A DNA stretch of 64,000 bases, from the NCBI GenBank assembly GCA_016185125.1, contig JACPOC010000002.1, positions 62,001-126,000 of the forward strand, given 5' to 3'. Below the pieces are notes generated by a model. It was given only the letters and a program-made list of their open reading frames with translations. It did no database searches and had not been told where the DNA came from. The position numbers and the translations under genes were made by a program. How positions within the stretch are numbered: the first letter of the stretch is position 1; each line of letters starts with the position of its first letter. Origin of the DNA: Bacteroidota bacterium. GTDB taxonomy: Bacteria; Bacteroidota; Bacteroidia; B-17B0; Aurantibacillaceae. Positions 1 through 64,000 of this stretch are shown in pieces.

Positions 1-108
1 ATTTAGTTTTGTTTTTTGTTAAATAATTACAACTTATTCTTAAGCGGAAAAGGATGATATGGTAAGCAACTTTATTTTACACATTTCTAAAAGTAAACTG
101 TTTCAACA

Positions 109-1173
109 ATGAAAGCTGCTGAACAAATACTGCTTGATTTAAAGCGACGGATATTTAAACCTGTTTACTTTTTAAGCGGAGAAGAGGCATATTACATAGA
201 CGAAATTTCTGATTACATAGAAAACAATGTGCTTGAAAAAGATGATCGTGAATTTAATCAAAATATAGTTTATGGTAAAGATTTAGATCTTTCCGCAATT
301 ATTGGCCTGGCAAAACAATTCCCAATGATGAGTGAGTTTCAGGTAGTAATTGTTAAGGAAGCTCAGAATTTAAAGGAATTAAACAAAAATGCGTCGGATG
401 ACGAGGATGCGCCCTCATCCAAATCCGGAATTGGTAACGGCGTTTCGCAATTTGTAAATTATCTGCTTCATCCTCAGCCCACTACAATTTTAGTATTTTG
501 CTATAAGTATAAAACAATTGATAAACGCAGTGCCTTGGCTAAATCACTACAAAAAAACGCCGTTTATTTTGAGTCGGCAAAATTGTATGATAATCAGGTT
601 CCGGATTGGATAACTGCATATGTAAAATCCAAAAATTATACAATTGGAGCCAAAGCTTCTTTTTTAATTAGTGAGTTTTTAGGTAACGATTTAAGTAAAA
701 TTTCAAATGAAATTCAAAAAGTAATTATTAATGTTAAGCCCGGAAGTGAACTAACCCCGGAGCTTATTCAACATAACATCGGCATCAGTAAAGATTACAA
801 TGTTTTTGAGTTACAGGATGCTCTCGTTAAAAAAGATGTTTTAAAGGCCAACCGTATTATCATTTACTTTGCTTCCAATGAAAAAGAACACCCAACAGTT
901 ATGACCGTTAGTACCTTATATGCATACTTCAGTAAAATCTTAAAATATCATTTTTTGCCGGATAAAAGTAAATTTGCCGCAGCAGCAGCCTTAGGAGTTA
1001 ATCCTTATTTTATCGAAGGTTATGCAAAAGCGGCAGCCGTGTATAACACTCCCAAACTAAAGAATATTTTTTCCTACTTAAAAGAATGCGATCTTAAATC
1101 TAAAGGCGTGGATAACAGTGGTATTTCAAATGGAGAACTTTTAAAAGAACTAATTTATAAAATTTTACATTAA
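109..1173 (+). CDS. holA: DNA polymerase III subunit delta
   Basis: Clamp-loader subunit that binds and opens the beta sliding clamp at the replication fork. The 354-residue length is normal for HolA. The start of an AAA+-like fold is visible (YFLSGEE, residues 20-26, where the P-loop is degenerate as usual for delta). The family motif LGNDLSKISNEIQKV lies at 191-205 and NVFELQDAL at 231-239, followed by the helical collar domain. An acidic, low-complexity insert (about 95-110) interrupts the N-terminal domain. It is first in a run of rightward genes; the 108 bases before it show no recognisable gene or clear promoter. The ATG start is the only sensible one near the fold boundary. Confidence 0.93.
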   Translation: MKAAEQILLDLKRRIFKPVYFLSGEEAYYIDEISDYIENNVLEKDDREFNQNIVYGKDLDLSAIIGLAKQFPMMSEFQVVIVKEAQNLKELNKNASDDEDAPSSKSGIGNGVSQFVNYLLHPQPTTILVFCYKYKTIDKRSALAKSLQKNAVYFESAKLYDNQVPDWITAYVKSKNYTIGAKASFLISEFLGNDLSKISNEIQKVIINVKPGSELTPELIQHNIGISKDYNVFELQDALVKKDVLKANRIIIYFASNEKEHPTVMTVSTLYAYFSKILKYHFLPDKSKFAAAAALGVNPYFIEGYAKAAAVYNTPKLKNIFSYLKECDLKSKGVDNSGISNGELLKELIYKILH

Positions 1174-1295
1174 TTTTTATTAAAATTAGTGGTTGTTTTT
1201 TCATACTTTCACAACAATAATGAACATATTACCCCTGTCAATCTCTTAGTTTAAAATATATATTTTTAATAACGTTTTCGTTTTAAATTCTGAAT

Positions 1296-1303
1296 TATAT
1301 TTG
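1296..1303 (+). promoter_or_regulatory. Candidate -7 promoter box (TATATTTG)
   Basis: TATATTTG fits the Bacteroidota -7 consensus TAnnTTTG and sits 28 bases before the ATG of the M42 peptidase gene, in a 158-base AT-rich gap. No good TTG -33 element is present at the right spacing (only TTTT), so the call rests on the -7 box and its position. Confidence 0.45.
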
Positions 1304-1331
1304 GTAATTTAAGCGTGTTAAATATATATTT

Positions 1332-2429
1332 ATGGCCAAGAGCAAATCCAAATCAATTTTAAACTCAGCTTCAACAAAGTTTTTATATGAGTACCTGAAT
1401 AACACATCACCCACCGGCTTTGAAAGCGGGGGGCAAAAAATATGGCTTAATTACTTGGAACCATATATTGATGAACATTTTGTAGATACTTATGGCACAG
1501 CGGTGGGCGTTATTAATCCTGGAGCCGCTTACAAAGTTGTAATTGAGGCTCATGCCGACGAAATTAGTTGGTTTGTTCACTATATTACTAAAGAGGGTTT
1601 TATTTATCTTTGCCGCAATGGCGGAAGCGACCACCAGATAGCCCCATCCAAGCGGGTTAATATTCATACCGATAAAGGAATTGTTAAAGCTGTATTTGGC
1701 TGGCCGGCTATTCACGTAAGAGAACCGGCAAGAGAAGAAAGCCCTACTTTAAAAAATATTTTTCTTGATCTTGGATGTAAAAACGAAAAGGAAGTAGCAG
1801 ACCTTGGAGTTCATGTAGGATGCGTGGTAACATACGAAGACGAGTTAATGGAACTTAACAACCGTTATTATACCGGTCGCGCTCTCGATAACCGAATCGG
1901 CGGTTTTATGATTGCGGAAGTAGCACGTTTACTTAAAGAAAGAAAAACAAAATTACCTTTTGGCTTATACATTGTTAACGCTGTACAAGAAGAAGTAGGG
2001 TTACACGGTGCTGAAATGATAGCGCGCCGCATAAAACCAAACGTGGCCATCATCACCGATGTTTGCCACGATACTCAAACACCAATGATGAATAAAATTG
2101 CCAGCGGAGATTTAAGTTGCGGAAAAGGGCCGGTGTTAAGCTACGCCCCTGCCGTTCAAAACAATTTATTGAAACTTATTATTAATGCTGCAAAAAAAGA
2201 AAAAATACCATTCCAGCGTTTAGCGGCTGCCAGGGCTACCGGAACCGATACCGATGCCTTTGCCTATTCTATGGAAGGTATTGCTTCAGCCTTAATTTCA
2301 TTGCCGCTGCGCTATATGCATACCACTGTGGAGACCGTTAATAAACAGGATGTGGAACAAGTAATTGAACTTATTTACGCCACATTAAAAACAATAAAAA
2401 ACAATCAGGACTTCAGATATATTAAATAA
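1332..2429 (+). CDS. M42 family metallopeptidase
   Basis: Cytosolic di-zinc aminopeptidase of the M42 (glutamyl aminopeptidase / FrvX / former endoglucanase M) family, expected to trim peptides from the N-terminus as a large oligomer. Metal and catalytic residues can be placed: H74 and D76 in EAHADE, D186 in ALDNRIGG, the Glu pair E220-E221 in VQEEVGLHGA, D243 in ITDVCHD and H330 in RYMHTTVE. The 365-residue length is typical. It has no signal peptide, consistent with a cytoplasmic enzyme. Substrate preference cannot be read from sequence. The gene stands alone between holA and the GH3-like gene, with its own candidate promoter. Confidence 0.92.
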   Translation: MAKSKSKSILNSASTKFLYEYLNNTSPTGFESGGQKIWLNYLEPYIDEHFVDTYGTAVGVINPGAAYKVVIEAHADEISWFVHYITKEGFIYLCRNGGSDHQIAPSKRVNIHTDKGIVKAVFGWPAIHVREPAREESPTLKNIFLDLGCKNEKEVADLGVHVGCVVTYEDELMELNNRYYTGRALDNRIGGFMIAEVARLLKERKTKLPFGLYIVNAVQEEVGLHGAEMIARRIKPNVAIITDVCHDTQTPMMNKIASGDLSCGKGPVLSYAPAVQNNLLKLIINAAKKEKIPFQRLAAARATGTDTDAFAYSMEGIASALISLPLRYMHTTVETVNKQDVEQVIELIYATLKTIKNNQDFRYIK

Positions 2430-2488
2430 TCCCACATACTCTGAAGCTTTTTACTTTAAGTATATAAAAATAGTTCTTCAATAACCAA

Positions 2489-4024
2489 ATGCCAATTCTT
2501 GGTTCCATAATCAAACAAGTAATTTCGGTAAGAAGTAAAATTCCCACCCGAAGAACCGCTTATAAACAGCAGATAAGGCAGCTTCGCAAACTTTTACTTA
2601 AAGCTCAGTTTACCGAGTTTGGAAAAAAATATCTTTTTAATGAATTGGTTCTTTTGGAAGATCCTATTAAGTTATTTCAAAAAACCGTTCCGCAACATGA
2701 TTATCAAAGCATTTTTAACCAATGGTGGCATCGCTCTTTAAAAGGAGAAAAAAATATTTGCTGGCCCGGAATGATAAAGTATTTTGCTTTAAGCAGTGGC
2801 ACTTCTGAATCGGCGAGTAAACACATTCCTGTAACTAAAACAATGATCAGCGCTATTCAAAAAGGAACGCTGCGACAAATTATATCCACAAAAAATTTTA
2901 ATTTTACAAAAGAACAATACGAAACTGAAATTTTATTTGTTGGCGGAAGCACTAACTTAAATTATAACGGCACTTATTTCAGCGGAGATTTAAGTGGAAT
3001 TACTACGGGTACACAACCACGATGGTTTCAGAATTTTTCATTACCCGGTCCCGACATTCGCTCTCAATCTGTTTGGGAAGACAAATTGCAAGATATAGTT
3101 AACAACGCTAAAAGCTGGGACGTAGGCTTTATCTGCGGCGTTCCGGCATGGATACAAATATTATTTGAACGCATTATTAAACATTATAACGTTAATACCA
3201 TTCATGATATTTGGCCAAAACTGGCAGTATTTGTGCATGGTGGAGTGGCAATTCATCCCTATAAAAATACCATAAACTCGCTTTGCAGTAAGCCATTAAT
3301 TTTTCTGGACACTTACATGGCCTCGGAAGGATTTATCGCTTACCAGGATAGACCCAACCCACAACAGGCAATGAAGTTGCTTACCGATAATAAAATGTTT
3401 TTTGAGTTTATACCTTTTACCGACGAGAACTTTGATGCGGACGGCAATATTAAACCAAATACCAAAGCATTAAATCTTACTGAAGTAGAGTTGGATAAAG
3501 ATTATGCTTTGCTTATAACAAATTGCGCCGGAGCTTGGCGGTATCTTATAGGCGATACAATAAAATTTACAGATTTAAAACGTTGCGAAATAATTATTAC
3601 CGGCCGAACCAAACATTTTCTGAGTCTGTGCGGCGAACATTTAAGTGTGGATAATATGAATCAGGCCATTAAATATACCGCGGAGGAATTAGGAATTTCC
3701 ATTAATGAATATTGTGTTGCGGGAATTCCTTATGAAGGACTCTTTGCTCACCACTGGTTTGTTGGTGTTGATAAACAAGTAGATGAAAATTTACTAATAG
3801 AAAAAATAGACTCGCATTTAAAATTACTTAACGACGATTATATTACCGAGCGAAGGCACGCGTTAAAAAAATTATTTATTACCGTACTTCCAAATCAGGC
3901 TTTTATTGATTTTTTAGCCAGCAAAAATAGACTGGGAGGACAAAGTAAATTTCCAAGAGTGCTGAAAAAGAAACAATTAGAAGATTGGCAGCATTTTTTA
4001 ATGAGTTATAATAAAACAATTTGA
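2489..4024 (+). CDS. GH3 auxin-responsive promoter family protein
   Basis: Adenylate-forming enzyme of the GH3 fold. Plant GH3 proteins join amino acids to acyl substrates such as jasmonate or auxin; bacterial members are mostly uncharacterised. The ATP/phosphate-binding motif LSSGTSESASKHIPVT (101-116) is intact. A second adenylation motif (YMASEGFIAYQ, near 275) and the GAWRYLIGDTIKF segment (near 350-362) match the family. The 511-residue length is normal. Its stop codon overlaps the start of the following LysE-type exporter, so the two are probably co-transcribed. An acyl-amino-acid product that is then exported is possible, but this is inference from position only. Confidence 0.85.
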   Translation: MPILGSIIKQVISVRSKIPTRRTAYKQQIRQLRKLLLKAQFTEFGKKYLFNELVLLEDPIKLFQKTVPQHDYQSIFNQWWHRSLKGEKNICWPGMIKYFALSSGTSESASKHIPVTKTMISAIQKGTLRQIISTKNFNFTKEQYETEILFVGGSTNLNYNGTYFSGDLSGITTGTQPRWFQNFSLPGPDIRSQSVWEDKLQDIVNNAKSWDVGFICGVPAWIQILFERIIKHYNVNTIHDIWPKLAVFVHGGVAIHPYKNTINSLCSKPLIFLDTYMASEGFIAYQDRPNPQQAMKLLTDNKMFFEFIPFTDENFDADGNIKPNTKALNLTEVELDKDYALLITNCAGAWRYLIGDTIKFTDLKRCEIIITGRTKHFLSLCGEHLSVDNMNQAIKYTAEELGISINEYCVAGIPYEGLFAHHWFVGVDKQVDENLLIEKIDSHLKLLNDDYITERRHALKKLFITVLPNQAFIDFLASKNRLGGQSKFPRVLKKKQLEDWQHFLMSYNKTI

Positions 4025-4662
4025 TACTCAGTCTCATATCTCAAACAATTGTAATTGTTCTTTTCCTTACGTTTTCGTTTGGCCCCGCTTTTTTTGCTTT
4101 AATAAATGCCGGAATAAAACATGGTTACAAATCAGGTTCCATTTTAGCCATAGGAGTTGTAATGAGTGACTTTTTACTGTGCATCCTTATCATTTTACTG
4201 GTTCATTACGGTGCCACAAATTTTATTACCGACGAAAAAAGTCAAAGATTCATGGGAATAATCGCAGGTATTATTCTTATAATATTTGGCGCTCTTTATT
4301 TTAAAAAACCTCCTGTTTCAAAAAAGGATGAAGAGGTGGATATTTATGTCCCTTCCACAAAAGCCATGGTACTAAAAGGATTTTTCTTAAACATTCTTAA
4401 CCCGGCGGTTTGGCTTATATGGCTGGGAAATGTAACGGCTGTAAGCAAAACATTGCATTACTCAGTTTGGAGAATGATCCTTTACTTTAGCATCACCTTA
4501 GGACTCGTATTGTTAGTTGAGTTTGCAAAAGTTGCAGCCGCTGAAAAATTAAAAAAATTTTTAACAGATAAAATAATGCACAACGTAAATATTATTACAG
4601 GAATATTATTGGTTATCTTTGGCCTTGTATTAATCTATAATCATTATTTTGAAAGTACATGA
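4021..4662 (+). CDS. LysE family translocator
   Basis: Inner-membrane exporter of the LysE/RhtB superfamily, which moves amino acids or related small molecules out of the cell. Six hydrophobic segments fill the 213 residues, with the family signature around FGPAFFALINAGIKHG near the first helix and the loop NILNPAVWLIWLG in the middle. The start is taken as TTG at 4021, overlapping the TGA of the GH3 gene; no ATG lies near the first helix. The gene also overlaps the next gene by four bases (ATGA), so GH3-LysE-DUF493 form a tightly coupled unit. Substrate unknown. Confidence 0.85.
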   Translation: MILSLISQTIVIVLFLTFSFGPAFFALINAGIKHGYKSGSILAIGVVMSDFLLCILIILLVHYGATNFITDEKSQRFMGIIAGIILIIFGALYFKKPPVSKKDEEVDIYVPSTKAMVLKGFFLNILNPAVWLIWLGNVTAVSKTLHYSVWRMILYFSITLGLVLLVEFAKVAAAEKLKKFLTDKIMHNVNIITGILLVIFGLVLIYNHYFEST

Positions 4663-4931
4663 CGCCGGAAGACCTGGAAAAATTTAAACAAAAACTTATT
4701 GAAACCACACCATTCCCAAGTGTATACATGTATAAGTTTATTGTTGAAAGCAACAATCGAAAAATAGCGCTGGTGGAAAATTTATTTGAAGCCGAAGCCG
4801 ATATTCACACCAAAGAGAGCGGAAGCGGCAAATACACAAGTGTAACGGCAAAAATTGTTGTAGTAAATGTTGAAGAAGTAATTGAAGTATATAAAAGGGC
4901 TGCTGAAATTCCGGGCATTATTTTTTTATGA
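4659..4931 (+). CDS. DUF493 family protein (YbeD-like)
   Basis: A 90-residue protein that fits the small ACT-like alpha/beta DUF493 family (E. coli YbeD). It has the FPSVYMYKFIVE strand near residues 19-30 and the pattern SGSGKYTSVTAKIVV (54-68) typical of these proteins. The family has been linked to regulation near lipoate genes in proteobacteria, but no lipoate gene is present here, so no role is assigned. The start ATG overlaps the stop of the LysE-type exporter by four bases, implying translational coupling. Confidence 0.82.
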   Translation: MTPEDLEKFKQKLIETTPFPSVYMYKFIVESNNRKIALVENLFEAEADIHTKESGSGKYTSVTAKIVVVNVEEVIEVYKRAAEIPGIIFL

Positions 4932-4955
4932 TCAACAATAAATCTTAAAAATAAA

Positions 4956-5825
4956 ATGGCAATAGAACTTATTTCCCCACTCTTAAAAATAAAAATTAAT
5001 CAGAAAGGTGCTGAATTATGCAGTGTAACCAATAACGATGGCGTAGAGTATATTTGGCAGGCCAATGCAGATATCTGGCCAAGACATGCTCCTGTTTTAT
5101 TTCCAATTGTTGGAAAATTAAAGGACGATGAATTAAATCATGAAAATAAATCCTACACCTTAACCCAACATGGTTTTGCAAGGGACATGAATTTTGAACT
5201 TGTGGCATCTGAACTTAATTTCTGCACGTTCCAGTTGCAATCAAATGAACACACGCGAAGCAAATTTCCATTCGACTTTATATTTGAAGTGCGTTTTGAT
5301 CTTGAGAATTCTACTTTAAAAACATCCTATAAGGTGTATAATCCATCTAAAGAAACATTGCGTTTTTCATTGGGAGCTCATCCCGGTTTTAATTGCCCTT
5401 TACTTCCTGAAGAATCAATGCAAGATTATTATCTTGAGTTTGAATCCGATAATTACAAGCAAACATTGTTGCATAATGGTTTGCTATCTGACGAAAAATT
5501 GAACCTGAATTTAAAAGATAATAAATTGCCGCTTTCCCCCTCCGTATTTGATAAAGATGCTATGGTGTTTGAAAACAATCAGATAAATAAAATTAGTTTG
5601 TGTTCAAAAACCTCAGCCCACAAAATAATTATGGAATGCGAAAACTGGCCTTATTTTGGAATCTGGTCTAAAAAAGGTTGTGATAAATTCGTGTGCCTTG
5701 AACCTTGGTTTGGTATTGCCGATAATATAAATTCTACCAAAAAATTTTCTGATAAAAACGGTCTCATACATTTATCCGGCGGAGAAGAATTTAAGGCTTC
5801 CTTTAGCACCGCTTTTTATCAATAA
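4956..5825 (+). CDS. Aldose 1-epimerase family protein
   Basis: Predicted cytosolic sugar-ring epimerase of the galactose-mutarotase superfold, closest in style to the LacX/YeaD subgroup. Conserved histidines are visible as H72 in QHGFAR and H142 in GAHPGF, and a candidate catalytic Glu sits in CLEPWFGIAD near residue 248. The 289-residue length fits. The substrate (hexose or hexose-6-phosphate) cannot be read from sequence. It lies 24 bases after the DUF493 gene and is probably the last gene of that rightward group before the tig promoter. Confidence 0.87.
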   Translation: MAIELISPLLKIKINQKGAELCSVTNNDGVEYIWQANADIWPRHAPVLFPIVGKLKDDELNHENKSYTLTQHGFARDMNFELVASELNFCTFQLQSNEHTRSKFPFDFIFEVRFDLENSTLKTSYKVYNPSKETLRFSLGAHPGFNCPLLPEESMQDYYLEFESDNYKQTLLHNGLLSDEKLNLNLKDNKLPLSPSVFDKDAMVFENNQINKISLCSKTSAHKIIMECENWPYFGIWSKKGCDKFVCLEPWFGIADNINSTKKFSDKNGLIHLSGGEEFKASFSTAFYQ

Positions 5826-5883
5826 AATTGTTAATTTTCTCACTTTCAGGTCTTTAAAAACCATTTTAATGGTAAAAATTTTG

Positions 5884-5891
5884 TATTTTTG
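5884..5891 (+). promoter_or_regulatory. Promoter -7 box upstream of tig (TATTTTTG)
   Basis: TATTTTTG followed by CCCC matches the strong Bacteroidota -7 form TAnnTTTG. It lies 27 bases before the tig start, in a 92-base gap. A TTT at 5864-5866 is the best available -33 element (spacing 17). Confidence 0.6.
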
Positions 5892-5917
5892 CCCCTCTAA
5901 ATTTTATTAAGAATTAC

Positions 5918-7258
5918 ATGATGAATATTACCAAGCACGAAATCGATAACCTTAACGCAGAAATAAAAATTGCCGTTACACCAGCTGATTATGAAACGCG
6001 TGTATCTGAGGCGCTTAAAAAAGTTCAGCGCCAAGCTTCTATGCCCGGCTTCAGACCCGGGAAAGTGCCAGGAGGCTTAATTAAAAAACAATACGGAACT
6101 CAAATAATGGTAGATGAAATCAATAAATTATTGAATGATTCTATTTACAAATATATTGAAGAAAATAAAATTGAAATTTTAGGAAATCCATTGCCAAAAG
6201 ATCAGACTGCTGTTGATTTTGCAAAACAAAAAGAATTTGAATTTATATATCAAGTTGGTTTGGCTCCAAAGTTCGATGTCAGCTTGGATTCAAATCACAC
6301 TTTTACTTTTAAAACGGTAAAGGTAGATGATGAACTAATTGAAAAATATGTAAAAGATGTTAGACGTAATTATGGCAAGCCTCAAAACCCCGAAGTGGCC
6401 GGAGAAAAAGATGTTGTGTTTGTGGATATTAACGAATTGGATGAAACAGGTAATATAAAGCCCGGAGGTATTTTTAAAAGCACCAGCGTAAGCGCCGAAC
6501 GAATTAAAAATGAAAGCGGAAAAGCTAAAATATTAGGCGCAAAAAAGGATGATAAAATTATTTTAAGCATTGATGAGTTGTACGAAAACGCTCTTGATAA
6601 AAGTGTATCCTTAGGCATCGACAAAGACGCGGCGGAGCATGCGCATTGCAATTTACAGCTAACAGTAAAAAACATAGCGCGCTTAGAAGACGCGGAACTA
6701 GATCAGGAATTATTTGATAAAGTTTACGGTCCCGGCAAGGTAACTACTGAAGAAGAATTCAGAAACAAAATAAAAGAAGAATTAGGCATGATGTTTAATG
6801 CTGATTCAGAACGTTTTTTGAAAACAGAAGTTGAAAAACAATTGGTTGATAAATTAAACATACAATTGCCCGACGAATTTTTAAAACGCTGGTTAATGGC
6901 TGTTAATGAAAAGCCGGTTACTCAGGAAGAACTTGAAAAAGATTATCCAAATTATGCCAAAGCAATGCAGTGGCGTTTAATTGAAAATAAGATTATTAAA
7001 GACAATGAGATAAAAGTGGAAGCGGAAGAAGCTACCGAAGAAGCAAAAATCTTTATTAAAGGGGAATACGCCCGCTATGGCCAGGTTGCGCAAGATGAAG
7101 ATGTGGAAAAAATTGCTAAAGATCTTTTAAGCAAAGAAAAAGAAGCGCAGAAAATTTTTGAAAACCTTTACAGCAAAAAAGTATTAAGTCTTATTAAAGA
7201 AAAATGCACCTTACAAACTAAAGAATTAAGTTACGACGAATTTTTTAAGAATAATTAA
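5918..7258 (+). CDS. tig: Trigger factor
   Basis: Ribosome-associated chaperone that shields nascent chains at the exit tunnel. The ribosome-docking loop GFRPGKVP is at residues 44-51 within the N-terminal domain. The middle region (about 155-245), where the FKBP-type prolyl isomerase domain normally lies, lacks an easily recognised PPIase core, as is common in Bacteroidota trigger factors. The C-terminal helical arms follow from about 255 to 446. The protein starts MMN, so ATG at 5918 or 5921 is possible. It has its own promoter and an intrinsic terminator immediately after the stop, so it is probably monocistronic. Confidence 0.93.
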   Translation: MMNITKHEIDNLNAEIKIAVTPADYETRVSEALKKVQRQASMPGFRPGKVPGGLIKKQYGTQIMVDEINKLLNDSIYKYIEENKIEILGNPLPKDQTAVDFAKQKEFEFIYQVGLAPKFDVSLDSNHTFTFKTVKVDDELIEKYVKDVRRNYGKPQNPEVAGEKDVVFVDINELDETGNIKPGGIFKSTSVSAERIKNESGKAKILGAKKDDKIILSIDELYENALDKSVSLGIDKDAAEHAHCNLQLTVKNIARLEDAELDQELFDKVYGPGKVTTEEEFRNKIKEELGMMFNADSERFLKTEVEKQLVDKLNIQLPDEFLKRWLMAVNEKPVTQEELEKDYPNYAKAMQWRLIENKIIKDNEIKVEAEEATEEAKIFIKGEYARYGQVAQDEDVEKIAKDLLSKEKEAQKIFENLYSKKVLSLIKEKCTLQTKELSYDEFFKNN

Positions 7259-7278
7259 TAGTTAAAAATCAATTTAAG

Positions 7279-7317
7279 ATCCTGTCTTTTCGTTATGTAA
7301 AGACAGGATTTTTTTTT
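7279..7317 (+). terminator. Intrinsic terminator of tig
   Basis: A perfect 11-bp stem (ATCCTGTCTTT / AAAGACAGGAT) with a 9-base loop, followed by an unbroken run of T, 21 bases after the tig stop. It sits between the convergent genes tig and the hydrolase at 7328; the T-run is only on the rightward side. Confidence 0.93.
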
Positions 7318-7327
7318 AAATCAAAGA

Positions 7328-8122
7328 TCAAACACATTTTCTGAGAAACTTTCTTAACTCTTTATTACTTTGCCGCGGCGATTCTAAAAAACCAAAATGC
7401 CCGTCGTGCTCCAAATATAAAATTGTTTTATTATTAATAATTTGCGATTGTTCTAAAAGCTGCTGAGCTGGCAAAACATTGTCATGCTCGCCAATTACCA
7501 TCATAATAGGATATTTTACTAATCCCAAAATTATATCACGGCTTGGCCTATCCTTTAAGCCATGCAGCGCGGCAATAATTCCCTGCTGGCCGGTGCCTTT
7601 AGCTATTTTACTTGCAAATGAAATTTCATCTTTTAAATACTTTAAATTTTTAGACGCAAATAAATTTTTAATAGCATTTTTAGTATAAACACGTCGATTT
7701 GCTTTTACCGCTTTAATTGCCCGCATTCGCTCTGTTTTTTTTTCTTCTGTGTCTGCAAGGGCGGTGCTATGATAAAGACACATTCCGCGCAAATGATCAG
7801 GAAAAAGATCAGCGAAAGCAAGGCTTACATACCCACCCATACTGTGTCCGATGAGTACGTATTTTTTAAGCCCGAGATGATCCATAACCGCTTTAACGCA
7901 TTTTGCCATCAGATCCATACTGTGGGCATACCCAAAACAAGCCGTGTTTCCGTGACCGGGCAAATCAATTGAAATGACACGGTAAGAACGTGAAAGATCT
8001 TTAATGGTTGATTCCCAAATTTTGTGCGAACCTAAAAATCCGTGCAACAGCACAACAGCTTTCCCTTTTCCTTTATCAAAAAACGTAACAGTTTCATTTT
8101 TATAAAGGCAGGTTTTAAGCAT
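7328..8122 (-). CDS. Alpha/beta fold hydrolase
   Basis: Soluble serine hydrolase with the classic triad. The nucleophile S94 is in GHSMGG (92-97), the acid is D214 in GEHDNVLP, and the base is H242 in EHDGHFGF. The oxyanion-hole motif HGF is at 27-29. At 264 residues with a short cap region, it resembles the BioH/MenH/esterase group, but substrate cannot be assigned. It lies three bases after the M24 peptidase gene on the same strand and is probably co-transcribed with it. No signal peptide is seen. Confidence 0.88.
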   Translation of the reverse strand: MLKTCLYKNETVTFFDKGKGKAVVLLHGFLGSHKIWESTIKDLSRSYRVISIDLPGHGNTACFGYAHSMDLMAKCVKAVMDHLGLKKYVLIGHSMGGYVSLAFADLFPDHLRGMCLYHSTALADTEEKKTERMRAIKAVKANRRVYTKNAIKNLFASKNLKYLKDEISFASKIAKGTGQQGIIAALHGLKDRPSRDIILGLVKYPIMMVIGEHDNVLPAQQLLEQSQIINNKTILYLEHDGHFGFLESPRQSNKELRKFLRKCV

Positions 8123-8125
8123 AAA

Positions 8126-9418
8126 TTATTTCGAATTCATCAACTCTTCAATTTCATCTGCGGCAACGGGAATATTTTTCATCAAATCAATTTGCGAATT
8201 GGTGGTTACCAGAATATTATTTTCCAGGCGAATCCCTAAATTTTCTTCGCGAATATAAATGCCCGGCTCCACGGTAAATACCATTCCGGCCTGAATAGGC
8301 TCAGTAAAAAAGCCAACATCATGCACATCTAATCCTAAAAAATGGCTGGTTCCATGCATGAAATATTTTTTGTAAGCCGGCCAATTTGCATTTTGCTTTT
8401 TTACATCTTCGGTAGTAATCAAACCTAATTGAAGCAGTTCTTCCGTCATTAAATCTCCCACGGCTTTGTTGTATTTTTCAAAAGTTTGTGCGGGCAGTAA
8501 TAATTTTGTAGCGGCATCTTTTACACGAAGCACCGCGTTATAAACTTCTTTCTGGCGTTTACTGAATTTTCCGCTTACGGGAATACAACGGGTCATGTCG
8601 CTCGCATAATTAGCGTATTCTGCAGCCACATCTAAAAGAATAACATCGCCATCCTTACATTGCTTATTGTTATCTACGTAATGCAGCACGCAGGCATTAA
8701 AGCCGCTGGCAATAATGGGACTATAAGCATACCCTTGAGAACGATTACAAATAAATTCATGGATGAGCTCTGCCTCTATTTCATATTCCCAAACACCGGG
8801 TTTTATAAATGATAAAAGTCTTCTAAACCCTTTCTCGGTAATATCACAAGCCTGCTGAATCAACTCAATCTCCTTGGTGCTTTTAATAGCTCTGATTCGG
8901 TGCATAATGGGCGCACTTCGCTCATATTTATGCAAGGGATAAGCGTTCATTAATTTTTTATTAAACCTTACCTGCGCGGTTTCAGTTTCAATGTGTACGC
9001 GAGCATGTTCGTTGCTGTTCAAATAAATATTTTCGCATTGAAGAATAAACGGTTTCATTATCTTTTCAAATTCATGATGCCAGTAAATATGTTCAATGCC
9101 GCTTACTTTAGTTGCCTGTTCTTTGTTTAATTTAGCTCCTTCCCAAATAGAGATAAGCTCACTGGTTTCCTTTACAAATAAAATCTCTCTGTGTTTGCCA
9201 TCTTTAGCATCAGGAAAAATAACCAGAATAGTATCTTCCTGATCAACCCCGGTTAAATAAAACAAATCGCTGTTTTGCCTGAAACCCATACTTCCATCGG
9301 CATTGGTAGGCATAATATCATTGCTTACAAAAACCGCCAGCGAATTAGGTTTTAAATGATTTTTAAATTTATGTCGGTTCTCGGTAAATAAAGAATTATC
9401 TATGGCTTGGTACTTCAT
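8126..9418 (-). CDS. Xaa-Pro aminopeptidase (M24B, aminopeptidase P type)
   Basis: Metallopeptidase that removes an N-terminal residue preceding proline. The N-terminal creatinase-like domain (about 1-165) is followed by the pita-bread catalytic domain. The five metal ligands are all present: D263 and D274 in LLDVAAEYANYASDMTR, H359 in HGTSHFLGLD, E384 in TVEPGIY and E399 in RLENN. The 430-residue length is normal for bacterial aminopeptidase P. No secretion signal is evident. It leads a two-gene leftward unit with the alpha/beta hydrolase. Confidence 0.92.
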   Translation of the reverse strand: MKYQAIDNSLFTENRHKFKNHLKPNSLAVFVSNDIMPTNADGSMGFRQNSDLFYLTGVDQEDTILVIFPDAKDGKHREILFVKETSELISIWEGAKLNKEQATKVSGIEHIYWHHEFEKIMKPFILQCENIYLNSNEHARVHIETETAQVRFNKKLMNAYPLHKYERSAPIMHRIRAIKSTKEIELIQQACDITEKGFRRLLSFIKPGVWEYEIEAELIHEFICNRSQGYAYSPIIASGFNACVLHYVDNNKQCKDGDVILLDVAAEYANYASDMTRCIPVSGKFSKRQKEVYNAVLRVKDAATKLLLPAQTFEKYNKAVGDLMTEELLQLGLITTEDVKKQNANWPAYKKYFMHGTSHFLGLDVHDVGFFTEPIQAGMVFTVEPGIYIREENLGIRLENNILVTTNSQIDLMKNIPVAADEIEELMNSK

Positions 9419-9581
9419 GATAGAATATTTAAAAACATTAAATTAACCACAAACCTTTTTAATTTCAAAATTTGAGCCTCATTAAAAACACTCTTTTTTA
9501 ATATTCTTCACTTATGGTTTAACATTCTCGTCTGCCAAAAAAATATTGCGAAAAAAACCCGTTTATTGAAAATTTTAAAGC

Positions 9582-9589
9582 TATATTTG
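9582..9589 (+). promoter_or_regulatory. Candidate -7 box (TATATTTG) of the DUF5606 gene
   Basis: TATATTTG matches TAnnTTTG and ends 18 bases before the ATG at 9608. It supports that ATG over the upstream in-frame TTG at 9566, because a start at 9566 would place the promoter inside the gene. Confidence 0.5.
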
Positions 9590-9607
9590 CCTATAAGTTT
9601 TAATGAT

Positions 9608-10147
9608 ATGATTGATTTAACAGGAATAATTTCCATCTCAGGCCAACCCGGCCTTTACAAAATAGTAGCTCAAAGCAAAAACGGCATTATTGTTGAGGGT
9701 TTATCAGATAAAAAAAGAGTAAACATTTATTCTTCCACAAAAGTTTCTACTCTTAGCGACATCAGCATGTTTACTACAGGCGAAGATAAGCCTATTGAGG
9801 AAATTATGACCGCTATTTTTGATAAAGAAAAAGGGCAGGCGGCTATTGACAGCAAAGCCGATGACTTGGCAGTTGAAAAATATTTTGGAGAAGTTCTTCC
9901 TGATTACGATAAAGACCGTGTGTATGTAAGTAATATGCGTAAACTTTTTTCATGGTATAACTCGTTGCAGAGCACGGGTAACTTAAAAGAAAAAGAAGAA
10001 CAAAAGGAAGGTTCTGAAAAGATTAAATCAAAATCTACCGATGATAAAAAAGCGGTTAAAAATACAGCTTCCAAAAATCCCTCAAAAACTAAAACCAGCG
10101 CAGGAGTTAAAAAAACCACCGGAGTTAGAAAAACCGGAACAGCTTAA
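9608..10147 (+). CDS. DUF5606 domain-containing protein
   Basis: A 179-residue conserved Bacteroidota protein of unknown function. The DUF5606 domain covers roughly residues 1-130, starting MIDLTGIISISGQPGLYK, with the conserved pattern GIIVEGLSDKKR and a later VSNMRKLFSWYN helix. The rest (about 135-179) is a Lys/Thr-rich, probably disordered tail. The start is ATG 9608: the domain begins exactly here, and a promoter box lies just upstream. An orphan type IX sorting-domain fragment begins directly after its stop codon. Confidence 0.85.
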   Translation: MIDLTGIISISGQPGLYKIVAQSKNGIIVEGLSDKKRVNIYSSTKVSTLSDISMFTTGEDKPIEEIMTAIFDKEKGQAAIDSKADDLAVEKYFGEVLPDYDKDRVYVSNMRKLFSWYNSLQSTGNLKEKEEQKEGSEKIKSKSTDDKKAVKNTASKNPSKTKTSAGVKKTTGVRKTGTA

Positions 10148-10148
10148 A

Positions 10149-10389
10149 ATTTACCCAACATTATTCAACTACTTTATAGTATATCCCAATTCTTGCAGGG
10201 ATATGATTTACATTTCCAACAACCGACAATTGGAATATACGTGCGAATTGTATAATTTAATGGGAGAAAACCTTTTATTGAATGAACTAAGTGGTGCTTG
10301 TACGGTAAATTTATCAGGCTTACCAAAAGGAATTTATTTTTAAAATTTGTTCAAAAGGTTTACAGGTTGAAATAATAATAAAAGAATAA
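10149..10389 (+). pseudogene. Orphan T9SS type A sorting-domain remnant, frameshifted
   Basis: The sequence starting right after the DUF5606 stop reads as a T9SS C-terminal sorting domain: VYPNSCRDMIYIS, then ELYNLMGENLL, then LSGLPKGIYF, then a stop. The family normally continues with a basic terminal strand. That strand is present one base further on, in the +1 frame (KICSKGLQVEIIIKE, stop at 10387-10389), after a run of five T. There is no cargo protein, signal peptide or plausible start codon. I read it as the tail of a lost secreted protein, with a one-base insertion in the T-run. Alternatively the T-run is a sequencing error, but the missing N-terminus would remain unexplained. Confidence 0.7.
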
Positions 10390-10393
10390 TTAT

Positions 10394-10819
10394 TTAAGCG
10401 GTATCCAATATTCGATTTCTATCCTCCAAAGGAATAAGCGCGCAGCTTTCCACTCTTCCAAAAATTTTCATCCGGTGCTTGGCAATAAAAGTATAAACCA
10501 TGTTACGTAAAAAAGGAGGAATAATTAAAAATACGGCCATTACAGGCCATGCGCCTTTCATGTATAACGTTAGCCGTAAAGCCGCGCAGGATTTTATATA
10601 GGCAGAATGATCTTTAATTAAAATTAAACTATCCACCCGATCTGCTATTTCAAAATATTTTTTTATACAATTGCCCGAAGCAGATTGAAGCGGCACAAAG
10701 TGCATGGTTTTTTTCTTTTCACGCTTTAAAAAAAACTGAACGCTTTTGTTGCAAAAACCACATTCGCCATCAAATAAAAGAAGGGGCTGTTTTTGTAAAA
10801 GTTCATTAATGCTCATCAT
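10394..10819 (-). CDS. Thiol-disulfide oxidoreductase DCC family protein (DUF393)
   Basis: Small predicted thiol-disulfide protein named after its Asp-Cys-Cys signature. The motif LLFDGECGFC at residues 14-23 supplies the Asp (D17) and the CxxC pair (C20, C23). The 141-residue length and the later LRLTLYMKGAWPV segment fit the family. Physiological partner unknown. It is transcribed leftward, converging on the sorting-domain remnant, with its stop only five bases from it. Confidence 0.87.
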   Translation of the reverse strand: MMSINELLQKQPLLLFDGECGFCNKSVQFFLKREKKKTMHFVPLQSASGNCIKKYFEIADRVDSLILIKDHSAYIKSCAALRLTLYMKGAWPVMAVFLIIPPFLRNMVYTFIAKHRMKIFGRVESCALIPLEDRNRILDTA

Positions 10820-11047
10820 TGCAAGTGCAAAAATAAATAAAGATTAAGGGCTGGGCGCATAATTTTGGCAAAACATTAGGGCTAAGAAAGCATTTTACGG
10901 CTCTATAAAACCGTTTTGCGTGCTGAAAAACCATTCCTTATAAGTCCAAAATTGATTTAATTCCTTGAAAATCAATTATTTAGTAAAAAGTTGGCATATT
11001 TTAAGAATTAGCTAAAGAATTGTAATTTAACATACACATATTTAAAT

Positions 11048-11063
11048 GTTAGCAGTAATGCAT
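11048..11063 (+). repeat. Left inverted repeat of CPBP segment
   Basis: GTTAGCAGTAATGCAT, whose reverse complement matches the sequence at 11823-11838 at 15 of 16 positions. It begins 23 bases before the CPBP start codon. Confidence 0.7.
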
Positions 11064-11070
11064 ACAGACA

Positions 11071-11823
11071 ATGCACATTATGACAGTAAAAAATCAAACT
11101 TGGTTTCATATACTAATTTATTTAATCATCGCTACCACACTATCAGGAGTATTTAGACTTGGACTATTTGATTGGTACAATGAAATGACTTTGCCATTTG
11201 GGTTGACAATCGTAATAAAATCCGTACTAGAAGGGGTTGGACCAATTACCGCAGCGACTATTATGTTAACAACCATGAAGAAAAAAAGCGACATTACTTT
11301 TTTGGGTTTAAATAAAGCTAAAAGCTTTATAATGGTTATTATCCCAATATTGTTGTTTACGTTTTTTGGCGCAAGCAATGACCAAAATATAAATAAACAT
11401 TCTTATGGCTTTATTGTTGGTATTTGTTTAACAGTATATGCAATATTTGAAGAATACGGTTGGCGTGGATTTTTGCAAAATGAATTAGCAAATCTACAAC
11501 CATTATTGAGGTCTTTTATAATTGGTTTATTTTGGTATTTATGGCACTTAAGTTTTTTATCAAACAATACAAGCATATTGGACGAATTAAAATTTTTCGG
11601 AATACTCGTTTTTGCTAGCTGGGGAATTGGAGCTATTGCCGAAAAAACTAAATCAGTATTTGCAAGTGCTTGCTTTCATTTACTTGGCAGCATTTTGACA
11701 TTTTCACCATTACTGTCAAACTCATTTGACAATCAATCACGTTATATAATTTTCGGAATATGTTTATTCTCTTGGATCATAGTTGTTAATACTTGGGAGA
11801 AGTCGATAATAAAGCAGAAATAA
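11071..11823 (+). CDS. CPBP family intramembrane glutamic endopeptidase
   Basis: Polytopic membrane protein of the CPBP/Abi family, related to Rce1-type proteases and to bacteriocin self-immunity proteins. The catalytic motif EExxxR is present as E127-E128-Y-G-W-R132. The later conserved histidines are H159 (in LWHLSF) and H203 (in CFHLL). About six to seven hydrophobic segments fill the 250 residues. The start may be ATG 11071 or ATG 11080; neither has a ribosome-binding sequence. It is unrelated in function to its neighbours and is tightly framed by inverted repeats, so recent acquisition is likely. A role in bacteriocin immunity or defence is only a possibility. Confidence 0.85.
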   Translation: MHIMTVKNQTWFHILIYLIIATTLSGVFRLGLFDWYNEMTLPFGLTIVIKSVLEGVGPITAATIMLTTMKKKSDITFLGLNKAKSFIMVIIPILLFTFFGASNDQNINKHSYGFIVGICLTVYAIFEEYGWRGFLQNELANLQPLLRSFIIGLFWYLWHLSFLSNNTSILDELKFFGILVFASWGIGAIAEKTKSVFASACFHLLGSILTFSPLLSNSFDNQSRYIIFGICLFSWIIVVNTWEKSIIKQK

Positions 11824-11838
11824 TGCACTACTGCTAAC
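11823..11838 (-). repeat. Right inverted repeat of CPBP segment
   Basis: ATGCACTACTGCTAAC, complementary to 11048-11063 with one mismatch. Its first base is the last base of the CPBP stop codon. Confidence 0.7.
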
Positions 11839-12200
11839 CCGAGGAATTTACCTCAGCGGACGTACGGGGTCGTCGTTCAGGCCAATTTTGCCTTCCCTAA
11901 AAACAGTTGTACTTTTAATAAAGTTTGTCGGGGTATATAATTTGAATTTCAATATCCCGCCCAACGCAAGCCTGCAAACCGTTAGGCGGTAGTAACGGGC
12001 AATCGACTATGAAAAGACTTTTGATCATATTAATATCATTTTCGGTTGAATAGGCTTGCGCTCATTCCTTAAGCGGCCTTTTTCATTCCTTATAAAATTA
12101 TTTTGCTGATAATGGGTGTTGTTAAAGTCTTTTATATTCTTTTTTAAGAAAAAACCGGTTATTGCATAATATTTTGTAACTTAATGCTTGTTTTTACGAT
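11824..12200. other. Gene-free interval with attC-like hairpins
   Basis: No complete gene. It holds, in order: the right inverted repeat; a small GAGG/CCTC hairpin (near 11842-11855); a stretch around AGCGGACGTACGGGG that is GC-richer than its surroundings; the core-site-like hairpin CCGCCCAACG / CGTTAGGCGG (11957-11989); a 14-codon fragment starting ATG at 12009 (MKRLLIILISFSVE, stop) that looks like the beginning of a signal peptide; and a terminator-like hairpin at 12053-12083. The last 110 bases, leading to the PKD protein, are AT-rich without a convincing TAnnTTTG box. Confidence 0.6.
12053..12083 (+). terminator. Weak terminator-like hairpin
   Basis: GGC...CGCT pairs with AGCG-GCC (7 bp with a 3-base bulge, 9-base loop) and is followed by five T. 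It would insulate the CPBP segment from the downstream secreted-protein gene. Confidence 0.35.
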
Positions 12201-14411
12201 GTGAAAAAGAAGTTTTTTTATATATTTTTTTTAGCGTTCATTAATGGGCACATTTTTGCAAAGCATATTGTTGGCGGAGAAATTATATATGATGCACTTG
12301 GGGGAAATAATTATAAAATAACGCTTAAAGTTTACCGGGATTGTTTTAGCACCGGCGCAGCTTTTGACGGCTTACCAAATACTAACGGAGCAGTTCTTCC
12401 GGCGATTTTAACAGTATATGAAGCAGGTGGCGTATTAAACAGCACTTACGACCTTGGAGTTCCGGTAATTACAAACATTCCACCCTCTATTAACAACCCC
12501 TGTATACAAGCCCCCGGTGGCATTTGCGTTGAGGAAGGAATATATACCTATACATTAAATCTTCCGCCAAAAGCAGGGGGTTATTATCTTGTTTATCAGC
12601 GGTGTTGCCGAAACGGAACCATTCTTAACCTTGTGGTGCCAGACTCACAAGGCTCTACTTATTATACTTTTATTCCCGGCCCTGAAGTGGTTGCAACTAA
12701 CAGTTCGCCAAGGTACAAGAATTTTCCGCCTATTTTTATTTGCAATAATTTACCTTTTACCTTTGATCATTCCGCCACCGATCCTGATGGCGATCAACTT
12801 GTATACTCACTGTGCCCGCCCTTTTTAGGGCTTGACCAAAGTTGCCCCGGCCTAAATGGCAGTGGCACTTGTCCGGTTGCGGCTCCCCCACCGCCCTATC
12901 AAAATGTAAATTATTCTTCAACTTATTCAGGAACATATCCTATTGCAAGTAATCCTGCTTTTAGTATAAATCCTTCTACCGGCCTGCTTACCGGTACGCC
13001 AAATTTAATCGGCCAGTTTGTTGTTAGTATTTGTGTGCAGGAATTTAGGAATGGTGTTTTAATTAATACGCACTACCGCGATTTTCAGTTTAACGTTGTT
13101 TCTTGTATAGTGCAGGTAGCCAGTATTTTTGCCGATCAGCCGGTAAAATGCCAAGGCAGCACCATTACATTTACCAACCAAAGTTTTGGTAATTTGGGAG
13201 GTTTAACCTATGCTTGGGATTTTGGCGTGCTTCCTTTATCTAATGATACTTCTAGGGCTGTTAACCCTACATACACTTATCAAGACACAGGAAAATATAC
13301 AGTTACGCTGATTGCCAATCCCGGTAAACCCTGCAGCGATACCATGAAAAAAGTAGTGTATGTTTATCCACTACTTGATATTAAATTTCCGAAGCAAGCC
13401 AAACAATGCTTAAAAGGAAATTCTTTTACCTTTACCACACAGGGTATGTATACGCCGCAAGCCGCCTTTTTGTGGGATTTTACATCTGCCGCCACGCCCA
13501 GTACATCTTCTGTAAAAAATCCGGGGCCAATAATTTACACTCAGCCCGGAAAATACTTTGTAAAATTAGTGGCCAAACAATACGGCTGTATAGATTCCTT
13601 TATAGATAGTGTAAGAGTTATTCCGCGACCTATTTCTAAAATAAATAATCTTCCCTTAACACAATGTAATCCAGCAAAAGTGGCGTTTAGCAATGGAAGC
13701 AGCAGTGTTTTACCCCTCACCTATCAATGGCTGTTCAGCAATGGAAACATATCCTCCGAATTTCAGCCCGTGCAGATTTTTAGCCCGGCCGGTATTTATT
13801 CTGCAACATTAATAGTTACAACATCTTCTGTATGTGTTGACACAAGTATGAGTGCCGTCAATAATATTACCGTTAACCCCGCGCCCATGGCGGGCTTTAC
13901 TTTCTCGCCGCAGATAACAACTATTTTTGATCCTGAAATTAGTTTTTTAAATGCCTCATCGGGAGATGTAACCAATTGGCAATATAATTTTGGCGATGGA
14001 AGTGGTTCTGTTTACCCTAATGAGTTGCATGTTTACCAAGAACCCGGAGAATATTCGGTAACACAAATAGTAAACAATCAGTTCAATTGTTTTGATACAA
14101 TTAAACATTCTGTTAAAATTTTACCCGAATTTAGATTTTGGATTCCTAATACTTTTACCCCCGATGATAATTTATTAAATGATTATTTTATGCCTGTAGC
14201 TATTGGAACTTTAAATTATGAGTTTGATATTTTTACCCGGTGGGGTGAACATATTTTCAGCACCAAAAACCCTAAACAAGGATGGAATGGTTTTTACAAT
14301 GGAAAAGAATGCAAAGAAGATACTTATGTGTGGAGAATTACCTTTAAAAATGCGGTCACCTTAAAAGACGCAGTACATTTTGGTCATGTTGTTTTGCTTA
14401 AAAAAAATTAG
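12201..14411 (+). CDS. Secreted PKD-domain protein with T9SS type B sorting domain
   Basis: Predicted extracellular or cell-surface protein exported by Sec and then by the type IX secretion system. Residues 1-20 form a signal peptide (KKKFFYIFFLAF core). A Cys-containing N-terminal region follows to about 300, then several PKD-like beta-sandwich domains (signatures such as YAWDFG, FLWDFT, YQWLFS and NFGDGSG). The C-terminus from about 648 is a gliding-motility-associated (CHU_C, type B) sorting domain with FTPDDNLLNDYF and IFTRWGEHIF. The start is GTG at 12201, because it places the signal peptide at the N-terminus. The last 14 bases overlap the 3' end of the opposing glycosyltransferase gene. 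A role in adhesion is likely but not proven. Confidence 0.87.
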   Translation: MKKKFFYIFFLAFINGHIFAKHIVGGEIIYDALGGNNYKITLKVYRDCFSTGAAFDGLPNTNGAVLPAILTVYEAGGVLNSTYDLGVPVITNIPPSINNPCIQAPGGICVEEGIYTYTLNLPPKAGGYYLVYQRCCRNGTILNLVVPDSQGSTYYTFIPGPEVVATNSSPRYKNFPPIFICNNLPFTFDHSATDPDGDQLVYSLCPPFLGLDQSCPGLNGSGTCPVAAPPPPYQNVNYSSTYSGTYPIASNPAFSINPSTGLLTGTPNLIGQFVVSICVQEFRNGVLINTHYRDFQFNVVSCIVQVASIFADQPVKCQGSTITFTNQSFGNLGGLTYAWDFGVLPLSNDTSRAVNPTYTYQDTGKYTVTLIANPGKPCSDTMKKVVYVYPLLDIKFPKQAKQCLKGNSFTFTTQGMYTPQAAFLWDFTSAATPSTSSVKNPGPIIYTQPGKYFVKLVAKQYGCIDSFIDSVRVIPRPISKINNLPLTQCNPAKVAFSNGSSSVLPLTYQWLFSNGNISSEFQPVQIFSPAGIYSATLIVTTSSVCVDTSMSAVNNITVNPAPMAGFTFSPQITTIFDPEISFLNASSGDVTNWQYNFGDGSGSVYPNELHVYQEPGEYSVTQIVNNQFNCFDTIKHSVKILPEFRFWIPNTFTPDDNLLNDYFMPVAIGTLNYEFDIFTRWGEHIFSTKNPKQGWNGFYNGKECKEDTYVWRITFKNAVTLKDAVHFGHVVLLKKN

Positions 14412-15663
14412 GTGATTTTTTCACTTGCACTCTAAGCCAAACTAATAAAGGAATGAGTAATAATGCGCCATAGGTAACAATTTTATAATGATCGTAGTAA
14501 TCATTAAACATTCCCAAAAACAATTTTAAACCGAAACATAAAAAAATAAATATTACCGCGCATAAAATAACCGGATGCGCCTTTAGCTTTAAATCGCTTA
14601 GAATTAAATAATAAAAAACACAGCATACTGCGGGTAATGTAAATAAAAAGGCATAAGCCTGTTGGTGCGGAAAAATAAGCGGAACAATAAGCAGAATGTA
14701 ACTTACTTCAATGTATTGTTGCCAGAAATTTTTAGCTTTTGAAAAAAAAACTGGTCTTAAAAAATAGAGTGTAAAAGTAACCAGAGTTAATCGCACTAAC
14801 AAAAGAACCGAAGTTAAAGCAGATAAGGATACATCACATATATTCCGCTTCAAATTTAAGGCATACACATCAGGCACATTTTTTACCAATAGTGTAGATA
14901 ATAAAGTAGATAAACCGTGAAAACTGCGCTCTTCCACATCCAAAACATGATTTTGATTTGCGGGGTTGATAAGGTGAAACCACGTTTTAAGAAGACTCAC
15001 ATTGTATTCATGGCCTATAAAAAAAGACGGTGTAAATAAGAATAGAATGTAAAAAAACACGGTGGCAAAAAAAGCCTTGAAATATCCTCTGTAAATTAAA
15101 TAAGGTAAAAAAACAATTGGCAACAACTTTATGTTAATGCCTAAAGCAAGTATAAAAGCACCCTTAATACTTTTTTCTTGTGTGATGCAATACAATCCAT
15201 AAATACAGCACCACAAAATTAATATGGTAATTTGGGAGGTATGAATGTTATCTATAAAAAACCTGGCAGAGAATAACACGACCATAAATAAGAATATCAC
15301 GCGCTTTGAGCTGCTTAAAACTTTTACAAACTCTGATTGTATTAATAAATAAAAAAGGTGCAAAAAAAGAATTTCATTTATGAGCAACCAACAAAATTTT
15401 ATTGCTGTAAACGATAAACCTACAAAAGGCTTTAAAATTAATGCAAAGAAAACGGAATAAAAATAATGATAACCATCTACATACTTCTTCTCATAAATAT
15501 TTGCTTTACTATTTAAATCATCGGCAGCAGATAAAAAAATATAAAAATCGCCTTTTCCCTGAGTTTCAAAATATCCGTATAAAATGGCTGCAACAGCCAC
15601 CAAAAGATAAACCCCTTTATTTTTAATAAAATTAATCAAAGCCTGTTTCTTCAGAATAAACAT
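14398..15663 (-). CDS. Glycosyltransferase family 87 protein (DUF2029)
   Basis: Polytopic inner-membrane protein of 421 residues with about ten hydrophobic segments, of the GT87/GT-C type that uses polyprenyl-phosphate sugar donors. The first periplasmic loop has the acidic motif GDFYIFLSAADDL expected to hold the catalytic Asp. The family landmarks SQITILIL and LGINIKLLPIVFLPYL follow. The acceptor is unknown; surface glycan or glycolipid assembly is the usual context. It is divergent from the HTTM-like gene (28-base gap between starts) and its end overlaps the PKD gene by 14 bases in convergent orientation. Confidence 0.8.
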   Translation of the reverse strand: MFILKKQALINFIKNKGVYLLVAVAAILYGYFETQGKGDFYIFLSAADDLNSKANIYEKKYVDGYHYFYSVFFALILKPFVGLSFTAIKFCWLLINEILFLHLFYLLIQSEFVKVLSSSKRVIFLFMVVLFSARFFIDNIHTSQITILILWCCIYGLYCITQEKSIKGAFILALGINIKLLPIVFLPYLIYRGYFKAFFATVFFYILFLFTPSFFIGHEYNVSLLKTWFHLINPANQNHVLDVEERSFHGLSTLLSTLLVKNVPDVYALNLKRNICDVSLSALTSVLLLVRLTLVTFTLYFLRPVFFSKAKNFWQQYIEVSYILLIVPLIFPHQQAYAFLFTLPAVCCVFYYLILSDLKLKAHPVILCAVIFIFLCFGLKLFLGMFNDYYDHYKIVTYGALLLIPLLVWLRVQVKKSPNFF

Positions 15664-15691
15664 TTAAATTTATATTTTAATTACGAGCTTT

Positions 15692-16549
15692 TTGCAAAAC
15701 ACTGTATCATATTTTTTTTCTGATTATAATTTTAAAACAAAATCATTGTGGTTCAAAAAACTTCTGTGGTTGTTTTTAATTATAAAATGTATTTATTGGA
15801 TTAAATATTTTGATTTGCTGTTTGGAAAAAATTCATTTGTGGTATTAAAGGAGTTTAATGTGGAGCTATTTACCGGCGCTGCCTTTTTTTTAAATAATCC
15901 TCAAAATTCCCAACTCTGCGTAGGAGCAATAGTTTTATTATTGACTTTAAGCCTGTTAAGTTTAATGAGTTTAAAGATAGCTTTTGTGTTTGACTTCATT
16001 ATCTGGCTTCTTGTAATTAATCTGCATAATAGAATTTACCCAACTTTAACAGGCGGGGATTATCTACTTAATCAGTTTCTTTTTTTTTCTATTTTCATTC
16101 AAACCCGTTTCAATAATACGCTTCATTGGAAAATTCAATTAAAAATATTCCTTCACAATTTTGGAGTAGTGGCCATCTTATTGCAAATCTGTTTTGTTTA
16201 TCTTGTGTCAGCCATCACAAAACTTAATGACTCCGATTGGATGAACGGAAAAGCTGTAGCTATGATCTCACAAGTAGAGCATTATAATATTTCTTCCCGA
16301 TTACAATTTGATATAAACTCAACTTTTGCGCAAATTTTAACCTATGCGGTTATAATTTATCAATTAACATTTCCTGCACTAATTTGGTTAACTACAATTA
16401 AAAAGCAGTTAATTGTATTAGGAATTATCATTCATCTATACATTGCCTTAGTAATGGGCCTGGTTAACTTTGGCTTCCTGATGCTTATTGCTTATGTATA
16501 TTTCTGGCCTACGGAAGAAAGAAATGTTTCTGACAACACAGGTAAATAG
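15692..16549 (+). CDS. HTTM-like membrane protein
   Basis: A 285-residue membrane protein with about seven hydrophobic segments. The segment YLVSAITKLNDSDWMNGKAV (about 170-189) resembles the HTTM (horizontally transferred transmembrane, vitamin-K-dependent carboxylase-like) domain. It lacks any long soluble carboxylase domain, so enzymatic activity is doubtful. The start is taken as TTG 15692, since the next in-frame ATG falls well inside the membrane region. It shares a 28-base intergenic spacer with the divergently transcribed GT87 gene. Confidence 0.65.
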   Translation: MQNTVSYFFSDYNFKTKSLWFKKLLWLFLIIKCIYWIKYFDLLFGKNSFVVLKEFNVELFTGAAFFLNNPQNSQLCVGAIVLLLTLSLLSLMSLKIAFVFDFIIWLLVINLHNRIYPTLTGGDYLLNQFLFFSIFIQTRFNNTLHWKIQLKIFLHNFGVVAILLQICFVYLVSAITKLNDSDWMNGKAVAMISQVEHYNISSRLQFDINSTFAQILTYAVIIYQLTFPALIWLTTIKKQLIVLGIIIHLYIALVMGLVNFGFLMLIAYVYFWPTEERNVSDNTGK

Positions 16550-16557
16550 ATTATTAG

Positions 16558-16565
16558 TATCTTTG
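16558..16565 (+). promoter_or_regulatory. -7 box just before prfB (TATCTTTG)
   Basis: Exact TAnnTTTG match ending four bases before the prfB ATG. If used, transcription would start about at the initiation codon, giving a leaderless or nearly leaderless mRNA. Confidence 0.5.
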
Positions 16566-16569
16566 TAAT

Positions 16570-17680
16570 ATGTTTACACACGACCAACTGAAAGAACTTA
16601 TTGAGCGCAGTCACGCGTTGAGGGGGTTTCTTTGACTACGATAGAAAGAAACACACGCTCGAACAGTTAGAGGAAAAAACCCTCGATCCCGATTTTTGGA
16701 ACGATCCAAAAAAAGCGGAAAAACTTTTAAATGAAATTAAACAGTTTAAAACCTGGACTACCGGCTATGAAGAATTATCACGCCAGGTGGAAGATCTTAA
16801 TACGCTTTACGAGTTTTATAAAAGCGGAGATGCTACTGAACAGGAAACGGAAAGTGAATTTAATTCCTGTTATAAAAAATTAGAAGAAATTGAATTTAAA
16901 AATATGCTTCGGGCCGAAGAAGATCGGCTAAGTTGCATATTGCAAATTAATTCTGGAGCGGGTGGCACCGAAAGCTGCGATTGGGCAGGAATGCTGATGC
17001 GCATGTATATTATGTGGGCCGAGAAAAAAGGCTTTAAAGTTTCTGAACTTGATTTTAATGCCGGAGATGCTGCGGGAGTAAAATCAGTATCCTTGCAAAT
17101 TGAAGGAGAATTTGCTTTTGGTTTTTTAAAAGGAGAAAATGGTGTTCATCGCCTGGTGCGCATTAGCCCCTTTGATTCAAATGCTAAACGCCATACAAGT
17201 TTTGCTTCAGTATATGTTTATCCTATTGTAGATGATGAAATTGAAATTGAAATAAAGCCCGCAGACCTTGAAGTAAGCACTTCGCGCAGCGGTGGCGCCG
17301 GCGGACAAAACGTTAACAAAGTTGAAACTAAAGTACAAATGCTGCATAAACCTTCCGGCATTGTTGTGGTGTGTCAGGTAGAGCGCTCGCAGCACGGCAA
17401 CAGAGAGCGTGCTTTAAAAATGATAAAATCGCAATTGTATGAGTTGGAAATGCGAAAGCGCAACGAAAGCAAAGCGGCTGTAGAAGAAGGGAAGATGAAA
17501 ATAGAATGGGGTTCGCAAATAAGAAGTTATGTTTTACATCCATATAAAATGGTAAATGATGTACGTACTGAACTTAAAATTACTAATGCCGAAGGGGTTT
17601 TAGATGGAGATCTGGATGAGTTAATTAAAGCCTACCTGATGCAATTAGGCGGAAGGCAAACAACAACAACATCGGCATAA
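16570..17680 (+). CDS. prfB: Peptide chain release factor 2 (programmed +1 frameshift)
   Basis: Recognises UAA and UGA stop codons and triggers peptide release. Translation starts at ATG 16570 and reads 21 codons ([10 protein letters not shown]...LRGFL) to an in-frame TGA at 16633-16635. The site AGGGGG TTT CTT TGA C is the classical RF2 autoregulatory frameshift: an internal Shine-Dalgarno (16621-16626), then CTT TGA. Skipping one base at 16633 continues as [11 protein letters not shown] and gives a 369-residue product. The stop-codon tripeptide SPF is at 199-201 and the catalytic GGQ at 244-246. When RF2 is scarce, slow reading of UGA favours the shift, so the gene controls its own level. 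Its stop overlaps the rsmA start by one base. Confidence 0.96.
16621..16636 (+). promoter_or_regulatory. RF2 +1 programmed frameshift signal
   Basis: AGGGGGTTTCTTTGAC. The AGGGGG element would pair with the 16S rRNA anti-Shine-Dalgarno three bases before the CTT slip codon, and TGA follows in the zero frame. This differs from the E. coli site (AGGGGGTATCTTTGAC) at one base. It is the clearest Shine-Dalgarno-like element in the window. Confidence 0.95.
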
Positions 17681-18459
17681 TGATTCAACCTGTAAGGGCA
17701 AAAAAACATCTGGGTCAGCATTTTTTGTGCGATGAAAATATTGCAAAAAAAATAGTTAACGCGGTTATTGAAAAAGATAAAACTTCTCCATTGATTGAAA
17801 TTGGCCCGGGTACAGGGGTATTAACAAAATATCTTATCAATGAAATGAAAGATTTTTTAGCTTTGGATATTGATATAGAATCTGTGGAGTATTTACAAAA
17901 ATTGTATCCGCAAAAAAAAGATCAAATAAAATTTTCTGACTTTTTAAAAACCAATTTAAAAGAATATTTTCCGGGCAAATTTAATGTAATAGGAAATTTT
18001 CCATACAATATTTCTAGTCAGATCATGTTTAAAGTTTTAGAACACAGAGATGATGTAAATATTGTTGTGGGTATGTTTCAAAAAGAGGTAGCTCAACGAT
18101 TGGCAGAAAAACCGGGAACCAAAACTTACGGAATATTAAGTGTTTTGCTTCAGGCATTTTACAAAATTGAATATTTATTTACAGTGCATGAAAATGTATT
18201 TAGTCCGCAGCCACGCGTAAAAAGCGCAGTAATTCGATTAGAAAGAAACTCAACTTTAAAATTAAACTGCAACGAAGAATTATTTTTTAAAGTTGTTAAA
18301 ACCACATTTAATCAACGGAGGAAACAAATCACAAATTCTATAAAACCGATTTTTTCACACAAAGATATTACTCATCCATTATTTGAAAAACGACCGGAGC
18401 AATTAGGAGTAGAAGAGTTTGTGGAATTAACGAGACTGGTTGAAGAAAACACGCAGTAA
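17680..18459 (+). CDS. rsmA: 16S rRNA (adenine(1518)-N(6)/adenine(1519)-N(6))-dimethyltransferase
   Basis: KsgA/RsmA dimethylates two adjacent adenines in the 3'-terminal helix of 16S rRNA late in 30S assembly. The family start KKHLGQHFLCDENI (8-21) is followed by the SAM-binding motif EIGPGTGVLT (40-49) and the target-base motif NFPYNISS (106-113), with a C-terminal helical domain. The 259-residue length is typical. The ATG overlaps the TAA of prfB by one base, so the two translation genes form an operon. It converges on the SiaB-like gene with a two-base gap. Confidence 0.95.
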   Translation: MIQPVRAKKHLGQHFLCDENIAKKIVNAVIEKDKTSPLIEIGPGTGVLTKYLINEMKDFLALDIDIESVEYLQKLYPQKKDQIKFSDFLKTNLKEYFPGKFNVIGNFPYNISSQIMFKVLEHRDDVNIVVGMFQKEVAQRLAEKPGTKTYGILSVLLQAFYKIEYLFTVHENVFSPQPRVKSAVIRLERNSTLKLNCNEELFFKVVKTTFNQRRKQITNSIKPIFSHKDITHPLFEKRPEQLGVEEFVELTRLVEENTQ

Positions 18460-18461
18460 AA

Positions 18462-19037
18462 TTACTCCGCGTTAATAGTAACTTCCATTAAAAAAAGCGA
18501 GCGCTTTTCATTAATAGGTTCAAAAAAAGTTTTAAGTTTATTACCGCTTTTCATAGCGATAGTTATAAACCCTAAACCGGCCCCGCCTTTATCGCTTAAC
18601 TCATTATTTTCAAGATGCTCCAGATAATAACTTTTTAATTCAGAGGGTTCAGCAAATGAGTTTATTTTAGCAATATCTTTTTTCAACTTTTCAATAGCGC
18701 TGTTGGTAATAAGATTAGCCGTGATAACCCTTACTTCTTTGTCAGTTGTATTTATAATAAAGAAATTGTGTTGGGCGCCAAGATCATCCTTATGGCCATG
18801 AATTAACATGTTTTGTAGTGACTCCACGCAAATAAAAAACACTTTTTTAACAACCATTTTAGGCAAACCTTTTTCAAGAATTTTGTCCTCAATCTCCGAT
18901 TCAAGTTTTGAAATAGTTTCGGTATTTAAAACGCCATCATAGGCCAACATAAGTCGGCCGTTACGATTAACATTCTCTAATTGCTTAGAAAAATGTAAAT
19001 CAAAAAATTCGTCTTCTTTATTTAACGTTAAACTCAC
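18462..19037 (-). CDS. SiaB family protein kinase / DUF6272 (HATPase-like)
   Basis: A 191-residue protein resembling the SiaB-type GHKL-fold family. An N-box-like helix (VESLQNMLIHG, 71-81) and a Gly-rich ATP-lid-like segment (DKGGAGLGFITIAMKSG, about 148-164) are visible. SiaB in Pseudomonas is a Ser/anti-anti-sigma kinase in a partner-switching pathway. No SiaA phosphatase, SiaC or SiaD homologue is nearby, so the pathway here is unknown. The gene begins right at the end of the deoxynucleoside kinase gene (one-base overlap) and is probably translated from the same transcript. Confidence 0.72.
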   Translation of the reverse strand: MSLTLNKEDEFFDLHFSKQLENVNRNGRLMLAYDGVLNTETISKLESEIEDKILEKGLPKMVVKKVFFICVESLQNMLIHGHKDDLGAQHNFFIINTTDKEVRVITANLITNSAIEKLKKDIAKINSFAEPSELKSYYLEHLENNELSDKGGAGLGFITIAMKSGNKLKTFFEPINEKRSLFLMEVTINAE

Positions 19038-19648
19038 TATTTAAATAAACCGTTAAGTTGAGCGTCTATCATCCTAATCACTTTCCCTAAATCTTCTTTG
19101 CTCTCGCTGAAATTTACATCATCCACTACCAAAATTTTTCCTGATTCATACCCGCTGCTCCAAGCCTCATAACGTTCGTTCAAACGTTTTAAATAATCAA
19201 GCCTGATGCTGTTCTCGTAATCCCTTCCGCGCTTTTGAATTTGTTTAACAAGGGTTGGCACACTGGCGCGTAAATAAATAATCAGATCGGGAGATTTTAC
19301 AAGGCTTTCCATTAATTTAAATAACGAAAAATAATTATCATAATCACGGGTTGTCATTAAGCCCATTGCATGAAGATTAGGCGCAAAAATATAGGCATCT
19401 TCATAAATAGTTCTGTCCTGCACAACCGTATGTTTTCCTTTTCTAATATCCTGAATTTGGGTAAAACGATTATTTAAAAAGTATACCTGAAGGTTAAATG
19501 ACCACCGCTGCATATCTTCATAAAAATCATTAAGGTAAGGATTATCATCCGCGTCTTCATAATGAGCATGCCATTTGTAATGTTTTGCTAATAATGATGT
19601 TAAAGTTGTCTTTCCCGAACCAATGTTTCCTGCAATAGCAATGTGCAT
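19037..19648 (-). CDS. Deoxynucleoside kinase
   Basis: Salvage kinase that phosphorylates deoxynucleosides at the 5' position, of the dGK/dAK/TK2-like family. The P-loop GNIGSGKTTL is at residues 7-16. The catalytic Glu region (HYEDADDNPYL, about 29-39) and the DRT motif (78-80, equivalent to DRS) in QDRTIYEDAYIF are present, as is the lid-like RGRDYE segment. The 203-residue length is normal. Base specificity cannot be read directly. It is first of a two-gene leftward unit with the SiaB-like protein. Confidence 0.9.
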   Translation of the reverse strand: MHIAIAGNIGSGKTTLTSLLAKHYKWHAHYEDADDNPYLNDFYEDMQRWSFNLQVYFLNNRFTQIQDIRKGKHTVVQDRTIYEDAYIFAPNLHAMGLMTTRDYDNYFSLFKLMESLVKSPDLIIYLRASVPTLVKQIQKRGRDYENSIRLDYLKRLNERYEAWSSGYESGKILVVDDVNFSESKEDLGKVIRMIDAQLNGLFK

Positions 19649-19748
19649 ACTAAATACTTAATATTAATAGACTAAGGTAGAAAAATAACTTACAAATAGC
19701 AAAATATACTTGATGAATGTTAATTTTAACTACCTGATAATGAATAAT

Positions 19749-20765
19749 TTATCGCTTATTTTTCTTCTCTGTTATGTAAATACCGCAAATTTTAGAAATA
19801 ACCGCCTCAATTGGTTCAAATGTATAGTTTAGTGTTTGAACAATTTTTTGATTTGAAAGGCTTTGCTTGTTGAGGGAAGAGTTAATAATAGATTTAGTAA
19901 TTGCCGGTTCAGTTGAAGTAATTTTTGAGCGAATTCCATCAGCAATTCTTCCAAGCTGAAGCACAAATCTGGTAGCGTTTATATACGGTTTTGGCTTACC
20001 AAAATAACTTTGTATAGTGTCAAAAAGATACTTGAAAGTATAATTACCTTCCACTAAAATATAACGGTTAGCGAATTGTTTTTCTTCAACCAATTTTATC
20101 ATTATGGCAGCTACATCAACCGCCGAAATTAATCCCGAAGTGCCTAACGTATAAAATGCGTTGCCTTTGTAACAAGTGCTAAATATCCGCGAACTGCTTT
20201 GATTCCAAAAACCCGGCGATAAAACTACTCCTGGATTAACTATTACAGCCTTTAATCCTTCTTCTATTCCGCGCCAAACTTCACGTTCGGCATTGTATTT
20301 ACTAATGGCGTAATCGCTTTCTTTTCCACTTGTTTTCCAAAACACATTCTCTGTCAAATCTGTTTTATGATCCAGATTGTTAATGGTTACAACTGAACTA
20401 ACATGGCACAGCGTAACGTTTTTGCTTAAACAGGCGTTCACTATATTTGCGGTTCCTGTTTCGTTTATTTTAAACAGTTGGGTCTTCTTTCTTCTATCAA
20501 ATGAAACATATCCGGCACAATGATATACAGTAGAAATACCGTCAAGAACTTCTTCAATTGAAAAAACATCGCTTACATTAATATCTACCCATTTTATTTT
20601 TTTGAAAAGTTCTTTTGCTTGCGGAGTGTAATAGGAAAAAAGTTTTTGAACTTTAAAAATATCACTGCTCTTTTGCTTGGCTGCTACCACCGGAACTCCC
20701 AACTGAAGCAGTTTTAAAACTACGTGGCTTCCTATTATTCCTGTGGCTCCGGTTACTAAGTTCAA
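19749..20765 (-). CDS. NAD(P)-dependent epimerase/dehydratase family protein
   Basis: Extended short-chain dehydrogenase/reductase of 338 residues. The Rossmann motif GATGIIGSH is at 6-14, and the catalytic YxxxK is Y152-K156 in YAISKYNAE, preceded by a Ser-rich HVSSV strand. The substrate (nucleotide sugar, dihydroflavonol-like or steroid-like) cannot be assigned. It follows the PAP2-like membrane gene by nine bases on the same strand and may be part of a lipid or envelope cluster with gpsA. Confidence 0.87.
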   Translation of the reverse strand: MNLVTGATGIIGSHVVLKLLQLGVPVVAAKQKSSDIFKVQKLFSYYTPQAKELFKKIKWVDINVSDVFSIEEVLDGISTVYHCAGYVSFDRRKKTQLFKINETGTANIVNACLSKNVTLCHVSSVVTINNLDHKTDLTENVFWKTSGKESDYAISKYNAEREVWRGIEEGLKAVIVNPGVVLSPGFWNQSSSRIFSTCYKGNAFYTLGTSGLISAVDVAAIMIKLVEEKQFANRYILVEGNYTFKYLFDTIQSYFGKPKPYINATRFVLQLGRIADGIRSKITSTEPAITKSIINSSLNKQSLSNQKIVQTLNYTFEPIEAVISKICGIYITEKKNKR

Positions 20766-20774
20766 AACTAAAAA

Positions 20775-21407
20775 TTAAGCAAATGTTATCTTTTGAAAAA
20801 TAAAAAACAAACCCGTTTGCACTATTAACCCTAATACAAACCCGGTATAGACCTGTGAAGGTTTATGTTCTTGCAAATAAAGACGGGAGGAAGCAATAAG
20901 TCCGGCTATTAAAATTACAGCGATATAAAAAAAGGTCATATCAAATTTTATTAAGTACGACAATGAAATTAATACACCTAATAGTCCCCCAATACCCACC
21001 ATGTGTGCGCTGATCTTATATTTCAAATTAATAATCGCGGTTAAAAGTATTCCTAAACCTCCTCCTAAAACAAAAAGTTTTATACTGTTCCAGATATTAA
21101 TATCTTTTAGAAGATAAAAAAGACCGAAATAAAAAAGTGCAGTCATTATATAGGGATAAGTTCTATCGGATTGCTGTGACAGAGCTACACTTGGAATTCG
21201 TTTTAATTTATACAGTATAGCAATATTTAAAACAGGAAAAATAAATGAAAATAAAAACACAATAAGCGATATTCGCCACTTTGTTTCAAAAGGTGTCATA
21301 AAATCATACACCGTATTTCTGATGCCAAAGAAAATAAGTAGACATCCGTAAGTGGCCATTAACAAGGGATGAAAAACAATAGAAAAAAACAATGAAAATC
21401 CTCGCAT
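20775..21407 (-). CDS. PAP2-like membrane protein
   Basis: A 210-residue polytopic membrane protein with six or so hydrophobic segments. The C-terminal half recalls the PAP2 phosphatase layout: SAHMVGIGG stands where PSGH normally lies, and SRLYLQEHKPSQVYTG resembles SRxxxxxHxxxD with Ser in place of the last Asp. The first active-site motif (KxxxxxxRP) is not clear. It may therefore be a divergent lipid phosphatase or an inactive relative. The start is taken at ATG 21407, four bases after the gpsA stop; in-frame starts further upstream would overlap gpsA by up to 150 bases. Confidence 0.6.
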   Translation of the reverse strand: MRGFSLFFSIVFHPLLMATYGCLLIFFGIRNTVYDFMTPFETKWRISLIVFLFSFIFPVLNIAILYKLKRIPSVALSQQSDRTYPYIMTALFYFGLFYLLKDINIWNSIKLFVLGGGLGILLTAIINLKYKISAHMVGIGGLLGVLISLSYLIKFDMTFFYIAVILIAGLIASSRLYLQEHKPSQVYTGFVLGLIVQTGLFFIFQKITFA

Positions 21408-21411
21408 TTTT

Positions 21412-22404
21412 TCAGGATAGAATTTTTGATAGATTTTCCATTTCACTTCGGGCATCTTTGTTAATATAGATGATATTATATACGGCTGATGTAATAGGCA
21501 TATTAATATTATAAGAGGTATTGATTTCGTAAACACACTTAACTGCATAATAACCTTCAGCAATCATATTCATTTCAAGTTGGGCATTTTTTACACTATA
21601 ACCCTTGCCTATCATGGTGCCGAAAGTTCGATTGCGACTGAATTGCGAATAGGCCGTTACCAATAAATCTCCAAGATAAGCAGACGCATTAATATCTCGG
21701 TTAATCGGATGAACGGCATCTACAAAACGTTTTATTTCCTGAATAGCATTGCTCACCAATACCGCTAAAAAATTATCGCCGTAACCTAAACCATGACAAA
21801 TACCTCCGGCCACAGCAATAACATTTTTTAAAACGGCTGAGTACTCAGTCCCATAAATATCATCGCTCACAGAAGAGCGCAAATATCTGCAATTTAAAAG
21901 TTCACTAACGGTTTTTGCATTTGTAAGATTCTGAGAAGCAATGGTTAAATAACTTAATTTTTCAAGAGCTACTTCTTCTGCGTGACAAGGCCCGGTAATG
22001 ACGCCAATATTTTCAAACGGAACATGATAAACCGTGTTCAGATATTCTCCCACAATTAAATTATGTTCAGGAACAATTCCTTTAATTGCTGAAAAAAATA
22101 TTTTATCTTTTAGCGATGAAGCAGTAACCTCTTTTAAGGTATTATTTAAAAACGCCGACGGAACAGCGAGAATTAAAATAGTTGAATTTTCAATACACTC
22201 TTTTAACGAGGAAGTAAACTGAATTTTAGAAGTATTAAAATCTACCGAACTTAAATATTTTGGATTATTTCCAAATTCTTTAAAGGCGTTTATATCTGTT
22301 TCGTTACGTATAAACCAATTAATGCCGTTGCAATTATTAAGAAATAGTTTAGCCAAAGCTGTTGCCCAGCTCCCGCTTCCTACTATGCCAATTGTAACTT
22401 TCAT
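21412..22404 (-). CDS. gpsA: NAD(P)H-dependent glycerol-3-phosphate dehydrogenase
   Basis: Reduces dihydroxyacetone phosphate to sn-glycerol-3-phosphate, the backbone of phospholipids. The nucleotide-binding motif GIVGSGSWATALAKL is at 6-20. The family signatures FSAIKGI (near 104-110), ITGPCHAEEV and EYSAVLKNVIAVAGG (catalytic Lys) are intact. The 330-residue length is typical. It is upstream of the PAP2-like gene, so a phospholipid-related transcription unit is plausible. Confidence 0.95.
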   Translation of the reverse strand: MKVTIGIVGSGSWATALAKLFLNNCNGINWFIRNETDINAFKEFGNNPKYLSSVDFNTSKIQFTSSLKECIENSTILILAVPSAFLNNTLKEVTASSLKDKIFFSAIKGIVPEHNLIVGEYLNTVYHVPFENIGVITGPCHAEEVALEKLSYLTIASQNLTNAKTVSELLNCRYLRSSVSDDIYGTEYSAVLKNVIAVAGGICHGLGYGDNFLAVLVSNAIQEIKRFVDAVHPINRDINASAYLGDLLVTAYSQFSRNRTFGTMIGKGYSVKNAQLEMNMIAEGYYAVKCVYEINTSYNINMPITSAVYNIIYINKDARSEMENLSKILS

Positions 22405-22415
22405 GCGCTATGAAG

Positions 22416-23111
22416 TTACACAAAAATTATATCTTCTTGGTTCAGGTTGCCGCTTCCCGCAAAGCGGTTGTAAACGCGGGCCAAAGTAATCACATCCTTT
22501 TTGCAGTAAGCGGCTATCTTCTCAATATTTTTATCTTCATAAAAAGTTTTGCTTACCAAACTCCCATCCATATCATCTTTTGGAGAGGGAATACCTAATA
22601 CATGAGCCAATAAATTTAAGGAACTATAATTTTTAACATCGCCAAATTTCCACAAATCAAGAGTATCAATATGTTTTACTTCCCATGGGCGAAGGCCTTG
22701 TATCTGCAACACTTTAGGTAGTGGCAAATTATTAATTAAAAATCGTCTGCATAAAAAAGGAAAATCAAACTCTTTACCATTATGCGCGCATAATAAATGT
22801 GAACTGGTATTAAAATGCTGGCCTAATAGCGAAGAAAATTCATTTAATATGTCAAGCTCGTTTTCGGAGGCAAGGCACTTTACCCTGAATTTTTTACTAT
22901 TATAAAAGCCTACGCCAATGCAAACCACTTTAGCAAACTCCGCGTAAATTCCCGCTTTCTCATAATGTTTTTCACCGGTAATTTCTTTATTGAACTGCCA
23001 TTTCCGATCCCATAATTCTTTAGAAGTTTTGTCGAGGTCGCTATATTTATATGTAACCGGAACCGTTTCGATATCCAGAAATAAGATGTTTTCGATTTTA
23101 ATAGTTGCCAT
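22416..23111 (-). CDS. 3'-5' exonuclease (DEDDy, PolB-proofreading-like)
   Basis: Stand-alone DnaQ-fold exonuclease. Exo I supplies D13 and E15 (FLDIETVP), Exo II is D116 in AHNGKEFDFPFL, and Exo III is Y202-x3-D206 (YCKKD), which makes it DEDDy. The 231-residue length and the overall pattern match the predicted PolB-associated exonuclease family, found without a polymerase domain in many Bacteroidota. It probably acts in DNA repair or trimming of single-stranded ends; the exact substrate is unknown. It precedes gpsA on the same strand with an 11-base gap. Confidence 0.87.
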   Translation of the reverse strand: MATIKIENILFLDIETVPVTYKYSDLDKTSKELWDRKWQFNKEITGEKHYEKAGIYAEFAKVVCIGVGFYNSKKFRVKCLASENELDILNEFSSLLGQHFNTSSHLLCAHNGKEFDFPFLCRRFLINNLPLPKVLQIQGLRPWEVKHIDTLDLWKFGDVKNYSSLNLLAHVLGIPSPKDDMDGSLVSKTFYEDKNIEKIAAYCKKDVITLARVYNRFAGSGNLNQEDIIFV

Positions 23112-23153
23112 AAATAATTTTTTTATTTAACTGTAAAAAAAAATTAAACATTT

Positions 23154-25844
23154 TTATTTTACACTGTTATACATTTTGGTGATCTCCTCCTTAGCCGCTA
23201 TCGCTTCTTTCAACTCCTTCTCCAAAGCTACGGTGTCTTTATTACCTGCCCTTGCAACATCTAATTTTGAGCTAATGGTTTTTTCACGCGCCTCCCAAGC
23301 AGCCGCAATGTCTCTAATTCCTTTCACGGCGCCATACTTTGTAAACCTGTTAGCTCCTTTAGAAAGTGTTTCCAGATCTTTTGCTATCACTAATGCGTCT
23401 GTTGCCGAGTTGCACCGTTTAGCCATTTTTGCATAAAATCCACAGAAGCTGCTTAGTTCAAAACCCGTCATGTATTTTAAATTATTTTGAAAAAAAGGAA
23501 TCTGAGCTTCTGACCCATGATTAGAATACAGTTCTGCTAAAGGAAAAATAACATCCTTCCCTGTTTCACCTTCAAAATTCTTTGCCCGTTCCATTGCCAG
23601 CTTCGGATTATTTTTACCAATCCATTCAAAAGCTTCACCGCATATTGCATAAGAAGCTTCACTTAACGCTTTATTATTTAAATCCACAATGTCTGCGTCA
23701 CGGCCAAAACGTTTGTTTAATGCTCCCAGCGCTTTTGCGCGTGTCCTGGTATTTTTATCATTGGTATAAACATTCATCAGCACTGCCTTCACCTCTTCAG
23801 CTTTATCCTGGGGGGCGGAAGTGATTTTTCCAACAGCATAACTCCTTAATCCTTCAAATTTATCTTTTTCTGCAACTTCCTTAAATAATGCAAATACAGC
23901 AGGATCTGAGAGTTTGCTTTCTAAAACACTAAGCGCTTCAAAACGATCGTCGTATAAAGGTGCGTTTTTATACTGGAAAAGATACTCCTCCTGTGTTTTT
24001 TGATATTCAAGATTACATAATAACTGACGTTCAGCATCAAAGTTAACTAACTGAGGTGCTGCGCTACTTTTAAGAGTAAATTTTTGTTTTTGTTCCGTAA
24101 TCCAGATTCGGGTGCGCTGGGGCTTATCATTTATGTAAATATCTATTTCAACGGGTAATTTATATAGCGGAACTTTATTAAGATTTTGTTTTTGCTCTAC
24201 AGTAAGTTCAACTGTGTTTGTTGCTGAATTAAAGTTTTTAGTCACTTTTAATTTAGGCCTGCCTTTATTAAGAAACCATTGATTAAAAAACCAGTTCATA
24301 TCCTGCCCTGTGGTTTCCTCAAACGCTAAACGAAGATTATGGATTTCAACACTTTTAAACTTGTTGGTTTCTAAATAATTTTTGAGCGAAGCAAAAAAAG
24401 CATCGTCGCCCACAGCTTTGCGTAACATGTGTAATACTTGGCCGCCTTTATTATAGCTGAAACCATCAAACATGTCTTCACGCTCTTCATAATTAAAACG
24501 GATAAGATCCACTTCTTTATCAGACATTAAATAACCTTGTCTGCTTTGGTAACTGTGCTGATCCGCAGCATCTCTTCCATGCTTATACTCTTCCCATAAA
24601 TATTCTCCGTAAGTGGCAAAGCTTTCATTGAGGGGAAGATTACTCCAGCTTTCACAAGTTACCAAATCGCCAAACCACTGATGAAATAGTTCATGCGCAA
24701 TAATATCTTCCCCTTTTTTTCCATCAATCATTTCGCGAGTTGTTTGGTAAACCGCAAAATCTCCATGTAAGGTAGCACTGGTATTTTCCATAGCGCCGCT
24801 CACATAATCGCGCACTGCAATCTGCGAATATTTAGGCCAAGCGTAAGGCACGCCAAGTTTTCCACTATAAAAATCAATCATTTCCTTGGTATCTCCAAAA
24901 ATTCCTTTGGCATGCGGCTCATATTCTTTTTCAACATAATAGCTTATTTCTTTTCCGTTCCAGGGCTCATCCACAACTTTTTTAAACATTCCAACCGCCA
25001 TCATCGCAAGGTATGGGGCATGAGGTTCATCCATTTTCCAATGATCGGTTTTTGTGCCATTACCATTTTTTTTGGTGTCAATCAGCAAACCGTTAGAAAG
25101 GGTGGTGTATTTCTCATCAACCGTCATAAAAATTTCCTGAGTGGTTTTGGAGTTAGGGCTATCAATGGTAGGAAACCAAACGGAATTGGATTGGGTTTCG
25201 CCCTGCGTCCAAATCTGAGGCATTTTATAGGTATTTTCTCCGGTGGGATTAATAAAATAAAGTCCTTTATCACTGCTGATAGCGCTGCTTCCCCCAACTT
25301 TTAATTCATTAGGTTTGGCTACATAATCGATGGAAACAATAAAATTTTCCTCGCGTGAAAACAATCTGCCCAAATCAACTTTTATAGAATCGTTTTCGTA
25401 TTTAAAAGATGTGTTCGGTGCTATTGATAATTTTTTTTCGGTTCCTACATCAATTACCTTGCCGTTAACTTTTTTATTTACAGGGTAAATACCCGTTTCG
25501 GAAACTGAAACACTTTTAATATCCATTCCACGTGCATCTAAGTACAACATACGCGCAGGGTAAAAATGAGATTTTAACTGTAATTCTGCTTTGCCATTTA
25601 ATCGGCTGTTTGCCCAATCAAAATTAACATCCAAACGGGTATGCACAATATCAAACTGTTTGGCATTCGACTCGCGGTACTCTTTTTTTACGGGTGGTTC
25701 TGTTGCCAAAACATTAATTGTGTCAAGTGTTATTGCCGGTTCTTCTATGGTGCTTTTTGTTTCGGTTTTTACTATTTCTTTTTTGGGTTTGCACCCCGTA
25801 ATTAAAACAGTGGCTATTGTTAATGCTATTATAATTCTGATCAT
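23154..25844 (-). CDS. M1 family metallopeptidase (lipoprotein)
   Basis: Zinc aminopeptidase of the M1 family, about 896 residues from the chosen start. The exopeptidase motif GAMEN is at 350-354, the zinc motif HELFH at 384-388, and the third ligand E407 in LNESFATYGE. The N-terminus is a lipoprotein signal (IRIIIALTIATVLITGC), so the enzyme is probably anchored in the outer or inner membrane. ATG 25844 is preferred over the ATG eight codons upstream because it starts the signal peptide directly. HEAT-like helical repeats make up the C-terminal third. It likely feeds on oligopeptides in the periplasm or at the surface. Confidence 0.92.
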   Translation of the reverse strand: MIRIIIALTIATVLITGCKPKKEIVKTETKSTIEEPAITLDTINVLATEPPVKKEYRESNAKQFDIVHTRLDVNFDWANSRLNGKAELQLKSHFYPARMLYLDARGMDIKSVSVSETGIYPVNKKVNGKVIDVGTEKKLSIAPNTSFKYENDSIKVDLGRLFSREENFIVSIDYVAKPNELKVGGSSAISSDKGLYFINPTGENTYKMPQIWTQGETQSNSVWFPTIDSPNSKTTQEIFMTVDEKYTTLSNGLLIDTKKNGNGTKTDHWKMDEPHAPYLAMMAVGMFKKVVDEPWNGKEISYYVEKEYEPHAKGIFGDTKEMIDFYSGKLGVPYAWPKYSQIAVRDYVSGAMENTSATLHGDFAVYQTTREMIDGKKGEDIIAHELFHQWFGDLVTCESWSNLPLNESFATYGEYLWEEYKHGRDAADQHSYQSRQGYLMSDKEVDLIRFNYEEREDMFDGFSYNKGGQVLHMLRKAVGDDAFFASLKNYLETNKFKSVEIHNLRLAFEETTGQDMNWFFNQWFLNKGRPKLKVTKNFNSATNTVELTVEQKQNLNKVPLYKLPVEIDIYINDKPQRTRIWITEQKQKFTLKSSAAPQLVNFDAERQLLCNLEYQKTQEEYLFQYKNAPLYDDRFEALSVLESKLSDPAVFALFKEVAEKDKFEGLRSYAVGKITSAPQDKAEEVKAVLMNVYTNDKNTRTRAKALGALNKRFGRDADIVDLNNKALSEASYAICGEAFEWIGKNNPKLAMERAKNFEGETGKDVIFPLAELYSNHGSEAQIPFFQNNLKYMTGFELSSFCGFYAKMAKRCNSATDALVIAKDLETLSKGANRFTKYGAVKGIRDIAAAWEAREKTISSKLDVARAGNKDTVALEKELKEAIAAKEEITKMYNSVK

Positions 25845-25957
25845 GGTTACTGTAAATTTGAATGCCACAAAATTGCCATTAATTTATTGAAAACCAAAAA
25901 TTTAAGTTTGATTTTTTGCCAAAGGAAAATATTGAGGATAAACGCGGGAATATCCTT

Positions 25958-27976
25958 TTAGGAAAGGAGCTGATATACGGTAAAGGAAGAAATATAAGCA
26001 AGGCTTGTCATAAACACTAACTGTAGAAAAGGCCACTTCCAACTGTTTGTTTCACGCTTAACCGTTGCAATGGTACTCATGCATTGCAATGCAAAGGCAT
26101 AAAATAAAAGCAAAGACCAACACACGGCCATGGTGTACACGGGTTTACCCTCCGCATTACGCTCATTTTTTAAATTTTGTTTAATGGAAGCGTTGGCATC
26201 GCTTTCGTTGGCGCCATAAATAGTAGCCATAGTTCCTACAAAAACTTCGCGGGCGGCAAAAGAAGTAATAAGGGCAATGCCTATTTTCCAATCAAAACCC
26301 AAAGGTTTTATTACGGGTTCAATAAAATGGCCCAACCTTCCCACATAAGAATATTCAAGTTGCTCGGTTTTTAACTTATGAAGTTCTGCATTAGGCATGT
26401 TTTCCTTAAGGCTTTCCACTTTACTGATTTTTTCAGATAAGGCATTATACTTACTGCCATAACCATGTGCGCTAAGAAACCATAGAACAACTGAAATAGC
26501 AAGAATAATTTTACCTGCATCAAAAACAAATACTCTAACTTTATTTATAATCATAATAGCAATATTTCTTAGCTGGGGTAAACGGTACACCGGAAGTTCC
26601 ATCACAAAAAAAGCGGTTTCTTTTACTTTAATAAGTTTTTGCATTATAAAGGCGGTGCAAATTGTGGCAACAAATCCCAATAAATACATTGCTAAAAGAA
26701 CCAAGCCTTTCATATTAAAAATACCAAGAAAAGAATTATCGGGATAAATAAGTGCTATTATTAAAATATAAACAGGTAAGCGGGCAGAGCAACTCATTAA
26801 AGGCATTACGAAAACCGTTATGAGTCGTTCTTTATAGCTTCCGATAGTACGAGCCGCCATAATTGCCGGTACCGCGCATGCTGTTCCGCTGATAAGTGGA
26901 ATAACTGATTTTCCATTCAGGCCAAACCGCCGCATAAGTTTATCCATTATAAAACTTGCTCTGGCCATATAACCCGAATCTTCCAAAATGCCGATAAATA
27001 AAAACAATAGGGCAATTTGAGGAATAAACATAAGTACTCCGCTAACTCCTGCAAGTATTCCGTTTGTAAACAAATCGTTTAGTTGCCCTGCGGGTAAATT
27101 TTGTGCGAGGTAATTTTGTGCTGAAATAAATACATCTTCTATCCACCCCATGGGGTATTCGGCCACATAAAAAATAAATTGAAACACCAGAAATAGAACC
27201 AATAGTAAAAAAACATATCCAAAAACCCGATGTGTAATAAATGCATCTATTTTAGAGGTGGTTTCTTTTATATATAATTCTTTAGGGGTTTTAACGTATT
27301 TGGCAATAATATAATTTATTGTATTAAACCGATAAAGCTGATCGGCATTTACCTCATCGGTTAAATTGCCGGAAATAGTTCTGAGAAAATTTTCATAATT
27401 AAATTTCTCCTTACTTTGCGTAAGGCTAATGTCATAAAAATAACTATCGCTAACACGGGCTTTTAAAATGGCGGCTTTTAACTCTTCGATGCCTTTGTGA
27501 TGACGCGAATCGGTTGGAATTACCTCTATTCCTAAAACACTATTAAGTCCTTTAACATCAATTTTTATGTTTTGTTTTTCAGCCTCATCGCTCATGTTAA
27601 GGGCAAGAACTGTTTTATATTTTAAATCAATGGCTTGAGTGGCGAGCAGTAAATTTCGTTTAAGGTTAGTTGCATCTGCTACAATCACCAGCACGTCAAT
27701 TTCATTTCTATTTTCAAGCAAATAATTACAGGCAATTTTTTCGTCGATTGTTTTTGGAAAAAGGCTGTATGTTCCGGGAAGATCAACTATTGAAATAGCG
27801 TAATTGCCTTGTGCCGAAGTAAAAGTTGTTTGGCCTTCGTGTTTATCAACGGTAACGCCCGCATAGTTGCCGGTTTTTTGATTCAGGCCTGTTAAAGCAT
27901 TAAAAAGACTGGATTTACCTGCGTTAGGATTACCTATTAAGGCTACTTTAATTTTATTATTTTGTAATGAGGACAA
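25958..27976 (-). CDS. feoB: Ferrous iron transport protein B
   Basis: Inner-membrane Fe(II) permease with a cytosolic G domain. G1 is GNPNAGKS (15-22 from the chosen start) and G3 is DLPGTYSL. It is followed by the membrane part with the two Gate-type regions (for example LMSCSARLPVYI and FAAREVFVG). No ATG precedes the G domain in a sensible place. TTG 27976, four bases after the feoA stop, gives 672 residues; an upstream ATG at 28126 would run through feoA in another frame. The feoA-feoB order and spacing indicate an operon. I see no Fur-box-like palindrome in the short space before feoA. Confidence 0.92.
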   Translation of the reverse strand: MSSLQNNKIKVALIGNPNAGKSSLFNALTGLNQKTGNYAGVTVDKHEGQTTFTSAQGNYAISIVDLPGTYSLFPKTIDEKIACNYLLENRNEIDVLVIVADATNLKRNLLLATQAIDLKYKTVLALNMSDEAEKQNIKIDVKGLNSVLGIEVIPTDSRHHKGIEELKAAILKARVSDSYFYDISLTQSKEKFNYENFLRTISGNLTDEVNADQLYRFNTINYIIAKYVKTPKELYIKETTSKIDAFITHRVFGYVFLLLVLFLVFQFIFYVAEYPMGWIEDVFISAQNYLAQNLPAGQLNDLFTNGILAGVSGVLMFIPQIALLFLFIGILEDSGYMARASFIMDKLMRRFGLNGKSVIPLISGTACAVPAIMAARTIGSYKERLITVFVMPLMSCSARLPVYILIIALIYPDNSFLGIFNMKGLVLLAMYLLGFVATICTAFIMQKLIKVKETAFFVMELPVYRLPQLRNIAIMIINKVRVFVFDAGKIILAISVVLWFLSAHGYGSKYNALSEKISKVESLKENMPNAELHKLKTEQLEYSYVGRLGHFIEPVIKPLGFDWKIGIALITSFAAREVFVGTMATIYGANESDANASIKQNLKNERNAEGKPVYTMAVCWSLLLFYAFALQCMSTIATVKRETNSWKWPFLQLVFMTSLAYISSFTVYQLLS

Positions 27977-27980
27977 AAGG

Positions 27981-28208
27981 TTAAGATACCAATTCCACCA
28001 TAATGGCATTAGCTTCTTCGGCGCGCAGACACAATTCATAACCAGCAACCAAAATAGCCAAAGGACAGCCAAAAGGCGCAATTTTTGAAAGCGTAATGGT
28101 TTCGCCGGGTAAACAACCCATTTCAATCATTTTATGGCTTAAATCTCTATTAGTAAATGATTTTATAATAGCTTGCTGGCCTTTGTGTAAATTATTGAGG
28201 GATATCAT
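27981..28208 (-). CDS. feoA: Ferrous iron transport protein A
   Basis: Small SH3-like cytosolic partner of FeoB, 75 residues. The core pattern LSHKMIEMGCLPGETITLS and the ending FGCPLAILVAGYELCLRAEEA are characteristic of FeoA. It directly precedes feoB and is presumably needed for its activity. No feoC is seen. Confidence 0.9.
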   Translation of the reverse strand: MISLNNLHKGQQAIIKSFTNRDLSHKMIEMGCLPGETITLSKIAPFGCPLAILVAGYELCLRAEEANAIMVELVS

Positions 28209-28265
28209 AAAAGCATAAAATTACGCCGTTTTACCGCAAATGCAAATACCACAAAAAAGGTATAT

Positions 28266-29945
28266 TTAAAATGGAACAAAAGTTAGCCCGACCATAAAAT
28301 TAAAACGCTGTGTGGGATAACGTTCCCAACGATAATACCTTTGATTGGCAATATTGTTTAATTTCACAAAAAAACTAAGCATTTTACTGTATCTGTATTC
28401 GGCTGCAAGATTAAGATCGGCCCAACCTTTTAATTGTTTTGGTTTAAGTGCGGTGGTTCCCGCATCCATAAATTGCGTAAGAGTCCATTGCTTGCCCATA
28501 AAAAATAAATCGGCTCGTAATATAAGTTTACTTTGCAGATTATAGATTCCAGAAAAAGTTAAGTCAAAATCGGGCTTATGATAAGCGCGAATTAAATTTT
28601 TAGGTTTATAGATGTAATAATTACCGGATGCAATTAAATTTAATTTTTCTTTTAACTGGTGTTTGAGTTGACCGCCAATGGTTATTAAAGAAGTATTATC
28701 ATACAAAACATTAAAGTGATTATACAACTGATTGGGGCCGCCGTAATCAATTACATAAAAATACATACTGTCGTATTGCGCGTAGCTTGCTTTGGCATCG
28801 TAGGATGTATTACTGCTTAAGTTACCGCGAATTCCACCAAAAATATTGTATTTATTATTGGTATTGGTATAACGCAATGTGGTGTCTATAAAAGGGTTTT
28901 CAGCCCTCAGGCTACGGAAACTATTTTTAATTAACCCACCATTAACTCCTGCATAAGGCACCACCATGTTTTCATAAACATTATAATTTACATTAAGCTG
29001 CGGGTAAAAATAAAAACGTGTTTTATCTTTTAAATTATCAATTGTAGCCGCAACACCAATATTTGCATGCCATTTAACGCCGCGAGCTTCAAACGAAGGA
29101 TTAAGTGTAACTATTAAATTGTTAACAGTATCGTTACTTTGCCTGTGATTATAAAAATCCGTTAAAACATTTAAGTTCAATTTTTCTTTATTGAGAAACA
29201 TAGTGCCATCGCCTTTAAGCTTAATATTATTTTCTTCTTCTCTGTTTAAATTTTGAAGATTATAATAGCTGAGTTTTATATCGTGATTTATGTGGGTACT
29301 ATCTGTATAATGACTTTGCAACTGAAGTTTTGGTTCAAATAATTGGTAGCGTTGTTTAGTATAATTATTATCGTTGATGTGATTAAGCGTGGTATCAAAT
29401 CCATAATAATGTATTACGTTCCTTTCATAATTAAAGTCGCCTTTTAAAGTGTGCTTTTTATACATCTTTTTTCCAAAAATATTTATTGAATTATCACTAA
29501 AGCCACCATAGCCAACATCTTTTAAATGAGTAGTGCTGGAAAAATGTTTTAAATGCGCGCCGTAGTTAATCTCTCTGTTGCGATTATTCGCAATCCAGAA
29601 TTCGCCGTAGGGCATATTATACAATGGGCTATAACCTATTTTTAAAAGAGAGTGATATAATTTTGGAAGTGGTTCGTTCTTCATTTTAGCCGCGCCAATT
29701 AATTGTGCTTCGTATTTTGGAAACATAGGTTTGCTTGCTATGCCGTATTTAATGTTTTCTATTTGCTTTACGGTGTCTTTAATTTCAGGCAAGTCCGCGA
29801 ATTTAATAGCATCTTTAATGGTGGGTTCAAAATCACTTTTTACGCCGTAATTGATGTCATTAATTCCTGTTTGAGAAAAAGAAACACTCACAAAACTTAG
29901 AATTAAAAATCCAATTAACACCCATTCATTTTTTTTATTCCTCAT
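28266..29945 (-). CDS. Outer-membrane beta-barrel protein (TonB-receptor-like)
   Basis: A 559-residue secreted protein with a cleavable signal peptide (WVLIGFLILSFVSVSFSQ). Alternating aromatic/polar strands from about residue 90 to a C-terminal end (FNFMVGLTFVPF) resemble the last part of a TonB-dependent-receptor barrel. No plug domain or carboxypeptidase-like domain is seen, so it may be a plug-less porin-like barrel. The start ATG 29945 places the signal peptide first; ATG 30005 would add 20 residues and lies just after the TPR gene's stop. It follows the 1061-residue TPR protein gene, and the two may act together at the outer membrane. Confidence 0.68.
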   Translation of the reverse strand: MRNKKNEWVLIGFLILSFVSVSFSQTGINDINYGVKSDFEPTIKDAIKFADLPEIKDTVKQIENIKYGIASKPMFPKYEAQLIGAAKMKNEPLPKLYHSLLKIGYSPLYNMPYGEFWIANNRNREINYGAHLKHFSSTTHLKDVGYGGFSDNSINIFGKKMYKKHTLKGDFNYERNVIHYYGFDTTLNHINDNNYTKQRYQLFEPKLQLQSHYTDSTHINHDIKLSYYNLQNLNREEENNIKLKGDGTMFLNKEKLNLNVLTDFYNHRQSNDTVNNLIVTLNPSFEARGVKWHANIGVAATIDNLKDKTRFYFYPQLNVNYNVYENMVVPYAGVNGGLIKNSFRSLRAENPFIDTTLRYTNTNNKYNIFGGIRGNLSSNTSYDAKASYAQYDSMYFYVIDYGGPNQLYNHFNVLYDNTSLITIGGQLKHQLKEKLNLIASGNYYIYKPKNLIRAYHKPDFDLTFSGIYNLQSKLILRADLFFMGKQWTLTQFMDAGTTALKPKQLKGWADLNLAAEYRYSKMLSFFVKLNNIANQRYYRWERYPTQRFNFMVGLTFVPF

Positions 29946-30012
29946 TATTTCAAGACTAGCGTTTTCTTCTGCTGTATTAATATTTTTATAGTGCAATTGA
30001 TTCATAAATGCT

Positions 30013-33000
30013 TTATTTAGGTTGTTCAATAGTAGTTGAGTTAGTAGGAACACTTTTGTTCTTTTCGTATTCTTTGTACATTTTATCAAACAAATCGGCA
30101 TCATCTTTTGTTTGATTAAACTCCACTTTCATCTCTTTACCGGAAGTATTTGTTTCGTTAATTTTTGCTCCTTGTTTTGTTTTAAGATTCTCCAATCGCT
30201 TTTTTGCTTCATCAACATACTCTTGCTTGGTTTTACTGTCAATAATGGTTTCAAGGATTACCTGAGCGCCGCCTTCATTATTTAAGGCAATGTATGCATC
30301 CGCAAGCAAAAGCATACCTTTGCTATTCCAATCGTCATTACTGTAAGAGTAACTGATAAGCTTATTTACTGTTTTCTCAACTTCTTTAAATTCCTGTTTT
30401 TTAAATTGAATCATGGCAATATAGTAATATGCCTCAGCGCCGCTTATATTTTTAGCAGATTTAGTGATGGCTTTAAACTCTATCAAAGCATCGTCGAGTC
30501 TGCTTGTTTCGTATAAAGATTTAGCTTTTATATACTTTGCTTCGCTTAATTGTTGAGGACTCAATTTTTCGGTACTTAACACTTTGGTACATTCTGTTAA
30601 AGCGGTTTCGAACTGGTTTAAATAAAAAGCGCTTCGCATAGCGCCAAATCTTCCTGCACTTTTATTGACTGGGGTTTCCGCAATATCCTGTAGTTGCTGA
30701 AATAAGGGTAAAGCTTCGGAATACTTTTTATCCTTATAATAAATATACGCCGCTTTGGCGTGTGAAACCTCTGAATACAGACCCCGCTGTTTTGAAATAA
30801 CATACAAATATCCTTTTAATGCTTTTTCATAATTACTGTTGCTGTAATTACACTCGGCGGCATTAAACTCCGCTTCCGTTATATGTTTTCCATTAGGAAA
30901 TTTACTGATATATGTTTCCCATTGCGGCAGAGCCACTCCACAATCTTTTTGGTTGTAAAAAGCATCGTAGGCAACATCGTAAGTCTTTTTTTCAAGTTCG
31001 TTTTCAGATAAAGGATTGCCGATAGCTGCAAAGTATTTTTCCATTTCATCAATCTTTCCTTTTTCAGTAAATATTTTTTTAATCGCTTCCAAAACCTCTT
31101 TAGCCGCATCACTCTTAGAATCAATTTTTACGAATTTATCAAAATACTCCAAAGCCTTATCATCTTGCTTCCGTCCGTAATAAATATTTCCTAATTGGGC
31201 ATAACAATTACTAACGAAAGATGAGTTAGGATAATTTTTTAAAATACGGTTATAATAAACAATTGCATTTTCTTCATCCTTTAAATTATTAAAATAAGTA
31301 TCTGCTATTTCATTTAACGCCGCACTTAAGTAATTAGAGGCCGGGTATCTTGATTCTATTTTTTTAAGCTCAGTTATTTTTTCGTTATATCTTTTACTTA
31401 ACCCGTCACATAAAGATTTTTGGTAAAGGGAGTAATCTACATCCAACTTGTTTGCTTCAATGGCTGTTTTGTAATAATCTGATGCTTGTATATAATCGTT
31501 ATTCATAAAATAACAATCGGCTGTTCTTATAGTAGCATCAATGTTTTTATTTTCATCTTCCTTACTTTTAGAAAGCAAAAACTTTCGGAAGCAAACGTTT
31601 GCATTTGTATAATCATCATTATTTCTATTTTCCTTATTCCTTTCTCTTCGCTGAAAAAAAGCATAGCCCATGGCATAATTGCTTAGTTCATATTCTTTCA
31701 ATTGCAATGCACCATCCATTATTTGAAATTTCTTCCAGGCTTCAATAGCTGTTGTGTAATCTTTATTGTTGTAATAAATTTCACCTAACCAATATTGGCA
31801 CAAGGCGTTGAGTTTAAGATCGGTGTTTTGTAATTGCGATTTTTTAAATTGCTTTTCAGCGTTGGATAAATCATTATTATTAAAATATTCTACACCGCTG
31901 TAATAAATCAACTTTTGATAAGTAATTTTTAAAATTGGATCTATGTTTTCTTGGCTTTCAATGCTTTTAATGGCCTGCGCATAATTTTTTGTTGTAGAGT
32001 ATACATTTACTAAAAAATTATAACACTCATTTTTGCGCGGCGACTGGGGATATTCTTTTAAGTACTTTGAAAACGCCTTTACCGCTTCGTTGTACGGATT
32101 AAAGTCAAGCTCATAACTGAGTTTTGCAAATGAAAACAAAGCATCTTCGGTTATCTTTTTATCAAAATCTAATTGGTAGGCTGCATAATATGAGTTTTTA
32201 GCTTGGATCTTCTCATTTAATTTTAAGTAACAATCTGCCATGTGATACCATGAATTTTGCGCCAGAGAATCTTTTAACAATACCGCTTTTTCTAGATACA
32301 TAACTGCGTTTTTGCAATCATTTATTTTATAGTAACAGTATCCCAAAGCATAATTTCCCTGTGGGTTAGAACCAATAGGTGTCTTTTTTAAAAAGTTAAG
32401 GGCATTGTTATAATCTTTTAAGTTAAAATAACTTTCACCTATCATCCTATTAATTTCATCAGACTTTTGTACATTGTTACTATCGTTTAATAATTCCGGG
32501 GCTTCTTTGGTAACAATTTCATATTTGCCTTGTATAAAATATATTTGAGTAATGTAATAGGGTACCACGCTTCCAAAAGTTTCATCGCCGACCAAACGTT
32601 TAAAGCCGACCATAGCGGTTTCATAATTTTTTTCTTTATAAGAAATATGTGAATAATAATAATTTGCCGGGTGTGCATATTTATTATCCACATCTTTAAT
32701 CTCGTAAAAATCCGCCTTTGCTTTATCAGCATTTCCGGTTTCATAATAACTGTAGCCACGCTTAAAATAAAGTTCTGCCAGTTGATCTTTATCTAGTTGG
32801 TAGATATCAACCTTTTGTAAATACTCCAAGGTCTCAGAATATTTTTTCTTTCTAAAATTGGATTTCCCCAAGTAAAAGTTGGCATTATTAATTTTAGAAC
32901 TTTCGGGGTGTTGCTCTATAAACTGTTTCATCTGCCATTCGCCATCCTTATTAAACAATTCAATAGAAGCCGCTGCGGAATAATACTGAGCATCTGCTTT

Positions 33001-33198
33001 TAGTAGGGAAGAATTACTTATTGAAGCAAAGTCATTGAAATTTTTCTGTGCATTTACATATTGTTTTTTATCAAACAATTCCAATCCTTGTTTGTACAGC
33101 GCATCCTTATCTAAATATATCGCTGTTTTTTGTGCGTGCGCTAACGAACAAAAAAATATAAAAACCAATACGGCACTTAAATTTTTAGTGTAAATCAT
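30013..33198 (-). CDS. Large tetratricopeptide repeat protein
   Basis: A 1061-residue exported protein with a signal peptide (residues 1-22, ending SLAHAQ). It consists almost wholly of TPR helices in about 35-residue steps, with signatures such as ALYKQGLELFDKKQYVNAQ, AYYYIAMIQFKKQEFKEVE and ALCQYWLGEIYYNNKDYTTA. The tail (about 1020-1061) is charged and low-complexity. TPR solenoids normally scaffold protein-protein interactions; the periplasm or outer membrane is the likely site. It is upstream of, and probably co-transcribed with, the outer-membrane barrel gene. No enzymatic domain is visible. Confidence 0.85.
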   Translation of the reverse strand: MIYTKNLSAVLVFIFFCSLAHAQKTAIYLDKDALYKQGLELFDKKQYVNAQKNFNDFASISNSSLLKADAQYYSAAASIELFNKDGEWQMKQFIEQHPESSKINNANFYLGKSNFRKKKYSETLEYLQKVDIYQLDKDQLAELYFKRGYSYYETGNADKAKADFYEIKDVDNKYAHPANYYYSHISYKEKNYETAMVGFKRLVGDETFGSVVPYYITQIYFIQGKYEIVTKEAPELLNDSNNVQKSDEINRMIGESYFNLKDYNNALNFLKKTPIGSNPQGNYALGYCYYKINDCKNAVMYLEKAVLLKDSLAQNSWYHMADCYLKLNEKIQAKNSYYAAYQLDFDKKITEDALFSFAKLSYELDFNPYNEAVKAFSKYLKEYPQSPRKNECYNFLVNVYSTTKNYAQAIKSIESQENIDPILKITYQKLIYYSGVEYFNNNDLSNAEKQFKKSQLQNTDLKLNALCQYWLGEIYYNNKDYTTAIEAWKKFQIMDGALQLKEYELSNYAMGYAFFQRRERNKENRNNDDYTNANVCFRKFLLSKSKEDENKNIDATIRTADCYFMNNDYIQASDYYKTAIEANKLDVDYSLYQKSLCDGLSKRYNEKITELKKIESRYPASNYLSAALNEIADTYFNNLKDEENAIVYYNRILKNYPNSSFVSNCYAQLGNIYYGRKQDDKALEYFDKFVKIDSKSDAAKEVLEAIKKIFTEKGKIDEMEKYFAAIGNPLSENELEKKTYDVAYDAFYNQKDCGVALPQWETYISKFPNGKHITEAEFNAAECNYSNSNYEKALKGYLYVISKQRGLYSEVSHAKAAYIYYKDKKYSEALPLFQQLQDIAETPVNKSAGRFGAMRSAFYLNQFETALTECTKVLSTEKLSPQQLSEAKYIKAKSLYETSRLDDALIEFKAITKSAKNISGAEAYYYIAMIQFKKQEFKEVEKTVNKLISYSYSNDDWNSKGMLLLADAYIALNNEGGAQVILETIIDSKTKQEYVDEAKKRLENLKTKQGAKINETNTSGKEMKVEFNQTKDDADLFDKMYKEYEKNKSVPTNSTTIEQPK

Positions 33199-33338
33199 TA
33201 AAGTAAAATTGTGGTAAAAATTATCTCAATAAATTTACTTTTCTAAACATTTGCAGCGGTAATGAAAGCGCGCAGTTATTAACCTATTGGTGTTGATATT
33301 GGGATAAGAGCAAAAGTGATAAAAGGTTACAAAAAATT

Positions 33339-33346
33339 TAACTTTG
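33339..33346 (+). promoter_or_regulatory. Candidate -7 box of ftsE (TAACTTTG)
   Basis: Matches TAnnTTTG and ends seven bases before the ATG at 33354, implying a very short or absent leader. No good TTG element lies at the -33 distance. Confidence 0.4.
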
Positions 33347-33353
33347 CTAACGT

Positions 33354-34022
33354 ATGTCAACACTCGTAAAATTTGAAAACGTTACCGTATTCCAGAATGA
33401 ACGCCCTGTAGTTGGGGATTTAAGTGTTGAAATAAATTCAGGAGAATTTGTTTATTTATTAGGTAAAACCGGAAGCGGGAAAAGCAGTTTTTTAAAAACC
33501 ATTTACGGAGATTTACCCTTAACAATGGGTGTTGGTAATGTTTGCGGACAATCTCTAAATCATTTAAAACCACGACAAATTCCTTTTTTACGAAGAAAAC
33601 TTGGAATTGTATTTCAGGATTTTCAATTACTCAGTGACCGAAATATATATGAAAACCTTAGGTTTGTAATGAAAGCGACTGGCTGGAGCGATGAAACAAA
33701 AATAAAACAACGCGTTAATGATGTTTTAAAAAAAGTTAATCTTGACGATAAAGAATTTAAAATGCCGCATGAACTTTCGGGCGGAGAACAACAACGTGTG
33801 AGTATTGCGAGAGCGCTTGTTAACGAGCCGGAACTTATACTGGCTGATGAACCGACAGGTAACCTTGACCCCGAGACTTCGGAAGAAATTTTAAATTTAT
33901 TAAAAGAAATTAGTAATAGTGGTAGATCTGTACTTTTAGCCACACACGACATGCATATTTACAATAAATTCAAATCACGTACATTGGTATTTGAAAACGG
34001 GAAGGTTACTGAAAAGAACTAA
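33354..34022 (+). CDS. ftsE: Cell division ATP-binding protein FtsE-like
   Basis: ABC-transporter ATPase of the FtsE/LolD group. Walker A GKTGSGKSS is at 37-45, the signature LSGGEQQRV at 141-149, Walker B LILADEP at 161-167 and the switch His in LLATHD near 194. The 222-residue length and the close similarity of layout to FtsE support a role with FtsX in activating septal peptidoglycan hydrolases. No ftsX is adjacent: the next gene is a leftward M3 peptidase. The permease must be elsewhere, and LolD-like or MacB-like alternatives cannot be fully excluded. Confidence 0.8.
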   Translation: MSTLVKFENVTVFQNERPVVGDLSVEINSGEFVYLLGKTGSGKSSFLKTIYGDLPLTMGVGNVCGQSLNHLKPRQIPFLRRKLGIVFQDFQLLSDRNIYENLRFVMKATGWSDETKIKQRVNDVLKKVNLDDKEFKMPHELSGGEQQRVSIARALVNEPELILADEPTGNLDPETSEEILNLLKEISNSGRSVLLATHDMHIYNKFKSRTLVFENGKVTEKN

Positions 34023-34026
34023 GCTC

Positions 34027-35718
34027 TTATATCTTTTCATATTCTTCCTTCACAAAGCTCATTAATTCTTTAACGTAAGCGGGGCTAAAATCAAATTTTA
34101 TGCCTGCAGCTTCGTATATCTGCGGAATACTTTTAGTATAACCAAGGCCTAATGCTTTCTTATAATTATCAATCGCTTTTTTAGGATCTTGTTTGTACTG
34201 ACGCCACATAGCAATTGCACCCAATTGCGCAAACCCGTATTCAATATAATAAAATGGAACTTCAAATAAATGTAATTGTATTTGCCATTTACGTTTTACA
34301 AATTCTTCAAGTCCTTTATAATTGATTACCTCGCTGCCAAAATCTTTCATCAGCCCGGTCCATATCTCATAACGTTCCTCGGTTGTGTGATTCGGCTTTT
34401 GATATAACATATGCTGAAATTTATCAATGGCGGCAATCCAGGGAAGAGCATCCATTACGCCTTCCAGTTGTTGTCGCTTGGCTCGCTTTAATTCGTCTTC
34501 ATCACTAAAAAAAACATTCCAGTGTTCCATACTTATTAATTCCATGCTCATGCTCGCTAATTCAGCAACTTCGCTGGGGGGTGATTTAAACTCCACTAAT
34601 TCAAGGTCTTTATTTAAAAAAGAATGTATGGCGTGCCCGCCTTCATGAACCATAGTTACTAAGTCGCGATGCAAGCCCACCGCGTTCATAAAAATAAACG
34701 GCACATCTGTTTCATACAAGGGATACTGATAACCACCGGGAGATTTGCCAATTCTGCTTTCAAGATCAAGGCGCCTCATGCGATCCATAATTTCTATGCA
34801 ATTACCAAAGTAGGGATCAATCTTGGAAAAACAGATAATTGTTTTTTGTACTAATTCTGCGGCAGTGGCAAAGGGCTTTAAAGGTGCTTTTCCTTCCTCA
34901 TCCACAGATGTATCCCAAGGACGGTAATCATTAATTTTTAATTTTAGTTTGCGCTTTTCTTCATGCGCTTTTATTAAAGGAAGAACGTGCTGCTTAACAG
35001 ACTCATGAAAATTTAAACAATCTTGAACGCTGTAATCAAATCGGCCAAGAGCGCGATGTTTATAATCTCTGTAATTTTTAAAACCTGTATTAAGCGCTAC
35101 CTGATGGCGTATGTTTATTAATTTAGAAAACAATTCATTTAAAGAAGTTTCATCCTCAGCTCTCCTTTCCATGATCTTATAATACACTTCCTCACGAACG
35201 TTTCTGTTTAAATCCTTAAGATAAACAGAGGCTTTTTGAAGGGTCATTTTCTCGCCATTGTATGTTATACTTTGCTCACCGCTTATTGCGCCAAATTGCT
35301 GTTCCAACTCCTGAAGCTGAGTGTTAAGGGGTATGTTTTCTTCTCTAAAAAGGTCTATGCTGTTTTTTACACTTCGCAAATAAATATCATAGCCTTGTTT
35401 GGTAAGGTTTGATGTATGCGGACAAGCAATTAATTTTTTATTTAACTGATTGCTTATTGGTGAAATGTGGGGCTCTATGTTTTGTATAAAATCGTTGAAG
35501 CTGTTTCGGAGTTCTTCACTGTTTGTATCGCAGGTCATTTTTATATAACGCCAGGCCATATCTTCGCTAATAACCGAGCCTAATTCAGAACTATCTTTTA
35601 ACCATTGCTCCAGCAACGGAGTTGAATCGAGTGGCCGGCTTAATAAATTATCAAAATAAGGTTTTAATAGTTCCCAGGTGGTTATTTTAAATTCTGGTTT
35701 TACAAAGTGTCGTTGCAT
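34027..35718 (-). CDS. M3 family oligoendopeptidase
   Basis: Cytosolic zinc peptidase of the M3 (PepF/thimet) family, 563 residues, degrading medium-length peptides. The zinc motif HEGGH is at 358-362, and E386 in PPSEVAEL is the expected third ligand. The helical architecture and the downstream Tyr-rich stretch (PFYYIEYGFAQLGA) are typical. It lacks a signal peptide. It is close to the patatin gene (five-base gap) on the same strand, suggesting an operon, and converges on ftsE. Confidence 0.9.
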   Translation of the reverse strand: MQRHFVKPEFKITTWELLKPYFDNLLSRPLDSTPLLEQWLKDSSELGSVISEDMAWRYIKMTCDTNSEELRNSFNDFIQNIEPHISPISNQLNKKLIACPHTSNLTKQGYDIYLRSVKNSIDLFREENIPLNTQLQELEQQFGAISGEQSITYNGEKMTLQKASVYLKDLNRNVREEVYYKIMERRAEDETSLNELFSKLINIRHQVALNTGFKNYRDYKHRALGRFDYSVQDCLNFHESVKQHVLPLIKAHEEKRKLKLKINDYRPWDTSVDEEGKAPLKPFATAAELVQKTIICFSKIDPYFGNCIEIMDRMRRLDLESRIGKSPGGYQYPLYETDVPFIFMNAVGLHRDLVTMVHEGGHAIHSFLNKDLELVEFKSPPSEVAELASMSMELISMEHWNVFFSDEDELKRAKRQQLEGVMDALPWIAAIDKFQHMLYQKPNHTTEERYEIWTGLMKDFGSEVINYKGLEEFVKRKWQIQLHLFEVPFYYIEYGFAQLGAIAMWRQYKQDPKKAIDNYKKALGLGYTKSIPQIYEAAGIKFDFSPAYVKELMSFVKEEYEKI

Positions 35719-35723
35719 AAAAT

Positions 35724-36731
35724 TTATAAGTAAAGGGTTGACTTTTTTCCAATATTTTCAAAATTATTTTTTAACCAAGTATCGCATGCTTTATAACCTA
35801 AGTTTTTTAAATGCATTAAAAAATCCCAATTGGTATTTAGTTTACTGGACAAATTAAAATCGCCTAAAGAACTTCCGGAAGATACGCGGTGCAAGTTTAT
35901 TTTTTTTAATTTGCCATCAAGTGTAATACCTTTTTCAACTAAACTATTAATAAATTCCATGTGCTGAATTTCCAAAGCCAAAGATGAATTAAAACTAATT
36001 TCATTAACACGATCTTTAATTTCTTCGATGTTATCCGGAACTTTATTGATAATGAAAGGATTTACTTCAATCAATACTATGTCGTTAGTGTCGTGTGTAT
36101 GCGCTGTTAAAGGAGCCAGTGGTGGATTTCCCATGTACCCGCCATCCCAATAATATTCACCGTCAATTTCCACAGCTTTGTATATATATGGTAAACAGGC
36201 ACTTGCCATTATTGCTTTGGAAGTAATTTCACTGGGGCCAAAAATTTTAGGGGCGCAAGTTTTAACGTTGGTTGCACAAACAAATAATTTTGGGGGACTC
36301 ATTTTATGCAGTTCATCAAAATCAATTAATTGATTAAGAATTTTTTCAAGAGGATTAAGCCCTAAAGGATTCATTTGAGTGGGAGACATATTTTCGGCGG
36401 CCATCGAAAACATTTTATAAGATGGAGAATAATCCATATTACCCGCGCTCATTACTTTATCAAACCATGTTGGCTGTAAGGGAGAGAGTTTTCCGGCTTC
36501 CGAAATTTTATGCCAGAATTTAACAAGAAGATGTTTTGCCATATTTCTTCCTCCTTTATTAATTCCATAAATGGTACAAACGCCATTCATAGCTCCCGCG
36601 CTTGTGCCGCACATTCCATCTATTTCTATCCGATCATCATCTAGTAATCTATCAATTACACCCCAAGAATAAGCTCCGTGCGAACCGCCGCCCTGCAACG
36701 CTACATCAATTTTTTTTACCTCTACAGCCAT
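35724..36731 (-). CDS. Patatin-like phospholipase family protein
   Basis: Lipid acyl hydrolase with a Ser-Asp dyad. The oxyanion motif GGGSHGAYSWG is at 14-24, the nucleophile S44 in GTSAG, and the acid D196 in DGG. The 335-residue length fits single-domain bacterial patatins. There is no signal peptide and no barrel domain, so a cytosolic or membrane-associated enzyme is expected. Substrates could be phospholipids or stored lipids. It leads a two-gene leftward unit with the M3 peptidase. Confidence 0.9.
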   Translation of the reverse strand: MAVEVKKIDVALQGGGSHGAYSWGVIDRLLDDDRIEIDGMCGTSAGAMNGVCTIYGINKGGRNMAKHLLVKFWHKISEAGKLSPLQPTWFDKVMSAGNMDYSPSYKMFSMAAENMSPTQMNPLGLNPLEKILNQLIDFDELHKMSPPKLFVCATNVKTCAPKIFGPSEITSKAIMASACLPYIYKAVEIDGEYYWDGGYMGNPPLAPLTAHTHDTNDIVLIEVNPFIINKVPDNIEEIKDRVNEISFNSSLALEIQHMEFINSLVEKGITLDGKLKKINLHRVSSGSSLGDFNLSSKLNTNWDFLMHLKNLGYKACDTWLKNNFENIGKKSTLYL

Positions 36732-36776
36732 AGCTTAAATTTAAGAAAAGATTTAATACAAAGCGTTTTGTGATGT

Positions 36777-37271
36777 TTAATTGTAATAAATCCGGGGCGA
36801 GGGATACTTTGGGTTACTTACCACTAAAATAAGTTTTACTTTTTTACTCTTTATGGTACAGGTATGCTGTAGATAACTGCCGGCAAACTTCTCTATCATT
36901 TTAAAATTATAGTCAGAAGATAAACCCGGCACGCTTCCCGCCTCCACATAATGAATACAATTAGAAAGTGCTATCAGAAAAGGTTCGGTGCCGCTAAACC
37001 GATTGCTCTGATGCTTTATGAGAAGATGTTGAAATAAATCTGTTTTTTGTAAACCTTTATCGCTTTCGTAAAAAGCGTATAAATTATAATTGCTTTGAGG
37101 GGCGGGCACAAACAAATTCCAGTTTTGGTGAAAATAAGGATAAGTATAAAAAAACGAAAATTTGTTAGATTTAAAACTATAAAAAAATAGAAACAGAAAA
37201 TGTGAGCATATAAGTGCAATTGCTGTAATTACAGCCGCTATTTTAAATTTTAATTTCATTAAACCCTGCAT
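36777..37271 (-). CDS. Hypothetical protein, DUF5819-like
   Basis: A 164-residue protein with an N-terminal hydrophobic anchor (about 8-32) and a small extracytoplasmic domain containing YPYFHQNWNLFVPAP (about 44-58). This resembles the FxQNWxLFxP motif I associate with DUF5819 proteins, which often accompany HTTM-domain proteins. An HTTM-like gene is in this window but 20 kb away. An alternative start at 37259 (MKLKFK) would be 160 residues. No function can be assigned. Confidence 0.55.
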   Translation of the reverse strand: MQGLMKLKFKIAAVITAIALICSHFLFLFFYSFKSNKFSFFYTYPYFHQNWNLFVPAPQSNYNLYAFYESDKGLQKTDLFQHLLIKHQSNRFSGTEPFLIALSNCIHYVEAGSVPGLSSDYNFKMIEKFAGSYLQHTCTIKSKKVKLILVVSNPKYPSPRIYYN

Positions 37272-37413
37272 AAAATTAGTTATTCTTTACTCGTTTTTTT
37301 AATTTGTTGGGCTTTATTAATAAATAAATAATAAGGGTTACGTTATAGATAAAATAATTTGTTATTTTCGTATGCATTAATCAAGCTGCAGTTTTTTTAA
37401 CCCCCATAATAAA

Positions 37414-38049
37414 ATGAAGTTGTTTGTTGTTTCTTCTACTAAGGACGATGCCGATGAGTGTACCTTAGTAACAAAAATGTTTGAAAGCGGACTCACTACC
37501 TTTCATCTAAGAAAACCTAAATTTTCAACCGGTCAAATGTGTGCGTACATTGAATGTATTCCCGAACATTTTCATAATAGAATTGTTATTCATTCGCATC
37601 ACAGCCTGGCCTTAAAATATAATTTAAAAGGCGTGCATTATACCTCAACACATTTAAATAAAAAAAAATGGAGGTATTGGTTTGTAAGGCAGCGCTTAAA
37701 ATTAAAGCTTGGTACAATTTGTAGAAGTCGTTCTTACTCACGATTACCTCAGGTTTATAACAATGAGGAACAGGCGTTTAATTATTATTTGTTAGGCACG
37801 GTATTTAACAGCTTAACAGGCGGTTTTTACAGTGGATTTTATGAAGATGGTATTAAGGCGGCCATTAAAACAACAAATAAGCGTTTTGTAGCAAGAGGCG
37901 GAACCACACCGGCTCTAATAAAAAGAGTTAACGATCTTGGCTTTTTTGGCATAGCTTTTAATTCTTTTATCTGGGATTCAGAAAAACCCTACGATAGTTT
38001 TCTACAAATTATTGAAGGGTTTAAATCAAACAATATTGAACTCGAATAA
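37414..38049 (+). CDS. Thiamine phosphate synthase / TenI-like protein
   Basis: A 211-residue TIM-barrel protein of the ThiE/TenI family. Recognisable remnants are FHLRKPKF (near 31-38), GVHYTS (70s, where ThiE has GVHLG), LLGTVFNSLTGG (near 129-140, where ThiE has GPVFPTxTK) and RFVARGGTT (near 168-176). Several ThiE pyrophosphate-binding positions are altered, so it is closer to TenI-type or divergent Bacteroidota members, and thiamine synthesis is not certain. No other thi gene is nearby. It converges on the large repeat-protein gene with a one-base gap. Confidence 0.72.
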   Translation: MKLFVVSSTKDDADECTLVTKMFESGLTTFHLRKPKFSTGQMCAYIECIPEHFHNRIVIHSHHSLALKYNLKGVHYTSTHLNKKKWRYWFVRQRLKLKLGTICRSRSYSRLPQVYNNEEQAFNYYLLGTVFNSLTGGFYSGFYEDGIKAAIKTTNKRFVARGGTTPALIKRVNDLGFFGIAFNSFIWDSEKPYDSFLQIIEGFKSNNIELE

Positions 38050-38050
38050 T

Positions 38051-41000
38051 TTATTTTGTAACCGTTACTTTTCCGGTAAGCTCTTTTGATTTACCAAAAA
38101 CATTTAACACCCTTATCTGCCAAACATATACGCCATTAGGCACCATATCCTGAGTCCGACCAGTATAATTACCAGGCCAACCCTCTTCAAATTTGTTAGT
38201 TGTAAACAATCTCTCGCCCCAGCGATCAAAAATATTTAATTCATACTTTACAATCCCAAATCCTTTGGGAAAAAACACATCGTTAATTCCATCGCCATTT
38301 GGAGTAAAAGCGTTAGGAACGTATAACCCATAATCTTCACCTACCATAACGGCTTTAGTTATTGTATCTCTACAGCCCTTATCGCTCACGGTTATTAAAG
38401 TTACCGCGTAACCGCCCTGTGTTTGATAGATCATGGCCGGGTTGTGCTCTGCAATAACCGTATTGGTTAAATGTGAAAAATACCAGTAAAACGAAGTGCC
38501 TTGTCCATAAGAAGAATTAGTAAACTGCACATCTTCCCCTTCAACAGGTTTTTGAGGAGCAAAATTAAAATCGGCGGAGGGAATAGGATATGCAACAACA
38601 CTGTAAGTACTGCTGTTTGAACATCCGTTAATATCCGTATAAATAGCCTTAATGTTAAATGTACCATCCCTTTCATAACATTTGGACACTACATTTCCTA
38701 CCGCACTTCCTCCGGTACCAAAATCCCATACACTACTTTGAAGTGCAGTAGCTGCCTGACAGGTAAATGAAACACATAATGGAATGCAGCCTTCTTTCTT
38801 ATCAGAACTAATAACTCCTGAAGGCAGCGGATTTACAATCATATTTACAGTAACACTTGCGGCACAGCCAATATTGTCAGATACAGTCACCACATAAGGC
38901 CCCGAAGAAGAAACATTCGCAGGCGTAATTTGTAAATTTTGAGCATTGGCAACATAGCCATTGGGCCCCGACCAAATATAAGAAACCCCTGTTGGCGCTC
39001 CTGCGTTTAAAGTAATTGTTTGATTTGCACATATTGGAGAGTTGCCCGCAGCAGTTGGGGTGGGAATTGGATTAACTTTAACATTAGTAACAGAAGTACT
39101 GATACATCCGTTTACATCGGTAACTGTAACACTGTAATTACCTGACATTGAGGCAGAAGCATTACTTATTACAGGAAATTGGGCGCCGGAAGTAAACCCG
39201 TTTTGGCCATTCCAAACATACATAGTTCCACCCGAGGCTGATAAAGTAATATTTTGATTGGCACACACAGTTGAGCCAATTGCGGCAATTATCGGTAAAG
39301 GATTTACTGTTAAGAATGCCGAAGCGGTGTTAGAACAATTATTGGCATTTGTGGCCGTAACTACATACGAACCGGTATTTAAATTATTTGCGGAAGCAAT
39401 GGTAATGCTTGGCCCGCTCCCCGTAAATCCATTAGGCCCCGCCCAGGTATAAGATACGCCTCCTGTAGCAGTAAAACCGGTTGATTGATTTAAGCATACG
39501 GCCGAATTGCCGGTAATTGCGGGATTAGGCAAAGGATTAATTGTTACCTGAGCGGTGGTGTTATTGGTACAAATTCCCACCGAAACTAATAAGGAATAAG
39601 TGCCGTTTGCAGCTATACTTACATTGGAAATAGTTGGGTTTTGATTTGTACTGATAAATCCATTCGGCCCGCTCCAACTATAGGCTCCTCCTCCTGATCC
39701 TCCTAAAAATAACGTTGCCCCAGCACAAGGCGTGTTGCTGGTAATAGAAGGTGTTGGTAAGGCAAGAACCAAAACGTTAGATACATTGGTCATCGTGCAT
39801 CCCGCCGCGCTTGTTGCTGTTACGGTATAAGAGCCAGACATGTTTTGCGTTGCATTGGTAATTGAAGGATTTTGCAGCGAAGAAGAATAACCTAAAGACC
39901 CACTCCACGCATAAGTTGCTCCGCCACCGGAAGAAAGGTTTATAGTTTGATTAACACATATAGTTGGATGGGTTACGGCAATAACAGGTAATGGATTTAC
40001 CGTAACATTTGTAGTAATAGTGTTGGTGCATCCATTTGAATTAGTCACTGTTAAAGAATAAACACCAGAATTGATAGATTGTGCCGAAGCAATTACAGGG
40101 TTTTGAGTAGAATTTGTATATCCATTAGGCCCTGACCAAGAATAACTTGTACCTCCGCCGCCCGTTAAGTTAAGCGAGGTATTAACACATACCGGACTAT
40201 TATTGGATGCTGTTGGAACAGGTAATGGATTTACAGTTACCGCTCCTGAAGTTATATTAGAGCAGGTTCCTATTGTAACAATAAGTGAATAGGTGCCATT
40301 AGCCGCCATGCTCACATTAGAAATAATTGGATTTTGTACTCCGCTTGTAAAACCATTCGGGCCTGTCCAATTGTATAAGCCACCACCGCTTCCGGTAAAA
40401 GTTAAAGTAGTTCCTACACAAGGAGTGTTACTGGTAAAGGATGGGTTAGGCAGGGTGATAACCGTTACGCTGGATGTTGCTGAAGCTGTGCATCCGGCAG
40501 CACTGGTTACAAGTACTGGATAATTACCACTCATTAACATTGTAGCGTTAGGCAGTGTTGGATTTTGCAAAGTTGAAGAAAAACCGTTAGGCCCACTCCA
40601 CGAATAGGATAACCCACCACTTGCTGTAAGATTTATTGTTTGATTAACACATACAGTTGGATGGGTTACGGCAATAATAGGTAATGGATTTACCGTAACA
40701 TTTGTAGTAATAGTGTTGGTGCATCCATTCGAATTTGTTACTGTAAGGGTATAAATTCCGGCATTGGATGCTAAAGCAGAGCTTATTGTGGGATTTTGAA
40801 GTGTGGAAGTAAATCCTGAAGGTCCGGACCAACTATACGTGCTGCCACCTCCGCCATTAAAATTAATGGTTTTGTTTAAACAAACAGGACTGTTACTGTT
40901 AGCTGTAGGCACAGGCAAAGGATTTATGACAACAGGAGCTGTAAAAACACCTGTACATGAGCCTAATGTTACAACTAAAGAATACCCACCCCCCGCAGCT

Positions 41001-42670
41001 GATGTTACGTTAGGTATAGTTGGATTTTGAACTCCACTGGTAAAGCCGTTGGAGCCTGTCCAAGAATAGGTTCCTCCTCCGCTTCCGCTTAATAAAAGTG
41101 TAGCACCCACACAAGGAGTATTGCTGGTAAAAGATGGATTAGGCAAAGTGATAACCGTTACATTTGCCTGCGCAGAAGCTGTACATCCCGCCGCGCTGGT
41201 TACAATTATATTATAAGTGCCTGACATAGACATACTTGCATTTGCAATGGAGGGATTTTGCAACGTTGAAGAAAAACCGTTAGGCCCACTCCACGAATAT
41301 GTAGATCCACCATTTGAAGTAAGATTTATTGTTTGATTAACACAAACAGTAGGATTATTAACTACGGGTACCGGAAGAGGATTTACCGTTACAAATTCTG
41401 TAGCAGTAGCCGTGCAGCCTGCTGCGCTGGTAACTATTAGTGAATAAGTTCCGCCATTTATGGTTTGCGCAGAAGCTATAACCGGATTCTGTAAGGTTGA
41501 AGAAAAACCATTCGGTCCTGACCAGGAATACGTGCCTCCGCCACTGCCCACAAAATTAATCGGGGTATTTAAACAAACAGGACTGTTGCTGTTGGCAAAT
41601 GCAGGTGGGGCCGGGTTTACTACAACCTGGGTTGTTTTAGTAGCCACACAGCCCGCCGAACCTGAACTTACTGTATAAGTAGTAGTTGCACCGGGAGAAA
41701 CCGAGATGCTACTCCCCGTCATCCCACCAGGCTGCCAGGTATAAGTTGTGCCTCCACCGGCTGTAAGCACAGCGCTTGCGCCCATACATACTGTAGCGGA
41801 GTTTACCGTTATAATCGGGGCTGTACCAACATAAGTAATAACAACTTGCCCTGCGCCCGAGTTACCTCCCATAGTACAGCCAAAACCAGCCGGTACTAAG
41901 CTCGAACCGCCGCCCCCACCGCCGCCGCCAATAAACGTAGTTCCGCCGATATTATCGCTGCCGCCGCCCCCTCCGCCATAATAACCCCCGCCACCGCCAC
42001 CGCCTGCCGCATTTCCAAACTGAAGGTCGTTCCCTCCTGTACCTCCTTGTAAATAGGATCCGGCTGTTCCTGAGCCCCCACCCGCAGTCCATGGCGGGCC
42101 GCCGGCACCACCAGCTGTTTGAGTGGCACCTCCTCCAGCTTGTCCGAAGGGACTAGTGCCTCCGCCACCGGTTGCACAACCCCCCGCTCCACCGGCTCCT
42201 CCCATATCACCACCCGCCTTTCCACCACCACCTGCAGCAAGTGCTAGTGGGGTTCCGCCGGAGAAAATTGCGCTATAACCGCCCCCGCCACAGGGCTGAA
42301 AAGGAGCATAGTTCTGCGTAGCTGAAGGTCCGCCACCCGCATAAACGGTTCCGGGACATGAACCTTGACCACCAACAATAATTTGTAATGCTTGGCCCGG
42401 TGTTACAGAAATATTACCTGTAACTGTTGCGCCTAAACCTCCTGTAGTTCCGCCGCCTTGGCCACCGTTAATAGTAACCGCAATACTTGTAACACAAGGC
42501 GGCACTACAAAAGTTTGGCTGCCACCCGTAAAATTAAAGGTTGAGGTAGTTTGCGAATTTGCCCCCTGAGTAACCAAAAAAAACATTATCAATAATGTAA
42601 CTTTTGATTTAAATTCAAGCTTTTTAAAGCTGAAATAAATTATATAAGAATGAAGTGTCTTTGCATCCAT
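38051..42670 (-). CDS. Giant T9SS cell-surface protein with Gly-rich domain and 13 Ig-like repeats
   Basis: A 1539-residue predicted surface protein. Order: signal peptide (about 1-40, ending GANSQ); Gly-rich domain (about 42-283); thirteen Ig-like repeats of about 76-80 residues (about 285-1288) with the pattern SPVCLN...YSWSGPNGF...GTYSLTVT...GC; two PKD domains (about 1290-1445); and a type B (CHU_C) T9SS sorting domain (about 1448-1539) with NAFTPNGDGINDVFF and IFDRWGERLF. Repeats 2-10 form three consecutive triplets (A: NSPVC, B: HPTVC, C: SNTPC), each triplet spanning 693 bp. The paired Cys in each repeat may form disulfides. A role as an adhesin is likely from architecture only. Confidence 0.87.
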   Translation of the reverse strand: MDAKTLHSYIIYFSFKKLEFKSKVTLLIMFFLVTQGANSQTTSTFNFTGGSQTFVVPPCVTSIAVTINGGQGGGTTGGLGATVTGNISVTPGQALQIIVGGQGSCPGTVYAGGGPSATQNYAPFQPCGGGGYSAIFSGGTPLALAAGGGGKAGGDMGGAGGAGGCATGGGGTSPFGQAGGGATQTAGGAGGPPWTAGGGSGTAGSYLQGGTGGNDLQFGNAAGGGGGGGYYGGGGGGSDNIGGTTFIGGGGGGGGSSLVPAGFGCTMGGNSGAGQVVITYVGTAPIITVNSATVCMGASAVLTAGGGTTYTWQPGGMTGSSISVSPGATTTYTVSSGSAGCVATKTTQVVVNPAPPAFANSNSPVCLNTPINFVGSGGGTYSWSGPNGFSSTLQNPVIASAQTINGGTYSLIVTSAAGCTATATEFVTVNPLPVPVVNNPTVCVNQTINLTSNGGSTYSWSGPNGFSSTLQNPSIANASMSMSGTYNIIVTSAAGCTASAQANVTVITLPNPSFTSNTPCVGATLLLSGSGGGTYSWTGSNGFTSGVQNPTIPNVTSAAGGGYSLVVTLGSCTGVFTAPVVINPLPVPTANSNSPVCLNKTINFNGGGGSTYSWSGPSGFTSTLQNPTISSALASNAGIYTLTVTNSNGCTNTITTNVTVNPLPIIAVTHPTVCVNQTINLTASGGLSYSWSGPNGFSSTLQNPTLPNATMLMSGNYPVLVTSAAGCTASATSSVTVITLPNPSFTSNTPCVGTTLTFTGSGGGLYNWTGPNGFTSGVQNPIISNVSMAANGTYSLIVTIGTCSNITSGAVTVNPLPVPTASNNSPVCVNTSLNLTGGGGTSYSWSGPNGYTNSTQNPVIASAQSINSGVYSLTVTNSNGCTNTITTNVTVNPLPVIAVTHPTICVNQTINLSSGGGATYAWSGSLGYSSSLQNPSITNATQNMSGSYTVTATSAAGCTMTNVSNVLVLALPTPSITSNTPCAGATLFLGGSGGGAYSWSGPNGFISTNQNPTISNVSIAANGTYSLLVSVGICTNNTTAQVTINPLPNPAITGNSAVCLNQSTGFTATGGVSYTWAGPNGFTGSGPSITIASANNLNTGSYVVTATNANNCSNTASAFLTVNPLPIIAAIGSTVCANQNITLSASGGTMYVWNGQNGFTSGAQFPVISNASASMSGNYSVTVTDVNGCISTSVTNVKVNPIPTPTAAGNSPICANQTITLNAGAPTGVSYIWSGPNGYVANAQNLQITPANVSSSGPYVVTVSDNIGCAASVTVNMIVNPLPSGVISSDKKEGCIPLCVSFTCQAATALQSSVWDFGTGGSAVGNVVSKCYERDGTFNIKAIYTDINGCSNSSTYSVVAYPIPSADFNFAPQKPVEGEDVQFTNSSYGQGTSFYWYFSHLTNTVIAEHNPAMIYQTQGGYAVTLITVSDKGCRDTITKAVMVGEDYGLYVPNAFTPNGDGINDVFFPKGFGIVKYELNIFDRWGERLFTTNKFEEGWPGNYTGRTQDMVPNGVYVWQIRVLNVFGKSKELTGKVTVTK
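39272..41350 (-). repeat. 693-bp higher-order coding repeat (three Ig domains per unit)
   Basis: Equivalent positions recur at 39966, 40659 and 41352, exactly 693 bp (231 codons) apart. Two of the units are nearly identical in places (GGATGGGTTACGGCAATAA followed by long matching stretches), showing recent duplication or recombination within the gene. The outer limits given are approximate. Confidence 0.75.
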
Positions 42671-42937
42671 CTGATAGATTATTACTTTATAAAAAGTGTT
42701 TTGTGTTTTTAAAAAAAAGCAGGGTCAAAATTATTATTTCACTCTGCTCAATCTCATAAATTTACATATTTTACCTGATCTTATCTAAGGTAAAATGCAG
42801 TAAATGAGTGAATGAAGCATTAAACTTATTAAATAACCAAAAAATAGCATTTAATGTGAATACATACTTGATAAAGTACTTTTCAGTTTAAATTCGTTAC
42901 ACTATTTAGGATTTCTTTTAAGGTTTAGGAGGGTAAC

Positions 42938-43351
42938 CTAAAATTTAATGCCGCCCAAATCGCATATCTTTAAAAACTCATCCTCTTTAACAATGCTAAC
43001 GCTAAGGCGGGATAAACGTACTAAATCCATATGTTTTAGTAAGGGATCTGCTTTTATATCTTGAAGACTGACAGGAGTTTTAAGTGTTTTAAAGGGTGAA
43101 AAATCTACCACTAACCATGCAGCCTCATCTGTAGTGGGATCCTGATAATGCTCCTTAATAACCTTGGCAATTCCAACAATATTTAAGCCTTCGTTACTGT
43201 GATAAAATAATGCCAGATCGCCCTTTTTCATGGCGCGCAGGTTATTTCGGGCAGCATAATTTCGCACCCCATCCCAAACTGCTTTTTTGTCCTTTAAAAA
43301 TTGGTTCCAACTGTATTTAACAGGCTCTGATTTAATTAACCAGTATTGCAT
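42938..43351 (-). CDS. EVE domain-containing protein
   Basis: A 137-residue single-domain EVE protein. The start MQYWLIKSEPVKYSW, then WDGVRNYAARNNLRAMKKGD and LALFYHSN, are hallmarks of this PUA-like fold. EVE domains bind modified bases in DNA or RNA and are frequent in modification-dependent restriction systems, but stand-alone ones are also common housekeeping-like genes. No restriction partner is adjacent here. It is divergent from the ATP synthase operon. Confidence 0.9.
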   Translation of the reverse strand: MQYWLIKSEPVKYSWNQFLKDKKAVWDGVRNYAARNNLRAMKKGDLALFYHSNEGLNIVGIAKVIKEHYQDPTTDEAAWLVVDFSPFKTLKTPVSLQDIKADPLLKHMDLVRLSRLSVSIVKEDEFLKICDLGGIKF

Positions 43352-43427
43352 TTAATTAAGGTTTCCGCAAAAGTAACAATTGAGTCCAAACATCTAATTA
43401 TATTTAGTAAAAATAGCCGTGAATTTA

Positions 43428-43457
43428 TTGTATATCCTTAAAATATGCCTACATTTG
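43428..43457 (+). promoter_or_regulatory. Promoter of the atp operon
   Basis: TTG (43428-43430), 19-base spacer, TACATTTG (43450-43457). This is an ideal Bacteroidota sigma-A promoter (TTG-N19-TAnnTTTG). Transcription would start near 43464, giving a leader of about 30 bases before atpB. Confidence 0.8.
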
Positions 43458-43494
43458 CACCCGAAAATCAAAAACTAAGCTCATTTTAAAGCAA

Positions 43495-44610
43495 ATGAAC
43501 AGTAAATTAAATACTTCCGGAAGGCCTTTATTTTTCCTTACCTTATTATTGTCTCTATTTTTATCTTTCTCAACTTTTGCCGACACTATAACGGATGCAG
43601 CTGAGGTTCAGCATCATACAGCCTCGACAGAAAAAGCGCATGATGCAAATGCTCCCGTAGATATTGCCGCTGTTGCTTTTGAGCACATTTTAGATTCGCA
43701 CTCCTGGCATTTATGGGGAGAAGGTCACGAAGCGCTTGCCTTGCCTTTGCCTGTAATTATTTATTCTTCAACAAAAGGTATCCAATTTTTTTCCTCTTCA
43801 AAATTTGAGCATGGTCACGCTTCCTATAATGGATATAGTTTAGTGGATGAACAAATTGTCTCTGCTGATTCAAACGAAAATGTATATGATTTCTCCATAA
43901 CTAAGAATGTAGCGCAGTTAATATTTACGGCACTAATTCTATTTTTATTGTTTACTTCCATTGCAAGAGCTTACAAAAACACAGGCGTTACCTCGGCGCC
44001 AAAAGGAAAACAATCTTTTTTTGAACCTTTAATTACTTTTGTTAGAGATGATATTGCTAAAACAAACATTGGGCATAACAGCGATAAATATGTGCCGTAT
44101 TTATTAACTGTATTCTTTTTAATTCTCATTAATAATGTTTTGGGATTGATACCAATTGGCGCCAACTTAACGGGTAATATTGCCTTTACTTTTGTTCTTT
44201 CGGTTATTACTTTAATTGTAACCAACGTAAATGCAAATAAACATTACTGGCACCATATTTTTGCGCCCCCTGCTCCAAAAGCATTGTATCCTATTTTAGT
44301 TCCTTTAGAGATTGTGGGAATTTTTACAAAACCTTTCGCGTTAATGATTCGTTTATTCGCAAACATTACCGCCGGCCATATTATTGTTATCAGTTTAGTA
44401 GGGTTGATCTTTGTTTTTAAAACATTGTGGATCTCTCCTGTTGCTGTAGGATTTGCTTTATTTATTGATGTGTTAGAGTGTTTAGTTGCTTTATTACAGG
44501 CTTATATTTTTACTTTATTAACTGCACTTTTCATCGGGTCGGCTTCGGCAGATCATAATGAAGATGGCATTCATAACGATGAGGATGAGAAAGCAGTTGC
44601 AAAACATTAA
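43495..44610 (+). CDS. atpB: F0F1 ATP synthase subunit a
   Basis: Membrane stator subunit forming the two half-channels for proton passage next to the c-ring. The essential Arg is R286 in IRLFANITAGHII, with the following FIDVLECLVALLQAYIF segment. At 371 residues it is longer than E. coli subunit a because of an N-terminal extension of about 130 residues, with a signal-like hydrophobic start and a His-rich soluble stretch, as in other Bacteroidota. A charged, acidic C-terminal tail (HNEDGIHNDEDEK) follows the last helix. First gene of atpB-E-F-H-A-G. No atpI precedes it. Confidence 0.95.
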   Translation: MNSKLNTSGRPLFFLTLLLSLFLSFSTFADTITDAAEVQHHTASTEKAHDANAPVDIAAVAFEHILDSHSWHLWGEGHEALALPLPVIIYSSTKGIQFFSSSKFEHGHASYNGYSLVDEQIVSADSNENVYDFSITKNVAQLIFTALILFLLFTSIARAYKNTGVTSAPKGKQSFFEPLITFVRDDIAKTNIGHNSDKYVPYLLTVFFLILINNVLGLIPIGANLTGNIAFTFVLSVITLIVTNVNANKHYWHHIFAPPAPKALYPILVPLEIVGIFTKPFALMIRLFANITAGHIIVISLVGLIFVFKTLWISPVAVGFALFIDVLECLVALLQAYIFTLLTALFIGSASADHNEDGIHNDEDEKAVAKH

Positions 44611-44636
44611 TAGGTTTTTTAATTAACAACAAATAA

Positions 44637-44855
<219 letters not shown>

Positions 44856-44861
44856 AAAATT

Positions 44862-44892
44862 TAACTCCTCTTACGGTTGGTAAGAGGAGTTA
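44862..44892 (+). promoter_or_regulatory. Perfect 13-bp hairpin between atpE and atpF
   Basis: TAACTCCTCTTAC pairs fully with GTAAGAGGAGTTA around the loop GGTTG. It starts seven bases after the atpE stop. It lacks a T-run (TTTAAATTT follows), so it may stabilise the 3' end of an atpBE transcript or partly attenuate reading into atpF. This would fit the need for many more c than b subunits. Confidence 0.8.
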
Positions 44893-44927
44893 TTTAAATT
44901 TAAAATAAACAATTTAAAACATATAAA

Positions 44928-45443
44928 ATGAGCAGTTTATTTATCCTTGGTTCCCTAATCACTCCTAGTATAGGGTTGATCTTCTGGACAACTGTTGTAT
45001 TCCTTTTACTTTTGGTTTTATTAGGAAAGTATGCCTGGAAGCCAATTTTAACCGCTATTAAAACACGCGAGCAAAATATTTCAACCGCTTTAGCGAGTGC
45101 TGAAAGTGCTTTAAACGACATGCGCGAACTGCAATCCAATAACGAAAAAATAATGGCGAAAGCCCGCGAAGAAAGAGATGCTTTACTAAAAGAAGCCCGC
45201 GACGCGAAAGAAATTATTTTAGCGGAGGCAAAAACAAAGGCAACAAAAGAAACAGATCGTATTTTAGCTTCGGCGCGTGAGCAAATCAATACTGAAAAAA
45301 ACGCTGCTATTGCAGCTCTTAAAGATCAGGTGGCTATTTTATCAATAGAAATTGCTGAGAAAATCCTGAAATCAGATCTTTCAAGCGATGAAAAACAAAA
45401 AGCGTTATTATCTAATTTAATGAAGGACGTAAACTTAAATTAA
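44928..45443 (+). CDS. atpF: F0F1 ATP synthase subunit b
   Basis: Peripheral-stalk subunit, 171 residues. One N-terminal membrane helix (about 14-33, LIFWTTVVFLLLLVLLGKYA) leads into the long charged coiled coil (Lys/Glu/Ala-rich, about 45-150) that reaches subunit delta. The KYAWKPI hinge after the helix is typical. It is one base from atpH. Confidence 0.94.
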   Translation: MSSLFILGSLITPSIGLIFWTTVVFLLLLVLLGKYAWKPILTAIKTREQNISTALASAESALNDMRELQSNNEKIMAKAREERDALLKEARDAKEIILAEAKTKATKETDRILASAREQINTEKNAAIAALKDQVAILSIEIAEKILKSDLSSDEKQKALLSNLMKDVNLN

Positions 45444-45444
45444 A

Positions 45445-45987
45445 ATGATCGTAGCCTCCAGATATGCCAAATCCTTACTTGATCTTGCTGTTGAAACAAA
45501 ACAGCTGGAAGAAGTAATTAAAGACATCCGTATAATAAAAGAAGTGTGCTCTCAAAATGCAGATTTTGTAACCATGCTTAATAGTCCTGTTGTAAAAACC
45601 GATAAAAAACAAGCGATCTTTAAAGCCATCTTCGGTAGTAAAATCTCAAAAACAACATTAGCTTTTCTTAATCTTATCGCAGCAAAACGTCGCGAAAATT
45701 ATTTGTTTGATATTGCAAAATCATTTGATGAGCAGTATAAAATAAGCAAGAACATTACCACCGCAAAAGTTACTTCGGCAATAGGATTGGATGAAAAATT
45801 AAGGAAACAGGTGTTGGATATTGTGAAGCAAAACGCAAGCGGAGAAATTGAACTGCTTGAGAAAGTAGATCCATCCTTAATTGGCGGTTTTGTTTTAACC
45901 ATTAATGATAAACAAGTAGACCAAAGTGTAAAGCGTAAATTAAACGATCTGAGAAAAACATTTTCAGGTAATATAAATTTGAATTAA
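45445..45987 (+). CDS. atpH: ATP synthase F1 subunit delta
   Basis: Stator cap subunit (OSCP homologue) linking the b stalk to the top of F1. The 180-residue length is typical. The N-terminal helical domain starts SRYAKSLLDLA, and the C-terminal signature DPSLIGGFVLTINDKQVDQS (about 144-163) is clear. Located between atpF and atpA as in most operons. Confidence 0.94.
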   Translation: MIVASRYAKSLLDLAVETKQLEEVIKDIRIIKEVCSQNADFVTMLNSPVVKTDKKQAIFKAIFGSKISKTTLAFLNLIAAKRRENYLFDIAKSFDEQYKISKNITTAKVTSAIGLDEKLRKQVLDIVKQNASGEIELLEKVDPSLIGGFVLTINDKQVDQSVKRKLNDLRKTFSGNINLN

Positions 45988-46008
45988 AAAATCAGAATAT
46001 TAAATAAA

Positions 46009-47586
46009 ATGGCTGAAATAAATCCCGCAGAAGTATCTGCAATTTTAAGAGAACAATTAAGCGGCTTTAAAAGCGAAGCTGAATTAGAAGAAGTAGGAAG
46101 CGTATTACAAGTTGGTGATGGTATCGCCCGCATTTACGGTTTGTCAAAAGTTCAATCGGGTGAGCTGATTGAATTTGAAACAGGATTACAGGCAATTGTT
46201 CTGAATCTTGAAGAAGATAACGTTGGAGCAGTATTATTAGGCCCCAGCGAAGGCATTAAAGAGGGAAGCCCGGTTAAACGTACCGGCCGCATTGCTTCTT
46301 TAAAAGTAGGAGAAGGCTTATTAGGCCGCGTAGTGGACACTTTAGGCCAACCAATTGACGGCAAAGGCCCTATTGCCGGTGTTACTTACGAAATGCCATT
46401 GGAGCGAAAGGCTCCCGGTGTTATTTTCCGCCAGCCGGTAACTGAGCCTTTACAAACAGGTATCAAAGCTATCGACGCGATGATTCCCATTGGCCGTGGC
46501 CAGCGTGAGTTAGTGATTGGTGATCGCCAAACAGGTAAAACTGCTGTTTGTATTGATACCATCTTAAATCAAAAAGAATTTTACGATGCAGGCAAACCTG
46601 TATTTTGTATATATGTTGCTATTGGACAAAAAGGTTCAACAGTTGCTAACGTTGTTCGTGTATTGGAAGAGAATGGCGCGATGGCTTATACCTGTGTGGT
46701 AGCAGCTAACGCAGGCGATCCTGCTCCTTTACAGTTTTACGCTCCTTTTGCAGGTGCCGCTATCGGTGAATTTTTCAGAGATACCGGTCGCCCGGCATTA
46801 ATCGTATTTGATGATCTTTCAAAACAAGCAGTTGCTTACCGCGAGGTTTCCTTATTACTTCGTCGTCCTCCGGGACGTGAAGCTTATCCGGGTGACGTGT
46901 TTTATCTTCACAGCCGTTTATTAGAGCGTGCAGCTAAAATCAACGCTTCCGATAAAATTGCTCAAAGCATGAACGATCTTCCTGAATCTATCAAACATTT
47001 AGTAAAAGGCGGCGGTTCTTTAACAGCTTTACCAATTATTGAAACTCAGGCAGGTGACGTTTCCGCGTACATTCCAACAAACGTAATTTCCATTACCGAT
47101 GGGCAGATTTTCCTTGAAGGAAACTTGTTCAACGCAGGGGTTCGTCCCGCCATTAACGTAGGTATTTCTGTATCGCGTGTGGGTGGAAACGCTCAGATTA
47201 AATCCATGAAAAAAGTTGCCGGTACTTTAAAGTTAGACCAAGCGCAATACCGTGAGTTAGAGGCATTTGCAAAGTTTGGTTCTGATTTGGATGCTGCTAC
47301 AAAATCTATTCTTGATAAGGGTTCACGCAATGTGGAGATACTTAAGCAAGGGCAGTTTTCACCGCTTCGTGTTGAACAGCAAATTGCTATTATTTATTTA
47401 GGAACTAAAAATTTATTAAGAAGTATTCCTACAAATAAAGTGCGTGAATTTGAAAAAGAATTTTTAGAGATTTTAGAGCGCAAGCATAAAAACATTTTAG
47501 ATGATCTTAAAGCCGGAAAATACAGCGATGAGATTACAAGTGTATTAGAAACTGTTGCTAAGGATACTGTAGGGAAATATAACTAG
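46009..47586 (+). CDS. atpA: F0F1 ATP synthase subunit alpha
   Basis: Non-catalytic nucleotide-binding subunit of the F1 hexamer, 525 residues. Walker [10 protein letters not shown] is at 171-179, and the arginine finger R390 lies in the conserved VSRVGGNAQ. The N-terminal beta-barrel and C-terminal helical domain are complete. The catalytic partner beta (atpD) is not in this cluster and must be encoded elsewhere. Confidence 0.96.
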
Positions 47587-47667
47587 TAAACAGTTTTTAA
47601 TTTTAAGTGATTAGTTTTTAATAAGCTTACTAAACACTAAAAATTCAACACTAAAAACTAATAAGAA

Positions 47668-48549
47668 ATGCCAAGTTTAAAGGAAGTCAGAAATAGGATT
47701 GTATCGGTGGGTAGCACCATGCAAATTACCAGTGCCATGAAAATGGTAAGTGCGGCTAAATTAAAGCGTGCGCAGGATGCTATTACTCAAATGAGGCCTT
47801 ATGCTAACAAGCTCAGAGAGATTTTAGGAAACGTAAGCGCCAGTGTTGATGCATCTGAAAATATTTATGCGAGAAATACTCAAGGTAAAAACATCCTTAT
47901 CATAGCGATATCTTCTAATCGTGGTTTGGCCGGAGCATTTAATGCAAACATTGTAAAAAAAGTAAATCTTTTAATTAAAAACGAATATTCTGAAAGCAAC
48001 GTTACCGTGTTGCCTGTAGGAAAAAAAGTACAAGACGCTTTTAAACGCACTAAATATTTAATCAGCGGCCAGGATTTGCCAACTCATACAAACGAACTAT
48101 TTGAAAAGTTAACCTATGCCAATGTTTCGGTGGTGGCAGAAAAAATCATGGATGCCTTTACCAGCAAACAATTTGATAAAGTTGTTTTGGTTTATAATCA
48201 ATTCAGGAATGCTGCTGTACAAATTCCAACCGAAGAACAATTATTACCAATTGTAAATACCAAACAAGAAGGAAGCGCAACTGCTAAGCAGGATTATATT
48301 TTTGAGCCCAACGAACAATACATTATCAACGAATTAATTCCGCGCAGTTTAAAAACACAATTCTACAAAGCATTATTAGACAGCTACGCAAGCGAACATG
48401 GAGCACGCATGACAGCCATGCACAAGGCTACCGATAACGCCAAGGCCATGCAAAAAGAATTAAAGATCACTTACAACAAAGCCCGCCAAGCATCCATTAC
48501 CAAAGAAATTCTGGAGATTGTGGGTGGAGCGGAAGCTTTAAATAAATAA
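47668..48549 (+). CDS. atpG: ATP synthase F1 subunit gamma
   Basis: Central rotor shaft, 293 residues. The N-terminal helix (SLKEVRNRIVSVGSTMQITS) and the C-terminal helix (ASEHGARMTAMHKATDNA through NKARQASITKEILEIVGGA) form the coiled-coil axle, and both carry the family signatures. An 81-base AT-rich gap separates it from atpA. It is the last gene of the operon and is followed by a terminator. Confidence 0.95.
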   Translation: MPSLKEVRNRIVSVGSTMQITSAMKMVSAAKLKRAQDAITQMRPYANKLREILGNVSASVDASENIYARNTQGKNILIIAISSNRGLAGAFNANIVKKVNLLIKNEYSESNVTVLPVGKKVQDAFKRTKYLISGQDLPTHTNELFEKLTYANVSVVAEKIMDAFTSKQFDKVVLVYNQFRNAAVQIPTEEQLLPIVNTKQEGSATAKQDYIFEPNEQYIINELIPRSLKTQFYKALLDSYASEHGARMTAMHKATDNAKAMQKELKITYNKARQASITKEILEIVGGAEALNK

Positions 48550-48571
48550 CAACCTTTTTATATCGTTAAAC

Positions 48572-48601
48572 AGCCGCATGCGAAAGTTTGCGGCTTTTTT
48601 T
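48572..48601 (+). terminator. Intrinsic terminator of the atp operon
   Basis: AGCCGCA / TGCGGCT stem (7 bp, 10-base loop) followed by a run of T, 22 bases after the atpG stop. Confidence 0.92.
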
Positions 48602-48774
48602 ATGTTTATATAATTTCCAAGCATTTTAAAATCACTTGTTTTAAGTTCCCACCATTAAAAAAACGGTCTTGGGCTACATTTAAAATCCTTTAATCAAATA
48701 CTACGCCCTATTCGCTGAAAACAGTTGTAGTTTTACATCATGAAACAATAACAACGGTTTTTGATTCATAAAAG

Positions 48775-49183
48775 AGCTGATCCTGTAAGATCTCTCACAA
48801 AGAAAAACGAATGAAGAAACCCCGTAAGGTTTCTGAAACGAAAAGGTAAACGCAGCAAGGAAAAGTCCTGTAAGACTTTTGGAAACCCCGTAAGGTTTCA
48901 GCAGCAAACAGAGCTGACCCCGTAAGGTCTCTCAAAAACAAACACGAAAAACGAAACCCCGTAAGGTTTCTGAAACGAAAAGGTAAATGCAGCAAGGAAA
49001 AGTCCTGTAAGACTTTTGGAAACCCCGTAAGGTTTCAGCAGCAAACAGAGTTGACCCCGTAAGGTCTCTCAAAAAACAAACACGAAAACGAAACCCCGTA
49101 AGGTTTCTGAAACGAAAAGGTAAACGCAGCAAGGAAAGGTCCTGTAAGACTTTTGGAAACCCCGTAAGGTTTCAGCAGCAAGA
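48775..49183. repeat. 137-bp tandem array of short palindromes
   Basis: Three near-identical units start at about 48816, 48953 and 49090 (period exactly 137). Each full unit holds four stem-loops with the same type of loop, C(C/T)GTAA: GAAACC/GGTTTC, AAAAGTC/GACTTTT, GAAACC/GGTTTC and GACC/GGTC. The third unit lacks the last stem-loop, and a diverged copy of that stem-loop (GATC CTGTAA GATC) precedes the first unit. Spacer sequences (AACGAAAAGGTAAACGCAGC) are also conserved. The stems differ in sequence but keep pairing, which points to selection or copying of structure. Confidence 0.88.
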
Positions 49184-49232
49184 GTAAATTTAATTGAAGG
49201 CAAGAACAGCGCTATGAATTAAAATTCAAAAA

Positions 49233-49482
49233 AGCGGCTGGTTAAACGGAACTCGCAAACCTTGTTTGCAAAATGTACCGGATCTGCATCCAAATGATAG
49301 GGCATACACGCTTCATCATACGGAAGCAGATCCAGCCAAACTGGAAAAAAGTTATAAAAACTGATTTCCCTTATATATAGAGCCGGCTTAAATAAGTCCC
49401 TCGTATACATCTAGAGATAAAACATCCCCAAGGGGGTCTTTTACCTCAACAAACAAGGCCCTGCTTAATAGCGGGGTTTTTT
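49233..49482 (+). ncRNA. Candidate structured RNA ending in a terminator
   Basis: Successive inverted repeats on the rightward strand: GCAAAC/GTTTGC (3-base loop, near 49255-49269), GGATCTGC/GCAGATCC (near 49279 and 49322) nested in GGCT/AGCC, an imperfect 34-base hairpin (49414-49447, 14 of 16 positions pairing), and the terminator at 49459-49482. No promoter of the TAnnTTTG form was identified with confidence, and I match it to no known RNA family. It may instead be a dispersed repeat. Confidence 0.3.
49459..49482 (+). terminator. Orphan intrinsic terminator
   Basis: CCCTGC / GCGGGG stem (6 bp including one G-T pair, loop TTAATA) with six T after it. It points rightward, yet no rightward gene lies between the atp terminator and this point. 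Confidence 0.7.
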
Positions 49483-49484
49483 GT

Positions 49485-49996
49485 TTAATTCGATAGCTCC
49501 TTTTTCAAACTTCTAATCATTTCGCCGTAGTTCATTTTTCTGAGCAAGGCATTAATGGTATTTACAATTCTTCCTGCTTTCGTATCGGCACTTTTGGCAG
49601 AATTGATCCATTTATGAAAATAATTTTGATGAGACATTGTCAGAGACTCAAATTGCTTTTTCGCTTCGGGTTCTTGGTTTAAACATGCCAATAATTCTTT
49701 TGATTTTTCTACTCCGACGGTGTCCATCTCAAATTTCACAATCACCGGAGCGCCTTCCTCCTTACCCAATTTTTTTCTTATTTGATTATTCAGTACAACT
49801 ATAAAACTTCCTTCCTTAACAGGGTAGCAGTTCATCCGATCAAACTTCACATCATCTAACACTCCTTTGATTCTAAACTCTCTGCGATTTTTTAATTTAG
49901 CTTTGAAATAATATCTATTGGAATATCAATATATCGCCAACCGGTCTTCTCGCCTTTACTTGCAAATTTTTGAATGATGGCTGTGAATTGCAACAT
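49485..49996 (-). pseudogene. YdeI/OmpD-associated family gene (DUF1905), frameshifted
   Basis: Reading leftward from ATG 49996, the protein begins MLQFTAIIQKFASKGEKTGW and RYIDIPIDIISKLN, then hits TAA. The rest of the DUF1905 domain continues in another frame as NRREFRIKGVLDDVKFD, then a YdeI-type C-terminal domain (WINSAKSADTKAGRIVNTIN) to 49485. One missing base in the TTAAAAAA run (about 49890-49900) explains it; restoring it gives about 170 residues with KLNxKNRREF, the usual family pattern. Family members have been linked to bacteriocin protection or polymyxin-type stress. The downstream part alone could be read from ATG 49862 (125 residues) but would lack half of DUF1905. Sequencing error is a real alternative. 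Confidence 0.75.
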
Positions 49997-50075
49997 TTGT
50001 TAGCCACTAATTTCACAAATTATCACGGAATAAAAAATAATTCTCTGGAAATAGTAAGCAACCTCCTTTGGGCCT

Positions 50076-51323
50076 TTAAACCTTCTGCAACTCAATAACG
50101 GTTATCTCAGGCCAAATTCCCAACCTTCCCGGGTATCCTAAAAAACCCAATCCACGGTTAACATATAAGAACTGATTATCCTGTTTATATAATCCGGCCC
50201 ACTGCTTATAAAAATATTTTACCGGGCTCCACTTCACCAATCCAGGAATTTCAATTCCAAACTGCATGCCGTGAGTATGTCCGCTTAAAGTTAAATCAAT
50301 GTCTTTATATTCTGTCTGCACCTGCTTTTCCCAATGGCTGGGGTCGTGACTCATTAAAATTTTAAAGGGATATTTTGCCGCGTCTTTATAGGCGACTTCC
50401 ATTTTTCCATACTTTGGAAAATTCATATTGCCGCCCCAATTTTCAATTCCAATTAAAGCAATTTTTTCGCCCTTATTTTCAAGCTCCACATGTTCATTCA
50501 TGAGTAAACGCCATCCCGCGTTTTTATGAACGGTTTTTAATGATTCAAGATTTTTTTGTTTTTCTTCCGGACTGTCCCACTGCACATAATCGCCGTAATC
50601 GTGATTTCCTAAAACAGAATAAACGCCATGTGGAGCTTTTAACTTGCTATAAACAGATTCAAATCCTGTAGTTTCAATGGCCTTATTGTTTACCAGATCT
50701 CCGGTAAATAAAATAACATCAGCGCCTTGTGCCATTACAATATCAAATGCTTTTGTAAGGGCGCTATTATCCAAAAAAGAACCGGTGTGAATATCCGATA
50801 TCTGAACAATTTTATAACCATTAAAAGCCTCCGGGATATTTGGTGAAAGAACTTTTACATTGTGAACCCTGTATTTATAGGCCCCGCGCACCATGCCATA
50901 AATAAAACCCACTGCGGGAATTATTGTAAACGTAACGGCAAGCTGACTAAAAAATTTTATGCGACTTATTTTTGTTGTGGCTTCTACAGCTTCTGCAGAT
51001 TTAGTTTTGAATAAAGAAAACACCCAACGAAATAAACGGATGATATCATCAATGATCAAAAAACTACAGCCTAATAATTTACAAACCATCAAAATCAATA
51101 CTAAGGCCAACGTAAAGCGGAAAAAATTATTCCAGTTTGCTGCGGGATAAAAAATTGAAATGATGCCCATTACAACATTAAGCAAGGCAAACGCGTAGGC
51201 TGTATATAAAAGGGCGCTTCTTTTTCCGGGCGAAAAATCCTGAGAAAATGTTTTTACCGCTTGAAGAAAGTAAACCTCAACAACAGTAATTATAAGAAAA
51301 AATATGATGAACCGCGTAGCCAT
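50076..51323 (-). CDS. Membrane-anchored metallophosphoesterase
   Basis: A 415-residue protein with four N-terminal membrane helices (about 1-170) and a cytosolic- or periplasm-facing calcineurin-like phosphatase domain. Metal-binding motifs are visible: QISDIHTGSF (DxH), FTGDLVNN (GDxxx), VLGNHDY (GNHD), MSHDPSHW and LSGHTHGMQFG (GHTH). This layout matches the YkuE/UDP-DAGP-like branch, some of which act on lipid-linked phosphates. ATG 51323 (MATRF) starts just before the first helix; an ATG 13 codons upstream is also possible. It is divergent from the Ddl gene. Confidence 0.87.
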   Translation of the reverse strand: MATRFIIFFLIITVVEVYFLQAVKTFSQDFSPGKRSALLYTAYAFALLNVVMGIISIFYPAANWNNFFRFTLALVLILMVCKLLGCSFLIIDDIIRLFRWVFSLFKTKSAEAVEATTKISRIKFFSQLAVTFTIIPAVGFIYGMVRGAYKYRVHNVKVLSPNIPEAFNGYKIVQISDIHTGSFLDNSALTKAFDIVMAQGADVILFTGDLVNNKAIETTGFESVYSKLKAPHGVYSVLGNHDYGDYVQWDSPEEKQKNLESLKTVHKNAGWRLLMNEHVELENKGEKIALIGIENWGGNMNFPKYGKMEVAYKDAAKYPFKILMSHDPSHWEKQVQTEYKDIDLTLSGHTHGMQFGIEIPGLVKWSPVKYFYKQWAGLYKQDNQFLYVNRGLGFLGYPGRLGIWPEITVIELQKV

Positions 51324-51431
51324 TTTCGAGGCACAAAAGTAATCAATATACGCCATTTGCAAGCAATAGTAGTTTACATATCAATGTTAATTATTCTCAA
51401 AAAGAAAAATCAGTCTCAACTCAATTTCATT

Positions 51432-51439
51432 TACTTTTG
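51432..51439 (+). promoter_or_regulatory. Candidate -7 box of the tandem ddl gene (TACTTTTG)
   Basis: Matches TAnnTTTG and lies 25 bases before the ATG at 51465. No clear TTG element at the usual spacing. Confidence 0.4.
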
Positions 51440-51464
51440 ATTATTAACCAATTTTGTAACTTAA

Positions 51465-54170
51465 ATGAGTAAAATAAGGATAGGCATAATTTTTGGCGGA
51501 CAAAGTAAAGAGCGTGAGATATCTTTTGCGGGTGGTAGAACGGTTTATGATAATTTAAACAAATCGTTATTTGAAGCTATTCCTGTATTTGTTGACAGCT
51601 TTGGAAATTTTATTGAGCTCAAATGGGAATTTGTTTACAAAGGAACCATTCGCGATTTTTATCCGCCGGTTGAATTTCTTCCTGCAAATTCCGATTTTCA
51701 ATTATACGCCGAAAGTTTGGGCAATTTAAATCAATCGGAGCAAAACGAACTCATTTCAAAAATAGGCAAACGATTAACTCTTCGTGAACTCAAAGAAAAA
51801 ATAGACCTCGCGTTTTTGTGTCTGCACGGTCCCTTTGGAGAAGACGGCCGTATTCAAGGTTTATTCGAATACATTGGCATTCCTTACAGCGGCTCAGGTA
51901 TTTTAGCATCTGCTATTGGCATTGATAAAAGCATTCAAAAAGAATTAATGGTAAATAAAGGGTTTAATAGTCCCGCTTACATTACCATTAAACGCGATGA
52001 TTGGATAGAAGGAAAGGCAAAAAATTCCTTTAAATCGGTTAAAGAAAAAATAGGATTTCCCTGTGTAGTAAAGCCTGCCAATCAAGGATCGAGTATTGGT
52101 ATTTCTGTGCTTCATTCAGATAACGAATTTGAGTTTATGAGTGCCGTGGAAAAAGCCTTTTTTACAAAATGGCTCGATGCGAAGGAATGGCAAGGGTTTA
52201 CAAAAGAAGAAAAAACTTTATTCATTAAATCGCTGGCGGATATTCGTGAAGGAATCGGAATGCCAATTGCTATCACTTATCCTGAAGGCTTAAACACACC
52301 GGTTATTTACGATCCGAATAAATTAATTGAATTTTTAGATGAACACCTGCACGACGACGGATTTATTTTAGAGAGCATTGATGGAGAAAGTACGGTGTTG
52401 GTTGAGGGATTCATTGATGGAAAAGAATTCAGTTGCATTGTATTGGAAGATGAAAATGGAAAAGCCATTGCTCTCCCTCCTACAGAAATAAGAAAAGGAA
52501 AAGAGTTGTTTGATTACCGCAGTAAATATTTACCGGGTTTATCACGTAAAATTACACCCATAGATCTTCCCGATCTTCAAATAGAAGCCATACGAAAAGA
52601 TTGCGAACGCTTGTTTTACGAATTGCATTTTGATGTTTACGCGCGCATTGACGGATTTTTAAGCAGCGAAGGAAAAATATTTTTAAATGACCCGAATACA
52701 ACCAGTGGTATGATGCCTTCTTCCTTCTTTTTTCACCAAGCAGCTGAAATTGGTTTAAATCCTTCTCAGTTCTTAACTTTCATTATCCGCACTTCACTTT
52801 CAAAAAGAAGCATACAATCAAAAGGGAAAGTGAGCTATAAACAAATACTTCACAAGTTAGATGAGCTGATCGTAAAAGATAAAAATGCCGCGAGTAATAA
52901 AATTCGTGTGGCTGTTATTTTAGGAGGCTATTCTTCGGAGCGACATATTTCGGTTGAAAGTGGAAGAAATGTTTTTGAAAAATTAGCTTCCTCGGAAAAG
53001 TACGCGCCCTTTCCGGTATTTTTAACCGGTAATAATCAGGAGCAACAATTGTATCACATTCCCATTAATTTAATGTTAAAGGATAATGCGGATGATATTA
53101 AAGAAAAGGCAGAGAATTTTAAAGTGCACGCGGTAATTAAAACTATTATTAAGGAGTGCGAAGCTATTACCAATAAATATTCTTCCTCGAATGCCATCGC
53201 TTCGCCTGAACGTTTAAGCTTTAAGGCTTTAAAACAAAAAGCCGATGAAATATTTATAGCCTTGCACGGAAGGCCTGGTGAAGATGGTGCAATTCAGGAA
53301 AAACTCGATGAGTTAGGTTTGCCATATAACGGATCGAGTAAAGAAAGTTCCTCGCTTACCATTGATAAATATCAAACCAATGAATTATTAAAAGCGCATG
53401 GCTTTTTGGTTGCCGAACATTTATTGGTTACCAAACAAGATTGGGAAAAAGATAAAACAGCTATAGAAAATAAATTAAAAGAAACAATTCAATATCCCTT
53501 TATTGCCAAACCGGTAGACGATGGTTGCAGCAGCGCAGTAAAAAAAATAAAAAACTTTAAAGAGTTTGAATCCTTTTGTCGGCTTATTTTCAGAACTACC
53601 GAAGAGCTGGACGCCAAGGCCGCGCTTACACTTCATATTAAATCAAAAGAAGAGTTTCCGCAAAAGCAGGTCATATTAGTGGAAGAATTGATCTCTAAAA
53701 AAGACGCTCTTCATTTTTTGGAAGTCACCGGCGGCATGCTAACGCGTTACGATACTAACGCCCAAGTTCAGTATGAGGTTTTTGAAGCATCCGAAGCTTT
53801 AGCGGATGGTGATGTGTTAAGTCTAGAAGAAAAATTCTTAGCCGGACAAGGACAAAACATAACTCCGGCACGTTATGCGAAGGACGTGCAACAACGCCAA
53901 ACCGTTAGTGAGCAGGTGAAGAGAACGTTAGGAGAGGCGGCCAAAGTGCTGGGTGTTACCGGCTATTGCCGTATTGACGCATTTGTTCGTGTGTTTGCCG
54001 ATTGCAGAACCGAAGTAATTTTTATTGAAGTAAATTCTTTGCCGGGAATGACGCCCGCTACATGCATTTTTCATCAGGCGGCCATTAATAATTACAAGCC
54101 TTATGAATTTATTGATACAATTTTAGAGTTTGGAAAACAGCGGGTAAGCTTGTTAGCGACTAATAGTTAG
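51465..54170 (+). CDS. ddl: Tandem D-alanine--D-alanine ligase-like fusion protein
   Basis: ATP-grasp protein of 901 residues made of two Ddl-like halves, roughly 1-455 and 478-901; a normal Ddl has about 310-370. Each half begins with the family opening (GIIFGGQSKEREISFAGG; VILGGYSSERHISVESG) and has the HGPFGEDG / HGRPGEDG motif. The first half keeps a normal KPANQGSSIGIS loop, but its metal-site motif is DPNTTSGM, with Asp in place of the usual Glu. The second half has a standard EVNSLPGMTP metal site, but its loop is KPVDDGCSSAV. The halves may thus divide the work, or one may be regulatory. It probably makes D-Ala-D-Ala for peptidoglycan; whether another ddl exists is unknown. Confidence 0.85.
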   Translation: MSKIRIGIIFGGQSKEREISFAGGRTVYDNLNKSLFEAIPVFVDSFGNFIELKWEFVYKGTIRDFYPPVEFLPANSDFQLYAESLGNLNQSEQNELISKIGKRLTLRELKEKIDLAFLCLHGPFGEDGRIQGLFEYIGIPYSGSGILASAIGIDKSIQKELMVNKGFNSPAYITIKRDDWIEGKAKNSFKSVKEKIGFPCVVKPANQGSSIGISVLHSDNEFEFMSAVEKAFFTKWLDAKEWQGFTKEEKTLFIKSLADIREGIGMPIAITYPEGLNTPVIYDPNKLIEFLDEHLHDDGFILESIDGESTVLVEGFIDGKEFSCIVLEDENGKAIALPPTEIRKGKELFDYRSKYLPGLSRKITPIDLPDLQIEAIRKDCERLFYELHFDVYARIDGFLSSEGKIFLNDPNTTSGMMPSSFFFHQAAEIGLNPSQFLTFIIRTSLSKRSIQSKGKVSYKQILHKLDELIVKDKNAASNKIRVAVILGGYSSERHISVESGRNVFEKLASSEKYAPFPVFLTGNNQEQQLYHIPINLMLKDNADDIKEKAENFKVHAVIKTIIKECEAITNKYSSSNAIASPERLSFKALKQKADEIFIALHGRPGEDGAIQEKLDELGLPYNGSSKESSSLTIDKYQTNELLKAHGFLVAEHLLVTKQDWEKDKTAIENKLKETIQYPFIAKPVDDGCSSAVKKIKNFKEFESFCRLIFRTTEELDAKAALTLHIKSKEEFPQKQVILVEELISKKDALHFLEVTGGMLTRYDTNAQVQYEVFEASEALADGDVLSLEEKFLAGQGQNITPARYAKDVQQRQTVSEQVKRTLGEAAKVLGVTGYCRIDAFVRVFADCRTEVIFIEVNSLPGMTPATCIFHQAAINNYKPYEFIDTILEFGKQRVSLLATNS

Positions 54171-54376
54171 TTGGCACCTTGAACTTTTTCGTCTGGGTTT
54201 AATAGACTTCATAAACCCGGCCAGGGTTAAGATCTGAATCTGTTCTTTCGAGTAGATTTTACTTTAGCAAGAAAAATGGCATAGGTTTAAAATTATCTAA
54301 GAAGAAAATTTGAGCGCGATTCTATCGCAGCGTTTGAAAATTGGTAGGAAAAGTTTAATCCCTCTCGAAATTATCT

Positions 54377-54384
54377 TATCTTTG
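54377..54384 (+). promoter_or_regulatory. -7 box of the PorP/SprF gene (TATCTTTG)
   Basis: Exact TAnnTTTG match ending five bases before the ATG at 54390, which again implies an almost leaderless transcript. The 218 bases upstream of the gene hold only small inverted repeats (for example GGGTTTA / TAAACCC at 54195-54218). Confidence 0.5.
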
Positions 54385-54389
54385 ATTAG

Positions 54390-55322
54390 ATGAAAAAACA
54401 ACTTATCAATTTTATATTCATATTGTGTGTTCAGGTTGGTCTTGCCCAAGATCCTCTTTTTACAAATTCCAATCAATCATTAATTTACCTAAACCCCTCT
54501 TTTTCGGGAAGCAATGGTTTTATCAGAAATCAGTTTTCTTTCCGCAATCAGTGGCCGCAATTACCCGGGCAATATGTTACCTACTTGAACAGCTTTGATA
54601 TGTACTTTAAAAAAATGAAAGGAGGTTTATCTGCTACTTTTTTGCACGATGATCAGGCAAACGGAACTTTAACCACAGATGTTTATAATATTGCCTATGC
54701 ACAACATTTTTCGTTACTTGAGGGAAAACTAAAAATTATTCCCTCCGTTCAAGGCGGAGTATTCGTTAAAAAATTAGATATAAGTAAACTTAATTTTGGG
54801 GATATGATTGATCCAAGACGAGGATTTGTTTTTGGTTCAACGGAAATGCCTGCCAACAAAAAAACAAACTTCAATTTTAGCTCAGGCATATTAATCAACT
54901 ACAATCACTTGTTTGTTGGGGCAAATCTTTTTAACATCAATCAACCGGATGAGGGCTTTTTAGGTCAAAGCAAATTACCTTACCGATTAAGTTTCCACGC
55001 TTCTTACAATCTGGCGCTTTCTGAAAAAACTTTGTTACACTTCTTTGTCAGATTCCAGAAACAACAAAATTTTTATTATAATCAGGCAACTATTTCTTGT
55101 GTTCTACTTCGGCATTTAATTCTTGGCGCAGGATATAAATATTCTTATTCCCCCTACGTAATGATCGGATATAAACATGACTTTTTTTCTGTGCAATTTG
55201 ACTATGAAAAATATTACAATTCCTTGTCTAATGGTTCTTTAACTGCTTACGAAATATCAGCAAGTTTTAATCTCAGGCCAAAAGATTTAAGGAAAACCTT
55301 GGTTGATTTTGAGAGGTGGTAA
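54390..55322 (+). CDS. Type IX secretion system membrane protein, PorP/SprF family
   Basis: Outer-membrane protein of 310 residues with a signal peptide (about 1-19, ending GLAQ). The mature start QDPLFTNSNQSLIYLNPSFSG is the hallmark of PorP/SprF. Amphipathic strands continue to a C-terminal domain. PorP/SprF proteins help dock or anchor particular T9SS cargo, especially those with type B sorting domains. Two type B cargo proteins are in this window (12.2 and 38.1 kb), but neither is adjacent, so pairing is not implied. The gene appears to be monocistronic. Confidence 0.9.
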   Translation: MKKQLINFIFILCVQVGLAQDPLFTNSNQSLIYLNPSFSGSNGFIRNQFSFRNQWPQLPGQYVTYLNSFDMYFKKMKGGLSATFLHDDQANGTLTTDVYNIAYAQHFSLLEGKLKIIPSVQGGVFVKKLDISKLNFGDMIDPRRGFVFGSTEMPANKKTNFNFSSGILINYNHLFVGANLFNINQPDEGFLGQSKLPYRLSFHASYNLALSEKTLLHFFVRFQKQQNFYYNQATISCVLLRHLILGAGYKYSYSPYVMIGYKHDFFSVQFDYEKYYNSLSNGSLTAYEISASFNLRPKDLRKTLVDFERW

Positions 55323-55508
55323 CAGTATCAGGAATTTTTCGGAACTGTAGATGAATTGCGGAAAACATTCTACACAGCTTTCTCTTTAGTACGCTTTTTT
55401 AGTATGGTCTGTTTTTTTAGTAATTAAAAAATACATCGAAAATTATCTTTAAATTTTAATTAGAAAATAAAACATTAACTTTATTATTCATTTTTAAAAC
55501 GCAACAAC

Positions 55509-56261
55509 ATGAAACTAAATGCAACTTCAATGCTTATAACTTTTGTTTTAATCAGTACTTTAGCGATTGCACAAAAAAACGCAACTAAAATTAACCTCTT
55601 GCCGGGCCCTGTGTTTTTTATGTTTGGTGTGTCGCAGGAAAGAGCCATAGGTGAAAGAATGTCCATTCAAACAACTTTTAAATATATGCCCTCGGTTAAG
55701 TTTCCGGCATCCGATTATTTGGGCGCCTCTTATAACGGACAAACAGCCAACCCCTTTGCCAACTCTAAAAGCACTGCTTTTGGTAACGTTACGGAACTAA
55801 GAGTGTATGGAAAAGAAAACAAGGCACTGCATGGATTTTATTGGGGTCCCTACATCACTGTGAATGTATTTGATATAAAATCTTCACCTTTTCCAGGCCA
55901 GTTTAAGGATGATAATGGCATAACATATAAAGGAGATATTCAGCAAAATCTTAAATTGACCATGCTGGGCGGCGGCTTAGAAATCGGTATTCAAAAGTTG
56001 TTTAATGACAAAATTGCTTTAGACTGGACTATTCTTGGAGTTGGCTTAGGATGGGTTAATATGCAGGGATCTATTATTGCAACTAACACCAGTGCCAATT
56101 TTGATTTTAGAAATTACACAAAGGATATTAATAGTGCCACACAGGGATTTGAGCAGTTTATTCCTATATCAAAAACCATAGAGCCCGAAAAAGTAAACAT
56201 GAGTATAAAAGCGCTTGCTCCGGTATTACGCACCGGCTTAGCTATTGGCTTATCTTATTAG
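55509..56261 (+). CDS. Small outer-membrane protein (DUF3575-like)
   Basis: A 250-residue secreted protein with a signal peptide (about 1-21, ending LAIAQ) and a predicted eight-stranded barrel pattern (alternating short hydrophobic strands and Gly/Asn turns) ending GLAIGLSY. The segment NATKINLLPGPVFFMFGVSQERAIG resembles DUF3575-type opening strands. No function can be assigned. It lies 186 bases after the PorP/SprF gene. Confidence 0.6.
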   Translation: MKLNATSMLITFVLISTLAIAQKNATKINLLPGPVFFMFGVSQERAIGERMSIQTTFKYMPSVKFPASDYLGASYNGQTANPFANSKSTAFGNVTELRVYGKENKALHGFYWGPYITVNVFDIKSSPFPGQFKDDNGITYKGDIQQNLKLTMLGGGLEIGIQKLFNDKIALDWTILGVGLGWVNMQGSIIATNTSANFDFRNYTKDINSATQGFEQFIPISKTIEPEKVNMSIKALAPVLRTGLAIGLSY

Positions 56262-56315
56262 TTCATCCGCGCCACAACGCAACCTTTTGTATGAATGATG
56301 CTGTTTTATTTTTAA

Positions 56316-58454
56316 CTAAAGATTATCAATAAAATAATTACAGATCTTTTCCATTAAATGCGCACGGTCTTTACCCAGCACATTATGTTCGTGGCCGGGA
56401 TAAACATAATAATCCAATTGCACTCCTTTTTCTACGGCTTTTTTCTGATATAAAATACTGTGCTGCCAAACCACTACATTATCCTGCGCGCCATGTATCA
56501 TTAATAATTTTCCCTTTAAATTTTGCACATGATTCAGCAAATTATTTTTATCATAGCCTTCTTTATTTTCCAAGGGTGAATCCATATAACGCTCACCGTA
56601 CATGATCTCATAATATGTCCAGTCAATTACCGGTCCGCCTGCTGCTGCCACTTTAAAAACCCCGGGATAACGTGTCATTAAAGAAGTGGTCATAAATCCG
56701 CCATAACTCCAGCCGTGAACTCCTAAACGATTTGCATCTACATAAGGCAATGATTTTAGGTACTCTACGCCTTTCAACTGATCTTCCATTTCATGCGTTC
56801 CCACTTGTCGGTGAATAGCTTGTTCAAAAGCCTTGCCCCTGTTGGAAGTACCCCTGCCATCCAATGTAAAAACAATAAATCCTTTTTGCGCCATGTATTG
56901 ATACCAGAGCTCCCCTCCCGCCATCCAGGAGTTAGTAACCATTTGCGAGTGCGGGCCATTATACAAATAAACCAACACCGGATATTTTTTAGTACTGTCA
57001 AAATCAACCGGTTTAAATAAACGGCAATACAGATCGGTGCCTTCGTTGTTTTTGATGCTGAACAAATTCCATTTTCCCAATTTGTAATCTTTAATTGGAT
57101 TTTCCGCTTTAAAAATGGTATTACTCGTACCGGTAGAAGTATTACTAATGCGGTATTCGCGCGGTGTTCCGGAAGATGAAAAATTATCTATACAATAATC
57201 ACCTTTCGGACTTAAAACGGCAATATGGAAACCGTTATCTTTTGTAAGGCGTGTTGTTTTTGTCGATTTTAAATTAACCGAATAAAAATCCTGATTAACG
57301 GGCGATTGTTCGTTGGCATGAAAAAATAAGTTTGTTCCTTTCTCATCAAAACCATTTACCTCTTTTACTTCCCAGTTTCCTTTAGTAAGTTGCTTCACAA
57401 GATTTCCTTTAATGTTATACAGATACAAATGGTTATAGCCATCACGGCGGCTTTGCCATATAAATTGCGTTGGATCATTCTTTAAAAATAACATTGGGTG
57501 TAAAGGTTCGGCATACTTTTCATCTTTCTCTTCAAACAACATTCTTGTAAAGTTTCCTGTGGCGGCATCGTACTCATTTACTTTAAAATGATTTTGCTCT
57601 CGGTTTAACACAACCACATAAATATTTTTTTCATCCGGGCTCCATGCAATGTTTGTGAGATACTGATCTTTTGGGCCTTCTGTTTTTAAATAGATGGCGG
57701 TTTTTTTAGCAAGATCGTATACCCCCAACGTAACATAATGACTTTTAGCTCCCGCCATTGGGTATTTAATGTTTTGGTTTTTTGCGGGATAAACAGACCA
57801 ATCGATAATCGGATAATCAGCCACATCGCTTTGATCCATTCTGTAAAAAGCAAGCAGATTTCCATTCGGGCTCCAAAAAGTTCCTTTAAAAATACCGAAC
57901 TCTTCGCGGTGAACACTTTTTCCGTAAACCAAAGAATAAGAACCGTCCTTGGTAATTTGTTCTGCTTTACCGTTTTTTGAAATGAATAAATTGTTTTCGT
58001 TTACATAAGCATAAATTTCTCCTTTTTTAAACTCATCTACATTTTCAAGTGAAGGCTCAATTTTTTTATGATCCGATTCAGAAATTGTTTTTTTATCGAG
58101 GGAATAAAGCCACTCGCCCTGTTTGTTGGAGAAATAAAACTGATCAGAATTTTTCCAGTAAATTCCCAATCCGCTTACCGTATCTTTTGAAATACTTTTT
58201 AATAATAAATTCATTTCTTTAAGAGAAATAATATCCTTTATTTGCGCCGAGGCATTATCGCCTATCTTTACTACATTGTTTTCAATGTACGAAAACCGAT
58301 TGCTTTCAGGAACAAACATTATTTGCAAACGCTTAGGAGCAAGGCTGGTTCTGCCTTTTAAAACAGCATCTTGAATGGTTAATAATTTATCCTGCGAAAA
58401 TAAATTTGAGGATACTATAAGGGCAAGGGTGATAAACTGATTTATTCTGTTCAT
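56316..58454 (-). CDS. S9 family peptidase (dipeptidyl peptidase IV type)
   Basis: Prolyl oligopeptidase-family enzyme of 712 residues with a signal peptide (about 1-21). An eight-bladed beta-propeller (DPP IV N-terminal domain, about 90-470) precedes the alpha/beta-hydrolase domain. The nucleophile is S583 in GWSYGGF, the acid lies in HGAQDNVVVW and the base in YPGHEHNVLG. It is expected to release Xaa-Pro dipeptides in the periplasm. It is last in the leftward group PPTase, GGGP synthase, S9 peptidase, with a one-base gap to the GGGP synthase. Confidence 0.92.
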   Translation of the reverse strand: MNRINQFITLALIVSSNLFSQDKLLTIQDAVLKGRTSLAPKRLQIMFVPESNRFSYIENNVVKIGDNASAQIKDIISLKEMNLLLKSISKDTVSGLGIYWKNSDQFYFSNKQGEWLYSLDKKTISESDHKKIEPSLENVDEFKKGEIYAYVNENNLFISKNGKAEQITKDGSYSLVYGKSVHREEFGIFKGTFWSPNGNLLAFYRMDQSDVADYPIIDWSVYPAKNQNIKYPMAGAKSHYVTLGVYDLAKKTAIYLKTEGPKDQYLTNIAWSPDEKNIYVVVLNREQNHFKVNEYDAATGNFTRMLFEEKDEKYAEPLHPMLFLKNDPTQFIWQSRRDGYNHLYLYNIKGNLVKQLTKGNWEVKEVNGFDEKGTNLFFHANEQSPVNQDFYSVNLKSTKTTRLTKDNGFHIAVLSPKGDYCIDNFSSSGTPREYRISNTSTGTSNTIFKAENPIKDYKLGKWNLFSIKNNEGTDLYCRLFKPVDFDSTKKYPVLVYLYNGPHSQMVTNSWMAGGELWYQYMAQKGFIVFTLDGRGTSNRGKAFEQAIHRQVGTHEMEDQLKGVEYLKSLPYVDANRLGVHGWSYGGFMTTSLMTRYPGVFKVAAAGGPVIDWTYYEIMYGERYMDSPLENKEGYDKNNLLNHVQNLKGKLLMIHGAQDNVVVWQHSILYQKKAVEKGVQLDYYVYPGHEHNVLGKDRAHLMEKICNYFIDNL

Positions 58455-58455
58455 A

Positions 58456-59172
58456 TTATTTAAATGCTTTACTTATTTCGTTTATTAAAAAAATATCTTT
58501 TTCTAGAGCGTTACCAATTACGATCATATTAGCCCCCGCTTTGATCAGGGCTTCGGCTTTTTGCCGGGAATCAATTCCTCCTCCAACAATTACCGGAATG
58601 CCAACGTTTTGTTTTATTTTTTTTAGCAACAAGGGCGACAAACTTTTTTTGGCACCGCTTCCGGCTTCCAAATATATTGCTTTAAAGCCAAGTTGTTCTC
58701 CCGCTAAAGAAGTGACGATTATTTTTACTGGGTCGGATGAATCAAGCGGCTGGGTGCCTGTTATTTTTTGGGTTGTCGATTCGTTCTCACCATCAATTAA
58801 TAAATAAGCGGTGGGCAAATAATTCAATTTCATTTTTTTTATAATGGGCGCCGCGCGAATATGTTTTTCAATCAGGTATTCAGGATTTCTACCGGAGAGA
58901 AGACTTAAAAGAAGCAGGCCATCTGCGTTTTTACTAAGTTGTGTTTCATCACCCGGAAAAAGAATAACAGGAATATCTGATAATTTTTTTATAGAATGTA
59001 TAAGGGCCGTGACATTGTTTTTTTGCAAGCTGCTTCCGCCAACTAAAAAAACAGTGGCTTTGTTTTTATGGGCAAGTTTAATTAATTCCGGATTATATTT
59101 ATCAGGATCCACCAAAACAGCGAGTGCGGTTTTGCGCGCGTGCAGGGATTTTATAAATGATTTAAACTTCAT
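58456..59172 (-). CDS. Geranylgeranylglyceryl/heptaprenylglyceryl phosphate synthase
   Basis: TIM-barrel prenyltransferase that joins a polyprenyl diphosphate to glycerol-1-phosphate, forming an ether bond as in archaeal lipids. Motifs: AVLVDPDKYNPELI (about 17-30), YLEAGSGAKKSL (about 169-180, phosphate binding) and VIVGGGIDS (about 196-204). The 238-residue length fits the Bacteroidota group. Its physiological role in this phylum is not settled. It overlaps the PPTase gene by 11 bases. Confidence 0.9.
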   Translation of the reverse strand: MKFKSFIKSLHARKTALAVLVDPDKYNPELIKLAHKNKATVFLVGGSSLQKNNVTALIHSIKKLSDIPVILFPGDETQLSKNADGLLLLSLLSGRNPEYLIEKHIRAAPIIKKMKLNYLPTAYLLIDGENESTTQKITGTQPLDSSDPVKIIVTSLAGEQLGFKAIYLEAGSGAKKSLSPLLLKKIKQNVGIPVIVGGGIDSRQKAEALIKAGANMIVIGNALEKDIFLINEISKAFK

Positions 59173-59740
59173 TTAATACGTAAACCAAAATATAATTACC
59201 GTGTTTTTCTTTTTTAAGCAAATATCGTTTTTTGTGATTATCCATCACTATATTTCCATAAAATTCATTGGTATCCATATTAAATTTTTCAATAGCTATG
59301 TGCTGATAAAAACTTACGTGTGAAAAACCATCCACCTTAAAAACTGCTTCTTTTGCCGCCCATAAAATGGTGAGTAACTCTACATTATTATCGGCCCATT
59401 TTAATTCGTGATCATTTAAAAATTTGTGTTGTATGTTTATCACTTTCTCTCTTATCAGCTCCACATCAACACCTGTTTGTTCCTTTGTGTTCACCAAAAT
59501 TACCAGCTGATCGTGCGAATGCGAAATGGAAATATGAGCGGCATCATTTCTTAAAAAAGGCTTCTTATTAGGGGTATATTCCAAATGAATATCTTTAGCA
59601 GGAAAGAGGTTTTTTAACAAATATTTAGTTCCTTCTTTCTCCAATTCACGCTTTGCATTAGGCTGAGCCATTTCTGCAAACAAGCTCATATCAAGCATTC
59701 CAAGCCTTAAATAATAATTTATGTTAAGAATGTTAATCAA
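59162..59740 (-). CDS. 4'-phosphopantetheinyl transferase superfamily protein
   Basis: Transfers phosphopantetheine from CoA to a carrier-protein Ser. The superfamily motifs are present: ISISHSHDQLVIL (about 91-103), VDVELIREKV (the Mg-binding Asp, about 114-123) and WAAKEAVFKVDG (about 147-158). At 192 residues it is a Sfp-like (two-subdomain) type rather than AcpS. Possible targets are fatty-acid ACP (a fabF is 4 kb away) or a secondary carrier protein. It is first of the three-gene leftward group. Confidence 0.9.
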   Translation of the reverse strand: MINILNINYYLRLGMLDMSLFAEMAQPNAKRELEKEGTKYLLKNLFPAKDIHLEYTPNKKPFLRNDAAHISISHSHDQLVILVNTKEQTGVDVELIREKVINIQHKFLNDHELKWADNNVELLTILWAAKEAVFKVDGFSHVSFYQHIAIEKFNMDTNEFYGNIVMDNHKKRYLLKKEKHGNYILVYVLNEV

Positions 59741-59751
59741 TGCCTCAAATT

Positions 59752-59782
59752 TGAGAATTACAAACTTATGACTTATCTTTGT
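59752..59782 (+). promoter_or_regulatory. Promoter of ahcY
   Basis: TTG (59752-59754), 20-base spacer, TATCTTTG (59775-59782): near-ideal Bacteroidota promoter. The transcript would start near 59789, leaving a 30-base leader before ATG 59819. Confidence 0.8.
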
Positions 59783-59818
59783 AATCCATAAAATTTTAAA
59801 TTAAAAACAACAAATAAC

Positions 59819-61138
59819 ATGGCTACAGCAACAGCAACAAAATTCATTAAAAGCAAGGTTAAAGATATGTCTTTAGCTGAGTGGGGAAGAAAAGAAATTA
59901 AATTAGCGGAAGAAGAAATGCCGGGCTTAATGAGCCTTCGTAAAGAATATGGTGCAAGCCAGCCTTTAAAAGGAGCTCGTATTGCGGGTTGTTTACACAT
60001 GACTATTCAAACAGCGGTTTTAATTGAAACATTAACTGCTTTAGGTGCTGAAGTTACTTGGAGTTCTTGTAATATTTTCTCTACACAAGACCACGCCGCG
60101 GCCGCTATTGCTGCTGCAGGAATTCAGGTGTATGCCTGGAAAGGTATGGATGCTGAAGAATTTGAGTGGTGTATTGAGCAGACTTTATGGTTTGGCGAAG
60201 AGCGCAAGCCTTTAAATATGATCTTAGACGACGGTGGCGATTTAACTAACATGGTATTTGATAAATACCCTGAGTTAGCTGCAGGAATTAAAGGATTATC
60301 AGAAGAAACTACTACAGGCGTTCACCGTTTACATGAGCGCATGAAAAACGGAACTTTATTAGTGCCCGCAATTAATATTAACGACTCTGTAACAAAATCT
60401 AAATTCGATAATAAATACGGTTGCCGCGAAAGCTTAGTGGATGCTATCCGCAGAGCTACCGACGTAATGATGGCAGGTAAAGTTGCTGTGGTTGCTGGTT
60501 ATGGTGATGTTGGAAAAGGTTCGGCACAATCCTTATCATCTCAGGGGGTTCGTGTAACTGTTACAGAAATTGATCCTATTTGCGCTTTACAAGCTGCAAT
60601 GGACGGATATGAAGTAAAGAAAATGGATGATGCTGTTAAAAAAGCTGATATTATTGTTACTACTACCGGAAATAAAGACATCGTAGTTGGCCGTCATTTT
60701 GAAAGCATGAAGCACGGCGCTATTGTTTGTAATATCGGGCACTTTGATACTGAAATTGATATGGCTTGGTTAAACAAAACTTATGGCAACACAAAAGACG
60801 TTATTAAGCCACAGGTTGATAAGTACACGATTAACGGAAAAGACATTATTGTTTTAGCTGAAGGACGTTTAGTTAACTTAGGTTGCGCTACCGGCCACCC
60901 AAGTTTTGTAATGAGTAATTCATTTACCAACCAAACTCTTGCTCAACTGGAGTTATGGACAAACACCGCTGCTTACGAAAAGAAAGTTTATACGCTTCCA
61001 AAAATATTAGATGAGAAAGTAGCACGTTTACACTTATCTAAAATTGGTGTTGAATTAGATACTTTAAACAAAGACCAGGCTGATTATATTGGCGTAAAAG
61101 TTGAAGGTCCGTTTAAGAGTGAAGCTTATAGATACTAG
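59819..61138 (+). CDS. ahcY: Adenosylhomocysteinase
   Basis: NAD-dependent SAH hydrolase that splits S-adenosylhomocysteine to homocysteine and adenosine, relieving inhibition of methyltransferases. The NAD motif [10 protein letters not shown] begins at residue 227. The substrate motif [10 protein letters not shown] and the metal-free active-site pattern GHFDTEIDM are present, as is the conserved C-terminus PFKSEAYRY. The 439-residue length is the shorter bacterial/eukaryotic type. Many Ala/Lys-rich residues at the start precede the fold. It has a strong promoter and its own terminator. Confidence 0.96.
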
Positions 61139-61163
61139 ATTTAAGAAGTAAGATTTAAAATTT

Positions 61164-61191
61164 AACCCTGCCGGAAACGGTGGGGTTTTTT
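61164..61191 (+). terminator. Intrinsic terminator of ahcY
   Basis: A 10-bp stem (AACCCTGCCG / CGGTGGGGTT, two G-T pairs) with a GAAA tetraloop, then T6. It lies 26 bases after the stop. Confidence 0.9.
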
Positions 61192-61235
61192 ATTTAAGGG
61201 AAATTGAAAATTTTGCCTCAGATTAAAAAACAGGG

Positions 61236-61781
61236 TCAGTTAAATACTTTCCTTAATTCTATTATAGCCGCGCGCATCTTCGTTTTAACGGTGCCTAAAG
61301 GGATGCCCAGCTCTTTGGAGATTTCCTCCTGAGTAAAGCCTCCGTAATAGGCCATTTCAATTAAAGTTTTATGATCGGGTTTTAATGCTTCTACGTTTTG
61401 TTTTACGCCAATGTGATCTATATTTTGGCGGGTGCTTTGCGCAGAATTAATGGCGTAAATATTTTGCTCAACACTTTGAGTCTGGTATTTTACATGTTTT
61501 GATTTTAGCTTATCAATGGCCGTGTTGCGCGCAATGTTCAGCAGCCAGGTAAATAATCTGCCTTTTGCCGCATCATAAGTTAAAATACTGTTCCATACTT
61601 TTATAAAGGTATCCTGTAAGGCGTCTTCCGCCAGCTCCTGAGAGTTTAATATTTTTTTGGCAATACTCATTAACTCCCTACAGTAATTATCGTACAAATA
61701 CTCGAATGCGGCTTTATCTTTTGCCTTTAAAGCTGCAACCAACTCTTCTTCCGGCATAATATAAACTCTGGCTTTATTCAC
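61236..61781 (-). CDS. ECF-type RNA polymerase sigma factor
   Basis: Group IV sigma-70 factor of 181 residues. Region 2 is about 24-92 (core-binding YDNYCRELMSIAKKIL, then AEDALQDTFIKVWN and the -10 recognition helix). Region 4 is about 125-178, with the helix-turn-helix FTQEEISKELGIPLGTVKTKM. There is no anti-sigma gene on either side, although many Bacteroidota sigma factors of this type are followed by one. Its signal and regulon are therefore unknown. It is the last leftward gene before convergent ahcY. Confidence 0.9.
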   Translation of the reverse strand: MNKARVYIMPEEELVAALKAKDKAAFEYLYDNYCRELMSIAKKILNSQELAEDALQDTFIKVWNSILTYDAAKGRLFTWLLNIARNTAIDKLKSKHVKYQTQSVEQNIYAINSAQSTRQNIDHIGVKQNVEALKPDHKTLIEMAYYGGFTQEEISKELGIPLGTVKTKMRAAIIELRKVFN

Positions 61782-61846
61782 AATATCTGTTTATAATATG
61801 TAGACGAGTGGAACTTTAAATCCTTACTAAATGTACTGTTTTTTTG

Positions 61847-62332
61847 TTAAAAAATTAAATTCATTTTGCTGGGCAAATCGTTTGGTTCAATATTCTGCAA
61901 CTGAATAATTTCTTTAATACTTTTTAAAAGATCCATTATTTTAAATTGAAATAAATGAAGCTCTTCGCCCTTTAAAATTAAAAAGTAATCTGTTTTAGGA
62001 AGTTCCTTTACCAGCCTTGTGCTTTCATCCACATTTAAATCGGCAAACAAATTGTTTTCGCTCCACTTATCGGCGGCAGCGCTATCAAAATTACTGGTGT
62101 TTGGCGTTAAATAATATTCAAGTCCCATTTCTTCACTCACAAATTTATACAACGAAAAATAAAACAACTTTCCGTCTTTTAAATTAAAAGGTACATTATC
62201 GCTTAACACTAAATCTATGCCAAGCGCGTTATTAATATGGGATACAATAGAGTATTGGTTTTCAGCACTTGAAATGCCTATTAAAACAAAATCCAAATCG
62301 TGGGAATTACCCGTGAGTGTATATTTGGCCAT
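61847..62332 (-). CDS. IPExxxVDY family protein
   Basis: A 161-residue conserved Bacteroidota protein of unknown function, recognised by position directly after rnc and by overall pattern. The signature region reads KELPKTDYFLILKGE (about 122-136), so the name-giving IPExxxVDY residues are partly changed. Its start overlaps the rnc stop by one base. It may be involved in RNA or lipid metabolism given its neighbours, but nothing supports a specific role. Confidence 0.75.
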   Translation of the reverse strand: MAKYTLTGNSHDLDFVLIGISSAENQYSIVSHINNALGIDLVLSDNVPFNLKDGKLFYFSLYKFVSEEMGLEYYLTPNTSNFDSAAADKWSENNLFADLNVDESTRLVKELPKTDYFLILKGEELHLFQFKIMDLLKSIKEIIQLQNIEPNDLPSKMNLIF

Positions 62333-63057
62333 TATTCCTGTAGTTCTTCCAGAGTTAGCTGCGCCGCTTTTTGTTCAGCCACCTTTTTACTGTAATTCTC
62401 AAAACGGGTATAAGGCTTGTCATTAATAAAAACCTGAATGACATATAGTTTGTTAGCGCCTTCCTTCCGTTCTTCCAGCAAACGGTATTCGAGTTTCATT
62501 TTATTTTTTTGGCAATAAATCTGCAGCTGGCTTTTATAATCTTCATTAGTGTTTGAAAGTTCTTCAACATCTAAATGATTTTTGATTATTTTTTTTAAAA
62601 CGAATTGCTTTGTTTTTTCATAACCCCTGTCAATGTAAACCGCGCCAATAAAGGCTTCAAAAGCATCGCCGTAAGCGCTTGATTTTGTTTTTTCATCTTT
62701 ACTTAAACTTGTTTTTAAAAAATGATTGAAGCCGAATTTAAGCGCCAGGTTTTTTAAACTTTGTCCGTTTACAATTTTGCTGCGAAGCTGGGTTAAAAAA
62801 CCTTCATCTTTATAAGGGTAAATTTTAAACAGATATTCCGCCACAATGGCTCCCAAAACAGCATCACCCAAAAACTCAAGCCGTTCGTTACTTACATTAA
62901 GGCCCGGTTTTTTAGCCGAAACACTGCTATGCGAAAAAGCCTGGTAATAAAGCGCAATATTATCCGCTCTAAAGCCGGTGGTGCTTTTTATCCATTTCTT
63001 AAAATCTTTATCGCTTTTAGAATCGTTAAAATTCAGGCGCGATAAAAGTCGTTTCAA
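62332..63057 (-). CDS. rnc: Ribonuclease III
   Basis: Double-stranded-RNA endonuclease for rRNA and mRNA processing. The catalytic signature ERLEFLGDAV is at residues 58-67, with the second acidic cluster in YGDAFEAFIGAVYID. The dsRNA-binding domain fills the C-terminus (about 165-241). The 241-residue length is normal. It follows fabF (gap 11 bases) and overlaps the IPExxxVDY gene, the usual Bacteroidota order. Confidence 0.95.
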   Translation of the reverse strand: MKRLLSRLNFNDSKSDKDFKKWIKSTTGFRADNIALYYQAFSHSSVSAKKPGLNVSNERLEFLGDAVLGAIVAEYLFKIYPYKDEGFLTQLRSKIVNGQSLKNLALKFGFNHFLKTSLSKDEKTKSSAYGDAFEAFIGAVYIDRGYEKTKQFVLKKIIKNHLDVEELSNTNEDYKSQLQIYCQKNKMKLEYRLLEERKEGANKLYVIQVFINDKPYTRFENYSKKVAEQKAAQLTLEELQE

Positions 63058-63068
63058 GGCAAAAAGTT

Positions 63069-64000
63069 TTAGTTATATTTTTTAATAACCACCGCCGCGT
63101 TATGCCCGCCAAAACCAAAGGTATTACTGATGGCAGCATCTACATTACGGGTTTGTTTGGTGTTTAACGTTAAATTAAGCTTAGGGTCTAAATCCGGATC
63201 GGGATTTTCGTTATTGATGGTTGGAGGGATAATTCCGTTTTTAACCGCCAGAATAGTGGCAATGGCTTCAATTGCTCCGGCGGCTCCCAGTAAATGCCCG
63301 GTCATGCTTTTGGTAGAACTGATGTTCATTTTATAAGCGTGCTGGCCAAAAACGTTGGTTATGGCTTTTAATTCGGCCAAATCGCCTAAAGGAGTGCTGG
63401 TTCCGTGGGTGTTAATGTAATCAATATCCTCAGGGTTCATTCCTGCGTCTTTTAAGGCCCTTGTCATTACCAAAGTAGCTCCAAGCCCATCAGGGTGAGG
63501 CGCGGTAATATGGTGAGCGTCGGCACTCATTCCACCGCCCACAATTTCGGCGTAAATTTTTGCTCCGCGGGCTAAAGCGTGGTCTAATTCTTCAAGAATA
63601 ATGGCTCCGCCGCCTTCGCCTAAAACAAATCCGTCACGGTCTTTATCATAAGGCCTTGATGCTTTTGAAGGCTCATCGTTGCGGGTGCTCATGGCCTGGC
63701 AGGCGTTAAATCCGCCAATTCCGCTTTCGTTAATAGCTGCTTCGCTTCCGCCGGTAACAATGGCAAGGGCTTTACCCATTCTAATGTAATTAAACGCGTC
63801 AATCATAGCGTTGGTAGATGAAGCACAGGCCGAAACAGTTGTAAAATTAGGGCCTCTTAAGCCAAAACGCATGGAAATGTGCCCACTGCAAATATCCGCT
63901 ATCATTTTAGGGATAAAGAAAGGGTTAAAACGAGGTGTTCCATCTCCTTTTGCAAAAGCGAAAGTTTCGTTTTGAAAAGTATCCAATCCCCCAATGCCGC
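63069..64000 (-). CDS. fabF: Beta-ketoacyl-ACP synthase II (partial, runs off right edge)
   Basis: Condensing enzyme of fatty-acid elongation. The window holds about the last 310 residues. The frame stays open to base 64000, where it reads GIGGLDTFQNE, the usual FabF interior, so roughly the first 105 residues are outside. The nucleophile Cys is in VSACASSTNAM. The catalytic His residues are in INTHGTSTPLGD and in the SMTGHLLGAAGA region. The C-terminus (NTFGFGGHNAAVVIKKYN) is complete. It leads rnc, IPExxxVDY and probably the sigma factor. Confidence 0.95.
   Translation of the reverse strand, partial: GIGGLDTFQNETFAFAKGDGTPRFNPFFIPKMIADICSGHISMRFGLRGPNFTTVSACASSTNAMIDAFNYIRMGKALAIVTGGSEAAINESGIGGFNACQAMSTRNDEPSKASRPYDKDRDGFVLGEGGGAIILEELDHALARGAKIYAEIVGGGMSADAHHITAPHPDGLGATLVMTRALKDAGMNPEDIDYINTHGTSTPLGDLAELKAITNVFGQHAYKMNISSTKSMTGHLLGAAGAIEAIATILAVKNGIIPPTINNENPDPDLDPKLNLTLNTKQTRNVDAAISNTFGFGGHNAAVVIKKYN

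Follow-up and report, generated by a model that had tools for sequence, protein, structure and literature searches.

A tandem fusion of two Ddl ligase modules with non-equivalent active sites in Bacteroidota

A stretch of 64,000 nucleotides of Bacteroidota DNA (the window) encodes a protein of 901 residues in which two full modules of the D-Ala:D-Ala ligase Ddl are joined head to tail. The active sites of the two modules differ from each other at positions that are fixed throughout the 119 fusions compared. The N-terminal module (N-half) carries the pocket of a dipeptide ligase and one conservative exchange at a metal position, whereas the C-terminal module (C-half) retains the residues for ATP and metal and is altered where the second substrate is bound. 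According to the explanation that we favour, and to which we give an even chance of being right, the N-half would be the housekeeping D-Ala:D-Ala ligase and the C-half an active ligase with another acceptor, both the catalysis and the acceptor of the C-half being deduced from sequence. Ddl is a textbook example of an essential enzyme and a drug target. Many Bacteroidota, most of them uncultured, seem to rely on a double-headed ligase for the end piece of the cell-wall precursor, and through the fusion a second peptidoglycan terminus might come to light in this large group. A search of the open-licence literature brought up no description of a Ddl-Ddl fusion in bacteria.

The fusion gene and its domains

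The gene occupies positions 51465-54170 of the plus strand, on which all features described below are located. It starts with ATG and is free of internal stops. Pfam identifies a lid and an ATP-grasp domain in each module, which together with the reading frame confirms the two Ddl ligases in one 901-residue protein that had been read from the DNA in the initial annotation. The halves are 25.7% identical. Scanned apart, the N-half matches PF01820 (Dala_Dala_lig_N) with 94.5 bits and PF07478 (Dala_Dala_lig_C) with 130.6 bits, and the C-half matches the same profiles with 79.2 and 74.8 bits, all above the curated cut-offs. The whole protein passes the Ddl model TIGR01205 with 382.2 bits (cut-off 245.65), which neither half reaches alone, the N-half scoring 237.4 and the C-half 150.6 bits. 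Ddl is the nearest family for both halves; no other ATP-grasp family was nearer by Pfam, NCBIfam or structure comparison.

The N-half (approximately residues 1-462; 51465-52850), as delimited by Pfam and alignment, contains the canonical D-Ala-D-Ala pocket residues and an Asp at the metal position E270 of E. coli DdlB. Its lid domain (residues 5-144; 51477-51896) includes E16, the counterpart of DdlB E15. An insert in the ATP-grasp part (approximately residues 233-305; 52161-52379, boundaries from alignments) contains the near-invariant motif DIREGxGxP; a similar stretch aligns in a protein from Bernardetia that consists of an N-half without the second catalytic domain (see below). The omega loop, placed by alignment and model (residues 340-366; 52482-52562), carries K354-Y355, equivalent to DdlB K215-Y216, and the Asp that replaces the metal ligand E270 is D409 (52689-52691). 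A linker of approximately residues 452-477 (52818-52895), predicted by the model to be helical, leads to the C-half (approximately residues 478-901; 52896-54167), for which Pfam, alignment and model indicate that the set of ATP and metal residues is complete and that the substrate pocket is altered. In its lid domain (residues 481-624; 52905-53336) E492 corresponds to DdlB E15. C688 in the motif DDGCSS (53526-53528) is a Cys for S150. The omega loop LSLEEKFLAGQGQNITPARY (residues 785-804; 53817-53876, by alignment) contains K790-F791 at the positions of K215-Y216, with Phe for Tyr, and the metal site with E855 and N857 is followed by T866, a Thr for S281 (54027-54062).

The fusion thus shares with E. 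coli DdlA and DdlB (TIGR01205) the lid and ATP-grasp domains in both halves and, in the N-half, E15, S150, Y216, K215, R255 and S281. It differs from them by having two modules per chain, by the Asp at E270 and the insert of about 70 residues in the N-half, and by C150, F216, T281 and a rewritten loop in the C-half. The halves that score below the cut-off, the residue changes and the position in the trees suggest a protein that would function as a Ddl does, yet under strict membership counts as a variant.

Active-site residues across the fusions

For residue counts, 119 distinct full-length fusions (the window protein included) were split into halves and aligned with 42 separate Ddl proteins, among them DdlA and VanA. 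Numbering follows E. coli DdlB, which served as reference and is left out of the counts of separate Ddl. Before counting we removed duplicates, ORFs running off a contig end, and sequences that repeated the last 700 residues of another. A further two ORFs (678 and 697 residues), which bear the C-half signature at the counted sites and are probably broken or frameshifted fusions, were assigned neither to the fusions nor to the N-half-only proteins.

In all 119 fusions the N-half has E15, H63, K97, K144, G149, S150, E180, E187, K215, Y216, R255, D257, N272, G276 and S281, and so contains the complete dipeptide-pocket set E15-S150-Y216 with K215, R255 and S281. The metal-ligand set D257/E270/N272 is incomplete: D257 and N272 are kept, and the family residue Glu at 270 is replaced conservatively by Asp (119/119). 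The C-half has E15, H63, K97, K144, G149, S151, E180, E187, K215, R255, D257, E270, N272 and G276 without exception, and equally without exception H17, D147, C150, L210, F216 and T281. It therefore lacks S150 and Y216, which are typical of dipeptide ligases, and has Cys and Phe instead (119/119). Its omega or substrate loop is rewritten to LSLEEKF, with F791 for Y216 and Leu-Ser-Leu in place of Tyr-Asp-Tyr at 210-212. The short motifs DGCS, SLEEKF and GMTPxT make up its signature. The changes near the second substrate, at 150, 210-212, 216, 281 and 282, are fixed or nearly so, and the residues that we take to hold the first D-Ala in DdlB have their counterparts in the C-half. Among the separate Ddl, S150, E270 and S281 occur in 42/42 and Y216 in 41/42, whereas position 17 is variable, so that H17 of the C-half is not the loss of a conserved residue.

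The invariance of D409, F791, C688 and T866 in 119 fusions rules out chance and sequencing error. Two of these departures, the Asp for Glu in the first metal site and the changed second substrate loop, had been noted in the initial annotation and are real; C688 and T866 had not been noticed there. The chosen active-site positions are invariant in 18 of 18 cases in the C-half, against 46 of 288 other positions, and in 17 of 18 in the N-half, against 45 of 288. On average the N-halves are 65.6% and the C-halves 64.7% identical to the window protein, with a correlation of r = 0.96 between halves, and the lowest identity of a fusion is about 39%. As the means are similar, the C-half is about equally constrained and is no decaying copy. 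Since its ATP and metal residues are kept and the 18 chosen positions are invariant, the C-half looks re-specified rather than broken.

Predicted structure

An AlphaFold2 model of the whole protein, calculated with an alignment of 62 fusions (80 fusion loci yielded 68 full-length ORFs, 61 of which were used), has a mean pLDDT of 83.8 and a pTM of 0.84. Values below 50 are confined to residues 346-349, 355-360 and 791-802, all in the two omega loops. The best Foldseek matches of this model are Ddl structures, and both halves are, as modelled, Ddl folds. The C-half modelled alone (pLDDT 80.0, pTM 0.77) superimposes on Salmonella DdlA (3i12_A) with a Z score of 31.7 and an rmsd of 3.0 over 326 residues, followed by the D-Ala:D-Lac ligase LmDdl2 (Z 30.6) and then VanG and VanA (28.7). 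Because ligases of different substrates all match, the fold is uninformative on the substrate of the C-half.

Ddl and related genes in the source genome

The source genome (3.34 Mb in 59 contigs, 99.9% complete) was searched with the PF07478 and TIGR01205 profiles for another ddl, as the initial annotation had proposed. This search turned up no separate ddl, and no clear Ddl match apart from the two halves of the fusion. Five other PF07478 matches were discarded as Ddl candidates, NCBIfam naming them AccC (two), RimK, PurT and PurK. The naming covered these five; weaker PF07478 matches are an 888-residue frame above the cut-off and frames of 939 and 446 residues below it. All 14 control genomes, archaeal ones among them, contain PF07478 matches, so the profile also picks up other ATP-grasp proteins; TIGR01205 likewise matches in 14 of 14 and exceeds its cut-off in 10.

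MurF is represented by a 455-residue frame and by a second copy within an 817-residue frame, the size of which presumably reflects the MurF-Alr fusion of Bacteroidota. The idea that two MurF proteins are the specific partners of two ligases was rejected, for at least two MurF (E 1e-50) are present in 14 of 16 other genomes of the class, whether they have the fusion or not. One of these 16 genomes shows a single MurF, and in another both MurF matches are below the curated cut-off. A protein resembling the M15 D-Ala-D-Ala dipeptidases is also encoded in the source genome.

Occurrence of the fusion

Among 295 sampled genomes of the class, 134 have a strong match to the C-half, 143 a separate Ddl, none both and 18 neither. 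In this tally the C-half was counted at E 5e-80 or better, fragments of separate Ddl were included, and at most seven candidates per genome were scored with TIGR01205. The 134 genomes carry a Ddl whose two active sites are not equivalent, and no separate one was found in them; 124 of them contain one open frame of at least 850 residues, the others shorter frames. The 18 genomes with neither include two that encode only an N-half and one in which a frame of 193 residues, close to the end of a contig, holds a fragment of an N-half; apart from the N-half-only pair, 15 of the 16 are less than 90% complete.

All 36 other genomes of the source genus in a set of 60 (the source genome included) had matches of the fusion type, some of them truncated where a contig ends. 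The 23 genomes of other families contained the fusion in 10 cases (once split over contigs), a separate Ddl of 305-368 residues in 11 and neither in two. A draw across the phylum, in which 292 of 296 genomes are at least 90% complete and the make-up differs from that of the class draw, gave a C-half in only four genomes, the source genome among them (E 1e-40), a low count that weighs against the explanation favoured here. Carriers among the best 80 of 549 relatives, a selection that sets no bound on distribution, are nearly all metagenome bins; the one named isolate is Pontibacter ramchanderi, on whose genus the literature yielded nothing usable regarding a vancomycin phenotype. No relative was found among 74 pattern matches in viral contigs, and the 10 best of 507 plasmid records do not exceed about 26% identity to the C-half. 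Within the class sample the fusion is common; it is old and looks functional.

Proteins with the N-half only

Three proteins consist of an N-half and a short tail and are devoid of the C-half catalytic domain: one of 623 residues on a Bernardetia plasmid and two of 557 and 572 residues in genomes of a single family (f68). The alignment shows Tyr216 and Asp270 in all three, which thus retain the N-half signature. The tail aligns with residues 22-117 of the C-half lid (hhalign, three sequences, P 3e-10, probability 96.7%). In the careful tree the three proteins are nested inside the N-halves (95/95) and in the quick tree they stand beside them (91); since the placement differs, the evidence for a secondary loss is the tail and not the tree. 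Most likely the C-half catalytic domain was lost secondarily in this group, as the remnant of the lid suggests.

The two f68 genomes are 100% and 99% complete, and the TIGR01205 search found no separate Ddl in them; their best E-values were 4e-31 and 7e-32, as compared to 4e-69 or lower for an intact separate Ddl. Both keep two MurF. The Asp270 protein is therefore the sole Ddl found in two near-complete genomes, from which we infer that an N-half bearing Asp270 is very probably sufficient as a Ddl. Judged from the same sequences, this group can do without the C-half catalytic domain, which counts against the explanation that we favour.

Neighbourhood and origin

In the window the fusion gene has a metallophosphatase gene and a PorP/SprF gene as neighbours. 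Among 101 distinct fusion loci, of which the window is one, 38 have a PASTA-domain gene downstream in the same orientation and 37 a Ham1-family gene upstream; each family was named from one member. The 101 loci were used because the full set of 129 contains repeats from one genome and fragments. A pseudouridine-synthase gene was also seen among the neighbours at fusion loci; all three genes are absent from the three N-half-only loci. Within 1.5-kb flanks of separate ddl genes, PASTA was found in 22 of 38 loci and Ham1 in 6 of 38. A reading of the neighbourhood as a hint of a second product was dropped, PASTA and Ham1 being found near separate ddl as well. Fusion and separate ddl might share an ancestral location, which is only suggestive because the PASTA gene, where it accompanies a separate ddl (22 loci), is on the opposite strand in 15 cases, unlike at the fusion loci.

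N-halves, C-halves and separate Ddl form three groups on three sides of a node, and both halves fall outside the separate Ddl. The trees of each half that had been called for thus separate N-halves from C-halves. Neither a normal ddl nor membership in a non-Ddl family, the outcome that the initial annotation had named as refuting its interpretation, appeared, both halves being nearest to Ddl. Three groups round one node are most simply read as the result of a common duplication from which the halves may have arisen, a reading that depends on the root.

Function of the two halves

The initial annotation had taken a complementary loss as a sign that the halves are specialised. Specialisation is well supported. 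The complementary loss of essential elements is not: Asp in the N-half keeps the carboxylate and occurs in the sole Ddl found in two near-complete genomes, and the C-half keeps its ATP and metal residues. Of the roles that had been offered, the best fit is a catalyst combined with a ligase that makes a different dipeptide, and the altered peptidoglycan terminus envisaged at the same time is conceivable.

The favoured explanation may be outlined as follows. A resident Ddl would have become two-headed by an old duplication and fusion. In the N-half, ATP would phosphorylate the first D-alanine to the acyl phosphate, which the second D-alanine would attack, and the resulting D-Ala-D-Ala would be used by MurF; the Asp at the bridging metal site would be tolerated. 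The C-half would be an ATP-grasp ligase that likewise activates D-alanine as its first substrate and joins it to another acceptor. In view of S150C, Y216F, S281T and the Leu-Ser-Leu at 210-212, the acceptors to consider first are D-hydroxy acids, for instance D-lactate, and other small D-amino acids. The conclusion that the C-half may be such a ligase is drawn from the retained residues for ATP, metal and the first D-Ala, the changed residues for the second substrate, and the literature. A passage in one paper states that Phe or Tyr at position 216 in lactic acid bacteria decides between depsipeptide and dipeptide (PMC5996685), and, as reported in part of another, changes of DdlB at Y216 and S150 resulted in weak D-Ala-D-Lac activity (PMC7691350), the S150 change described there being to Ala, whereas the C-half has Cys. 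No characterised enzyme that combines F216 with C150 was found in the literature.

Invariance of the C-half may equally reflect ligand binding without catalysis. The main alternative, conceivable though in our view rather unlikely, is a C-half that acts as a regulatory pseudo-subunit: with ATP and D-Ala (or D-Ala-D-Ala) bound, it would control or stabilise the N-half, and the pseudo-dimer would replace the Ddl homodimer. Ddl enzymes usually are homodimers, with which such an arrangement agrees, as it does with the covalent linkage of halves that diverge in step (r = 0.96), with a pocket that is different yet invariant and with the N-half-only proteins, which retain part of the C-half lid and not its ATP-grasp domain. 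A pure regulator, however, has no need for K144, D257, E270 and N272 to be intact together, and the counted ATP and metal residues are kept in 119 of 119 C-halves, including the E270 that is missing from the N-half.

That both halves synthesise D-Ala-D-Ala, so that the fusion merely doubles the active sites and the differences amount to drift or fine tuning, is improbable. Each half does match the Ddl models better than any other family, and E15, K215, R255 and G276 are common to both; yet the differences are fixed and opposite between the halves in all 119 fusions, even where identity to the window protein is only about 39%, and drift would not fix C150, F216 and T281 jointly. A crippled N-half beside a C-half that is the real D-Ala-D-Ala ligase is very improbable: E270, which we take to be a metal ligand in DdlB, is Glu in all 42 separate Ddl, but the three N-half-only proteins keep Asp270 without the C-half catalytic domain and one of them is the sole Ddl found in each of two near-complete genomes.

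Comparison with other ligases and with the plant enzyme

With regard to an active C-half with another acceptor, the Phe at the Tyr216 position (F791, 119/119) is shared with LmDdl2 and the Ddl of vancomycin-resistant lactobacilli, as far as these are described in a section of PMC5996685. The C-half differs from the D-Ala:D-Lac ligases (LmDdl2, lactobacillar Ddl, VanA) by having C150 and T281 in addition; it scores 90.8 bits with the D_ala_D_lac profile, short of the cut-off of 550, and the C-halves are not grouped with the single VanA in the tree. The MurC-Ddl fusion of Chlamydia (PRK14573) also contains a fused Ddl in a protein of the cell-wall pathway, but its partner is MurC and not a second Ddl, and the window protein reaches 193.6 bits against a cut-off of 1015.

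A closer parallel is found in plants. In PMC9954125 the DDL of the whole plant lineage, Arabidopsis and Physcomitrella included, is described as two putative DDL enzymes fused together, and its function is there stated to be open; it resembles the bacterial fusion in having two Ddl modules in one chain and differs in belonging to a plastid pathway of eukaryotes. The moss Ddl is closest to homologues of the Fibrobacteres-Chlorobi-Bacteroidetes group, according to a passage in PMC9434261. The bacterial fusion offers a testable relative of the plant double DDL and bears on the reading of Arabidopsis ddl mutants. Common descent of the plant and bacterial fusions is a lead. In a tentative scenario, somewhat doubtful in our view, the tandem Ddl arose long ago in Bacteroidota or in one of their close relatives, makes D-Ala-D-Ala with its first head and a D-Ala ester or other dipeptide with its second, and was acquired by the ancestor of land plants, where it became the chloroplast DDL.

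An unverified Arabidopsis DDL sequence, which may be biased towards the bacterial signatures, is likewise to be taken as a lead and not as evidence. Its first half has D270 and Y216 and its second C150, F216 and T281. The first half scores 159.8 bits with an N-half profile, 146.4 with one of separate Ddl and 74.9 with a C-half profile; the second half scores 190.8 bits with the C-half profile and 136.8 and 99.2 with the other two, and departs at other sites such as E180. In the tree both halves of this unverified sequence have very long branches and group with the N-halves and C-halves, respectively (99/91 and 100/100).

Insert in the N-terminal half

The first Ddl module of the fusion protein carries an insert of approximately 70 residues (window positions 52161-52379), which lies within the ATP-grasp part and contains the near-invariant motif DIREGxGxP. 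Possibly, this insert touches the C-terminal half of the protein.

Genomic context and related loci

The gene encoding a metallophosphatase (window positions 50076-51362) is divergently oriented to ddl, and a relative of this gene is likewise divergent from ddl in 24 of the 101 fusion loci compared, including that of the window. In L253, positions 1486-2247 encode a protein that resembles M15 D-Ala-D-Ala dipeptidases and begins like a lipoprotein, adjoined by a UvrB-like gene; the lipoprotein and UvrB likenesses were judged by eye.

Two of the sampled genomes contain the C-terminal half in two copies on separate contigs (C53 and C61 in G309, C49 and C50 in G286), the result of either a duplication or a bin mixture. 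Among the best 80 of 549 relatives, the second half of the fusion was also present, with 71% identity, at L133, a contig titled Candidatus Saccharibacteria that is perhaps mislabelled or derived from a mixed bin. The ddl of Bernardetia that consists of the N-terminal half and a lid-related tail (L222:5998-7869) resides on a 602-kb plasmid.

At least two MurF matches were obtained in 14 of the 16 other genomes of the class that were tested. The window's own genome, G000, possesses two MurF genes (G000:C28:11098-12345 and G000:C22:76330-77577), held in frames of which one comprises 817 and the other 455 amino acids.
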